IMG/VR virus record: IMGVR_UViG_3300030098_002718
Span: 1-39,909 of that record
Direction: 5' to 3' (one strand)
Length of the DNA stretch: 39,909 nt
Origin: a virus
Numbering within the stretch: the first letter of the stretch is position 1; each line of letters starts with the position of its first letter. A model generated the notes under the pieces. The model did no database searches and was not told the DNA's origin. It was given only the letters and a program-made list of their open reading frames with translations. A program made the translations under genes and the position numbers. Below are positions 1 to 39,909 of the stretch, in pieces.

Positions 1-461
1 CTCAAGACTTTAGCAGTAGTAGCTAATGTACTAATGTCTAATTCGTCTGTTGAATAACCGAAAGTAGAATTGAATGTTCCGATAGTTACGTTTGCTAACT
101 CGCCTACGTTAGCGTTTGCGAATGTACCGTTACATTGTACTTTATAAGTGATGTTTGGATCATCATATACTAATGCTTTTACAGCAGTATTTGCTTTTAC
201 AGTAGTACTTGCGTTCCAAACTTTGGAGAACTTGACATCTCCTGTGGCGTTATCTGTGTATTGTACTCCATAGAATACACCTAAAGCTGTTCCGCCTGCG
301 GTACCTCGAATCACTGTACCATCTGTAGTCATAGTTACTAAGTCTCCAGATGCGATTGTCGTACCATAGCTATTAGCTATAGGATATTCTTGAGGTCTGA
401 TAACTCCACCTGTTAAGTGTCTCAAAGGTATAAAACCTTGAGGGGCATTTACATTTGCCAT
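1..461 (-). CDS. Capsid-region protein, probably head decoration or capsid component (C-terminus outside window)
   Basis: Only the first 153 codons are present; the frame is open to the left edge. The start ATG at 461-459 follows an AGGAG ribosome site at good spacing. The protein begins MANVNAPQGFIPLRHLTGG and continues with many short Gly/Thr/Val-rich segments (for example SGDLVTMTTDGTVIRG) that look like beta-structure, with no signal peptide or membrane segment. It is downstream of portal, GroES, scaffold and a 151-residue protein, the usual place for capsid or decoration proteins. Its G+C and codon use are less AT-biased than the replication genes, as often seen for highly expressed virion genes. 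The exact role (major capsid versus decoration) cannot be decided without the rest of the protein; I favour a decoration or capsid-associated protein. Confidence 0.6.
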   Translation of the reverse strand, partial: MANVNAPQGFIPLRHLTGGVIRPQEYPIANSYGTTIASGDLVTMTTDGTVIRGTAGGTALGVFYGVQYTDNATGDVKFSKVWNASTTVKANTAVKALVYDDPNITYKVQCNGTFANANVGELANVTIGTFNSTFGYSTDELDISTLATTAKVL

Positions 462-480
462 AGTTATTTACTCCTATTAG

Positions 481-936
481 TTACTCTTTAAAGCCGCCTC
501 TAGTAACTGAAGTCTTGAAAGACTGTGATATAGGTTGACCTGGTTGTTCTACTTTGTGAATATCTTGTTGAACTGATCTCATTAAGTTATCAGTCATTTT
601 AGCGTAATATGCATTACGTTCATTCCACAATTCTTGTGGTATTTCACAGAGTACCATGCCTTCTATACCAATGTAGCCAGAAAACTTGCCATGATCTATC
701 GTTGGAAAATTCTGAGCATCTTTAACCGTTTTAGGGTCACGAGGCCTCCAGCCTTCTCTCATTCGTTTGGCAACATTTGTTGGCTGTTCCTGTCCTAAAA
801 CCATAGTTGCAATCCATCTCTGTTTGAAACCTGGTCTTGCTTCAGGTGCTTCAAGTAAATTACCTGGGCGCCAATTTGAAACTCTTGTAGATTTCTCTGC
901 TTGAGTTTCATGTTTTATTTTATTTGTTTTTTCCAT
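481..936 (-). CDS. Conserved hypothetical protein between scaffold and capsid genes
   Basis: A 151-residue soluble protein. I chose the ATG at 936-934 (MEKTNKIKHE) because AAGGAG lies about eight bases upstream; a longer frame to 990 would overlap the scaffold gene and has no such site. The N-terminal 30 residues are charged. The middle is rich in Arg, Pro and Trp (NWRPGNLLEAPEARPGF, REGWRPRDP), and the C-terminus is Gln/Ser-rich. No catalytic motif, signal or membrane segment is visible. It sits between the scaffold gene and the capsid-region gene, so a structural or assembly role is the best inference. I do not recognise a named family. Confidence 0.7.
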   Translation of the reverse strand: MEKTNKIKHETQAEKSTRVSNWRPGNLLEAPEARPGFKQRWIATMVLGQEQPTNVAKRMREGWRPRDPKTVKDAQNFPTIDHGKFSGYIGIEGMVLCEIPQELWNERNAYYAKMTDNLMRSVQQDIHKVEQPGQPISQSFKTSVTRGGFKE

Positions 937-952
937 AGTCGTGCTCCTTAGT

Positions 953-1879
953 TCACGTATTGGTGCTAAAGTTTTTAACTTCTTTAGCAAACCGCTTTAG
1001 TGCCGCTTCATCATTGATATCAATGCCGAAATTTCTAGCTGTTGCCAGATCATCCTGCGTTAGCTTCACTCTGTTACTATCGCTAGTTTTCTTACGACTA
1101 ACTCCAGCAACTGGAGATTGCACTCTGTTGTTCTTTTGTACCACATTTTTTTCTGTTTGAGTAGTGTTTTCTTCAGATTTTGTAAAATATGCTAAACCAC
1201 TTGATTTAAGTCGCTTATCCATTTCATCATAGTAACCTGGATCATTCACATCCCAACCTTCTTCTGTAAGTTCTGCATCAATTCCATAAGCCATTGCAGT
1301 TTCTTTTCTGTAACCAGGCTTATTAAACCATTGCGAATTACTTTTTACCCAATCTCTTGCTAAAGGTGGTGCTTCAGCTTTCTTTTTTTCTTCAGATTTA
1401 GGTTTTTCAGCTTTTAATTCAGAAGTTTTTTGTATTTGACCTCTTAAATCAGCCATTTTTTCATAAAGCTCTACTTGTTTTTCAGTATTACCTTCTTCAA
1501 TTGCTGTTTTAAGCTGATCTGATACAGATTTATGTTGATTAGTCAAAGATTTATTTGCTATATCAAAAGTTTTTGACTCTAATTCAGCAATTCTTTGTTC
1601 TAAATTAACAGCTTTTTGTTCTGCTTCAGCTCTTTTAGCCACTTCTTTAGCAATTCTTTTACGAACTTTCTCTGAATATGGCATATCATCTGAATATGCA
1701 GGAACTTTAGGTTTTTCTTGTTCTTGTTTTACTTCTATTTTTTCTTCTTTTTCTTCTTGTCTTTCTTCTGCCTCATTAACATATTTATCAATAGGATTTT
1801 GAGGAACCTCAATTTCCTTCTCAGATTTATCTTCATCTAATTTGACTTCTACGTCTTTCTGTTCTTCTATGTTTGTCAT
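953..1879 (-). CDS. Putative capsid scaffolding protein
   Basis: 308 residues, starting with an ATG at 1879 behind AGGAG. The N-terminal 80 residues are extremely acidic and Glu/Lys-rich. A long helical, coiled-coil-like stretch follows (about 75-165, with AEQKAVNLEQRIAELES). A more mixed C-terminal third ends in a basic, helix-forming tail (ALKRFAKEVKNF). Highly charged, low-aromatic, coiled-coil proteins with a basic C-terminus encoded between portal and capsid genes are typical scaffolds; the C-terminal helix usually binds the capsid shell. No protease motif is visible. The call rests on composition and position, not on a recognised signature. Confidence 0.7.
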   Translation of the reverse strand: MTNIEEQKDVEVKLDEDKSEKEIEVPQNPIDKYVNEAEERQEEKEEKIEVKQEQEKPKVPAYSDDMPYSEKVRKRIAKEVAKRAEAEQKAVNLEQRIAELESKTFDIANKSLTNQHKSVSDQLKTAIEEGNTEKQVELYEKMADLRGQIQKTSELKAEKPKSEEKKKAEAPPLARDWVKSNSQWFNKPGYRKETAMAYGIDAELTEEGWDVNDPGYYDEMDKRLKSSGLAYFTKSEENTTQTEKNVVQKNNRVQSPVAGVSRKKTSDSNRVKLTQDDLATARNFGIDINDEAALKRFAKEVKNFSTNT

Positions 1880-1920
1880 AGTTTTCTCCTATGTTTTCGT
1901 TAATTAAAAATTAACGTATA

Positions 1921-2289
1921 TTATATTTGTTGAGATACTATTTCTGGGCTGTCCAAAGTTGCAAGTATCTCATCGTCATTTATTACCACCATTTTCACCT
2001 TTTGTACAGATACTTTTGATCCAGCATATCTACCGAATAACACCCAATCACCTATTTTACACCAAGGTTTAGGTCTATCTGAAAAACATTCTGGTCCCAT
2101 TGCAATTACTTGTCCTACAGAATTTAGATAACTTTGTTGTTCTTTATTTGCATCAGTTAAATAAATTCCTCCTTTTGTTTTTTCAATTACACCTTTAGGC
2201 CTTATTAAAATTCTGTAACCAACAGGTTGTGGAACTTTATCTGGTGTTTTGATACTATCATCAGTCGCCCATATATCTTTACTAATCAT
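1921..2289 (-). CDS. GroES-like co-chaperonin (Cpn10 family)
   Basis: 122 residues. Residues about 20-112 follow the GroES pattern: VGYRILIRPKGV at the start of the barrel, then GGIYLTD matching the GroEL-binding mobile loop (GGIVLT in E. coli GroES), then GQVIAMGPECF, KIGDWVLFGRYAG and a final DDEILATL matching the C-terminal strand. An N-terminal extension of about 20 residues and a short C-terminal tail are additional. Phage co-chaperonins such as T4 gp31 replace host GroES so that GroEL can fold large capsid proteins; the position between portal and scaffold fits that role. Its start overlaps the end of the preceding gene by eight bases, implying translational coupling. Confidence 0.88.
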   Translation of the reverse strand: MISKDIWATDDSIKTPDKVPQPVGYRILIRPKGVIEKTKGGIYLTDANKEQQSYLNSVGQVIAMGPECFSDRPKPWCKIGDWVLFGRYAGSKVSVQKVKMVVINDDEILATLDSPEIVSQQI

Positions 2290-2482
2290 CGTCTATATCT
2301 CCTTTTTTATATTTTTCGACCATTTCATTTATAATTTCTAATGATTTATCTAAACCTTGTCCCATACCATGAACACGTTTAAATTCTTGAATATCATCTA
2401 CTCCTTTTGATAATAAATTTTTTCCTAAGTCTTCTTTATAATTTTTAATTTTATTTTTTATCGCTTGTATTAGATGTTCCAC
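2282..2482 (-). CDS. Small helical hypothetical protein
   Basis: 66 residues, charged and predicted mostly helical, ending in an acidic tail (KKGDIDDD). No Cys, signal peptide or membrane segment. It overlaps the preceding small gene by 32 bases and the GroES-like gene by eight bases, within a tightly coupled portal-to-scaffold transcript. Weakly similar spacing of Lys, Asp and Leu to the next small protein (both contain an EDLGKN segment) hints that the two are diverged duplicates. Function unknown; assembly factor is possible. Confidence 0.65.
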   Translation of the reverse strand: MEHLIQAIKNKIKNYKEDLGKNLLSKGVDDIQEFKRVHGMGQGLDKSLEIINEMVEKYKKGDIDDD

Positions 2483-2642
2483 TTTTAACTCTTTCTTTAA
2501 TGATTCTTAAAACATCATCAAAATTTTTACCTAAATCTTCACTTACTTTAGCAAATAATCTAGGTTTCATATGTTTAATAGATAATTTTTTATTTTCTAA
2601 AAATTTTTTAGCTTGTCTTATTTCTTCACCTTTTACAGCCAT
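2451..2642 (-). CDS. Small helical hypothetical protein
   Basis: 63 residues starting MAVKGEEIRQ; highly charged and helical. The start codon overlaps the last base of the portal stop, so translation is probably coupled to the portal. It contains SEDLGKNFDDVL, echoing YKEDLGKNLLS in the following small protein. No recognisable domain. It could be a portal-associated or scaffold-accessory protein, but this is only positional inference. Confidence 0.65.
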   Translation of the reverse strand: MAVKGEEIRQAKKFLENKKLSIKHMKPRLFAKVSEDLGKNFDDVLRIIKERVKSGTSNTSDKK

Positions 2643-4954
2643 TATGAATCTCTTTTCGCTATTCTTGATGCTGCTTCTACTATCTTAGCTTTTACTTCTG
2701 CATCTTTTCTATTTTGTTGTCTTTGATTATTTTTAACGCCTTCTTCAAATCTAGCTTTTCTAATTTGCAATTCTTCTCCTTTTAATTGTAAATTAGCTTG
2801 CTTCTCTTGCATTTCCATGTTTTGTTTTTCTTGCTCAGGACTTAATGGCATTGATCCCATAAGATTTTGTGCCGCCTGAGCTGCAGCTGCTGCAATTCTA
2901 TTTTCTTCTTCAATAGTAATCTCTTTAGGTTTTTCATCATTAAATTCTTTATTAAATTCTCCAGATGAAGTTAACATACCATTAGGTACTTGAGCTTGCA
3001 TTTGTTGTTGATATAAAAATGCCATATGTTGTCCGATATGAGCCAACATTTGTCCATATAAAACTTGTTTAGCTTCAGGGTTACCAGCAAACCTTGGATC
3101 ATTAATAAATTGTTGATGAACAGCCATATGTGCAGCATGATCTTGTTCTTCAAAAACTTTTATAGGTTTACCATTTAATAATGCCATATTCTCAGATACA
3201 GGATCACGTCTTGGTAATTCATCTTCTTGAATCATTAGATCATTATAATCAGGAATATTTAAAGATTGTAAAAATCTTCTATACGCTTCTTTTACATCAA
3301 TAATACTTGGTGCTTGTTGTGCTAGTTGTAAACCAGTTTGAGCAAGAGCTATACGCTGTGCTTGAGAAAAAATGTTAGGGTCGCTAACAGGCACAACACT
3401 AATATCAGTAGAAAAATCTTTTCTTCTGATACTTTTACGTTCTCCAATAACATCATAAGGATATTCTTCATCTAAGTATTCTCCATTCAATTCATATATT
3501 AATTTAAATTCTCTTCCTTGAGCTTGATGTAATCTTTTATGTATTGCACTAAATACTTTAGAGCCTTGTTCTATTAATGCAATAGTTGTACCAACTGGAC
3601 CTGAGCCAGCAGATTGACCAACCATAGCATCGGCGATAGAAGCAAAACGTCTACCTGATTCTGTTAAAACTCCTAGAAGCTGAAGGAGAGTAGGAGAAGG
3701 TTCTTTGAAAGGTAAAGGGATAAAACTCTTTCGTAAATCATCGCCATAGGCTTCTACTTCTACCCACTCTCCAGGGGACACGGTAATGTCACCGCCTTCA
3801 ATTCTTGCACCTTTAGCTCTAAAGCCTCCATTTAAATTAGCAAAAGCTGCTGAATCTAATAAAGCTCTTAAAGCACCTGTAGATGCATGTTGAAGACCGC
3901 CGATCATTTGGATTAAACCAAATCCATAAAATCCTAAACCTGGTAAATATTTATAATGAATAAAATAAGTTCTTTTTCTTTTTAAAGTATCATCTTCTTT
4001 CCAGTTTCTTCTTATTGCTAAAACTGCAGTTGAATCATAATCTATTGTAACAATATATGGTAGAGCTAAACCGCTTTCATCTTCACCTATATCTAAATTT
4101 ACATGTACTTCTAAAAGTGTATGCATTTTATCTGCCATACTTGGAGACATTCCTTCAAGTCTTTGCATAGTTTGTTGAACTTGATCGTAATTTTTAGTAT
4201 CGCTAGAGGAATATTTTGTTAATGGTACATCTCTGTAAAAACCGTCTATTTGTTGTTTCTTTAATTCGTTTGAAGATATTTTCATTACTTGTGTATATCT
4301 TTCTGCTGTTTCTAAATCAGTATTTTGATATGAAATTACAAATTCTTCTGCAGGCACAAATTTACTACAAATTCTATCTAAACTATTATCAAAATATATT
4401 TTTTTAAAAGCAGAACCAGCTAATGCTAAATAAAACAACATCTGATCTAATTCATTGAAATAATCAGTTATTTGATTAGTTACTTGATAATTCATAAAGT
4501 CTTGAACTCTTTGAGCTTGTTCTATTTTTTTATTTGTTTGTTTTCCAATTACTTGAGTTTTTACAGGTCCGCCTGCTGGAAACATTTCTGAAATAGCTCT
4601 TGCTTGAAACTGTGTTGCCGCCTCTGACATTAATGGATGATGAACACCAGAAGCTCCCGGGAACGGATCACTTCTATCTTCTACTACAACTCCTAACATT
4701 TTAAGACCTTTAGAATATTGATCTTCCCAATCTTTTCTTGAAGACTTATCATCTTCATAAGCTGTAATTAATTGTTTACCAATTTTATTAATTTCTGTTT
4801 GCTCTAATTCTTCTGCTAAATTAGAATAATGGTTTGATTCAAAGACTTCTTCCTCTTTGTCTGTTTGTTCTTGATCTACATCTACACGAACTTTCTCTCC
4901 TTTTTCGTTAGTATATTCAAGTTTCTTTTTTTCTAATTCAACTTCTAATGCCAT
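2642..4954 (-). CDS. Phage portal protein (large, P22-like size)
   Basis: 770 residues from the ATG at 4954 (MALEVELEKK). I prefer this to an upstream in-frame TTG because GGA lies just upstream and the ATG overlaps the TAA of the preceding micro-gene. Portal features: an N-terminal acidic region, RKDWEDQYSKGLKMLG, FPGASGVHHPLMSEA, a central region with VGTTIALIEQGSKVFSAIHKRLHQAQ and a Gln/Glu-rich C-terminal helical region of about 150 residues. Portals form the dodecameric ring at the packaging vertex, through which the terminase loads DNA. The length is above T7-type portals (about 540) and close to P22-type portals (about 725). Position between large terminase and scaffold supports the call. 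Confidence 0.88.
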   Translation of the reverse strand: MALEVELEKKKLEYTNEKGEKVRVDVDQEQTDKEEEVFESNHYSNLAEELEQTEINKIGKQLITAYEDDKSSRKDWEDQYSKGLKMLGVVVEDRSDPFPGASGVHHPLMSEAATQFQARAISEMFPAGGPVKTQVIGKQTNKKIEQAQRVQDFMNYQVTNQITDYFNELDQMLFYLALAGSAFKKIYFDNSLDRICSKFVPAEEFVISYQNTDLETAERYTQVMKISSNELKKQQIDGFYRDVPLTKYSSSDTKNYDQVQQTMQRLEGMSPSMADKMHTLLEVHVNLDIGEDESGLALPYIVTIDYDSTAVLAIRRNWKEDDTLKRKRTYFIHYKYLPGLGFYGFGLIQMIGGLQHASTGALRALLDSAAFANLNGGFRAKGARIEGGDITVSPGEWVEVEAYGDDLRKSFIPLPFKEPSPTLLQLLGVLTESGRRFASIADAMVGQSAGSGPVGTTIALIEQGSKVFSAIHKRLHQAQGREFKLIYELNGEYLDEEYPYDVIGERKSIRRKDFSTDISVVPVSDPNIFSQAQRIALAQTGLQLAQQAPSIIDVKEAYRRFLQSLNIPDYNDLMIQEDELPRRDPVSENMALLNGKPIKVFEEQDHAAHMAVHQQFINDPRFAGNPEAKQVLYGQMLAHIGQHMAFLYQQQMQAQVPNGMLTSSGEFNKEFNDEKPKEITIEEENRIAAAAAQAAQNLMGSMPLSPEQEKQNMEMQEKQANLQLKGEELQIRKARFEEGVKNNQRQQNRKDAEVKAKIVEAASRIAKRDS

Positions 4955-5025
4955 TATTTCCAACCAGTTAATTTAAGTATTAATTTTTCTAACCAATCTA
5001 TAAATTTTTTAAATATTTTTTTCAT
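4954..5025 (-). CDS. 23-residue amphipathic micro-protein, coupled to portal
   Basis: ATG at 5025 with GGAG seven bases upstream encodes a 23-residue peptide beginning MKKIFKKFIDWLEKL and ending TGWK. Its Lys and hydrophobic residues alternate as in an amphipathic membrane-binding helix. Its TAA overlaps the portal ATG (TAATG), and its own ATG overlaps the stop of the upstream micro-gene (ATGA). The good ribosome site and the two exact stop-start overlaps make translation likely. The product could be functional or simply a translational relay that feeds ribosomes to the portal. Confidence 0.6.
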   Translation of the reverse strand: MKKIFKKFIDWLEKLILKLTGWK

Positions 5026-5093
5026 TTTTTATCTCCACATTTACATGCTTTAATTTTAAATATTTTACAAATTATCTTTTTAATCCATATCAT
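5022..5093 (-). CDS. 23-residue cationic Cys-containing micro-protein
   Basis: ATG at 5093 overlaps the TGA of the preceding gene (ATGA), and its own TGA overlaps the next ATG. The peptide starts MIWIKKIICKIFKIK and ends in a CKCGDKK tail, giving three Cys in 23 residues. It is hydrophobic and basic. The Cys pair could bind metal, but that is speculation. Support is the coupled gene architecture and the same length as its downstream neighbour; there is no direct evidence of a product. Confidence 0.5.
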   Translation of the reverse strand: MIWIKKIICKIFKIKACKCGDKK

Positions 5094-5371
5094 GCTTTTT
5101 TTGTTTTCTTTTTCTTACGTCCGTCTGCTCTTCTGTTTTTATCTCGTCTGCCTTTTAAAATATCTCTATCTACTTTTGCAGCTTTTCCTCCAGTAAGAGC
5201 TGAATTTACTCTAGCCATTGCCCATGCTTGTGGACTTACACCTTTTCTATGACCGCTTGTTCTATATGCTGCTAATCCTCTATTATAGATTGCTCTAATT
5301 TTAGAAGCAGATACTCCTGTCTTTTTTGCTTTATTTCTTATTGCTGTAGCTGTACTTGATTTTTTAGCCAT
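5090..5371 (-). CDS. Small basic phage protein, DUF5824-like
   Basis: 93 residues, strongly basic. The central block SASKIRAIYNRGLAAYRTSGHRKG followed by SPQAWAMARVNSAL resembles the small conserved domain seen in many marine phages and catalogued as DUF5824 (recognition from memory). The C-terminus is a run of Lys/Arg. The ATG follows an AGGAG sequence. It overlaps the upstream basic protein by eight bases. Such proteins are found near portal or capsid genes, and a nucleic-acid or virion association is plausible, but no activity is known to me. Confidence 0.75.
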   Translation of the reverse strand: MAKKSSTATAIRNKAKKTGVSASKIRAIYNRGLAAYRTSGHRKGVSPQAWAMARVNSALTGGKAAKVDRDILKGRRDKNRRADGRKKKKTKKA

Positions 5372-5621
5372 ACATTCTCCTAAATTTTTTATTATGTTTA
5401 CTTTCTTTTTTAGAACCTACAAACTTTCCACCTTTTTTATCACCAGGTAAAACACCAGAACCTTTATTATTTTTATTTAATCTTTTAAGTGCCGCTTTTC
5501 TTCTAGCACGTAACTTACCAGATGTTCCAGCAAGATATTGTTTATTAACTTTTTTACCTTTTGATTTTCTTTTTTTAGGTGTAGTCATTTGTTTTCTAAA
5601 TTGTGTTCTTGTTAGTACCAT
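5364..5621 (-). CDS. Small very basic hypothetical protein
   Basis: 85 residues, about 40% Lys/Arg, no Cys and no hydrophobic segment. Composition resembles nucleic-acid-binding tails. Its start ATG overlaps the TAA of the upstream 40-residue gene (TAATG), so translation is coupled. It is part of a run of small basic genes between the terminase and the portal. A DNA-condensing or virion-internal role is plausible but not shown. Confidence 0.65.
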   Translation of the reverse strand: MVLTRTQFRKQMTTPKKRKSKGKKVNKQYLAGTSGKLRARRKAALKRLNKNNKGSGVLPGDKKGGKFVGSKKESKHNKKFRRMYG

Positions 5622-5743
5622 TATTTTGGAAAACCTTTTCTCATATTTTTATACGCCTTTTTAGTTATAGTAGATTTTTTTTTACTTCTACTAATACCTT
5701 TTTTTCTTCGGGCGTTTATGTTTGCGTAAAGACCTTTTTTCAT
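5621..5743 (-). CDS. 40-residue basic phage protein
   Basis: ATG at 5743 starts MKKGLYANINARRKK, and the protein is Lys/Arg-rich to the end (MRKGFPK). The opening matches a small protein type I recognise from marine phages (KKGLYANINARR pattern). A strong AGGAGG lies about 12 bases upstream; a competing ATG at 5752 would give only a three-residue peptide ending at the real start, which may act as a leader. The stop overlaps the next start. Function unknown. Confidence 0.65.
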   Translation of the reverse strand: MKKGLYANINARRKKGISRSKKKSTITKKAYKNMRKGFPK

Positions 5744-5827
5744 ATGTGCATAATACCTCCTGGTTCACACCATATCTAATCCTATTGATTTATAAAACAA
5801 AAATAACGATATGTAAAATGTATTATA

Positions 5828-6037
5828 TTATTCTAATATTTTAATGATTTTCTTTCTGTCCATGTATATCTCTGTTTTAGCTTTTACTTTTTTACAAGTA
5901 AATACAACTCGTTCTGGATTAACTTCATTCTGAGCTAGACGCTTGGACTTTAAACATTCGCTTAATGAATTTTTGTATGTATGTTCTATCATAGAGCCAT
6001 TTAATGTTAAAATTAGTGCAAATACAGTTTCTATCAT
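5828..6037 (-). CDS. Small secreted two-cysteine protein
   Basis: 69 residues. The N-terminus (MIETVFALILTLNGS) is hydrophobic like a short signal or anchor. The mature part has LSECLKSKRLAQ and VVFTCKKVKA, two Cys about 20 residues apart that could form a disulphide in the periplasm, and ends in a basic tail. The same plan (short hydrophobic start, two Cys) recurs at 20623-20823 and on the plus strand at 19023-19217. The ATG overlaps the stop of the next upstream gene by four bases. Likely host-envelope related; function unknown. Confidence 0.65.
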   Translation of the reverse strand: MIETVFALILTLNGSMIEHTYKNSLSECLKSKRLAQNEVNPERVVFTCKKVKAKTEIYMDRKKIIKILE

Positions 6038-6528
6038 TTTTTATAATTATCTAATGTTATTATATCAGGGTTTTCTTTCATATATTGTTCTTTTAAAACT
6101 GTCCAATAGCTTACTTTAGGATCAAAATCTCTGTCACTAAAAGACTGCGTGGACAGGAGACCTAATTTACTACACATATTAATTAATTCAGCAAATTCTA
6201 CAGGTGGTGGATTAATTCTAGGAACTCTTTTACATTCTTTTACAAGCTCCAATTGCGTTTTTAATTTTTGTTTTAATCTTTGTTCCTTAGCAAACTCTTC
6301 ATCACACACAGGACCAATAGATTTTCTAAATCTAAAACCTAGTGTTTGGTTTTGTGATTCATCATTATTACCACTTTTATATTCATGCTGTCTTACTTCT
6401 GTATATGCTTCCCAACTACCTTGATCACAAGAATTTGTACCATCATTTAAATATTCATTACGTGCTTCTGCATTTACAGTAACAATAATTGTTACTAAAA
6501 TACTAGCGACTAAGGTCCTTAATATCAT
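6034..6528 (-). CDS. Secreted protein with signal peptide
   Basis: 164 residues. The first 22 (MILRTLVASILVTIIVTVNA, then EARN) form a classic cleavable signal peptide with an A-x-A site, so the protein probably enters the periplasm. The mature part contains four Cys (NSCDQG, GPVCDEE, VKECKR, INMCSK), consistent with two disulphides, and an Arg/Lys/Gln-rich helical centre. No enzyme motif seen. It clusters with three small membrane proteins upstream, so a role in lysis or envelope interaction is a reasonable inference. It overlaps the preceding gene by 26 bases. Confidence 0.75.
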   Translation of the reverse strand: MILRTLVASILVTIIVTVNAEARNEYLNDGTNSCDQGSWEAYTEVRQHEYKSGNNDESQNQTLGFRFRKSIGPVCDEEFAKEQRLKQKLKTQLELVKECKRVPRINPPPVEFAELINMCSKLGLLSTQSFSDRDFDPKVSYWTVLKEQYMKENPDIITLDNYKK

Positions 6529-6817
6529 ATGCGTGCTCCCTAACTTGATCTGCTAATTGTCTATATAAATTTTCTGCCATTTCCCATGTAGCTTCAGCTG
6601 CAGATAATCTTGTAGCAACTTCTGTTAATTTATCTTCTGCTACTTTTAAATCTCTTTGTAAATTAACGATGGTTTGTTTATTTGCTTCAATAGTATCAGT
6701 TAAACTTAATACATATCTAACAGATGTGAATGTTCCAGCAAGTATAGCTGCTACCACAGGAACAATCACTATATTCTTTTTAATCCATTCGAACTTAGAT
6801 AATTTAATTTTTTTCAT
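6503..6817 (-). CDS. Membrane-anchored coiled-coil protein (spanin- or holin-associated candidate)
   Basis: 104 residues: a short basic cytoplasmic start (MKKIKLSKFEWIKKN), one transmembrane helix at about 16-38 (IVIVPVVAAILAG), then a periplasmic coiled coil to the end (NLQRDLKVAEDKLTEVATRLSAAE). This N-in, single-span, periplasmic-coil layout is that of inner-membrane spanins such as Rz, although no Rz signature is present. It abuts the next membrane gene with a one-base overlap. Alternative: a virion-associated or envelope-tethering protein. Confidence 0.7.
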   Translation of the reverse strand: MKKIKLSKFEWIKKNIVIVPVVAAILAGTFTSVRYVLSLTDTIEANKQTIVNLQRDLKVAEDKLTEVATRLSAAEATWEMAENLYRQLADQVREHAYDIKDLSR

Positions 6818-7212
6818 TATTGATGTTTTCCGTTTCCGTTTCTAATTATTTTTTCTACGTCTTCAGTTAATTTTTCTGTTCTTTTTTTTAAAAATTCTAT
6901 GTTAACAGCATTGTTTCTCATACCTTTAATCTCTGATTCTACATCCTCTAGTAAACCACTAACATGTTCTACAATCATAAAAAGCTCTGCTTCTCCTGCT
7001 GATTGACCTAACTCACCTCTTGGATATTTAATTCTAAACTCTGTGTTTTGTTCTAAGTCTTTTTGCATTAACTCTATTTTTGTAGAATGCTGATTTAATT
7101 TTTCGTGAATGCCGAAATAAGCCCATGTCCCGATTGCTATTATTGCGATTAAACTAGCAACAGTCTTCATTGGCATTTGTACAGCTGCTGATTCAGAAAT
7201 TTTAAGTGCCAT
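6817..7212 (-). CDS. Membrane-anchored coiled-coil protein
   Basis: 131 residues with a transmembrane helix at about 17-35 (TVASLIAIIAIGTWAYFGI), followed by a long charged, coiled-coil-like region to the C-terminus (MQKDLEQNTEFRIKY, FLKKRTEKLTEDVEKI). No Cys. Together with the neighbours on both sides it forms a cassette of three single-span proteins. A lysis-accessory or envelope function is the most reasonable inference; no family is recognised. Confidence 0.7.
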   Translation of the reverse strand: MALKISESAAVQMPMKTVASLIAIIAIGTWAYFGIHEKLNQHSTKIELMQKDLEQNTEFRIKYPRGELGQSAGEAELFMIVEHVSGLLEDVESEIKGMRNNAVNIEFLKKRTEKLTEDVEKIIRNGNGKHQ

Positions 7213-7232
7213 ATAAATAATTATCCTTTAAA

Positions 7233-7424
7233 TCATAATAATTTTTCTAAAAAAAATAAAGCTACAGTCCCCACTGCAACTAAAAGAACCCAATAGATTT
7301 TGTCTATCTTGCCACCCAATTTGTGAATACCTTGATGCATATGATTTATATCTTTTTTAACACCCCTGATGTGTCCATAAAGGGATACGATATGTTCTCT
7401 TGTTGTTTTTGGTTCGATAGCCAT
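7233..7424 (-). CDS. Small tail-anchored membrane protein
   Basis: 63 residues: a soluble basic/His-rich helical N-terminal part (GHIRGVKKDINHMHQGIHK) and one C-terminal transmembrane helix (IYWVLLVAVGTVALFFLEKLL). This resembles small phage proteins of the hemolysin XhlA or holin-accessory type in layout, but there is no direct sequence signature. First gene of the three-gene membrane cassette downstream of a possible hairpin terminator. Confidence 0.65.
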   Translation of the reverse strand: MAIEPKTTREHIVSLYGHIRGVKKDINHMHQGIHKLGGKIDKIYWVLLVAVGTVALFFLEKLL

Positions 7425-7451
7425 ATTTTTTTTATATTATATGGAACAGAA

Positions 7452-7476
7452 AAATGCTAGATTTAATTTAGCATTT
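7452..7476 (-). terminator. Possible weak intrinsic terminator hairpin
   Basis: A perfect 8-bp inverted repeat, AAATGCTA and TAGCATTT, with a nine-base loop. On the minus strand it is followed by a short T run (ATTTTTC). It overlaps the stop codon of the upstream basic gene and precedes the membrane-protein cassette. The stem has few G-C pairs, so it may only attenuate transcription. Confidence 0.4.
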
Positions 7477-7788
7477 CCATCTACGTCTAGCTTGTCTTAT
7501 TCTCGAATTAGGATTATTTCTCGTTTTAGCAGAACTTCTTTTTAATTGCCCTAAACTTCTAGCGCAATATGACTTTCTTCTTTTTGCAGCTTTACTACCT
7601 CTTTTTACTTTACCTGTAACAGCAGTTTGTAATTTAGAACCAGGATTAGCACGTCTGTATGCCATTACACCTTTACGTGTCATACCAGCGCCTTTTCTTG
7701 TAGGTCTAAAATTTCCAGATTTTACAGAAGTTTTAATAGGTTTTTCTCGTCTTCTTCTAGGTCTTATTCTTGTTCTTCTTCTTGACAT
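7468..7788 (-). CDS. Small basic phage protein, DUF6321-like
   Basis: 106 residues, about one third Arg/Lys. The middle (MTRKGVMAYRRANPGSKLQ, then AVTGKVKRGSKAAKRRKS) and the end (NNPNSRIRQARRRWKC) match a small domain I recognise from many marine phages, filed as DUF6321. Two Cys are present (SYCARS and the C-terminal WKC). The N-terminus is a near-pure Arg stretch. Its ATG overlaps the TAA of the upstream gene. It probably binds nucleic acid or is packaged in the virion; no function has been shown to my knowledge. Confidence 0.78.
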   Translation of the reverse strand: MSRRRTRIRPRRRREKPIKTSVKSGNFRPTRKGAGMTRKGVMAYRRANPGSKLQTAVTGKVKRGSKAAKRRKSYCARSLGQLKRSSAKTRNNPNSRIRQARRRWKC

Positions 7789-7916
7789 TATCTTCCCTGA
7801 CCTCTATACTTTTTTGGTCTTTGTTCTTTAGGACCATATTTCTTTTTTAATCGTCTTCTTTTCTTTTTAGTTTGTCTATGAAAATTGTTAATACCGATTA
7901 AAGTTTTTTTAGCCAC
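7788..7916 (-). CDS. 42-residue basic protein with GTG start
   Basis: A frame from GTG at 7916 encodes VAKKTLIGINNFHRQTKKKR and continues Lys/Arg-rich to PKKYRGQGR. Its stop overlaps the next ATG (TAATG), and its start overlaps the upstream stop by eight bases, leaving no gap in the gene chain. The KKYRGQGR ending recurs in tiny marine-phage proteins that I recall. The start codon is GTG, so start choice is less certain. Confidence 0.6.
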   Translation of the reverse strand: MAKKTLIGINNFHRQTKKKRRRLKKKYGPKEQRPKKYRGQGR

Positions 7917-8121
7917 GTTTCTTTTTTTTCTTGCTACGCTTTTTCATTGCTTTAGCGATAGCCATAGAACGTCTTTTTTCGTAAGAAGACATTTTACCAT
8001 CTTTATTCAAATCACCTTTTTTTCTCATCATTTTTCCAGTGATTTTAGAATTTTGCATTCTACCTTCGCCTGATCCAGCACCAGCAGTCATTTTCATTTT
8101 CTTATTTTTTCTTTTTTTCAT
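7909..8121 (-). CDS. Small basic protein with EF-hand-like loop
   Basis: 70 residues, rich in Lys and Met. Residues 37-48 read DLNKDGKMSSYE, which fits the canonical 12-residue EF-hand or dockerin calcium loop: acidic or Asn at 1, 3 and 5, Gly at 6, Glu at 12. The flanks are strongly basic (MMRKKG before, AKAMKKRSKKKKKRG after). Only one loop is present, so it might pair with another copy or protein. Overlaps the upstream gene by one base. The loop fit is direct; calcium binding is inference. Confidence 0.7.
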   Translation of the reverse strand: MKKRKNKKMKMTAGAGSGEGRMQNSKITGKMMRKKGDLNKDGKMSSYEKRRSMAIAKAMKKRSKKKKKRG

Positions 8122-8399
8122 TATTTCTCTTTCAGTTTGTTAAATTTTCTTTTACCAGTTAAATCAGATATTTTTTTATTCTTAAACAATTTTCTCATAT
8201 TAAGTCCTTTATCTTGAGCTTCTTTAAACAAAAGTTTATCTTTAATGTCTATTACTTTAGGACCTTGAGCAACCATTTCTCTTTCTTTTGATTTGCCTTC
8301 TTCGTAACCATCATCATCGAAGTCCATTGCTTTAGAAGTATTATCAAAGTCTACATCTAAAATTTCTTTTGTAACTTCTTTAGTATCTTTTTTTGCCAT
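8121..8399 (-). CDS. Small charged hypothetical protein
   Basis: 92 residues with an acidic N-terminal half (ILDVDFDNTSKAMDFDDDGYEEG) and a basic C-terminal half (MRKLFKNKKISDLTGKRKF). No hydrophobic segment or Cys. One-base overlaps on both sides place it in the chain of small genes after the large terminase. Such bipolar charge is common in assembly or DNA-associated phage proteins. No family recognised. Confidence 0.65.
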   Translation of the reverse strand: MAKKDTKEVTKEILDVDFDNTSKAMDFDDDGYEEGKSKEREMVAQGPKVIDIKDKLLFKEAQDKGLNMRKLFKNKKISDLTGKRKFNKLKEK

Positions 8400-8641
8400 T
8401 ACGAAATCTCCACTTCAATTTTCATTTCTTTTGCAACTTTCATTTGCATTTCTTTTTCTCTTTCTACTTCTTTTACTATTTCATCTCCAGGATTTTGCAT
8501 TGCTTTTTTTAACATCGCAGCATCTTCTTTTTGTTCTGGAAACTTTTCGTAATATCTTTTATTAGCATCAGCAACGTCTTGAACGCTATATTGTTTAACG
8601 CCTAGTCTTGGTGACTTGCTTGCTTTTTTAAATGGATTCAT
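8399..8641 (-). CDS. Small helical hypothetical protein
   Basis: 80 residues. A basic start (MNPFKKASKSPRLGVKQYS) is followed by a long Glu/Lys/Met-rich helix (EIVKEVEREKEMQMKVAKEM). No recognisable motif. Chained by one-base overlaps with both neighbours, downstream of the large terminase. Confidence 0.65.
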   Translation of the reverse strand: MNPFKKASKSPRLGVKQYSVQDVADANKRYYEKFPEQKEDAAMLKKAMQNPGDEIVKEVEREKEMQMKVAKEMKIEVEIS

Positions 8642-8970
8642 TATAAGTCCTCCGTTGTAGTTAATTTTTTATTCAATATACCTTGAAAACAAGATTGTGT
8701 AAAGGTAGGAAGCATCATTTTACTTATAATATTTTTACTATGGTCAGTCTCCCATGCTACGCATGGTACTCCTTTTTCATCCCATGCTACTAAGGCAAAG
8801 CCTTTTATATCAATTTTATCGGTAATTCTCATCGCTGCATCGTGAAATTTATTCACTAAGTTATCATCTTCTATCTGTTCTAATATAGCTGTATTTTGAA
8901 CAGGTCTACCTTTCGGTAAGACATTAAGAGTAATAATGTTTGACTTCGCTGCGTTGTTTTCGTGTTTCAT
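8641..8970 (-). CDS. Conserved hypothetical protein downstream of large terminase
   Basis: 109 residues from ATG at 8970 (MKHENNAAKSNII). GAGG lies nine bases upstream, whereas the earlier in-frame ATG at 8991 has no comparable site. It overlaps the end of the terminase gene by 47 bases. The N-terminal block IITLNVLPKGRPVQNTA, a helical centre with FHDAAMRITDKI, and a strand-like FALVAWDEKGVPCVAW suggest a small compact alpha/beta fold. Position next to TerL suggests packaging or head assembly; no activity inferred. Confidence 0.68.
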   Translation of the reverse strand: MKHENNAAKSNIITLNVLPKGRPVQNTAILEQIEDDNLVNKFHDAAMRITDKIDIKGFALVAWDEKGVPCVAWETDHSKNIISKMMLPTFTQSCFQGILNKKLTTTEDL

Positions 8971-10426
8971 AATCATCGTCCTCTGGATCATCAGGGTGTG
9001 CTATTAAAAAACCATCACGTATTCTTAATAACGCCTGAACACAAGTATCGTGTATGTCGTCATGTTTACCATACGGAAATTGTGCACTTTCCTCAATTAC
9101 ATTCTTAGTCCATTCTTCATCAAGAGTAAACACTAATCCACCTTCAAACATAGCAGCAACACTATGTGTTCTTGAGACTTTATCTCGATCAGGTGTATAT
9201 GTTACTACAGGAACACCAGACCTACGCATATCTTGTATAAGCGATTGACCTGAAGCTCTTTTCTCAATTAAGACTTGATCCGGTTGCCATTCGTAAAAAC
9301 TATCTTGAGCTTTTTTCCGTAGATCAGGATATTCTAATCTATCTTTCCAAGCGTCTAATAATATTGCAGCAGCATAAGGCATATTATTTTCATCTCTTGC
9401 TGTAAATACTCCCCATGTTGTACAAGCAGAAAAGTCAGCTGAAGATTTTGTACTAAATGCTGTATCGTAAGATTGTATAACATAACTTAATGTTGGTATT
9501 TTTTCTTCATTATAAATATTCCACCAATCTCTTTTAATAATACTACCTTCTTCGTTAGCTGGTTGTTGTTGATAAAGAGCTTGCCATACTCGTTGACCTA
9601 CAGTATTTTTTATTTTTTCTAAATCTTCTTTAGAATAAGCGTCAGGCCATAAAGCGTTACCGCTATTATCTATTGCTGGTAAGTCTAAAATTTTCCAATC
9701 TTCTCCACTTTCATTTAAAATGTAACCAGCCAAATCATCTTGGTGCCATCTAGTTTGAATAACAATTATTTTACCACCAGGTTGTAATCGTGTATATGCT
9801 ACTGACTTATACCACTCTAATAGATTTTTTCTTTGTACTTCTGATTCTGCGTCTTCTCTACCTTTAATTGGATCATCTATAATTAATAAATGCGCACCTC
9901 TACCAGTAATTGCTCCACCAGCACCAACAGCAGAATATGTACCACCATGCACTGTATGAAATCGTTTTGCACTCGTTGAATCTGATCGAAGGGCCACTTG
10001 TGGAAACACTTGATTAAATTCGTCAGATTGAACTTGGTTTCTTACTTTACGACCAAAGTCGTCTGCTAATTCTTGTGCGTATGTAGATTGTATTACAAAT
10101 TCGTTTGGATTATTTCCTAAATACCAAGCTGGAAAAAATTCAGAACATAACATAGATTTTCCATGTCGTGGTGGCATAAAGACAGCGAGCCTTTTTAATT
10201 CTCCACTTTCCAACTTTTCTAAATTTTTTGAAATAAGTTGTATATGAGCAGGGTCTTTATATCCCGGGAACATATGTTTAGCATAACTTAATAAACTTTT
10301 ACGAGATTTTGCAGTTGATAAAATTTTAGAAAGATGTTCAATAACATCAGCAGCACGTTTATCTCTTGTCTTTTGATATATCGTTATAGCTGATTTTAAC
10401 TTCTCCCTTATTTGGAATTCTTGCAT
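8924..10426 (-). CDS. terL: Terminase large subunit (packaging ATPase-nuclease)
   Basis: 500 residues. The ATPase domain has the Walker A-like MPPRHGKSMLCSEF (residues 85-91 core), a Walker B LLIIDDP around 180-186 and the coupling region YKSVAYTRLQPGGKIIVIQTRWHQDD. The C-terminal nuclease domain is RNase H-like: QSYDTAFSTKSSADFSAC carries the first acidic site, DQVLIEKRASG the second and HDDIHDTCVQALL the third. The protein docks on the portal, pumps DNA into the prohead and cuts the concatemer. Length is normal. Its start overlaps the glycosyltransferase gene by 68 bases. PPRHGKS-type terminases are common in short-tailed and headful-packaging phages; packaging mode is not determined here. 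Confidence 0.95.
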   Translation of the reverse strand: MQEFQIREKLKSAITIYQKTRDKRAADVIEHLSKILSTAKSRKSLLSYAKHMFPGYKDPAHIQLISKNLEKLESGELKRLAVFMPPRHGKSMLCSEFFPAWYLGNNPNEFVIQSTYAQELADDFGRKVRNQVQSDEFNQVFPQVALRSDSTSAKRFHTVHGGTYSAVGAGGAITGRGAHLLIIDDPIKGREDAESEVQRKNLLEWYKSVAYTRLQPGGKIIVIQTRWHQDDLAGYILNESGEDWKILDLPAIDNSGNALWPDAYSKEDLEKIKNTVGQRVWQALYQQQPANEEGSIIKRDWWNIYNEEKIPTLSYVIQSYDTAFSTKSSADFSACTTWGVFTARDENNMPYAAAILLDAWKDRLEYPDLRKKAQDSFYEWQPDQVLIEKRASGQSLIQDMRRSGVPVVTYTPDRDKVSRTHSVAAMFEGGLVFTLDEEWTKNVIEESAQFPYGKHDDIHDTCVQALLRIRDGFLIAHPDDPEDDDYETRKQRSEVKHYYS

Positions 10427-11213
10427 CCTGTTTGCCTGCTCCTATTGCACCTTTTTTTCTATACTCATCAAATTTATCTGCGAGACCATGTAGTGGTGCT
10501 ATTTCTTTTCTCACTATTTTTTGCCAATGTAAAGACTTTTGTCCTATCTTATCTAAATACCATGCTAATTTAGAAGCATCACCTGTTCGTTTATTCCACA
10601 TATCTACGTGATGTAAGTCTCCAGGTGTGTTAGGACTTCCTTCTTTGTAAACTCTTTCTTTAAAAGTTTTATCATTATTATTACCAGTTATATCAGCACG
10701 ATCATGAACAACTTCTATATGAACATCTTTCATGATACCTAACATATAAGCAATCTCTGAGACCCACGCATCATTTTGTCCATGTAAACTAATATGATCT
10801 AAACATCTAAACCAATCCCAGGGAAAAATTGGAAAGATAGAATAAGGATGACCTGTTTGCTCTTGAACACGTAGAACACTAAAAGTTTTTACTTCTTCAA
10901 TTTTACTATCCCAATGTTTGGTTTTCATGATTGCATCATCGTTAAAAAACATGATCCATGTACCTTGAGCGTAGGCTGCAAGGGAATTATTATAGACATG
11001 TAAATTATTATACCCTACTCGTTTAAACTTTAAGACTGTCTTATTCGGGTATTTTTCTTGCTTCAAGTGTTCTAGTGTTTCAGGATCATCGTCATCGACA
11101 CCGAAAAGGAATTGTAACTTCTCTGGATTTTTTGCATTATCTATAAGAGAAGCTACCGATTTTTTCAAGGGAGATATTCTTTTTCGGGTAGGGAGTAAGA
11201 TTGATATTGTCAT
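10359..11213 (-). CDS. GT-A-type glycosyltransferase (family 2-like)
   Basis: 284 residues. The N-terminus MTISILLPTRKRISPLKKS is the typical first strand and nucleotide-binding loop of family 2 transferases. WIMFFNDDAIM at about 86-96 gives an Asp-Asp pair in the place of the metal-binding DxD. The C-terminal third is basic and Trp/His-rich. Such enzymes move a sugar from a nucleotide donor to protein, lipid or DNA. It lies immediately upstream of the large terminase gene and overlaps it by 68 bases, an odd place for host-surface modification; virion-protein glycosylation or DNA modification are possible. Acceptor unknown. Confidence 0.75.
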   Translation of the reverse strand: MTISILLPTRKRISPLKKSVASLIDNAKNPEKLQFLFGVDDDDPETLEHLKQEKYPNKTVLKFKRVGYNNLHVYNNSLAAYAQGTWIMFFNDDAIMKTKHWDSKIEEVKTFSVLRVQEQTGHPYSIFPIFPWDWFRCLDHISLHGQNDAWVSEIAYMLGIMKDVHIEVVHDRADITGNNNDKTFKERVYKEGSPNTPGDLHHVDMWNKRTGDASKLAWYLDKIGQKSLHWQKIVRKEIAPLHGLADKFDEYRKKGAIGAGKQDARIPNKGEVKISYNDISKDKR

Positions 11214-11256
11214 AAGTGGAATGTACCGTGGATCAAAGATGATTTAAACAAAAAAA

Positions 11257-11907
11257 TTATTTTTTCTTTTCTTCTATTTCGTAGAAGAAACGATCAGTAT
11301 CATCAGTTCTCCAATCTTTATTTTCTACATTCCAATATGTTGTTTGGACTTTGTAATCTGGCCATTCTCCTTTTTTCGTTGTAAACGAATTAATGTTCCA
11401 TAGTATTCTGTTATTTGGTTGAGCAGCGAAATTACCATTGTCAAGTTCCAAGATGTGAGCACACTTATGCTCTTGAGGAATTTCAGAGTGATCAGTATCA
11501 AGTAAATTGGTATCAGGGTGACACCAATCAACGGTAAATAGATACTCACCAGTATAGAATTTTTTATCTTTACCAAAAAATTTTCCTCTTTGACCTGTTA
11601 AAAAAGCAAAGTGATTAACATCATGATAGTAATCAAAACTATTCCACAATTCGAGCTGGTCCTCTGACATATCGGGCACTTCGGAACGATCATTACGTTT
11701 GTTAAAAAACGCTGAGATAGGCAGTCGCCAAAAACACGCACCGTTTGGTAGCATGATGTTAAATAGGATTGCACGACCTGCGATACTTGTGAGGCCGAAG
11801 ATAACACAGTCTTTGCTTTGTCCTTTATACTTTGGATTGAGATCATACAAATACTCCGTTCTTATTTTACAATATATTGGTGGAATGCTACTATTTAAAA
11901 AGGCCAT
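11257..11907 (-). CDS. Conserved hypothetical protein
   Basis: 216 residues from ATG at 11907 (MAFLNSSIPPIYCKI). A TTG at 11946 would add 13 hydrophobic residues; I prefer the ATG, though no good ribosome site precedes either. The protein is soluble, aromatic-rich and acidic (FDYYHDVNHFAFLTG, GEYLFTVDWCHPDTN, QTTYWNVENKDW). Four Cys and several His/Asp clusters (HSEIPQEHKCAHILEL) could bind metal, but there is no recognised motif. It lies between the terminator of the dinucleotide-depleted gene and the glycosyltransferase gene. I have an impression of a conserved marine-phage family without known function. Confidence 0.7.
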   Translation of the reverse strand: MAFLNSSIPPIYCKIRTEYLYDLNPKYKGQSKDCVIFGLTSIAGRAILFNIMLPNGACFWRLPISAFFNKRNDRSEVPDMSEDQLELWNSFDYYHDVNHFAFLTGQRGKFFGKDKKFYTGEYLFTVDWCHPDTNLLDTDHSEIPQEHKCAHILELDNGNFAAQPNNRILWNINSFTTKKGEWPDYKVQTTYWNVENKDWRTDDTDRFFYEIEEKKK

Positions 11908-12084
11908 TGTAAAGATATAAAACAAAACAAATTTTTTTTCTACCAAAATTTATATGGATACCTGCTATTCTACACTGATACTAGCTCTTAGACTTAGATA
12001 AGTAACTAATCAGTTTCAAACTTTCTCGATTTTTTCCGATCAAACTTAATACGATTTTTATTAAAAGATATTTTAAAAAAAGAT

Positions 12085-12119
12085 AAAAAAAAAACTAGCG
12101 AGAAATTAATCTCGCTAGT
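12085..12119 (-). terminator. Intrinsic terminator downstream of the dinucleotide-depleted gene
   Basis: A perfect 10-bp stem (ACTAGCGAGA at 12094-12103, TCTCGCTAGT at 12110-12119) with a six-base loop. On the minus strand it is followed directly by about ten T residues (A run at 12085-12094). It lies 20 bases past the stop of the 12139-12546 gene. Notably, its stem also contains no CA, TG, CC or GG. Confidence 0.85.
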
Positions 12120-12138
12120 CTTTATTAATTTTACGAAT

Positions 12139-12546
12139 TTACTTTAATTCGTTTATTCTTTTTTCGAAATAAGAAATATTATTAATTATTTCTTTATTCG
12201 TAATATTATTTTCTTTTACGAAAATTTTATTACTTTCTAATAAATCTTTATAAAGATTAATTTTACTTTTTTCTAAGTAAGAATTTAAATCGATTAATAG
12301 ATTTACTTTTTTAAAACGATTATTTTTCGTAGTATCGTATTCGATATCTACTTTTCGATAATCGTTATTAAAAGCGTCTTTAATATTAGTCGAGAATTTC
12401 GCTTTCTCGTAAATATTAAACGACTTACTTTTATCTCTCTTAGTATTAAAAAGACGAAATAAAACTTTTTTATTTTCGTACTCTCTAAAAGATAAAGCGA
12501 CTTTATTTTCTTTTAAATCGCTTTTTATTTTCTTATCGTTTTTCAT
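12139..12546 (-). CDS. Hypothetical protein with restricted amino-acid alphabet, in dinucleotide-depleted gene
   Basis: 135 residues, Lys/Asn/Ile/Leu-rich and probably helical. It lacks Gly, Pro, His, Gln, Cys and Trp entirely and has no Met except the first; these are exactly the residues whose codons need CA, TG, CC or GG. Thr, Ala and Ser use only permitted codons. Codons ending in a pyrimidine end in C in all 13 cases before a G-starting codon (AAC GAT, ATC GAA, TTC GTA and so on) and in T almost everywhere else, so T-G is also avoided between codons. The ribosome site is GAAAG rather than GGAG. A strong terminator follows, so the gene is probably its own transcription unit between the terminase subunit genes. 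The intact 135-codon frame with rule-consistent codon choice argues for a real protein. Function unknown; no domain recognised. Confidence 0.75.
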   Translation of the reverse strand: MKNDKKIKSDLKENKVALSFREYENKKVLFRLFNTKRDKSKSFNIYEKAKFSTNIKDAFNNDYRKVDIEYDTTKNNRFKKVNLLIDLNSYLEKSKINLYKDLLESNKIFVKENNITNKEIINNISYFEKRINELK

Positions 12547-12956
12547 TTTTCTACTTTCTATCTTTTAAACTCTAAAAGTTATTTTTAGATTTAAATTTAA
12601 AAGATACGATTATTTTAAACTAAAATAATTTAAAAGTAAATAAGAACAAAAGTAGAACGAAACTTATTTTTGTCTCGTTATTTAACATTAAAAACATATA
12701 AAACCTTTCTTTAAATAATTAATAATAATTATTTATATTCTTATATATATCATTTAAATACGTTTAAATTTTAATTTTTAAATATTTCTGTTTTCCTTAA
12801 AAACAACTCTATCATTTAATTTTTTTTTAATCTGGATCCGCAAGGATCCGTACTGAGCACCTAGGCTCTAGGATCATGGCGGATCAACCGTGTGTCAATG
12901 TCAATGACTGATGCGGCATGTTGTTGTGTCAATCAATCAACAGCAAGCAACCGCCG
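12547..12956. other. 410-base intergenic region between small terminase and the depleted gene
   Basis: No convincing gene on either strand. From 12547 to about 12830 it is extremely AT-rich and should hold the promoter of the minus-strand gene at 12546. The last part, from about 12831, switches abruptly to a G+C-richer sequence with two sets of short phased repeats (listed separately). A plus-strand open frame here runs antisense into the small terminase gene and is not credible. Confidence 0.7.
12834..12885. repeat. Phased GGATC repeats (two pairs, 10-base period)
   Basis: GGATC occurs at 12834, 12844, 12871 and 12881. Within each pair the period is 10 bases, about one helical turn, and the first pair is GGATCCG twice. 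The pairs are 27 bases apart. All lie just downstream of the small terminase stop. This could be a protein-binding array such as a packaging recognition site; that function is inference. Confidence 0.6.
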
Positions 12957-12961
12957 TCAAT
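12894..12961. repeat. GTCAAT repeats with 28-base period
   Basis: GTCAAT starts at 12894, 12900, 12928 and 12956, that is one tandem pair and then two further copies 28 bases apart each; the last enters the 3' end of the small terminase gene. TCAATCAATCAA occurs within the array. Immediately adjacent to the GGATC set, it may be part of the same binding site. Confidence 0.55.
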
Positions 12962-13406
12962 TGATATTGTGTTCTTGTTTGATTGAATCAAGATACTTAG
13001 CTAGATCATCATCGGTCATAGTGTCAAGGGTTGAGTGTTGCACTTCTTTCTTCTCAACAAGAAACCCCAAGAGTTGAGACTTGAGCCTTATCGCATTGAC
13101 TGCTGCTGTATATTGTTTCTTGTTTCTAGCCTCATTGTACAAAGTGTCTAGCTTTTCAACCTCTTTTGACACAGATTCACTTGTCAAGCGCCTAGTGTCA
13201 GCACGCAATCTATCAATGTACTGGATAATTTTATCCTTCTTTAAGTTGCGGGCAGCTTGTACGTGAGCAGATGTTTCAGAATAACCTGCGTCAACAGCCG
13301 CTTGTTTCTTACCTTTTCCTTGCGCTATACCCTCACAGAACTTTTTTTCCATTGAGGATAAAGTAGCTTCGTTAGTCTGATGTATTTGGTCAATAGTTAT
13401 CGCCAT
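12957..13406 (-). CDS. terS: Terminase small subunit
   Basis: 149 residues. Residues about 20-65 (KKFCEGIAQGKGKKQAAVDAGYSETSAHVQAARNLKKDKI, given here in pattern only: conserved FCEGIAQGKGKKQAAVDAGY start) form the helix-turn-helix of the Terminase_2 type, which binds the packaging site. A helical oligomerisation region follows (VEKLDTLYNEARNKKQYTAA), then a segment expected to contact the large subunit. The gene is clearly richer in G+C than its surroundings and uses more balanced codons, hinting at a separate origin or high expression. Repeats that could be its recognition site begin at its 3' end. The small and large subunit genes are separated by three other genes, which is unusual. Confidence 0.85.
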   Translation of the reverse strand: MAITIDQIHQTNEATLSSMEKKFCEGIAQGKGKKQAAVDAGYSETSAHVQAARNLKKDKIIQYIDRLRADTRRLTSESVSKEVEKLDTLYNEARNKKQYTAAVNAIRLKSQLLGFLVEKKEVQHSTLDTMTDDDLAKYLDSIKQEHNIN

Positions 13407-13443
13407 ATTTATCCTAATATAGCGATTAATTTATGAATGTAAA

Positions 13444-13713
13444 TTAAGAATAATAAGGTTCTTTGTTAGGAAAGTAATCTGGTGTTCCACGAAAATAAAC
13501 CTTGCAAACAATCCCAGTCTCTCTAACACTCCAACTCTTACTGAACAATTTATTAAAAAGACCACAAGCACGATTAGCTTTTTTAGGATCAGAAAAAATT
13601 AATTTGCCTTCCTTAATTCGATCACCAGCATCAAAATACCAACCTCCTTCCTCAGGTCCTCCATAAGCTCTGCCATAACTATAAACAGCTATTTTCCAAA
13701 ACTTTTTTTTCAT
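13444..13713 (-). CDS. Hypothetical protein
   Basis: 89 residues behind a perfect AAGGAG site. Basic and aromatic (KKFWKIAVYSYGRAYGG, EEGGWYFDAGDRIKEG), with ACGLFNKLF and VCKVYFRGTPDYFP. The Gly/Tyr-rich start and regular strand pattern suggest a small compact beta-rich domain. First gene upstream of the small terminase; no known family recognised. Confidence 0.68.
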   Translation of the reverse strand: MKKKFWKIAVYSYGRAYGGPEEGGWYFDAGDRIKEGKLIFSDPKKANRACGLFNKLFSKSWSVRETGIVCKVYFRGTPDYFPNKEPYYS

Positions 13714-13786
13714 CGTTCTCCTTTTTTATTAATTAGTCAATAAGTAAGAATAAAAAATTAGTAACAAAATAAAACAATATAACGAT

Positions 13787-13984
13787 TTATTTGAGATTTT
13801 CTTTTCGCATTAAAACCGCTTGTTCTTTAGTTAATCCATAATAATCTTTATAATCAACAGCGTTTTGTCCTGTTTCATCTTTATCTGGATTAGTTATAAT
13901 TACACCATTCTTTTCGAAACCAAGCATACCTTCTGTTATAACTTTTCCGTGTCTTTGTAGTCTTATAAATTTAGATTTCGCCAT
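13787..13984 (-). CDS. Small hypothetical protein
   Basis: 65 residues with an AAAGGAC ribosome site. Begins MAKSKFIRLQRHGKVITEG; central Gly/Asn/Asp turns suggest a small beta fold followed by a C-terminal helix (TKEQAVLMRKENLK). Overlaps the upstream gene by 14 bases. Function unknown. Confidence 0.65.
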   Translation of the reverse strand: MAKSKFIRLQRHGKVITEGMLGFEKNGVIITNPDKDETGQNAVDYKDYYGLTKEQAVLMRKENLK

Positions 13985-14210
13985 AGTTTGGTCCTTTCAC
14001 TTGTGCGTCAACTCTTTGAATATTAGCATCATCACGTTTAGTTTGTTCTTTCAATATCCTGTCGATATCGCAACGAGCAAGGTATTCACTACCTTCTACT
14101 GATGCTTTTATTTTAGTATTTTCAAGAACAAAAACATTATTTAACATTATCTTGTAACCATCTGGTTGTAAGATAATATCATAGCCTCGATAAATTAAAG
14201 ATTTACTCAT
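13971..14210 (-). CDS. Small hypothetical protein
   Basis: 79 residues from ATG at 14210 (MSKSLIYRGYDIILQPDGY), preceded by GGAG further upstream; the longer frame to 14252 lies inside the preceding small membrane gene and lacks a site. Alternating strands (YRGYDIILQPDGYKIML, NNVFVLENTKIKA) then a basic helix (ARCDIDRILKEQTKRDD). Its ATG overlaps the stop region of the upstream gene by eight bases. Function unknown. Confidence 0.62.
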   Translation of the reverse strand: MSKSLIYRGYDIILQPDGYKIMLNNVFVLENTKIKASVEGSEYLARCDIDRILKEQTKRDDANIQRVDAQVKGPNYGEI

Positions 14211-14364
14211 AGTGTTTCTTTCTCCAATCTTTATCTTTATTAAGTTTTTCATTCAACTCAAATAACTTTCTTTCGTAGTGTGACTCCATACATACAGAGA
14301 TCAAGAAACCTACAAAGCCGATTGCTATTAGAGTTAATCCGATATATAACAATGTATTATACAT
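14203..14364 (-). CDS. Small single-span membrane protein
   Basis: 53 residues with AAGGAT upstream of the ATG. An N-terminal hydrophobic helix (MYNTLLYIGLTLIAIGFVGF) is followed by a charged helical tail (ESHYERKLFELNEKLNKD). Layout fits a small holin, antiholin or Rz-like protein. It lies in a cluster with a 25-residue membrane peptide and a lipoprotein, which together resemble a compact envelope or lysis cassette. Confidence 0.62.
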   Translation of the reverse strand: MYNTLLYIGLTLIAIGFVGFLISVCMESHYERKLFELNEKLNKDKDWRKKHYE

Positions 14365-14384
14365 ATTTATCCTTTCGTTTTTTA

Positions 14385-14462
14385 TTAATATCTAATTTTA
14401 AAAATAAAAAGATAACAAATATACAAAATAACGATAATTATTTCACTAATTGTCCACTCCAT
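14385..14462 (-). CDS. 25-residue membrane micro-protein
   Basis: ATG at 14462 with AGGAG seven bases upstream. The peptide is mostly one transmembrane helix (MEWTISEIIIVILYICYLF, then basic IFKIRY). Overlaps the end of the lipoprotein gene by 17 bases. The good ribosome site and clean topology (acidic outside, basic end) support translation. Confidence 0.55.
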   Translation of the reverse strand: MEWTISEIIIVILYICYLFIFKIRY

Positions 14463-14589
14463 TAATTTTCTCCTGTTTTAAAATATACCTAAACATACCT
14501 GTTTTCGGGTCAAAATCTACTTTTGAACAGCCATTTAAAGTTATGAGCAATAAACTCATAAAGAAAACAATTACAATAATTTTAAACAT
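14446..14589 (-). CDS. Small lipoprotein (47 residues)
   Basis: Begins MFKIIVIVFFMSLLLITLNG followed by Cys, a clear lipoprotein signal with lipobox LNGC. The mature lipoprotein would be only about 27 residues (CSKVDFDPKTG and on). Small outer-membrane lipoproteins of this size are typical outer spanins (Rz1). With the single-span protein encoded just downstream it could form a two-component spanin; this is inference. The start overlaps the stop region of the upstream gene by eight bases and there is no separate strong ribosome site. Confidence 0.62.
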   Translation of the reverse strand: MFKIIVIVFFMSLLLITLNGCSKVDFDPKTGMFRYILKQEKINGVDN

Positions 14590-14833
14590 CAATAATCTCA
14601 TCTACATCGTGTATTTCTCTATTGACTATATCTTCCTCAAAAGTTTCGTCTACCCTTTCTAGGCCATATTGTTCAAGATAGTCACTATCTAATAGAGCAA
14701 CACCGTCTTCATCTTGAAGTAAAGAGTGTTTTAGATCACTTTTATGTGCCTCATAAAGTTCTTTATCAATAACTGTTAACTCAACAGTAGCTGGTGTTTT
14801 TACCCAATGTTTTACCTTAATTCTTTTTTCCAT
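14582..14833 (-). CDS. Small acidic hypothetical protein
   Basis: 83 residues. A basic strand-rich start (MEKRIKVKHWVKTPATVELT) turns into an increasingly acidic helical second half (ERVDETFEEDIVNREIHDVD). No motif recognised. Overlaps the upstream zinc-site gene by 17 bases. Confidence 0.65.
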   Translation of the reverse strand: MEKRIKVKHWVKTPATVELTVIDKELYEAHKSDLKHSLLQDEDGVALLDSDYLEQYGLERVDETFEEDIVNREIHDVDEIIDV

Positions 14834-15134
14834 ATATATCTTTTATTCTTGCTGGTATTACTTTCTCATTATCACATTTCTTACAACATTCGCCAGTATT
14901 ACTTAAAGGATCAGGGTTATTACCCCAACCTAAAAATATACTTCTACATAAACAACATCTCTTAAATATCTTCATAAATTTAGATATTCTAGGTGTCTCA
15001 TGTTGGTAATCTGCTTTTATAATTATTGTGTCTTTTTTAAAACTCCTCAAATAATTAAAATATTCTTTAGCAGGCATTTCTTTTCTTGCTCGTTCTATCC
15101 AAGAAGAAGCAACAACATCACTTACTGTTCTCAT
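14817..15134 (-). CDS. Small protein with probable zinc-binding Cys cluster
   Basis: 105 residues. The C-terminal half contains KRCCLCRSIF and, after a 16-residue loop, GECCKKCDNEK: two CxxC-type pairs that could bind zinc as a ribbon. The N-terminal half is helical and basic. It may bind DNA, RNA or protein. A long inverted repeat lies in its leader, 20 bases before the start codon, suggesting control of its expression. Confidence 0.68.
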   Translation of the reverse strand: MRTVSDVVASSWIERARKEMPAKEYFNYLRSFKKDTIIIKADYQHETPRISKFMKIFKRCCLCRSIFLGWGNNPDPLSNTGECCKKCDNEKVIPARIKDIYGKKN

Positions 15135-15153
15135 ACATTTCTCTCTTTCTAGC

Positions 15154-15197
15154 TACCGAGAGTAAACGATAAGATATTTAGGATAAAACTCTCGGTA
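15154..15197. promoter_or_regulatory. Inverted repeat in the leader of the 14817-15134 gene
   Basis: TACCGAGAGT at 15154-15163 and ACTCTCGGTA at 15188-15197 form a perfect 10-bp inverted repeat with a 24-base spacer, in an otherwise AT-rich 102-base gap. On the minus-strand RNA the hairpin would end 20 bases before the start codon. It could be an operator or an RNA control element; no T run follows, so it is not an obvious terminator. Confidence 0.5.
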
Positions 15198-15236
15198 ACT
15201 TTTATATAATAATTTACTCTAATAACAAATATACAA

Positions 15237-15596
15237 CTATTTAAGAGTAAATGTCGACTTTTCTGATTTTGACGCAGAGCCAGACTTATCTTTATCTTCT
15301 GTTGCAATAAAGCCTCTTTCTCTGTCCCAATCTAAATCAATCGTTTTGCCGCCAGCTTTCAAAAAATCTCGTATTCTCATACCAGATTTATATAATTCAA
15401 ATCTTTTGTAACCACCAGAGCCTTCTCTTTTAGGATTCTTTGGTACGCATATTTGAATTCTAGCGTCACGATCATACTTGTAAGTGCCTTTAAACTCTTT
15501 CGGGTCTAAAACACGTTTTTTCTTAGCTTTAGGTTTAACGACTTCAGATTTTGTCTTAGGCGTAACCTTTTGCTTCGTAGCCAAATTGATAGACAT
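15237..15596 (-). CDS. Hypothetical basic protein
   Basis: 119 residues. A Lys-rich, disordered N-terminus (about 1-35) precedes a compact middle (TYKYDRDARIQICVPKN, YKRFELYKSGMRIRDFLKAG) and a Ser/Lys-rich tail. It resembles a small DNA- or RNA-associated domain by composition only. It is the first gene downstream (in transcription direction) of the iteron-bearing intergenic region. Confidence 0.65.
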   Translation of the reverse strand: MSINLATKQKVTPKTKSEVVKPKAKKKRVLDPKEFKGTYKYDRDARIQICVPKNPKREGSGGYKRFELYKSGMRIRDFLKAGGKTIDLDWDRERGFIATEDKDKSGSASKSEKSTFTLK

Positions 15597-15958
15597 ATGC
15601 TTTCTCCTTTCTATTTAATAATATTTTATTAAACTGTATTTACTATATATACAACATTTTATAAAATAAAACAATAAAAATTAACTTTGCGAGCAGCCTC
15701 GGGTATTGGCGGTATTGGCATAAAAAGTAGAGGCAATACCTGTAAAAAGTATTGATAGTATTGAATAATAATCGAAAAGGTATTGGTATTGGCTGTTTTT
15801 GAGATTTAAAATATATTTTTCAAAAATATTTCCTATATATACTATTGAAGATATAAAATAATACATATCAACAATAAAACGAATAATGCGTCTTTAAATA
15901 AAAATATCATGAAATTTCTTACTTATATTATAAAATTAAAAAAAATATTACAAGTATC
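15597..15958. other. 362-base intergenic region with iterons
   Basis: No gene is supported on either strand; the one open frame (minus strand, 15681-15866) is made of the repeats and has no ribosome site. The left part holds an AAAGGAG-type site and probably a promoter for 15237-15596. The centre holds the GGTATTGG repeats. The right part (about 15830-15958) is extremely AT-rich, as expected for an unwinding element. Candidate replication origin or control region. Confidence 0.6.
15702..15793. repeat. GGTATTGG iteron cluster
   Basis: GGTATTGGC occurs in tandem at 15702 and 15711 (9-base period). An inverted near-copy GGCAATACC is at 15732. GTATTGA occurs at 15749 and 15758 (again nine bases apart), and GGTATTGG at 15779 overlaps GGTATTGGC at 15785. 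Seven copies in 92 bases beside an AT-rich stretch resemble initiator-binding iterons or a repressor array. Confidence 0.7.
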
Positions 15959-16285
15959 TTACTGCTCTTTCCTATTTATTTCTAAGAGTGAAACTACACC
16001 ACTTATTGTATTAGCTGCATTAGCAGTAATTGATAAAGTTTGTCCTTCTTGTAGGACCAACGGACCATCAATGATGTTACTATGAGTATTAGAAACAACA
16101 GCCTCAATAGATGTATTAAAGGATGAAGTAAGATTATTGCAAGAAAGAGTAACCAAAGTGTTTGCTCCTTCGTTAGTTACTTGAACAGTCTTGATCAATG
16201 CTCTACTATCCGATGGTGTTGTGTAAATTAAATTAGCTCCCGTGTTAGCTAACTTAAACATTTCATTCTTAAATATGTTAGCCAC
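15959..16285 (-). CDS. Probable small virion protein (beta-rich)
   Basis: 108 residues, GTG start at 16285 behind AAGGAG. Rich in Thr, Ser, Asn, Val and Ala with a regular strand pattern (LIKTVQVTNEGANTLVTLS, PLVLQEGQTLSITANAA, GVVSLLEINRK), no Cys pair needed and few charges, as seen in phage decoration or tail-associated beta-sandwich proteins. Paired with the 56-residue gene upstream by an eight-base overlap. Structural role is inference from composition. Confidence 0.65.
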   Translation of the reverse strand: MANIFKNEMFKLANTGANLIYTTPSDSRALIKTVQVTNEGANTLVTLSCNNLTSSFNTSIEAVVSNTHSNIIDGPLVLQEGQTLSITANAANTISGVVSLLEINRKEQ

Positions 16286-16448
16286 TTAAAAACCACTCCT
16301 TTCTTTCGTTTTCGTCTTGAATGTCTTTAGGATATGTACTATTTAAAATTTTTATCATATCTTGCAAATCTTCAATCAATTGATCAAAGTCAGTTTTTTC
16401 GTAAATTTTTGGTGCTGTATTTAGACGTGCAATAGGTACTTTAGCCAT
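16278..16448 (-). CDS. 56-residue conserved phage protein
   Basis: Begins MAKVPIARLNTAPKIYEKTD; the middle is helical (FDQLIEDLQDMIKILNSTYP) and the end is DENERKEWFLSG. The VPIARLNTAP opening and the DLQDMI helix match a small protein I recall beside virion genes of other phages. The stop overlaps the GTG of the next gene by eight bases. Probably functions with that neighbour in the virion. Confidence 0.65.
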   Translation of the reverse strand: MAKVPIARLNTAPKIYEKTDFDQLIEDLQDMIKILNSTYPKDIQDENERKEWFLSG

Positions 16449-16490
16449 AGTAACATGGTATTAGGTTTTAATCAATCTGTACAACAAAAA

Positions 16491-16658
16491 CTATTTGTTT
16501 TCGCTATCTTCCTTTAATTCTTGAGCCAGTTTTTCAATCTTTTTATTCATGTTAACCATCTCAAGAGTTACAGAGCCATTTGCAATAAATTCAGAAGCCC
16601 ATTGTGCCTCAAGATTTCGCTTCTGGCTCAATTTTTGCATTAGAGCCGTGCTCTCCAT
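16491..16658 (-). CDS. 55-residue helical protein
   Basis: ATG at 16658 follows GAGGAG at ideal spacing. Begins MESTALMQKLSQKRNLEAQW and is helical and charged throughout (MNKKIEKLAQELKEDS). It overlaps the end of the upstream gene by 50 bases in another frame. No family recognised; likely real because of the strong ribosome site and coding-like composition. Confidence 0.6.
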   Translation of the reverse strand: MESTALMQKLSQKRNLEAQWASEFIANGSVTLEMVNMNKKIEKLAQELKEDSENK

Positions 16659-16836
16659 AATACTCCTCTACTGTCAGTGTGTTTGCAGAATGACTAAGAT
16701 AATTTTTTTCGTTGATCCACCGAAATGTATCAACATTTTCTTTCCATAGTGCGTCTGCAGCTTTATCTAAGTTTTCAGCTTTGATGAGACCTTTTGCATA
16801 ATATCCGTATCTCCTAAACTGAAATAGCACTAACAT
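16609..16836 (-). CDS. Small hypothetical protein (start uncertain)
   Basis: 75 residues if translation begins at ATG 16836 (MLVLFQFRRYGYYAKGL). The frame stays open to 16965 but that part overlaps the 3' end of the neighbouring gene and looks non-coding. The rest is charged and aromatic (KAADALWKENVDTFRWINEK, NTLTVEEYYGEHG). The hydrophobic start is short for a signal peptide. No ribosome site is clear. Confidence 0.5.
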   Translation of the reverse strand: MLVLFQFRRYGYYAKGLIKAENLDKAADALWKENVDTFRWINEKNYLSHSANTLTVEEYYGEHGSNAKIEPEAKS

Positions 16837-16861
16837 TAAATAAAGTGCTACTATATTTTTG

Positions 16862-17416
16862 TTATTTTGTAAAGGCTTTTGTGTACCAGTCTGGTGTTGG
16901 TCGCTTCGTCCACTTTGCAAATTTAAACTTAGAACCGATGTAAAATTTTCGATATGCGTGAACATAATATTTATCTTTAAATTCTTCAGGCATACACTGT
17001 GGATGCTCGGTTCCAGGTCTATGCATAATTTTCTTTGGATAATGTTGAAGATATTTATTTAGAGCAGTGTAACAACCATGAATTTTACGATAACGAAAGT
17101 AATATTCTCTCACTAAATTCTTCCATAATGTATATAAATATAGATAATTTTCACTTGCTAATCTCGTCCAAATCGTACATGGATGATTTACATAAGCAGC
17201 AGCAAAAAGAGTTTTTTCAGCTTCTTTATCTTCTAAAAGCCATTTTTTTACAAACGTCTTACCACTATTAGAAGGTGCTTTATAAAGAGAACCATCAAGA
17301 TAACGATGAGTTGTACAAAGTATTTGAGCATATTCGACAATCATTTTAGTCACATGTTTATCGCAATGCGATTGAGCACATCTTTCTACACTTTCATCTA
17401 ATACAAATATATTCAT
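16862..17416 (-). CDS. Conserved phage protein (MNIFVLDE family)
   Basis: 184 residues. Opens MNIFVLDESVERCAQSHCDK, followed by HVTKMIVEYAQILCT, a highly characteristic start seen in a widespread phage family; annotations for the family (including pyrimidine-dimer glycosylase-like) are uncertain, and I do not assert an activity. Conserved His (HCDKH, THRYLDG, YVNHPC) and Cys residues cluster in the first 90 residues, and a Trp/Tyr-rich region (NYLYLYTLWKNLVREYYF) follows. The start overlaps the upstream stop by four bases. Confidence 0.72.
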   Translation of the reverse strand: MNIFVLDESVERCAQSHCDKHVTKMIVEYAQILCTTHRYLDGSLYKAPSNSGKTFVKKWLLEDKEAEKTLFAAAYVNHPCTIWTRLASENYLYLYTLWKNLVREYYFRYRKIHGCYTALNKYLQHYPKKIMHRPGTEHPQCMPEEFKDKYYVHAYRKFYIGSKFKFAKWTKRPTPDWYTKAFTK

Positions 17417-17688
17417 TTCTTCTTTTTATAATCTTTTAAATCTACCACATTGGCTCTTGCTAAAACGCTTTCATATAATTCTTTACATATTTTAAGATAA
17501 GATTTTTCATTATGCGACAAGTAAAGAGTTATTTTTTCTTTATATGGATTAAAGAACACGTTTTTATCATGCTTTTTTGAATAATTAATTGCTGTTACTT
17601 CTCTCTTAAAAGGACCGATAAGCCTGATACTCTCAGGCTTATCTCCAATTCCTAGGAAGTAACTTCTGTGAGAACTACGTTTCCGCAT
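17413..17688 (-). CDS. Hypothetical protein
   Basis: 91 residues. Basic start (MRKRSSHRSYFLGIGDKPES), then a segment resembling a strand-helix repeat (IRLIGPFKREVTAINYSKKH, KITLYLSHNEKSYLKICKEL) and a Lys-rich end. It overlaps the upstream gene by 37 bases. No motif recognised. Confidence 0.6.
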   Translation of the reverse strand: MRKRSSHRSYFLGIGDKPESIRLIGPFKREVTAINYSKKHDKNVFFNPYKEKITLYLSHNEKSYLKICKELYESVLARANVVDLKDYKKKK

Positions 17689-17987
17689 ATACTTCTTCTG
17701 TTAATGTCTTTTACATCTCTAACATCGCTTGGATTATTGTTATTATACCAATGCCAATAACTCTGATATGCTTGAGTTGCTTTATTATTTTTTTCTTTTC
17801 TTTTTAACAATCCTTCTTCGTCTACCCACATATCGTAGTTTTTACCGTCCCATCGACCTTGAGCCAATTCGATATAACCACCGACTATGCCTTGAAGATG
17901 TTTTAAGTCTTCAATTTTCTTTGGAAATTTCTTTTCAAAGTGTAGACCACTAGACCATATAAAGACATGATTTACTTCTTTAGCCAT
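17652..17987 (-). CDS. Hypothetical protein
   Basis: 111 residues behind a strong AAAGGAG site. Starts MAKEVNHVFIWSSGLHFEKK; contains GIVGGYIELAQGRWDGKNYD and MWVDEEGLLKRKEKNNKATQ, which resemble the short DUF3846-type domain found in phages and plasmids (GGYIE... and MWVDEEG pattern), though I am not certain of that match. Soluble, no signal. First gene of a small operon running to 16491. Confidence 0.65.
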   Translation of the reverse strand: MAKEVNHVFIWSSGLHFEKKFPKKIEDLKHLQGIVGGYIELAQGRWDGKNYDMWVDEEGLLKRKEKNNKATQAYQSYWHWYNNNNPSDVRDVKDINRRSICGNVVLTEVTS

Positions 17988-18080
17988 TTTTTCTCCTTTC
18001 TATTTTTTTAATAAATTAATAGTATCGTAATAGAAAACAATGTAATCCAAATAAAATTCATTAATAGCCAAAAAGGATAG

Positions 18081-18356
18081 CTAGTGGTATATAGCCTTAA
18101 GAGTAATTTCAGATAATTCTTTAAATATTTCATCATCGACATCTAGTTGATATAGTTCTCCATTATCGTGTTCGAATAACACACGTTCTCGATCAGGGTG
18201 TTTCTTACAATGAAAGAGTATTGGCCAAGTTTGTTCTTCATGATAGTCGTCAATTTCTTTCATATCTATATCATCAAAACGCCTTGGCCAATTTTTAATG
18301 TGAGCTATTTGATTAGCACGTATCAATTGTTCTTTTTTAATTACTTTAAATTTCAC
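18081..18356 (-). CDS. Hypothetical protein (GTG start)
   Basis: 91 residues from GTG at 18356 (VKFKVIKKEQLIRANQIAHI), which overlaps the TGA of the upstream micro-gene (GTGA). The longer frame to 18395 lies inside that micro-gene. Contains WPRRFDDIDMKEIDDYHEEQ and ILFHCKKHPDRERVLFEHDN with one Cys and several His. The strand-turn pattern (GELYQLDVDDEIF) suggests a compact domain. Function unknown. Confidence 0.6.
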   Translation of the reverse strand: MKFKVIKKEQLIRANQIAHIKNWPRRFDDIDMKEIDDYHEEQTWPILFHCKKHPDRERVLFEHDNGELYQLDVDDEIFKELSEITLKAIYH

Positions 18357-18454
18357 AATATAATTGAGCCTATTATAAACCCTACAATAAACCATATGAT
18401 TTCTTGTCTATAAATCAAATGCCATAAGTGAAACTTATCTATTATTTTATTCAT
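18353..18454 (-). CDS. 33-residue membrane micro-protein
   Basis: ATG at 18454. A His/Trp-rich start (MNKIIDKFHLWHLIYRQE) leads to one hydrophobic helix (IIWFIVGFIIGSIIL). The stop overlaps the GTG of the next gene and the start overlaps the upstream stop by eight bases. Membrane insertion is likely if translated; role unknown. Confidence 0.5.
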   Translation of the reverse strand: MNKIIDKFHLWHLIYRQEIIWFIVGFIIGSIIL

Positions 18455-18581
18455 CTAATATATCCCTTAACTCTTCCATCATATCACCTGATTCATTAAA
18501 GTCAGATACGTCTAAATCAACAGACGCTGCAACTTCTTTATCAGTCATATCGCCTGCTAATACTTTTTCTTTATCAAACAT
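18447..18581 (-). CDS. 44-residue acidic protein
   Basis: Start at ATG 18581 (MFDKEKVLAGDMTDKEVAAS), chosen because AAGGAA lies upstream; a longer frame to 18632 has no site. Very acidic (SGDMMEELRDILDE at the end). Small acidic phage proteins often mimic DNA or bind host proteins, but there is no direct evidence here. Confidence 0.55.
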   Translation of the reverse strand: MFDKEKVLAGDMTDKEVAASVDLDVSDFNESGDMMEELRDILDE

Positions 18582-18713
18582 ATTATTCCTTTCTATTATA
18601 TATTTAATATAATTAAATTTTTTAAAATACAATTATACACTAAAAATTACTGCGATAGACTATATGGCTAGACTTAAATCCGAGTGAATTTAGCCGGTTT
18701 ACGTCATACTATT

Positions 18714-19019
18714 TTAGTGGATTGTATACTCTGTATCTATATTTTCAGAATATTTAAAGATAGGGCCATGATATTCAGTTACTTCATAATCGACAAAAGT
18801 ATGGTCTTTCATCTTTATAATAAGCCATTCATAGAACCTATTTACTCGTGGAAAAAAAGGAGCATAATCGAATTGAGCATAGTGAAAACTTTGAATACTC
18901 GTAGGCGTAATGTTACTAAAATACTTTACTGTTACCCAATAATTTTTAGTTGGTTGAGCATATAATTCTTCTAGGACATTTTTTTCTTGTTCTTTTAGGT
19001 CAAACATAGATACAATCAT
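18714..19019 (-). CDS. Hypothetical protein
   Basis: Up to 101 residues; the start may be the ATG at 19019 or the one at 19007 (MFDLKEQEKNVLEELY), neither with a clear ribosome site. Aromatic-rich (YWVTVKYFSNITPTSIQSFH, FFPRVNRFYEWLIIKMKD) with alternating strands. The plus-strand gene at 19023 begins only three bases beyond it. No known family recognised. Confidence 0.6.
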   Translation of the reverse strand: MIVSMFDLKEQEKNVLEELYAQPTKNYWVTVKYFSNITPTSIQSFHYAQFDYAPFFPRVNRFYEWLIIKMKDHTFVDYEVTEYHGPIFKYSENIDTEYTIH

Positions 19020-19022
19020 ATA

Positions 19023-19217
19023 ATGATTTATTTTGTTTTTACAGTCTGTTTTATGAATACTTTAACATGCGTTACTGAAATTAATGAAACACGTTATAAA
19101 AGGTTAGATGTTTGTATAAGAAATGTTGCTCCTTTGATCCGCAATGCTCAGCTCGCAAATCCAGAGGATTATGTTGATGGCTGGTGTGTAACTAAAATTA
19201 AATCAAATCGAATATAA
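19023..19217 (+). CDS. Small secreted Cys-containing protein on the opposite strand
   Basis: 64 residues, the only small gene I credit on the plus strand. MIYFVFTVCFMNTLTCVTEI is a short signal-like start, followed by NETRYKRLDVCIRNVAPLIR and VDGWCVTKIK. This matches the plan of the two-Cys secreted proteins at 5828-6037 and 20623-20823. Composition looks coding, and the minus strand over most of its length has no gene. It ends tail-to-tail with the HExxH gene, overlapping it by 20 bases. There is no clear ribosome site, which lowers confidence. Confidence 0.5.
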   Translation: MIYFVFTVCFMNTLTCVTEINETRYKRLDVCIRNVAPLIRNAQLANPEDYVDGWCVTKIKSNRI

Positions 19218-19494
19218 TTTTTTTCAACCTAGGGTTTTGTTTTAAGATTGTATAATATTCTTCAGTAAGACTTGCAACTTTTTCTTCTCCATGTTTTGCT
19301 ACAGAGAATTCATTAGTTGCTATGATAATATGAAATAGCTCATGGAACAAAGTTTTTAAAAAAAATTTTGAGCTTAAATTTTTCCTAAAAGTTAATTTTT
19401 TCTCCTCGTGAGCATATATAGCAAAATCATATATATTCTCAAAATGTACTTTTATTGTTCTATTTTTATATTTAATTTTAGTAATGGGGATCAT
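19198..19494 (-). CDS. Minimal zincin-like metalloprotease domain (HExxH)
   Basis: 98 residues with ATG behind GGGGG. The motif LFHELFHIII (His51, Glu52, His55) is a zinc metallopeptidase signature, with a downstream HGEEKVASLTEEYYT whose Glu could be the third ligand. The layout (short N-terminal sheet, HExxH helix, second helix with Glu) resembles ImmA/IrrE-type or SprT-like minimal domains. In phages such domains cleave repressors or act with toxins, but no partner repressor is adjacent. Motif is directly visible; activity is inference. Confidence 0.7.
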   Translation of the reverse strand: MIPITKIKYKNRTIKVHFENIYDFAIYAHEEKKLTFRKNLSSKFFLKTLFHELFHIIIATNEFSVAKHGEEKVASLTEEYYTILKQNPRLKKIIFDLI

Positions 19495-19512
19495 AAGACC
19501 CCCATTATATTC

Positions 19513-20256
19513 TTATTGTGATAATAATCTAGCTTTTGATTTTCCGCTAATTTGCGTGCTTAAATTAATACCATCGCCTGCTGTCTTTCCACGACCATAA
19601 GCAACTCTATCTCGAATTGATGTACGACTTCTTACACTAACAATATTTACGCCATTGTTTTTAAGAAACATATCTATTAAGCCAAACTCATCTTTGTAAA
19701 GCATAGGTAAACCAGAGCCCGGTAATTTAGGTTGATTATCTTCTTTACCGATAATTTCTTTCCATTTATCGTTTAATCTATGTGCCAAACGACTAGAACA
19801 GCCTACTAGATAATTTCTTTTCATAGAGTTAATTTGAGTTTTATTTCCAATAACACTCTTAAACTCTTTGTCTGCAAGTCTTTCACAAGTATCTATAAAA
19901 TATTTCGTCATTTCTAACGCAACTATTTTATTACTTTCTCTACCTGCAAACTTGATTATTTTAACTTTTCTATAATTTTTATCAAATTTAGAACTTTGAT
20001 AAGTTTTACAAAAATAAAGTTGAGCAGTTGCGTGATAGATAGCGTCTTTCCACTTATGATTTTGAGGTACAGTTTCTTCAAAGAATTGTATTACTTCTTC
20101 TTTATGCTCTACGTCTTTTAAAGATAGTTTATGTTCTGATAAAAGTTTTTGAGCACGTTCTGCAGCAACCATTGCTTCGTTTTCTGAAGCACCGTTTTCT
20201 TTCGAAACATTTAACAATTTTTGAATTTTAGAAATTATATTTTCTTTATCTGTCAT
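19513..20256 (-). CDS. DUF2786-domain phage protein
   Basis: 247 residues behind AAAGGAG. The N-terminal region (KIQKLLNVSKENGASENEAM, then VAAERAQKLLSEHKLSL) is the DUF2786 pattern. A second domain (about 70-150) has helical repeats with conserved aromatic residues and VGCSSRLAHRLNDKWKE, as in the partner domain of that family. The C-terminus is basic and Gly/Ser-rich (GRGKTAGDGINLSTQISGKS). Function of the family is unknown; widespread in phages of Gram-negative bacteria. Confidence 0.8.
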   Translation of the reverse strand: MTDKENIISKIQKLLNVSKENGASENEAMVAAERAQKLLSEHKLSLKDVEHKEEVIQFFEETVPQNHKWKDAIYHATAQLYFCKTYQSSKFDKNYRKVKIIKFAGRESNKIVALEMTKYFIDTCERLADKEFKSVIGNKTQINSMKRNYLVGCSSRLAHRLNDKWKEIIGKEDNQPKLPGSGLPMLYKDEFGLIDMFLKNNGVNIVSVRSRTSIRDRVAYGRGKTAGDGINLSTQISGKSKARLLSQ

Positions 20257-20269
20257 AGTATATTCTCCT

Positions 20270-20283
20270 TTCTAATATTAGAA
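20270..20283. promoter_or_regulatory. 14-base palindrome at the ribosome site of the DUF2786 gene
   Basis: TTCTAATATTAGAA is a perfect palindrome whose minus-strand end runs straight into AAAGGAGAATA, the ribosome site of the gene at 19513-20256. It could be an operator or a promoter element. In such AT-rich DNA a chance occurrence cannot be excluded. Confidence 0.35.
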
Positions 20284-20303
20284 TATATTAACTAATTTCA
20301 GAA

Positions 20304-20630
20304 TTATACCTCTTTAAGAATTTCTTTGAGTTTTCCTTCTATTGACCATAATTTTGTTCTAACACTCCAAAATTTAGAATGCCAGTGATCTGGATTATTT
20401 TGATCTTTTATTCTTTGATAAAAATAAAGTGAGTAGTGTGAAGAATTTTCTAATGGTATATAACTTTGATTACCAAACCATCTTCTTGATCCACGGCCTC
20501 TGATTACAAGGCGATATCTGTCTTTATTAAGATGTTTTCTAATCATCTTAATAAATCTATGACCTTCCTTATTATTAGGAATTTTAGTCATAAAATGTAC
20601 ACTTAAATCTTTTTTCTTCTTTTTACTCAT
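20304..20630 (-). CDS. Hypothetical basic protein
   Basis: 108 residues. Begins with a Lys run (MSKKKKKDLSVHFMTKI), then a compact basic domain (HRFIKMIRKHLNKDRYRLVI, RGRGSRRWFGNQSYIPLENS, ending WSVRTKLWSIEGKLKEILKE) that suggests nucleic-acid binding. Start overlaps the upstream gene by eight bases. No family recognised. Confidence 0.62.
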   Translation of the reverse strand: MSKKKKKDLSVHFMTKIPNNKEGHRFIKMIRKHLNKDRYRLVIRGRGSRRWFGNQSYIPLENSSHYSLYFYQRIKDQNNPDHWHSKFWSVRTKLWSIEGKLKEILKEV

Positions 20631-20823
20631 TACACATATAACCTATAACTTGATCACCTTTATATAAATGATATGATCTTGTATTAAATAGTTTAGTTTT
20701 TTTTTCTAACATCGCTACATTTTTTTTATACCATGTATAACAAGATTCATAGATAGTAATACGTTTTTGCTCTATCTTATCTGATGAAACTAAAATTAAT
20801 AATGTTATTACGATTTCTTTCAT
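20623..20823 (-). CDS. Small secreted two-cysteine protein
   Basis: 66 residues. MKEIVITLLILVSSDKIEQK gives a short hydrophobic, signal-like start; two Cys (ESCYTWYKK near the middle, IGYMCNE at the end) match the layout of the proteins at 5828-6037 and 19023-19217. The ATG overlaps the upstream stop by one base and has AAGAAAG upstream. Probably periplasmic with a disulphide; role unknown. Confidence 0.6.
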   Translation of the reverse strand: MKEIVITLLILVSSDKIEQKRITIYESCYTWYKKNVAMLEKKTKLFNTRSYHLYKGDQVIGYMCNE

Positions 20824-21005
20824 TATGCTTTCTTTTTACTTAAATCTTCAATCTTTACTAATTCATTATTTTTTTTATTTTTATATTTTATAATATAAAT
20901 ATTCCCAGGTTTCAACTGACGTAACATCTTTTTATAACTCATAGCATATAAAGTTTCAGTTACATCTTTTTTAAGTGAATCTATTACTGTGTATTTATAT
21001 CTCAT
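20823..21005 (-). CDS. Small basic hypothetical protein
   Basis: 60 residues from the ATG at 21005 (MRYKYTVIDSLKKDVTETLY); a TTG six bases earlier is possible but less likely. Strand-helix-strand pattern (MLRQLKPGNIYIIKYKNKKN). It is the first gene after a non-coding region with a strong hairpin. No clear ribosome site. Confidence 0.55.
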   Translation of the reverse strand: MRYKYTVIDSLKKDVTETLYAMSYKKMLRQLKPGNIYIIKYKNKKNNELVKIEDLSKKKA

Positions 21006-21283
21006 AATCAAGTTTGTGGCTTGGCGCCCTCCGGGCGCTCTTGTTGTATATGCAATTCGAGCCTAAAAAAGGTTTTGGCATACTTACAACTCCACCACTT
21101 GGCCAAGTTTGATCTGACCCATCAGCTTTATTTGAATATGTCTAGCATATTGGTATCTCCGATGGATCAAGACCAAAGTGTGGCACCGATAAGTTTAAAG
21201 GAAAAAATGACGCTAGCCATTGTCAATAAAGACCAAATCGGTACCACGTTATGTTTGGCGTTATATAACTTTATATTTTTATA
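21006..21283. other. 278-base region without a convincing gene
   Basis: Richer in G+C than its flanks. It contains a strong hairpin at 21024-21038. TTTGGTCTT occurs twice on the minus strand in a similar setting (roughly 21168 and 21232). A plus-strand frame (21021-21353) runs antisense into the nuclease gene and has no ribosome site. A short minus-strand frame reads MPKPFLGSNCIYNKS near the hairpin and could be a micro-gene or a remnant. Holds the promoter for 20823-21005 or a non-coding RNA; I cannot decide. Confidence 0.5.
21024..21038. other. GC-rich hairpin
   Basis: GCGCCC, three-base loop TCC, GGGCGC: an entirely G+C stem in an AT-rich genome. No T run on either side, so it is not a standard terminator. 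It lies about 20 bases before the start of the 20823-21005 gene in the minus direction, where an RNA hairpin could hold back ribosomes or protect an RNA end. Confidence 0.55.
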
Positions 21284-21685
21284 TTATTTTTTTTCTTTAG
21301 ACGACAAGATTTTATCAATTTCTATCCACTTATTCGCAAGAGAAAGTTCTTGAAACCTTTCTCTCGTAACTCCTTTAGCAAGTTCTTCTCCATCAAGTCC
21401 ATCAAAAAGATAAATTTCTCTATTTTTCTTTACTAAAATGTAAATACGACCTTTATAATGTTTATAAGCCTTGTGCCATGCGATTTGTTCTACACTTAAT
21501 TTTACTTTTAATTTTGTATTTTCACGTTTTGGTGTATCAATATATTTACCTTCAATCCAACCAGACACTCCGTCAATAGTATAATGAACATCTGGTATGC
21601 CTCTCTCGATTTGTGTTTCGATACGTTGAATAAAATATTTAGGAAGTTTATCTCTAATTGTTTTCCAAAGTAGTTTTTCCATCAA
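21284..21685 (-). CDS. VRR-NUC / PD-(D/E)xK nuclease
   Basis: 133 residues. IERGIPDVHYTIDGVSGWIE followed by GKY gives the PD-(D/E)xK core: Asp32, Glu45, Lys47. This G-x-PD ... W-x-E-x-K layout is typical of the small VRR-NUC phage nucleases thought to act on branched DNA such as Holliday junctions. The rest (LSVEQIAWHKAYKHYKGRIY, YILVKKNREIYLF) matches the family's helix and final strands. It overlaps the NAD synthetase gene by 32 bases. Role in recombination, debranching before packaging or host DNA breakdown. Confidence 0.8.
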   Translation of the reverse strand: MMEKLLWKTIRDKLPKYFIQRIETQIERGIPDVHYTIDGVSGWIEGKYIDTPKRENTKLKVKLSVEQIAWHKAYKHYKGRIYILVKKNREIYLFDGLDGEELAKGVTRERFQELSLANKWIEIDKILSSKEKK

Positions 21686-22418
21686 ATTTACATATTGGTA
21701 TTGGATTCATTTTATGTAAATTCTTCTTTCTTATACTTACATATTGTTCGTATTTCTCTGATGACGGATCTTGCATTGCTCCTTCTAATTCTTTGTATGT
21801 CATTTTTAATTGATCAAAGTCTGTTCTACCATCTGACCATAATCCATCTGTTGGTTCAGCGTCAATAATTTCTTGTAAAATTTTTAATTCCTTACCCATT
21901 GCAAACACATCAGATTTCATACAATCAGCTATGGGTGATATGTCTACACCTCCATCACCATATTTAGTATAAAAGCCAACGCCAAAATCTTCAACTTTAT
22001 TTCCTGTGCCAACAACTAAACCATTTGTGCTTGCTGCTATTTGATATAAAGACAACATTCTAAATCTACTTTTTGAATTAGCAAAGCCATGTTCTTCTTT
22101 AAATTTAAATTCTCTCATTATGTCTTCCCAAGCAATATAACCTCTAGTTAAATCTAATTCAACTTTATATGCGTTTCTAAATCTAGTCGTTAACCAATTT
22201 GCGTGTTTAAGAGATAAATCGTGATGCTCGGGTCTTTGCATAATTGGCATCGAAACTGCTAAAGTTTTAAAACCAGTCATAGCACATAATGTACTTACAA
22301 CTGCTGAATCAATTCCACCAGATACTCCTACAACTAAACAGTTTGCAGGTTTGCTCATTCTTGATAAATATTCAAAAATCCATTCTTTAATGATGTTAAT
22401 TCTTTGATTAGGTAGCAT
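21654..22418 (-). CDS. nadE: NAD+ synthetase (ammonia-type)
   Basis: 254 residues, close to bacterial ammonia-dependent NadE (about 275). VVGVSGGIDSAVV at 29-41 contains the SGGxDS pyrophosphate loop (33-38) of N-type ATP pyrophosphatases. GLVVGTGNKVEDFGVGFYTK and YGDGGVDISPIADCMKSDVF match the conserved NAD synthetase substrate sites. The reaction is nicotinate adenine dinucleotide plus ATP plus ammonia to NAD+. No glutaminase domain. Start has AGGAAAAA upstream. It overlaps the UDP-sugar dehydrogenase gene by 11 bases, so the NAD producer and an NAD consumer are co-expressed. It could also refill NAD+ drained by host defences; both roles are inference. Confidence 0.9.
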   Translation of the reverse strand: MLPNQRINIIKEWIFEYLSRMSKPANCLVVGVSGGIDSAVVSTLCAMTGFKTLAVSMPIMQRPEHHDLSLKHANWLTTRFRNAYKVELDLTRGYIAWEDIMREFKFKEEHGFANSKSRFRMLSLYQIAASTNGLVVGTGNKVEDFGVGFYTKYGDGGVDISPIADCMKSDVFAMGKELKILQEIIDAEPTDGLWSDGRTDFDQLKMTYKELEGAMQDPSSEKYEQYVSIRKKNLHKMNPIPICKFDGKTTLENN

Positions 22419-23673
22419 TTTTTCCTATTGGTATATAATTTACTTTTGTTTTAATTTTTAAATATCTAAATGGATCAATTACAGTAGAGCCTTCGTGAAA
22501 ATGAAAATGATGAAATACTTCATGTTTAGTTCCAATAAAAAATAACTGAGGTCTTTCTTCCCAGCCATATTCTTTGGATATTTTTTGCATGTCAAGAGAA
22601 TCAACATAAGGATCCCACATTCTTACTTTAGCTCCTCTTTCTTCTAAAATATTTTTTAACAAAATACTAGGACTTCCTAATGTTAAATTAGTTTCTGGTT
22701 TAAAACATTTGCCGAGAATATTTATATTCTTACCTTTACTATTTGTAATACATAAATCAGCAAGCCATTCTGTTTGTTTTTCTCTTTGCTTCATAATATT
22801 ATCATACCAATTATATGATAATTTTAATTTTTTAGCAAGAAAACTTAAAGCAATATTATCTCTAGGGTGACAACCACCACCATCACCCATTCCTCCGTAC
22901 AAATACTTTTTGCTAATGATCCGGTCGGTGCACAAAGCCAAAGCATTTGTTATTGCGTCAACATCTGTATTTGGTAAATGATGACATGTTTCCATTACTG
23001 TATTCATCATTGCAATTTTAGTAGAGATAAATGTATTGTAAACAACTTTTATCATTTCTGCGTTTTCTATTGTAGTTTCATAAAATGGAGATTTATTTAT
23101 TGTTCTATAAAATTCTTTTGCTTTTTTTGCAGCATCAACATCATCAACCCCAAATAAAATTATTTCTGAATTTAAAAAATCATTTATAGTTGTACCCATT
23201 GCAATAAAAAATGGATTATAACAAAGTTTAGTGTGTTTACCTAATATTGGTTTTATCTCTCTACGAATAGTGCCTGGTAATACAGTTGATATTATTATAA
23301 CAATTTTATCTTTACCTTGTCTTTCAATTTCTTGAGATAATGAACTAAGACCATTTTGTAAAAAAGTATAATCAAAATCTGCTCTTTCATCTGGTATTCT
23401 TGTTGTACCTTCGTATTGTTCTTGATGTGGTGTTTGAATTGGAACAAAAATTATATCACTTTCTTTAACAATTGTCTCTGTATTTTTTAATTTAATTTGT
23501 GATTTATTAAGTAGTTCTTGTGCGCCTTCTTCTTTATAATTGATTGTTTTAAATCTTATATTTCTTAAAGTTAATTCATCAATATCATTTCCAATAACTT
23601 CATGACCTTTTTCTTCAATAGCTAAAGCAACTGGAAGACCTAACTTTCCTAAACCTAAAAATCCTATTTTCAT
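22408..23673 (-). CDS. UDP-glucose/GDP-mannose dehydrogenase family enzyme
   Basis: 421 residues. MKIGFLGLGKLGLPVALAIE is the Rossmann NAD site. IIISTVLPGTIRREIKPIL and NAEMIKVVYNTFISTKIAMM are family blocks. YLYGGMGDGGGCHPRDNIAL carries the catalytic Cys in the G-x-C-x-x-(K/R)-D context. The C-terminal third (INILGKCFKPETNLTLGSPS) is the UDP-binding domain. These enzymes oxidise a UDP- or GDP-sugar twice at C6 using two NAD+, giving a uronic acid donor. It sits two bases downstream of the DNA polymerase gene and overlaps the NAD synthetase gene. Sugar substrate cannot be read from the sequence. In this cluster a donor for DNA glycosylation is the interesting possibility; a capsule or surface role is the alternative. 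Confidence 0.85.
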   Translation of the reverse strand: MKIGFLGLGKLGLPVALAIEEKGHEVIGNDIDELTLRNIRFKTINYKEEGAQELLNKSQIKLKNTETIVKESDIIFVPIQTPHQEQYEGTTRIPDERADFDYTFLQNGLSSLSQEIERQGKDKIVIIISTVLPGTIRREIKPILGKHTKLCYNPFFIAMGTTINDFLNSEIILFGVDDVDAAKKAKEFYRTINKSPFYETTIENAEMIKVVYNTFISTKIAMMNTVMETCHHLPNTDVDAITNALALCTDRIISKKYLYGGMGDGGGCHPRDNIALSFLAKKLKLSYNWYDNIMKQREKQTEWLADLCITNSKGKNINILGKCFKPETNLTLGSPSILLKNILEERGAKVRMWDPYVDSLDMQKISKEYGWEERPQLFFIGTKHEVFHHFHFHEGSTVIDPFRYLKIKTKVNYIPIGKNAT

Positions 23674-23675
23674 TT

Positions 23676-25517
23676 TTATTTAATTGTGCCCCAACTATCT
23701 CCTTTCTCAACATCTACTTTTAAAGGCACGCTTAAATCTACAGCATTTTGCATTAAATGTATAGCTTCATTTAAACATTTTTGTTGATCTTTGTGTATAG
23801 AAAAATCTAATTCATCGTGTACTGTTAATTTTAAATCAATGTAATCTAAAATACCACTTTCCCAAATTTTTGACATTGCTGCTTTTGTAATATCAGCAGA
23901 TGAACCTTGAATAAGAGCATTTAAACCTGTATGTGTCATTGCTCTTTTCATCTCTTGTTTAGGATATTTTTCATATGCTTCTGACAATGTACATGGTTTT
24001 TCTCCCCAACTATTCTTAGGCTCCCATAAATTAAAACGTCTTTTTCTACCTAATAATGTTTTAATATAACCTCTTGAAGCAGCAACGTGTGATACTTGTT
24101 TAGAAAGTTCTTTTACAAAAGGTACTTTAGAATGATACTTATTAAAAAGTTCGTATGCTTGATCATCTTCTAAACCTAATTCTCTAGCAAGTTTTTTATT
24201 TCCCATACCATAAAACAAACCTAAATTAATAGTTTTAGCTTGCTTTCTTGGAATACTTGCCATATCAGCAACCATTTGATGAAAGTCTGTATTCTCATCT
24301 TTTATAAATTGATTTTGAGCAATTATTGCTGTTTCCATATTTTTTAAACTTGCGTAATGCACTAATACTCTTGGCTCTTGTTGAGAATAGTCAGCACATA
24401 CCCATTCTGAATTTTCCTCTGGTATAAATAAACTTCTGATCATCGGACCAAGTTCAGGGTCTCTAGCAGGCACTTGTTGTAAATTTGGATAATTACTACT
24501 AAACCTACCTGTTACAGTTCCATGTGGATTAAAGTTACAATGTATACGACCATCAACCGCTTTATCCAATATCATATTTTTAATAAATGTATTTCTAATC
24601 TTGTCTAACTTTCTAACATTTAAGATACTTTTACTAACATCATCCACCTGATTTTCCAACCAACTTGCAGTGAAAGATGGAGTACCTTTTGCTGTGTAAT
24701 TATAACTAATTTTATTTTTATCATATGCTTGTTTGAGAGAAGCATTTGCCCATACATTTACTTCTCCTCCTCCAAGTTTATTTAGTCTTTCTTGAGTGTC
24801 TTGTTGTTTTTTTTCTAAGTCATAGTACAATTTTTCTGCTTTCGATAAATTAATTCTTACTCCTCTTTTTCTAATTTCAAATAATAAAGTAATTAATTTT
24901 GATTCAAATTCTACTACTGCTCTTACATCTTCTTTGTCTATTCTTTCTTGTTGCTTTTGATAAATTTTAAGTGTAAGTAAAGCATCTTCTTTGGCATATT
25001 CAGCAACATGATTTGCATGTAATCTCCATAGATTATCTTTTACTTTTGCTCTTTTACCAAATTCTAATTGTATTGCTTGCTCTAATTCAACTTCATACTT
25101 TGATTTTTTTAAATAATATCTAGCCAAATTATTTAAAGAATATTTTAATCTATTTTCATCAAGTAAATGCTCTATTCCTTGAATGTCGTAAATTTTATTA
25201 TATCTATTAAAGTCAAGTCTATTATCATGTGAATAAAGCCACTCCATGTCATAAATAGCGTTAGCAAATACCATAGGTTTATTTAATTTTAATATAGCAT
25301 CCATAAATGCAATAACTTTAGAATTATTTAAATTACCTCCGCCTTGGTGTCCTACAGGAAGATACTCATTATAATTAGTATCTGTTGCCAAGGATATTCC
25401 AACTAACTTTCCATCTTTTCTAAAACCACCAGGTCCATGAGTTTTAAGTCGAGGATCGTATGTTTCAGTATCAATCGCAATAATATTTGCTTTTTCTAAT
25501 TCAGAAATTTTGAACAT
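23676..25517 (-). CDS. polA: DNA polymerase, family A, with 3'-5' exonuclease
   Basis: 613 residues. N-terminal exonuclease: IIAIDTETYD (Exo I, Asp15/Glu17), VFANAIYDMEWLY (Exo II) and YAKEDALLTL (Exo III), all present. Polymerase: TGRFSSNYPNLQQVPARDPE, motif A VCADYSQQEPRVLVHYA (about 370-386), motif B RKQAKTINLGLFYGMG, motif C LTVHDELDFSI. No 5'-3' exonuclease domain. At the position of E. coli Pol I Phe762 this enzyme has Leu432, a variant known in virioplankton polymerases and linked in that literature to slower replication and possibly temperate lifestyles. It would be the replicative polymerase. Confidence 0.95.
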   Translation of the reverse strand: MFKISELEKANIIAIDTETYDPRLKTHGPGGFRKDGKLVGISLATDTNYNEYLPVGHQGGGNLNNSKVIAFMDAILKLNKPMVFANAIYDMEWLYSHDNRLDFNRYNKIYDIQGIEHLLDENRLKYSLNNLARYYLKKSKYEVELEQAIQLEFGKRAKVKDNLWRLHANHVAEYAKEDALLTLKIYQKQQERIDKEDVRAVVEFESKLITLLFEIRKRGVRINLSKAEKLYYDLEKKQQDTQERLNKLGGGEVNVWANASLKQAYDKNKISYNYTAKGTPSFTASWLENQVDDVSKSILNVRKLDKIRNTFIKNMILDKAVDGRIHCNFNPHGTVTGRFSSNYPNLQQVPARDPELGPMIRSLFIPEENSEWVCADYSQQEPRVLVHYASLKNMETAIIAQNQFIKDENTDFHQMVADMASIPRKQAKTINLGLFYGMGNKKLARELGLEDDQAYELFNKYHSKVPFVKELSKQVSHVAASRGYIKTLLGRKRRFNLWEPKNSWGEKPCTLSEAYEKYPKQEMKRAMTHTGLNALIQGSSADITKAAMSKIWESGILDYIDLKLTVHDELDFSIHKDQQKCLNEAIHLMQNAVDLSVPLKVDVEKGDSWGTIK

Positions 25518-25975
25518 TCTGGTAATATTAATTCCTTTCTAATAAAAGTCCATGATTCACCACCATTAGCTAACCATAATTGTTTTGCAGGTTTTTCTTT
25601 TATATATTTTTCTAAAAAATAAATATGTTTTGCAGATGTATTTAAAAATAATTTAACACAAGTTACACAAGGACTTAATGTACAATATATTGAATCAATC
25701 TCAAAATTATTTTTGCACTGTATTAAAGCATTTTGTTCTGCGTGTATTGCTTGACAATCTTCTAAACCTTCGCCAGATTTAAATTTTGCACCACTACAAG
25801 GCTCATCTATACAATGTTTCGAATTAGAAGGTACACCATTATAGCCAGTAGCTAATACATGACCTAATTTATTAGTTAACACACAACCTACTTTTCTCCT
25901 GATACATGTTCCTCTTTCTGAAACTAAGTTAGCCATTTTTAAAAAATACCATTGACGTGGAATTCGATTAACCAT
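25496..25975 (-). CDS. dCMP deaminase
   Basis: 159 residues. Zinc-site motifs of the ComEB/dCMP deaminase family: AIHAEQNAL (His78, Glu80) and TLSPCVTCVKLF (Cys103, Cys106). Additional Cys around GTCIRRKVGCV and HCIDEPC are common in phage forms. The enzyme converts dCMP to dUMP for dTMP synthesis and is usually regulated by dCTP/dTTP. Starts one base inside the next gene's stop (TAATG) and overlaps the polymerase gene by 22 bases. In the present cluster it competes for dCMP with the predicted hydroxymethylase, as in T4. Confidence 0.93.
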   Translation of the reverse strand: MVNRIPRQWYFLKMANLVSERGTCIRRKVGCVLTNKLGHVLATGYNGVPSNSKHCIDEPCSGAKFKSGEGLEDCQAIHAEQNALIQCKNNFEIDSIYCTLSPCVTCVKLFLNTSAKHIYFLEKYIKEKPAKQLWLANGGESWTFIRKELILPECSKFLN

Positions 25976-26802
25976 TATAAGTAATTTAATTTTACTTGTG
26001 GTATATTTTGTTGTTCTTCTGCGCCTTGATATAAGTTTCTTATAAATTCTTCAGGTCTATGTTTATATTTATCTATTAAATTATTAAAACTAAAATTAAG
26101 AGGAAATGTATCTTGACATGCAATTACCTCTTTTGCCTTGATTAAATTTACTTCATATAGATGTCTACTACCAGCATTTATTGTAAGTTTACCTAATTTA
26201 CATTTAATTCCTTCTTTATTCAAAAATAGAGCTATATAAAAACTTATAGCAGAAAAATTAAAAGAATCATAAGGAGTTCCTAACCATACGTCATTACTTC
26301 TCATATTTGTTATACAATGTAAAAATAATTCACCACTTGCTTTTCTTAAAAAGAATTGCATTGATAATGTACAAGGTACATCTCTACTTGCTATAGGATT
26401 TTCTCTCCATATAGTTAATACCGCTTGTCTACTGTCTTGATCTTCTTTCAATTTATTTATAATATAACTTGTTTGAGTTATGATCTTCGGTCCATAAGCA
26501 CCAAAAAAAGTAACACCATCATCACTAAATCTTTTTATACCTCCTAAATATTTAGCAATTGTTTTTACATCGTTCCTTCCGTCTAACATCCAGGCTGCTT
26601 CACCTAACATAAAAGAGTAATTTAATTTTCTCTTTACATTTAAAAGAACAGGACAATCCATATCTACATGAAAAGAATCATTTAACACTTCTAAAATCTT
26701 CTCACCACGAGGTGAACAAACATATTCTGGTATTTGTATTAAGTCGTGAATTTTTTTCTTGTAGTCTATATTTAAATAATTTATAAATTCATTTGAAAAC
26801 AT
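25975..26802 (-). CDS. Thymidylate-synthase family, probable dCMP hydroxymethylase
   Basis: 275 residues. TS-fold landmarks: FMLGEAAWMLDGRND with Glu68, DSRQAVLTIWRENP, catalytic Cys144 in SRDVPCTLSMQFFLR, NMRSNDVWLGTPYDSFNFSA and INAGSRHLYEVNL with His214 and Tyr216. The decisive residue: after LG-x-P-(F/Y), thymidylate synthases have Asn (E. coli Asn177), which pairs with uracil; here it is Asp179. An Asp at this site is found in T4 dCMP hydroxymethylase, and changing Asn to Asp in thymidylate synthase is known to favour dCMP. So this protein probably makes 5-hydroxymethyl-dCMP from dCMP and methylene-tetrahydrofolate. The TS His after the catalytic Cys is Thr here. No second, standard thymidylate synthase is in the window. 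Confidence 0.82.
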   Translation of the reverse strand: MFSNEFINYLNIDYKKKIHDLIQIPEYVCSPRGEKILEVLNDSFHVDMDCPVLLNVKRKLNYSFMLGEAAWMLDGRNDVKTIAKYLGGIKRFSDDGVTFFGAYGPKIITQTSYIINKLKEDQDSRQAVLTIWRENPIASRDVPCTLSMQFFLRKASGELFLHCITNMRSNDVWLGTPYDSFNFSAISFYIALFLNKEGIKCKLGKLTINAGSRHLYEVNLIKAKEVIACQDTFPLNFSFNNLIDKYKHRPEEFIRNLYQGAEEQQNIPQVKLNYL

Positions 26803-27374
26803 TTATCAATAATTCTTTCTGTTACAGCATTTAAATCATGACCCTCTTTAAACATATCATATCTTATAAAGTCAGGTCTTTTTTTTAATGGTGCTAATGT
26901 ATCCATTAAATTATTTTGATGAAAATTAATTAAATTTGATGTAGGATAATTCCAATAATCATTATACATCTGTATTACTTTATCAATATCATAATATGCT
27001 TCTTTTCTTTTTTCTCTGTTAATTCTATGATTTTGTTTTACTTGTTCAATATCACTTGGCAAACACCATACATATAATGCTCCTTCTAATTTTAATCTTC
27101 TATAAATTTCTTCAGGATCGTAACTAGGTCCTTCTCTATAAATATGAGAATAAAATTGTTCACTAGGCCAATGTCTATCTAACAAAACTAATTTGCCATC
27201 TTGTTTTTTAGAAATTGCTAATCGTGCACTTGCTGTGTGCCATAACTTCATGTCTTTATGAACTCTTAAATGCATATAATAGGCGTCTTTACCATACTGT
27301 TCTTTAATATGTTTTATTAAAGTAGTTTTACCTACACCGTCAGGGCCTTCAAATATTACTATCCTAGCAAGCAT
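26781..27374 (-). CDS. Deoxynucleoside monophosphate kinase (thymidylate-kinase fold)
   Basis: 197 residues. P-loop IVIFEGPDGVGKTTLIKHI (residues 10-17 GPDGVGKT), a dTMP-kinase-like DRHWPSEQFYSHIYREG (the D-R-x-x-x-S-x-x-x-Y pattern, with a phosphate-binding Arg) and a lid-like NHRINREKRKEAYYDIDKV. It phosphorylates a dNMP to dNDP with ATP. Since it directly follows the predicted hydroxymethylase in the operon (22-base overlap), its substrate may be hydroxymethyl-dCMP, like T4 gp1; dTMP is the alternative. Confidence 0.82.
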   Translation of the reverse strand: MLARIVIFEGPDGVGKTTLIKHIKEQYGKDAYYMHLRVHKDMKLWHTASARLAISKKQDGKLVLLDRHWPSEQFYSHIYREGPSYDPEEIYRRLKLEGALYVWCLPSDIEQVKQNHRINREKRKEAYYDIDKVIQMYNDYWNYPTSNLINFHQNNLMDTLAPLKKRPDFIRYDMFKEGHDLNAVTERIIDKCFQMNL

Positions 27375-28399
27375 TTAAAATATTCTTTTGTTTTTTCTTT
27401 ACTCCATACTTTATTTTTAAAAGCATCATTCTGTTTATTAAATAATTCTTCTAATTTTTCATTATCTTTAGTTTCTATGTCAGAAATATCTAAACTAAAA
27501 CCATATAATTTTTTCATTTCTTCTTTATGAGCTACTACAATATTCTTAGCATCGCTAGCCATTTTGTATCTTACTCTCCACCAAGCACTTCCTTTTTCAG
27601 TATGATAATGAGGTGGACTTAATATTGCCCATGCTTTTCTATACTCTTGGTATAACTCGTGTTCTTTTAATCTTTCTTGTTTTAATTTAACATTACCAAA
27701 ATTTTTAACTTCCCATTGAAAATTATTATCTTTTAACCAATTCATTTTATTTAATAAACTTGCCATAATCCAATGCTTACTTTTTACTCTAACTGGTAAT
27801 TGTGTCGAAAATAAGTCAACGTCAGGATTATCTAAATATGTATCAGTATAAGGTGTTGGATCCCAATTAATTATTTCTTTACTCTTTACACCTAAAGTTG
27901 AATAATCTCCTCCATCATACGCAGGTATTAATAATTTTGGCCAAGTATCGAAAGCATAATGATCAACTAAATCTTCAATTTCTTTCTTATAATCTTGTGC
28001 TTCTTCCCAATTTACTTTACCTACCGGATTGCCTGCTTTACTTAATTTTTTCCAAATTCTCCAATGACCTCTAGCAAATGTTCCAAAACCAGAAACAGAT
28101 TGTTTTACTTGCCAATCATCAATTGAAACTATTGCGTCAGGTCTTTTAATTAATGTATATGCTGCTCCATACCAAAATCTTGCAGATAAACTATTCGGAC
28201 CAAAAACATAAACAATTACTTTATCATATTTACTTACATCTTCCCCTGGAGTAATAGGTTTTTGTATTACGTCATATCCTATATCTTTTAAAACTTTAGG
28301 TAAAATTCTTGCTGAAGTTGCAATATTTAATGTACTTTTAGCAGTTCCTATTGCTAAAGCATTAAATCCTGTAATTAATATTCTTTGCTTTCGTTCCAT
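27359..28399 (-). CDS. GT-B-like glycosyltransferase, possible DNA glycosyltransferase
   Basis: 346 residues. N-terminal Rossmann-like half starts RILITGFNALAIGTAKSTLN with a Gly/Ala-rich turn, and has YDKVIVYVFGPNSLSARFWY. The C-terminal half has AWAILSPPHYHTEKGSAWWR followed by VRYKMASDAKNIVVA, resembling the nucleotide-sugar site of GT-B enzymes, in which a Gly-Ser-Trp-Trp-Arg pattern recurs in phage transferases. No membrane segment. It lies between the kinase and the MazG-like gene, all overlapping, so a role in glucosylating hydroxymethylcytosine in DNA is the most economical reading, by analogy with T4 alpha/beta glucosyltransferases. Family assignment from motif appearance only. Confidence 0.62.
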   Translation of the reverse strand: MERKQRILITGFNALAIGTAKSTLNIATSARILPKVLKDIGYDVIQKPITPGEDVSKYDKVIVYVFGPNSLSARFWYGAAYTLIKRPDAIVSIDDWQVKQSVSGFGTFARGHWRIWKKLSKAGNPVGKVNWEEAQDYKKEIEDLVDHYAFDTWPKLLIPAYDGGDYSTLGVKSKEIINWDPTPYTDTYLDNPDVDLFSTQLPVRVKSKHWIMASLLNKMNWLKDNNFQWEVKNFGNVKLKQERLKEHELYQEYRKAWAILSPPHYHTEKGSAWWRVRYKMASDAKNIVVAHKEEMKKLYGFSLDISDIETKDNEKLEELFNKQNDAFKNKVWSKEKTKEYFKCLLG

Positions 28400-28818
28400 T
28401 CTCTTTCTTCTTCCAATATTCTTTCTATGTTAGGAGCTTTCCAATCTTTAGGTTTAACTACATCAAATTTAGTTCCACGTTTTTTTGATTTGCTTTTAGC
28501 TCTAATTTTAGTCATATTTGCTCTTTGAACCTCTTTCCACGCTTTATGAAAAGGTAAATTAAAAAGCCAAGCTGTACCTAATGCTATGTAAACAATATCA
28601 ACTAAAGCATCTAATGCTGCAGCAGCGTCCTTTTTTGTTATTGCATTTGTATATTCTGCAAATTCTTCTGCTAAAAAAGAAGTTCTAAAATTTACTAATT
28701 CGTTATCATCAGGTATACCAACTTTTTCGTTCTTATCAAAACCAAATTTTTTATGAAAAGAATCAATATCTTTTAATAATTTATCATCTTCTTCGTCAAA
28801 CATATGTACATCTGTCAT
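28375..28818 (-). CDS. MazG-like nucleotide pyrophosphatase
   Basis: 147 residues. All-alpha NTP-pyrophosphatase motifs: FLAEEFAEYTNAI (Glu51, Glu52, Glu55) and ALDALVDIVYIALG (Asp70, Asp74), the metal-binding ExxE...ExxD arrangement. These enzymes hydrolyse (d)NTPs to (d)NMP and pyrophosphate. In T4 a dCTPase (gp56) removes dCTP so only the modified base enters DNA; a similar job here would fit the neighbours. Alternatively it could act on ppGpp-related or other nucleotides, as proposed for marine phage MazG. Overlaps the genes on both sides. Confidence 0.85.
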   Translation of the reverse strand: MTDVHMFDEEDDKLLKDIDSFHKKFGFDKNEKVGIPDDNELVNFRTSFLAEEFAEYTNAITKKDAAAALDALVDIVYIALGTAWLFNLPFHKAWKEVQRANMTKIRAKSKSKKRGTKFDVVKPKDWKAPNIERILEEEREWNESKEY

Positions 28819-29873
28819 AGTAAAGCCTCTTGTTCTGGTGCTTTTCTATAATCTATTATTTGTAATTTTTCTTCTTTTTCTTTTTTATCAGTTATACTAT
28901 TTTTAATTACTCTTGCTACATATTCAGCTACTGGTGGCATTACACCTCGTGCGATTTGTGAACCTATACTTGAAGAGGGACCTTCCCATTTATAATCAAC
29001 TGGATATCCAGCCATATATGCTAATTCTTTATGTCCAAATAATCTATCTTCTGTTGGATGTATATAAAATCCTCCAGCAATAACTGGTATATGTGCATCT
29101 GATTTTAATCTCCATTTCATAAACTGAGGCCTACCTTTAACTCCATTTCTCATACCTCCTCTTACCCAAGTTTCTGGCGGATTAAATCTTTCCCATGTAA
29201 CTCTTAAACTTTCACCTTGTTTACAATGTTTTAAATAAGGTATTTCGTTTTTACCAAGTCTCATTAAATAACCTATATCTTTTCCATATTCTTTTTTAAA
29301 AGAACTTAATACTTCGCCTGCAGTTGGCAACGGTTGAAAATTTAAACCACTTGTATTTAAATTATATTTTGTTGCTATAAAGAAAAATCTTTTTCTTGAA
29401 TGGTTTAAACCTGTAAATCCGCCATCAATTAATAAATGAGTTACTTGATATCCTAATTTATTTGCTTCTTCTGATAACTCCATGATCATCGGTCTACCGC
29501 CATTTTTACTGTAAACTCTAGGAACTGATTCAATTGCAATAGCTTTTGGTTTTAATTCTTTTAACAAATTAAAACTATCTCTCCAGCATTTTATTCTAGG
29601 ATCATTTCTCCACGCTCCTGCACCTTTTTGTGCACCACCTAAATTAGACCAGGGAGCACACGGAGGATTACAATATACAAAATCTATTTTATTTTTATAT
29701 TTTTTTCTTGGCCAATTTTCAACACCTTCATAAATAGGTATTTTTGGAAAATTAGCTTGAAAAGTTTTTTTGTATGCAGCAGGCTTTCCTTCAAAGTGTG
29801 CTTCTACATTAAAATGTTTACTAACTCCTAGAGTAAAACCACCTGCAAATATATATGTACCTAGTGCTTTCAT
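28815..29873 (-). CDS. DNA C5-cytosine methyltransferase-like protein
   Basis: 352 residues. Motif I GTYIFAGGFTLGVSKHFNV (compact FAGG-FTLG), motif IV VYCNPPCAPWSNLGG with the catalytic Cys72 in the Pro-Cys pair, motif VI IAIESVPRVYS with Glu115 (ESV rather than ENV), motif VIII HSRKRFFFIAT, motif IX-like ELAYMAGYP and motif X QIARGVMPPVAEYVARVI. Order is standard, so not permuted. The target-recognition region is about 180-270. It transfers a methyl (or a related carbon group) to cytosine C5. There is no partner restriction nuclease. Why a C5 enzyme accompanies a dCMP hydroxymethylase is puzzling: it may act on remaining C, or use a different donor. Confidence 0.85.
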   Translation of the reverse strand: MKALGTYIFAGGFTLGVSKHFNVEAHFEGKPAAYKKTFQANFPKIPIYEGVENWPRKKYKNKIDFVYCNPPCAPWSNLGGAQKGAGAWRNDPRIKCWRDSFNLLKELKPKAIAIESVPRVYSKNGGRPMIMELSEEANKLGYQVTHLLIDGGFTGLNHSRKRFFFIATKYNLNTSGLNFQPLPTAGEVLSSFKKEYGKDIGYLMRLGKNEIPYLKHCKQGESLRVTWERFNPPETWVRGGMRNGVKGRPQFMKWRLKSDAHIPVIAGGFYIHPTEDRLFGHKELAYMAGYPVDYKWEGPSSSIGSQIARGVMPPVAEYVARVIKNSITDKKEKEEKLQIIDYRKAPEQEALL

Positions 29874-29877
29874 ATTT

Positions 29878-31389
29878 CTAATTCAATTCGTAACTATACT
29901 TCGTTTCAGGCTGAATAATAAACAAATTTTTTTTTGTTCTTGTTATACCAGTATAAAAAACTCTGTGTTCATCGTCAGGTTCTGTATTCATTTTTTTCCA
30001 AGTTTTATAAGAAATATCAGAAATAACAACTACATTTTCAGCTTCTCCACCTTTTATTCCGTGTATTGTAGATAATCTAATTCTAGCTTTGTTCTTGAAT
30101 AAATCTTTAGATTTTTCTAATGATTCAAACATTAAAATATCCTCTGGATCTAAACCATAAATTACATTTTGCCATTCTCCTTCTGCTATTAATCCGCAAT
30201 TACTTTTCAGATAACTTAAAGAAAAATCTAAGTTTTCATCAACGCCTTCTAATTTTTTAAATCCTCTCTTGACAGAAACTTTGCCATATAAACATTGATA
30301 TAATTTTTTTAATTCAAAAAATTTTATAGTTTCACCTTTATTTAATTTTATCCATGCTCTTATTGCTATTACAAATCTATTAGTTCTAAATTCTTGATAT
30401 CCTTTTTCATAAAACCAACCCATTCTTTTACAATAAGCCTCTGCTCTATTTAACTGATAACCTGATCTCGCTAAAACTAACCATTCACCACTTGACATAT
30501 CAGCATCTTCAATAGTTGATATTTCAGTTATTGATCCTTCTTCATCTTTACAAGTCCATTCTTTATATTGTCTCATAGAAATTTTATGTGCTATCTCACA
30601 AGCTAGTTTATGTACAACTTTAGGTAATCTATAACTAACTGGTAACACTTGTATTTCACCTTTAATATCTAAAAATTTTTTAACATCAGCGCCAGCCCAT
30701 TTGTAAATTGCTTGATCATCGTCACCTGCTATATATCTAAATTTAGAATGCTGTGTTAATTTATCAATTACTCTCCATTGCTTTGTAGTTAAATCTTGAG
30801 CTTCATCTACAAATAAAATATCTAAATGTGGTACATTTTCTTGAGAAAGAAAAACATCTAACATATCTGTAAAATCTAAAAGTTTTTTTTCTTTCTTAAA
30901 ATTTTTTAATGCTTTAGAAAAAAACTTTTGTTCTTCCCATGTATGATCGCATTCTAATTCATACCATACATGTTTTAAATCTTTCTCACTTGAACGTGAA
31001 ACTTCGTCACAAAATAAAAGTAAATCACCTTTTTTACTTCCTACTGTTAAACCAGTTGTATTTTCATCACTAACACCTGTCATTTCTACTCTTACAAGAT
31101 CAGAAAACTCTTTAAGTCTCTCGCCTTTAAACACTTGACCAGAATTAATATTTAAAAATCTATAACATAAACTATGTATAGTTCTAAAATATTCTAAATC
31201 ATCATCTGACAATTTAAATTTTTTTATTATTCTTGATCTTGCCTCTTTTATTGCTCTACGTGTAAAAGAGAAATAACCAATTTTTAAAGGATTATAACCC
31301 TCTGCTATTTTTGCTTCAAGTATGTTTAAAAGTGTTGTGGTTTTACCTGTACCTGGTGAACCAAATATTTTAACTGTTGAACTTGCCAT
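29878..31389 (-). CDS. SF1 helicase, UvrD/PcrA-like
   Basis: 503 residues. Walker A FGSPGTGKTTTLLNIL (Lys16), IGYFSFTRRAIKEARSRI (motif Ia), LDILFVDEAQDLT (motif II), GDDDQAIYKWAGA (motif III), VLPVSYRLPKVVH (motif IV), LSTIHGIKGGEAENVVV (motif V) and VFYTGITRTKKNLFI (motif VI). Shorter than host UvrD (about 720), lacking large 2B insertions. Acts as a 3'-5' DNA translocase in replication restart or recombination. Located beside a DnaQ-like exonuclease gene, which it overlaps by 20 bases. Confidence 0.92.
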   Translation of the reverse strand: MASSTVKIFGSPGTGKTTTLLNILEAKIAEGYNPLKIGYFSFTRRAIKEARSRIIKKFKLSDDDLEYFRTIHSLCYRFLNINSGQVFKGERLKEFSDLVRVEMTGVSDENTTGLTVGSKKGDLLLFCDEVSRSSEKDLKHVWYELECDHTWEEQKFFSKALKNFKKEKKLLDFTDMLDVFLSQENVPHLDILFVDEAQDLTTKQWRVIDKLTQHSKFRYIAGDDDQAIYKWAGADVKKFLDIKGEIQVLPVSYRLPKVVHKLACEIAHKISMRQYKEWTCKDEEGSITEISTIEDADMSSGEWLVLARSGYQLNRAEAYCKRMGWFYEKGYQEFRTNRFVIAIRAWIKLNKGETIKFFELKKLYQCLYGKVSVKRGFKKLEGVDENLDFSLSYLKSNCGLIAEGEWQNVIYGLDPEDILMFESLEKSKDLFKNKARIRLSTIHGIKGGEAENVVVISDISYKTWKKMNTEPDDEHRVFYTGITRTKKNLFIIQPETKYSYELN

Positions 31390-32167
31390 AAATTTTTCTT
31401 AAAACAGCATGCTGTTTTTTACTTAATAAAATATGTTCATCATATTTATCTAATTTATCTATGACAGATTTACAAAAGTCTAATTCCCATTCATTCAATT
31501 TAGTTGCGTCTATTTCTTTTAAAAATTTAACTAAACTTTTATATCTTTCACCATCTATTCTTAATAAGAGTTCTTTAGGTATATCTTGTGGACCTTTTAA
31601 TTCTATACCTTTTCTCTTTAAATGATAAAATAACTCTTTACAAAGTTGAACATCTAATAACGCATCATGATAATTTTGTATGCCTCTATGAAAGAAATAA
31701 TCAAAACATTCTTGTAATTTAGGAAATTTAAAATCTTCGTGATCTGTTTTTAATTTTAACTCGTCTTTACAAGTCATCATTGTACAATAAGTTTTTTTAG
31801 GCTCATACCATTTTATTCCATATGCTTCAAATTCTCTTTTCATTATTTGAATATCAAACGCTGTATTATGAGCAACTATTGCGTCACATCTTTCTAAATA
31901 TTCTTGAAATATCCATAAAGCAGATTTACAAGGTACGCCAGTTTTATTTGCAATGTCAGTAGATATACCGTGAATTTTTTCTACATCTTTTGGAATTAAA
32001 TATCCACCATGCATTGGTTGAATACGAGAAGAATATTGCATTATAACTTTTTCATCTTTATCGCAAACTTGAAAAGCTAAACTTACTAAATGTGGTTGAT
32101 CACTATGATTAGGACCTAAATCTCTTCTCCATAAACCATTAGTTTCTGTGTCAAAAAATAATATCAT
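31370..32167 (-). CDS. DnaQ-like 3'-5' exonuclease (DEDDh)
   Basis: 265 residues. Exo I MILFFDTETNGLW (Asp6, Glu8), Exo II IVAHNTAFDIQIM, and Exo III-epsilon IQNYHDALLDVQLC with His and Asp: a DEDDh nuclease. The C-terminal 80 residues are an extra helical region ending in KKQHAVLRKIYGKF. It degrades single strands from the 3' end and may act with the UvrD-like helicase in recombination or repair, since the polymerase has its own proofreading domain. Its start abuts the upstream gene by one base. Confidence 0.9.
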   Translation of the reverse strand: MILFFDTETNGLWRRDLGPNHSDQPHLVSLAFQVCDKDEKVIMQYSSRIQPMHGGYLIPKDVEKIHGISTDIANKTGVPCKSALWIFQEYLERCDAIVAHNTAFDIQIMKREFEAYGIKWYEPKKTYCTMMTCKDELKLKTDHEDFKFPKLQECFDYFFHRGIQNYHDALLDVQLCKELFYHLKRKGIELKGPQDIPKELLLRIDGERYKSLVKFLKEIDATKLNEWELDFCKSVIDKLDKYDEHILLSKKQHAVLRKIYGKFNS

Positions 32168-32361
32168 TATAATCCTTTCTTTACGTCAAAGCCAATACCT
32201 TTAACTTCTACATTAGAGTTTTTTTTATTTTTATCTCTATCTTGTTCTAAAAATAAAATTGCTGCAGTTATACTATCTTTATTAGGTGCATAACTGTCGT
32301 CATTTGATAAACTTCTATGTGCGTGTTCAAGTAGAATGTTTATTGCTCTTTCTTTATTCAT
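32167..32361 (-). CDS. Small hypothetical protein
   Basis: 64 residues: helical start (MNKERAINILLEHAHRSLSN), a short loop and second helix (KDSITAAILFLEQDRDKNKK) and a polar tail. No known motif. Fully embedded in the replication operon (eight-base overlap upstream, one base downstream), so perhaps a replication accessory. Confidence 0.6.
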   Translation of the reverse strand: MNKERAINILLEHAHRSLSNDDSYAPNKDSITAAILFLEQDRDKNKKNSNVEVKGIGFDVKKGL

Positions 32362-33859
32362 ATGCCTCCTTTGTTATTTCTGGTTGTTTAAATTCTTCGT
32401 TTTGTGTTTCAAAGTTTTTAATTGACCAAGCGTTAGTAAATTTACCTTTTATCTTTTTTCCTGAGTGTGTAGCACCTAAATTTTTAAGATAAGCAGTAAT
32501 TTCGTGTAATTTAAATTCTTTAAAACGATGTCTATCTAAAAATTCCATAAAATCATTAATTCTAAACAATGTTTTTTCTTCTTGAATAACAGCTTTACCT
32601 CTTAATAAATCTTCATATTCTGTAGAACTTGTAGAACCAGTACAAAATCTTTCTAACAATTCGTATAATCTACCTTCATTACTACTATCATCTGGAACTT
32701 CTACAGCTTCTAATTTTTGCATAAGATCATTTACTGTTTCTGTCCATATTTTATCATTTACTTTTGGCAACAACATATCTAAATTTTCAAAAACGATTTC
32801 TTTAAAATCTAAAAAATTATAAATTTGTTTAGCTTTCAATGGACCAATTCTTTTGCTATTTAAAGTTAAATAATAAGTAGGTGGTTTAGTTAACATTTTA
32901 GTTACACTATTTAAAATAGGCATTTGGCCATCGTCATTAATACCATACTTACAAGTTAAACACTTAGGTCTTTGACATACTGAATTTATTGGAGAATCAT
33001 TACATTTATAATTATAGGTTTTCTTATCTAAAGAATTTAAGACTGTTGTAAATTCTCTAGGTTTAAGTGATGGTTCTATATATTTTTCATTAAATTCTTC
33101 TAATCTCTCTTGCCAATGTTCTTCATCAGATTTTCTTAAATATACACCTAAATTAAATAAACCATTGTTTCTACCGCCTTCTGATATACCACCAGCAGAA
33201 AGTAAATGTTGTAAACAAGGTGGTCCACCAGGTAATTTTTCTTCTACGTCATTAACTTTTTTTATAAAATTTAAATCTATTTCTTCTAAACTGTTTACTG
33301 AAAATTTTTTAATCCACTTAATAAAATGATCTGCAATTAAAACTTCTCCATTATATAATGCATACCTATCTGTTTCGTCAGATCCAAAGTATGGCATATT
33401 AAGCCAACTACCGCAGTCATTATCGTCTATTAATTTAGTTTGTTGTGGTCTTAAATCGTATTTAACAAAACCAAAGGCCTTAGCAATTTCTTTTAATTTT
33501 GTAATCATTTTTGATGCTGGCACAAATTTTTTAGTAAAAATAAAAATGTGTGCACCACCACTTTTTGATCTACATATAATTAAATTTTTATTAACAAATG
33601 TTTTTGAAATTTTTTCTAAATCTACAGCATAATCATCAACGTCAAGACAACCCCATTGACACTTATTGTCTTCGTTAATTGGAACAACACCTAGACCTAT
33701 CTTGCCATCTAGGTGTTCTTTCCATAGTTCTTTTACATAAGGTTCTCTTATAGTCTTTCCATAGCCTTCAAGTTTAAGACCTTTTTTACCTGTTACAGTA
33801 AATTTGCCATAAACACGAGTTAAGCCTGGAAAGACTTTGTAAAAATCTTCGAACAACAT
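32354..33859 (-). CDS. Archaeo-eukaryotic-type primase (AEP / PrimPol-like)
   Basis: 501 residues. CQWGCLDVDDYAVD has the metal-binding hhDhDD (Asp73, Asp75); IICRSKSGGAHIFIF carries the conserved Ser and His104; YDLRPQQTKLIDDNDCGSWL, then NMPYF, completes the AEP site. A Cys cluster CNDSPINSVCQRPKCLTCKY around residues 285-310 probably binds zinc. The C-terminal half is a helical domain of unknown function and shows no Walker motifs, so no fused helicase. It would prime DNA synthesis for the family A polymerase, replacing the T7-type DnaG primase-helicase. No DnaB-type helicase is seen in the window. Confidence 0.85.
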   Translation of the reverse strand: MLFEDFYKVFPGLTRVYGKFTVTGKKGLKLEGYGKTIREPYVKELWKEHLDGKIGLGVVPINEDNKCQWGCLDVDDYAVDLEKISKTFVNKNLIICRSKSGGAHIFIFTKKFVPASKMITKLKEIAKAFGFVKYDLRPQQTKLIDDNDCGSWLNMPYFGSDETDRYALYNGEVLIADHFIKWIKKFSVNSLEEIDLNFIKKVNDVEEKLPGGPPCLQHLLSAGGISEGGRNNGLFNLGVYLRKSDEEHWQERLEEFNEKYIEPSLKPREFTTVLNSLDKKTYNYKCNDSPINSVCQRPKCLTCKYGINDDGQMPILNSVTKMLTKPPTYYLTLNSKRIGPLKAKQIYNFLDFKEIVFENLDMLLPKVNDKIWTETVNDLMQKLEAVEVPDDSSNEGRLYELLERFCTGSTSSTEYEDLLRGKAVIQEEKTLFRINDFMEFLDRHRFKEFKLHEITAYLKNLGATHSGKKIKGKFTNAWSIKNFETQNEEFKQPEITKEAYE

Positions 33860-33861
33860 AA

Positions 33862-34662
33862 TTAGAATGGAACTTTTTTATTATTTCCTTTATCATCATC
33901 ATCTTGTTCTTCAGATGCATCAGTATCTAATGGTTCTGATGCTTTTACTTTACCTGTCGTAACTGATTCAGCTAAACCTTGTCCTTGTTTAAAGACATTT
34001 TTAGATTCAATCTGACCTATTTCTTCTATTTTATATTTGTGCCAATTACCTAAATCGTTTTCTGCTTCGACTGTAGATAATTTAAACTCATACATAAAAG
34101 AAGGTGTTTCAACAGTTTGACCTTTTACATTTATTCGTTTCATTTTTAAAAGTGTATTCCACTTTCTTGAAACAGATAAATTACTTGAAGTCATAGTAAG
34201 AACTGCAGGTTCATAAGACTTGTCTTTTTTAACAAGAACAAAATGTTCTGCGGTATCTACTATTTGATTTTCACCTAAAAAAGTTTTTCTAGTTGAAGAA
34301 TCAGTTTTACTACCTTCAGGTTTTATATCGTGAACTGCTACTAGACCGCCACCTTTTTCTCTAGGTACCCATTCTACATAGCTTTTACGATATCCACAAG
34401 GAATTACAACAATACCTTCACCATACAATTCGTTGGTTACAGTATTAAATATATTACCCTCTTCAGCTCCTTCAATGTATTTTTCATCTTTCTTCTTACG
34501 TTGTGGAGAGCCGGACTGAATAATTGCTAGTCTAGGAATAGTAATATCATCATTAGTAATATTCTCTAAACCTTTACCAGCTGATTTCAGAATAAGATCA
34601 GCAGAAATATCGCCAACGGCTAATTCTGTACTGTCTTTCTTTTTCAGTTGTTGTTTACTCAT
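33862..34662 (-). CDS. Probable single-stranded DNA-binding protein
   Basis: 266 residues. A Lys-rich start, a compact beta-rich middle (DDITIPRLAIIQSGSPQRKK, GNIFNTVTNELYGEGIVVIP, EHFVLVKKDKSYEPAVLTMT) with a WHKYKIEEIG block, and a disordered C-terminal tail that is acidic and ends in VPF (EEQDDDDKGNNKKVPF). An acidic tail with a terminal Phe is the hallmark of SSB and T7 gp2.5, used to recruit partners. Position between two replication genes supports it. Fold not proven from sequence. Confidence 0.68.
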   Translation of the reverse strand: MSKQQLKKKDSTELAVGDISADLILKSAGKGLENITNDDITIPRLAIIQSGSPQRKKKDEKYIEGAEEGNIFNTVTNELYGEGIVVIPCGYRKSYVEWVPREKGGGLVAVHDIKPEGSKTDSSTRKTFLGENQIVDTAEHFVLVKKDKSYEPAVLTMTSSNLSVSRKWNTLLKMKRINVKGQTVETPSFMYEFKLSTVEAENDLGNWHKYKIEEIGQIESKNVFKQGQGLAESVTTGKVKASEPLDTDASEEQDDDDKGNNKKVPF

Positions 34663-35246
34663 TTTTTCTCCTTTCCGAGTTTAATCTTTGCTATACTTGC
34701 TTCGTATACAGAAAAATACTCATCAGGTAATGTTTCACCTAATTTATATTGATCTTTTGCAAAGGCTTTTAAAGTACTTGAATGAACATCTGATTTCTCA
34801 TCATAAGGTATATTCTTAAATTTTTGATTTAATACCTTAATTAGTTTATCAGCATGATCATACTTTCCTTTAGGGAAACTAACTTTAACATCGTGTTTAA
34901 TTAGCTCCGCATGTCCATTTTGTTCTAACCATTTTAAAGCGTCTGCTTTTTTATCTGATCTTATTGAACAAAATATCTCGTCTTTAACATTAATAGAACT
35001 TCCGTCTTTTAAGTCAAAACGAGTTAAACCACCACACGCTTGCATAGCATCTGGTAATTCTTTTTCTTGTATCTCACGAATTTCAGATTTAAGAGTTTTT
35101 AATTCTTCTTCTTTTTTCGCAAGAACTTTTTGTTTATCTAAAAGTTTATTACCAATCTTAGTTACTACTTCTAGTCCTACTTTTGGTAATTCTTTTTTCT
35201 TTTGATGTTTTTCTACTTCATCAAATATCCATGCTTGTTTAGACAT
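34659..35246 (-). CDS. Conserved replication-region protein with coiled coil
   Basis: 195 residues. Residues about 35-65 are coiled-coil-like (LAKKEEELKTLKSEIREIQE); then a compact domain (MQACGGLTRFDLKDGSSINV, ALKWLEQNGHAELIKHDVKV) and a C-terminal helical part. Its start has GAAAGGAGAAA-type spacing and overlaps the neighbours by eight and four bases. I recall similar proteins next to phage SSB genes but no function. Confidence 0.65.
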   Translation of the reverse strand: MSKQAWIFDEVEKHQKKKELPKVGLEVVTKIGNKLLDKQKVLAKKEEELKTLKSEIREIQEKELPDAMQACGGLTRFDLKDGSSINVKDEIFCSIRSDKKADALKWLEQNGHAELIKHDVKVSFPKGKYDHADKLIKVLNQKFKNIPYDEKSDVHSSTLKAFAKDQYKLGETLPDEYFSVYEASIAKIKLGKEKK

Positions 35247-35568
35247 CTTTCTCCTTTCTTTTAAATAGGTCTATCTCTACATTATAATAGGCGTGATTTT
35301 CTCTATCCCACTTTAATATATTAACAAAACCATTATTTATTTCACTAGCTACCATAGAAGCAATTGCTATTGCAGCTGGATCGCCCATTGCTAAAAGATA
35401 ATCTTCATCAGAAAAATCTTTTAATTTTATTCTTAAAGAATGTACAACAGGGGAGGAAGATAAAGTTATTTGTGTACCTGGTCTTAGTAATGGAACCAAC
35501 TCGCCAAAACGAGCTGCGCCAATTACATTGACTTTAGGATTTTCTTGTACTACATAGACTTTACCCAT
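35239..35568 (-). CDS. Conserved hypothetical protein, first gene of the replication operon
   Basis: 109 residues behind AGAAAGGAG. Begins MGKVYVVQENPKVNVIGAAR; strand-rich with PLLRPGTQITLSSSPVVHSL and a helix DEDYLLAMGDPAAIAIASMV. The first gene leaving the divergent promoter region, so it is probably expressed early. No recognised domain. Confidence 0.65.
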   Translation of the reverse strand: MGKVYVVQENPKVNVIGAARFGELVPLLRPGTQITLSSSPVVHSLRIKLKDFSDEDYLLAMGDPAAIAIASMVASEINNGFVNILKWDRENHAYYNVEIDLFKRKEKDV

Positions 35569-35593
35569 TTTTTCTCCTTTCTTTATTTTAAGA

Positions 35594-35626
35594 TTTACTT
35601 ATAAACTAATTTTCTATATAAGTAAA
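35594..35626. promoter_or_regulatory. Palindromic operator candidate in divergent promoter region
   Basis: TTTACTTATA at 35594-35603 and TATAAGTAAA at 35617-35626 form a perfect 10-bp inverted repeat with a 13-base spacer, in the 85-base gap between the divergent genes at 35568 and 35654. TATAAG and TATATAAG-like sequences on both strands could serve as -10 elements. A dimeric repressor site or overlapping back-to-back promoters is likely. Confidence 0.55.
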
Positions 35627-35653
35627 ATTATATTTAGAAAACAGAAAGTTTAT

Positions 35654-37132
35654 ATGCAAGTAAAATTTATAGACGAAAAAAAATATATTAAATACAAATT
35701 TAAAAGTAAACCGTATCAACATCAATACGATGCTTTTTTAAAAAGTAAAGATAAACCTGCTTACGCTTTGTTTATGGAACAAGGTACAGGTAAATCTAAA
35801 GTGATAATAGATAATATTGCTTATCTTTTTAGAAAAGGTAAAATAGATACAGCAATAATCGCTGCACCTAAAGGCGTGTATCGTAATTGGTTTGCTTCTG
35901 AATTTAAAGCTCATATGCCTGAAGATGTAGTGCATTTTTCTCAAGTATGCATATGGACACCTGTCGAAACTAAAAAGAATATAGAAGAACTTACTAACTT
36001 TTTAAAAGTATCAAATAAGTTAAAATTTTTTATAATTAATATTGAAGCTCTATCAAGTGATAAAGGTAAAAACTACTTACATAGATTATTAAATACTAGC
36101 TCGTCTTTTTTCTGTATAGATGAAAGCACGACTGTAAAACATAGAACAGCGAGAAGAACTAAAGCTGTTTTAAAATTAGGTAAGTTAGCAAAGTATAGAA
36201 GAATATTAACTGGTACACCTGTGACCCAAGGTCCTTTAGACTTGTGGTCTCAAATACATTTTCTTGATGAGTATATTTTTCAAAATAGTTTCTATGCGTA
36301 TAGAAACGCTTATTGTGTTATGAGAAAAAGAAGAACATCTACTCATAGTTTTCATGAGATTGTAAGTTATCAAAGACTAGATGAATTACAAGAAATACTA
36401 AAACCATATAGTTTTAGAATAACAAAAGATAAATGTTTAGATTTACCACCAAAAGTTAGACAAATAAGAGAAATAGAGCTTAATCGTGAACAGAAGGTCA
36501 TGTATCACACCTTAAGAAAACGAGCTATACTAGAACTAGAACGGTCTAAATTAGTGACTGCGCCTCTTATAATCACACGAATACTACGTTTACAACAGAT
36601 ATTATGTGGTTTTATTAAATATGATGATGGAAAAGAAGAAGTCATTAAAGGAACTAATCCTAGACTTGAGGAGCTTCTTAACGTGCTAGAAGAAACACAA
36701 GGCGGAGTAATTATATGGGCTACGTTCAGACGAACAATACAAATGATCTATGATGCTCTTGCTAAAAAATATGGAGTAAGTAAAGTTGCAAAATACTATG
36801 GTGAAACAGAATCAGAAGTTAGACAAGATATAGTTGAAGGTTTTCAAAAAGGCGATATTAAATATTTTATAGGACAACCTAGAACTGGTGGTTATGGTCT
36901 TACTTTAACAAAAGCTAAAACTGTAATTTATTTTAACAATACATATGATATGGAAGTTAGATTACAGTCTGAAGATAGAGCACATCGAATAGGACAAACT
37001 GATAAAGTAACCTACATAGATTTTGTTGCTCCTAAAACTATTGACGAAAAAATAATTAAAACTTTAAGTAATAAGAAAAAACTTGCAGATCAAATTACTG
37101 GCGATAAGTGGAAAGAATTATTTACTATTTAA
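35654..37132 (+). CDS. SNF2/DEAD-like superfamily 2 helicase
   Basis: 492 residues, plus strand. PYQHQYDAFLKSKDKPAYAL and MEQGTGKSKVIID (Lys47 of Walker A), TAIIAAPKGVYRNW (Ia), SFFCIDESTTVKH (motif II, Asp156-Glu157-Ser-Thr in place of DEAH), YRRILTGTPVTQGPLDLWSQ (III), then GGVIIWATFRRTIQMIY (IV), GGYGLTLTKAKTVIYFNN (V) and QSEDRAHRIGQTDKVTYIDF (VI), the last typical of SNF2 proteins. Such proteins translocate on double-stranded DNA and remodel protein-DNA or branched structures. It is the only large gene on this strand, and its own promoter would share the divergent palindrome region. Confidence 0.92.
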   Translation: MQVKFIDEKKYIKYKFKSKPYQHQYDAFLKSKDKPAYALFMEQGTGKSKVIIDNIAYLFRKGKIDTAIIAAPKGVYRNWFASEFKAHMPEDVVHFSQVCIWTPVETKKNIEELTNFLKVSNKLKFFIINIEALSSDKGKNYLHRLLNTSSSFFCIDESTTVKHRTARRTKAVLKLGKLAKYRRILTGTPVTQGPLDLWSQIHFLDEYIFQNSFYAYRNAYCVMRKRRTSTHSFHEIVSYQRLDELQEILKPYSFRITKDKCLDLPPKVRQIREIELNREQKVMYHTLRKRAILELERSKLVTAPLIITRILRLQQILCGFIKYDDGKEEVIKGTNPRLEELLNVLEETQGGVIIWATFRRTIQMIYDALAKKYGVSKVAKYYGETESEVRQDIVEGFQKGDIKYFIGQPRTGGYGLTLTKAKTVIYFNNTYDMEVRLQSEDRAHRIGQTDKVTYIDFVAPKTIDEKIIKTLSNKKKLADQITGDKWKELFTI

Positions 37133-37234
37133 TTTCTTTATTTTTTTAAATCTTTTTTTTCTTTTAATTTCTTCATATTGAAAAAGAAGATTATTAAAAT
37201 ATAAACTTACCTTTTGTAAAATTTTTCTTATCAT
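37118..37234 (-). CDS. 38-residue basic micro-protein
   Basis: ATG at 37234 overlaps the TGA of the upstream holin-like gene (ATGA). Encodes MIRKILQKVSLYFNNLLFQY followed by a Lys/Arg-rich end. It overlaps the 3' end of the plus-strand helicase gene by 15 bases, tail to tail. Coupled to the lysis genes by position; its amphipathic basic nature could be membrane-active. No homologue recalled. Confidence 0.5.
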   Translation of the reverse strand: MIRKILQKVSLYFNNLLFQYEEIKRKKRFKKIKKLNSK

Positions 37235-37608
37235 TTTCTTTTAATTAAGTCTGTTGCTTTTAATCCATATACACTTGCTATTACACCTACAAATATAGTT
37301 TGATACCAGAATGGAAGATCAGAAAAATACTCAAAAAATAATTTCATCTTTTCCATGTGTGCAGGATTATCTGACCAAACTGCAAATCCTAACATAACTA
37401 TCGGGATCGAAAGTAGGATCAAAATAAATTCGTCCTTCCAATCATTTTGTCTTGCTTCTAATAATTTACCTTGATATGCTTCTTCACCTTTTGCCATTTT
37501 CTCAGCATGCATTAATTGTGCTTCTGACATAGCCATTTTAGTTTTTTGTCTATTAGCATATATTTTTGATCCTGCTTGTACTGCTAATTTAATTGCGCTT
37601 ATCCACAT
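37231..37608 (-). CDS. Holin-like membrane protein
   Basis: 125 residues. An N-terminal amphipathic helix with Ala/Met/Lys (VQAGSKIYANRQKTKMAMSE), then two hydrophobic helices at about 60-78 (EFILILLSIPIVMLGFAVW) and 99-117 (FWYQTIFVGVIASVYGL), ending basic (KATDLIKRK). The WKDEFILILLSIP and GLKAT pattern resembles the 3TM holin family (GTA holin type). It lies directly downstream of the amidase gene (one-base overlap), the usual holin/endolysin pairing. It would permeabilise the inner membrane at lysis. Confidence 0.75.
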   Translation of the reverse strand: MWISAIKLAVQAGSKIYANRQKTKMAMSEAQLMHAEKMAKGEEAYQGKLLEARQNDWKDEFILILLSIPIVMLGFAVWSDNPAHMEKMKLFFEYFSDLPFWYQTIFVGVIASVYGLKATDLIKRK

Positions 37609-38042
37609 TATATATCCTCCTTATTTAACCATTCAGGTACGTTAAAACCTGGACAATATGGTTTTGCTGGTTCTACTTGATAGTGACCAATTATTTTTTT
37701 TATATCTGGATATTTAATTTTTAATTCTTTAATCAAATCTTTAAGCGTTAAAAATTGTTCTAAAGTAAAATTATTCTCAGGTTTATTATCTTCTGATAAA
37801 CCACCAATTATACATATTCCAATACTTACATTATTTACAGCTCTTGCATGTGCACCTGATAAATCTATTTCTCTACCTAGTTCTTTTGTGCCATTACGAG
37901 TAATTACAAAATGATAACCAATATCTGACCAACCATTATCTTCTACATGCCACTTTTTAATTTCTTTTGCACCAATATCCATTGATGGTTTTGTTGCAGC
38001 GCAATGTATAACAACAGTATCTGTTCTAGTCCTTTTTATCAT
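37608..38042 (-). CDS. N-acetylmuramoyl-L-alanine amidase (T7 lysozyme-like endolysin)
   Basis: 144 residues, almost exactly T7 lysozyme length. Zinc ligands: His13 in VVIHCAATKPS, His120 in KKIIGHYQVE, Cys130 in KPYCPGFNV; catalytic-site Tyr44 (DIGYHFVI) and Lys128 match T7 Tyr46 and Lys128. GVSIGICIIGG-like block is NNVSIGICIIGG. No signal peptide, so export needs the holin. Cleaves the amide between MurNAc and L-Ala in peptidoglycan. T7 lysozyme also inhibits T7 RNA polymerase; nothing here indicates such a role. Confidence 0.95.
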   Translation of the reverse strand: MIKRTRTDTVVIHCAATKPSMDIGAKEIKKWHVEDNGWSDIGYHFVITRNGTKELGREIDLSGAHARAVNNVSIGICIIGGLSEDNKPENNFTLEQFLTLKDLIKELKIKYPDIKKIIGHYQVEPAKPYCPGFNVPEWLNKEDI

Positions 38043-38319
38043 AATAAACTATTTTACATATTTTTGTAGAAATATCTACTAAAATAATATGTATTCCTTT
38101 GTTTCTTATTCTAGGAACTCTATATATTTGTGATCCATCTTTTCTACGGCTTAAAGTTTTAACATCAAAATATTGAGCTTCGAATGATTCAGGATCCACA
38201 GCAATTAAATCTATTGCTGATTGTGTTTGACAACCTTTAAATACAAAATAACCTTTTTCTTGCAAATAACAAACTGCTATATTTTCAGCATAGCAGCCTT
38301 TATTTTTTTTAATCATCAA
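38026..38319 (-). CDS. Small PD-(D/E)xK nuclease-like protein
   Basis: 97 residues. NKGCYAENIAVCYLQEKGYF (Glu12), SAIDLIAVDPES (Asp37) and AQYFDVKTLSRR (Asp52, Lys54) give the core residues of a minimal PD-(D/E)xK nuclease; the fold order matches small endonuclease/resolvase proteins. The second acidic residue is Asp, in D-x-K. It overlaps the virion gene by 11 bases and the amidase by 17. Role in DNA breakdown, recombination or homing is open. Confidence 0.7.
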   Translation of the reverse strand: MMIKKNKGCYAENIAVCYLQEKGYFVFKGCQTQSAIDLIAVDPESFEAQYFDVKTLSRRKDGSQIYRVPRIRNKGIHIILVDISTKICKIVYYDKKD

Positions 38320-39909
38320 GTGCTCTTATTTTTTTCAAAGTTTCTTGTTTCGATTTATCCTTAGGTGTTGTTTTTAAAAAATTTAATATACTCTCTAAAG
38401 AGGGTACTTTTTGAATTACATTTTGTACAGGTTCTGCAGTAAGAATACTAGGCACTGCTTCAAAAGGAGAAGTAGGCAAACCTGATTCTTCTAATGATTC
38501 TTCTCCTTGAGCAAAAGATGTTCCTAAAGATGCCATAGCTCCAGTATAACCTTTTTGTAGTAAATCAGAATCATAAGTATTAAAATATTTTAAAAACTTT
38601 TGATCATTTAATGCTGGTGCGTATTTAAATGCATAAGTTTTTTTAAATTTTTCTATAAACAAATCATAATCTAAAAATTCTTTTCCTAATTTGTTATCTG
38701 TTAAGTTTAATAATCTAATAAAATTTCTTACAATTACATTTTCGTGTGCAAGTGGACCATAAACTATTTGAAAAGCTGTAGTTCTTACTTTATCTTGTTG
38801 TGCTTCTGACATTTCTTTACCAATATATCTACTTGTATTTTGCATAAAACTTAATGCAGCTCCAATAGTTTTGATATTTTTAGTTGCATCAACTCCAAAA
38901 ATATTTGAAAATACTTGTTCGTTTTTTGGTTGATCTAAAAATTTAAATAATTTAGTTCCATCTATTGTATCTCTCGCTAATATTGGAGATTTAGTTTTTA
39001 CAGAATTAAATAAATTTTGTAAGTAATAAGCCTTTATTACATTAGCATTATTAGGTCCGATAGATTTAAAAAAATTATTTACTTTTTTAGGAGTTACATT
39101 AGGATTAAATAAAGCATTAACAATTCTGTTTGGTGTAATGTTTGTAATATCAACACCTTTCAAAGAAGGGAATATATTTTTTGCTTTTTGATTCATTGAT
39201 AATGTACTCTCTAATATTTTTTCTACAGACTTTCTTGCTTTAATTACGTTGTTAAAATTCTTCATTTCATCTTTAGAAAAAATTTGTTGATATGCTTTAC
39301 CATATTTAGCTAAAAATTTTTTAGTAGATATTCCGTTACCGCCTTTAGCTACAGGTGTTACATCTCTAATAAATCTATCGTACATAATACTTTTTAAATC
39401 ATCTAATTTTAATTTATTTAAATTACCATCAGCTGCAGATTTAATATATCTTAGAGCAGCAAGTTGTTCTTGACTATTACCGAATAAAACATCGAATTGA
39501 TCAGGCGCTGTAAGTGCTTGATTTTTTGCAACTGGTCCTCTTACGCCTTTAAGATTACTAATTACTTTACCTAATACATTTTCTTTTAAAATAGAATTAT
39601 TTTTTATAAACTCATTCATTTGACTTGTAATTATTTTTGCTTGATTAGGAGGTAATTTATTAATAAATTGTGATCTTGCAGAACGTAAAGAAGTTTCTAC
39701 TTGTGTTAATTGTTTTGCTATTTGTGGATATTTAGTTTTAATAAATTCTAATTGTTGTAAAGTTTCTTCTAATTCTAAATATTTAAATGATTTTTTATTT
39801 GTAAATTGTACCTTTAAATTTTTTAATAAATTTCTTGTATTATATAATTCTTTAGTATCAATTTCTGATAATACTTTTTTATTTTTATTTATTAAATTAT
39901 TAAAATCTT
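38309..39909 (-). CDS. C-terminal part of a large virion-type protein (start outside window)
   Basis: The frame is open from the right edge to the stop at 38309 (at least 532 residues); an internal ATG at 39619 is not the start, as coding continues upstream without a stop or ribosome site. Helical and Lys/Asn/Leu-rich, with few recognisable blocks (PDQFDVLFGNSQEQLAALRY, KFLDQPKNEQVFSNIFGVDA). The C-terminus is disordered and Ser/Glu/Pro-rich (EESLEESGLPTSPFEAVPSI). Large, helical, low-complexity proteins at the end of a late block are typically internal virion or ejection proteins; the position just before the lysis genes fits. Function not recognised. Confidence 0.65.
   Translation of the reverse strand, partial: DFNNLINKNKKVLSEIDTKELYNTRNLLKNLKVQFTNKKSFKYLELEETLQQLEFIKTKYPQIAKQLTQVETSLRSARSQFINKLPPNQAKIITSQMNEFIKNNSILKENVLGKVISNLKGVRGPVAKNQALTAPDQFDVLFGNSQEQLAALRYIKSAADGNLNKLKLDDLKSIMYDRFIRDVTPVAKGGNGISTKKFLAKYGKAYQQIFSKDEMKNFNNVIKARKSVEKILESTLSMNQKAKNIFPSLKGVDITNITPNRIVNALFNPNVTPKKVNNFFKSIGPNNANVIKAYYLQNLFNSVKTKSPILARDTIDGTKLFKFLDQPKNEQVFSNIFGVDATKNIKTIGAALSFMQNTSRYIGKEMSEAQQDKVRTTAFQIVYGPLAHENVIVRNFIRLLNLTDNKLGKEFLDYDLFIEKFKKTYAFKYAPALNDQKFLKYFNTYDSDLLQKGYTGAMASLGTSFAQGEESLEESGLPTSPFEAVPSILTAEPVQNVIQKVPSLESILNFLKTTPKDKSKQETLKKIRALDD

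What the first reader, a model, noticed from the sequence alone, without database searches (positions are those of the whole stretch)
12053..12646. A 594-base island that lacks CA/TG and CC/GG on both strands except in one start codon
Reading the bases directly, C is never followed by A or C and G is never preceded by T or G from 12053 to 12646, apart from the CAT that is the ATG of the gene inside. Flanking DNA returns to normal at once on both sides. CG, CT, GC, AC and GT remain, and CG is enriched, so this is not simple AT-richness. At this base composition several dozen forbidden steps would be expected by chance. A strand-symmetric ban points to something reading double-stranded DNA. Options: escape from an enzyme with an extremely short target (the viral nickase Nt.CviPII, site CCD, shows such enzymes exist), a region kept free of a cytosine modification in CA/CC contexts, or a past C-to-T process in those contexts. 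I know of no described phage element of this kind.
Basis: seen in the sequence. Interest (0 to 1): 0.96.

Follow-up and report, generated by a model that had tools for sequence, protein, structure and literature searches.

The report
Phage gene purged of four dinucleotides
A small marine-phage gene and its control regions have lost essentially every CA, CC, TG and GG step, in dozens of independent relatives and sometimes even in the start codon, which suggests selection to hide the gene from something that reads just two bases of nucleic acid.

Summary
In window 12042-12646 there is one forbidden step (the start codon) where shuffles give 57 ± 5. Every other 605-bp window has at least 61. The island is a fixed locus in a large clade of marine tailed phages, between the small-terminase gene and a PurM/ferredoxin-like gene, and encodes an orphan protein with a confidently predicted fold that matches nothing known. 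Of the distinct homologues, 46 are perfectly banned inside the gene. In 13 of these the ATG is gone, with ATA or ACG in its place.

(1) The two strands separate: at least five lineages ban only TG/GG on the coding strand and keep normal CA/CC; the reverse was never seen. (2) The ban is optional: ordinary homologues exist, alone or directly upstream of a banned copy in the same genome. (3) It is gained and lost repeatedly. These facts argue against an artefact, a genome-wide process or a simple double-strand reader.

Best explanation: selection keeps this cassette free of the 2-nt target of a strand-specific nucleic-acid-damaging agent, probably a host defence the protein counters. The agent and the protein's role are inferred.

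The parts
12042..12646 (.). Ban island: one CA/TG/CC/GG step (the start codon) in 605 bp
12139..12546 (-). 135-aa orphan protein (gene B); lacks G, W, C, H, P, Q and internal M; no Pfam, PHROG, PADLOC or PDB relative
12544..12546 (-). ATG start codon, the sole exception; absent (ATA or ACG in frame instead) in 13 distinct strict homologues
12094..12119 (-). Hairpin followed by T-run just downstream of gene B (intrinsic-terminator-like), inside the ban
   Evidence: sequence
12043..12057 (-). AATCGTATTAAGTTT motif at the downstream edge of the island; two copies about 25 bp apart in relatives, close matches found only at this locus in the genomes checked
12620..12697 (-). 25-codon ORF ending in a hydrophobic stretch (MFLMLNNETKISFVLLLFLFTFKLF); comparable micro-ORFs lie upstream of gene B in relatives
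   Evidence: sequence
12834..12886 (.). GGATC/GATCC cluster, spaced about 10 bp in relatives; clusters only here in these genomes; repeated before the second gene in tandem loci; possible terminase-small-subunit binding site (inferred)
12891..12990 (.). Densest TG/CA stretch of the 48.9-kb record (27 per 100 bp, mean 11), adjoining the poorest
12957..13406 (-). Terminase small subunit, conserved upstream neighbour
11257..11946 (-). PurM/ferredoxin-annotated family (phrog_3704), conserved downstream neighbour, 68% identical in pelagiphages

Best explanation
The island is an expression cassette (leader, gene B, terminator) from which selection has removed the two-base target of a sequence-specific agent that damages one strand at a time, so that the gene stays usable while the agent acts. 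Likeliest form: an agent, probably a host defence, that nicks or modifies C followed by A/C in DNA (equivalently, reads G preceded by T/G on the other strand). Freeing the template strand (no TG/GG in the coding strand) comes first because a lesion there blocks transcription; freeing both strands keeps the DNA intact. The protein is then most simply a factor acting against that agent, and lineages facing no such agent keep ordinary alleles. Shown: the exact ban, its conservation, its strand-separability, its confinement to this gene family in the sequence examined, purifying selection on the protein, and repeated gain or loss. Inferred: that selection rather than mutation causes it, that DNA rather than RNA is the target, who makes the agent, and the protein's role.
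For: 46 distinct strict homologues; ban runs up to 921 bp with no exception. NTG start codons lost in 13 strict homologues at about four places in the tree, a costly change to avoid one TG. Coding-strand-only ban in five or more lineages: TG/GG 0-2 against 11-18 expected, with CA/CC 0.7-1.5 of expectation; never the reverse. In full-ban islands the ban covers leader, gene and terminator on both strands over similar spans. No other TG/GG or CA/CC ban of comparable strength was found in the fetched sequence. Ordinary and banned paralogues sit about 500 bp apart in the same genome, so local mutation or low complexity is not the cause. Window and L001 are 99% identical in the flank but 87% in the ORF, with different strictness: apparent allele replacement, as in arms-race genes. 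Diverse replacements and codon-position differences 0.14-0.15/0.08-0.10/0.21-0.26 fit selection.
Against: No enzyme with this two-base target is known to me, and none was identified here. Thousands of CM/KG sites elsewhere in the phage are tolerated, so the agent must matter only while this gene is needed. An ordinary paralogue next door in the same genome shows that the family's function does not always need the ban. The protein has no recognisable anti-defence homology. A few lineages relax TG/GG slightly while CA/CC stays at zero (L032, L163).
Confidence: 0.38

Rival explanations
1. RNA-level version: an endoribonuclease (host toxin or abortive-infection enzyme, or a phage shut-off RNase) cuts at UG and GG; this mRNA is the one that survives. 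The CA/CC ban protects an antisense RNA of the same region.
For: Coding-strand TG/GG is the ban that can occur alone; even ordinary alleles show mild TG avoidance (0.66 of expectation against 1.02 in control genes); in L017 copy 1 the clean stretch runs from the start codon to just past the stop.
Against: Needs an unshown antisense transcript in most lineages; the ban extends past the terminator and over both strands by similar distances; L017 copy 1 keeps GG in its leader.
Confidence: 0.24
2. Self-avoidance: the protein family itself is the agent (a nucleic-acid-cleaving or -modifying takeover protein) and its own gene must be immune.
For: The ban was found only in this gene family, down to about 45% identity.
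Against: Ordinary alleles with the same conserved residues have no ban; the strict protein has no His or Cys and no recognisable catalytic motif or nuclease fold; the rest of the genome is unprotected.
Confidence: 0.13
3. Mutational origin: a targeted process changes C to T in CA/CC contexts (or deaminates the base after C) in this locus.
For: Pressure fades gradually with distance; ATG to ATA is such a change; CG enrichment could fit A-to-G after C.
Against: CG rises 2.7-fold over the genome, which C-to-T cannot do; CA is replaced by TA, CG, AA, AG and others; ATG is kept in 33 otherwise perfect lineages; an unaffected paralogue lies about 500 bp away.
Confidence: 0.08
4. Packaging-site effect: the island adjoins the presumed pac/cos site, and the terminase nuclease prefers CA/TG/CC/GG steps, so DNA next to it must be cut-proof.
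For: A GGATC cluster and the densest TG/CA spot of the genome lie between TerS and the island, repeated before the second copy in tandem loci.
Against: Phages with the same array and an ordinary gene exist (L287); the ban is centred on the gene, not on the array; coding-strand-only bans are unexplained; the site assignment itself is inferred.
Confidence: 0.08
5. Evasion of phosphorothioate systems (Ssp target CCA, Dnd targets of the form GNNC) or of a CRISPR system with a CM/KG PAM.
For: Strict ORFs are also depleted in GNNC (12 against 45.6 +/- 6.1; GATC 0 against 13.9), the form of known Dnd targets GAAC/GTTC, GGCC, GATC; Ssp uses CCA (PMC8092258).
Against: These systems would forbid CCA, not every CA and CC; pelagic hosts are not known to me to carry them commonly; PAM loss at every site is hard to select.
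Confidence: 0.07

Closest known systems
Phage T7 early region and Ocr (gene 0.3), from general knowledge
   Same: A small early gene counters a defence and lies in DNA lacking that defence's sites, so it is expressed before it can be attacked.
   Different: The T7 sites are long and rare; here a two-base target is absent over 600-900 bp, on one or both strands, and even the start codon can change. No known inhibitor homology.
Nt.CviPII nickase of chloroviruses (CCD; PMC7019647)
   Same: Shows that viral strand-specific enzymes with near-dinucleotide targets exist.
   Different: Targets CC followed by A/G/T, not CA; a virus of algae; no ban island is described with it in the text read.
Ssp/Dnd phosphorothioate defence (PMC8092258)
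   Same: Ssp acts on single strands at CCA; Dnd targets have the form GNNC, also depleted here.
   Different: Three- and four-base targets; they do not explain the loss of every CA and every CC.
CpG suppression in vertebrate RNA viruses under ZAP (general knowledge)
   Same: Sequence-wide dinucleotide avoidance selected by an immune sensor.
   Different: Partial, genome-wide and RNA-level there; complete, confined to one gene and extending past its terminator here.
Repeat-induced point mutation in fungi (general knowledge)
   Same: Depletes CA/TG in a bounded region.
   Different: A mutational wreck of duplicated genes; here CG is enriched, reading frames are conserved and ordinary paralogues lie alongside.

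Membership tests
Protected early anti-defence cassette (T7 Ocr type) | Compact unit (leader, gene, terminator) free of the target | tested here: met
Protected early anti-defence cassette (T7 Ocr type) | Encoded protein inhibits a defence nuclease | not testable with these tools
   no homologue by sequence or fold
Protected early anti-defence cassette (T7 Ocr type) | First DNA to enter the cell | tested here: inconclusive
   lies beside TerS and a GGATC cluster, but contig ends scatter and no terminal repeat was found
Double-strand (symmetric) reader of DNA | Ban equal on both strands in all members | tested here: not met
   coding-strand-only bans in L017 copy 1, L209, L192, L175, L156/L161
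C-to-T mutational signature (RIP-like) | Lost steps converted to one product; CG not enriched; coding capacity lost | tested here: not met
   mixed products, CG 4.8-fold over the codon null, purifying selection
Sequencing or assembly artefact | Confined to one sample or contig | tested here: not met
   dozens of separate metagenome contigs
Phage-encoded methylation avoidance | Ban tracks presence of the phage C5-methyltransferase | tested here: inconclusive
   methyltransferase conserved in strict G000 and G004 and in leaky G001; not found in G002 and G003, whose records do not reach that part of the genome
Phosphorothioate (Ssp/Dnd) evasion | Depletion limited to CCA and GNNC | tested here: not met
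   all CA and all CC are absent, although GNNC is also depleted

The most novel reading that the evidence does not exclude
A previously unknown strand-specific agent with a two-base target acts in phage-infected marine bacteria, and a phage counter-measure gene has been rewritten at the nucleotide level, coding strand alone in some lineages and both strands in others, sometimes including the start codon, so that it alone remains expressible. This would be immune evasion by complete target erasure of a single cassette.
Probability: 0.45. Interest if true: 0.95.

Novelty: categorically new. Interest (0 to 1): 0.93.

Why it matters
A perfect, strand-separable dinucleotide ban confined to one gene family, with ordinary relatives that serve as natural controls, points to a sensor or nuclease not yet described, acting on a widespread group of marine phages. 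It also gives a clean natural experiment on how far selection can rewrite a gene: seven amino acids are lost and the start codon is sometimes replaced. The matched alleles (strict, coding-strand-only, leaky, ordinary) make the question directly testable without designing any sequence.

Tried and rejected
Artefact or low complexity: rejected (dozens of contigs; ordinary paralogue about 500 bp away in one genome). Chance: rejected. Mobile element: not supported, same synteny in the relatives examined. Genome-wide property of the phages, or other ban islands: none of comparable strength found. Phage methyltransferase as cause: present with strict and leaky alleles. Avoidance of extra translation starts (NTG) and Shine-Dalgarno GG: fits the coding strand but not the other strand or the untranslated flanks. 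A different ban in the ordinary copies: none found beyond mild TG avoidance. Genome termini from contig ends: scattered, uninformative. First structure model (pLDDT 53) was unusable; a second from a more diverse alignment was confident (90) but matched nothing in PDB or BFVD. No homologue in bacterial or archaeal genomes or isolated phages; no Rfam match. Literature searches found no description of such an element.

Full report
CHECK. The ban is exactly as described and slightly longer: 12042-12646 holds one forbidden step, the start codon, where shuffles of the same bases give 57 ± 5. Nothing else in the 48.9-kb virus record comes close; the longest other clean runs are 64-66 bp. The ORF's protein, back-translated with the phage's own codon usage, would carry about 13.6 TG/GG and 12.0 CA/CC steps; it has none, whereas control genes of similar size sit near expectation.

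WHERE IT IS. The host genome is a tailed phage with A-family DNA polymerase, AEP-type primase, terminase, glycosyltransferase and a C5-methyltransferase. The nearest isolates by terminase and PurM/ferredoxin protein include pelagiphages HTVC023P and HTVC027P (about 43% and 68% identity), which lack the gene and any ban. The host is therefore probably a Pelagibacterales bacterium (inference). Synteny is fixed in the relatives examined: TerS, TG/CA-rich spacer, GGATC cluster, leader, gene B, terminator hairpin, AATCGTATTAAGTTT repeats, PurM/ferredoxin-like gene, glycosyltransferase, TerL.

THE FAMILY. IMG/VR scans returned up to 173 matching stretches from many separate metagenomes. Among 92 distinct full-length copies analysed in the tree, four grades appear. 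In strict copies (46 with zero forbidden steps) all 36-51 G are preceded by A/C and all 26-37 C followed by G/T, with clean runs up to 921 bp. In coding-strand-only copies (L017 copy 1, L209, L192, L175, L156/L161) TG/GG is 0-2 against 11-18 expected while CA/CC is 0.7-1.5 of expectation; L017 copy 1 has 0/49 against 37/69. Leaky copies lie in between. Ordinary copies have TG/GG 0.7-0.95 and CA/CC 1.1-1.6 of expectation given the protein, with mild TG avoidance (0.66). The reverse single-strand state (CA/CC banned, TG/GG normal) was never seen; the nearest are a few copies with three or four TG/GG and no or one CA/CC.

TANDEM PAIRS. At least ten distinct contigs carry an ordinary copy followed about 500 bp later by a strict copy, each preceded by a GGATC cluster where checked; L017 carries a coding-strand-only copy followed by a strict one. 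Other phages (L287 and its kin) have the same locus with a single ordinary gene. The ban is thus a property of particular alleles, not of the neighbourhood. On the protein tree the strict state needs at least seven well-supported changes. Window and L001 are 99% identical downstream yet 87% in the ORF, with different strictness, which suggests allele replacement by recombination.

START CODON. Thirteen distinct strict homologues, at about four places in the tree, have no ATG, GTG or TTG in the open frame; all share an SD-like purine run followed by ATA and, nine bases on, ACG. The start is inferred to be ATA or ACG. Codon-position differences (0.135/0.077/0.213) show that these proteins are still under purifying selection.

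EXTENT. Pooled over strict loci the ban is near-absolute from about -100 to +75 and fades to normal by about -400 and +225. A CA-rich leader element near -150 keeps its CA in ATG lineages and shows CG in several ATA lineages. In non-coding flanks CA is replaced by TA, CG, AA, AG and others, TG by TA, TT and others: removal by any route, not one directed mutation. Strict ORFs are also poor in G-N-N-C (12 against 45.6 ± 6.1 under a null that fixes protein, codon usage and ban; GATC 0 against 13.9), an unexplained secondary signal.

PROTEIN. No match in Pfam, PHROGs, PADLOC, PDB sequences, isolated phages or bacterial and archaeal genomes. AlphaFold on the diverse alignment is confident (pLDDT 90, pTM 0.83), mostly helical, with no fold match.

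INTERPRETATION. Any explanation must give a two-base target, act on each strand separately with the coding-strand TG/GG more often banned alone, apply to this gene family only, be switchable between close relatives, and be strong enough to displace a start codon. Evasion of a strand-specific damaging agent by an expression cassette fits most of these. If the agent attacks C followed by A/C in DNA, cleaning the template strand (no TG/GG in the coding strand) suffices for transcription, and cleaning both strands protects the DNA. If the agent is an RNase cutting at UG/GG, the coding-strand bans follow directly, but the both-strand bans need an antisense RNA. DNA is preferred modestly because both strands are clean over similar spans. 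That the protein counters the agent is the simplest reason why only this gene is protected, but it is untested; self-avoidance by a nucleic-acid-attacking protein is a live rival. Selection as the cause is itself an inference, though better supported than mutation.

NOVELTY. Partial analogies exist (T7 Ocr region, Nt.CviPII, Ssp/Dnd systems, ZAP and CpG), but none known to me involves complete removal of two-base steps from a single cassette with strand separability. The searches found no description of it.

Noticed in passing
L017:3617-4006: Copy with zero TG/GG among 49 G on the coding strand but 37 CA/CC among 69 C; a purely strand-specific ban.
   Followed up: yes
L014, L016, L023, L033, L054, L079, L160, L302 and others: Tandem pair of paralogues: ordinary copy first, banned copy second, each preceded by a GGATC cluster where checked.
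   Followed up: yes
L037, L039, L042, L043, L061, L066, L067, L069 and others: Strict homologues without any NTG start; conserved SD-like run then ATANACTATACG in most, so initiation at ATA or ACG.
   Followed up: partly
strict ORFs, all loci: GNNC tetranucleotides, GATC above all, are depleted about fourfold beyond the ban.
   Followed up: partly
12891-12990: Highest TG/CA density in the genome lies directly beside the lowest.
   Followed up: partly
12834-12886: GGATC/GATCC cluster with about 10-bp spacing in relatives, clustered only at this locus; looks like a terminase small-subunit (pac/cos) binding site.
   Followed up: partly
12620-12697: Micro-ORF with a hydrophobic stretch on the - strand upstream of gene B; comparable micro-ORFs upstream in relatives.
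   Followed up: no
28815-29873: C5-cytosine methyltransferase conserved across the clade but not found in pelagiphages HTVC023P/027P; target unknown.
   Followed up: partly
32354-33859: Archaeo-eukaryotic-type primase with PriCT domain; such primases can use short template motifs, a possible alternative reader of two-base steps.
   Followed up: no
window 11257-12546 versus L001: Flank 99% identical but ORF 87%: apparent allele replacement of gene B between near-identical phages.
   Followed up: yes
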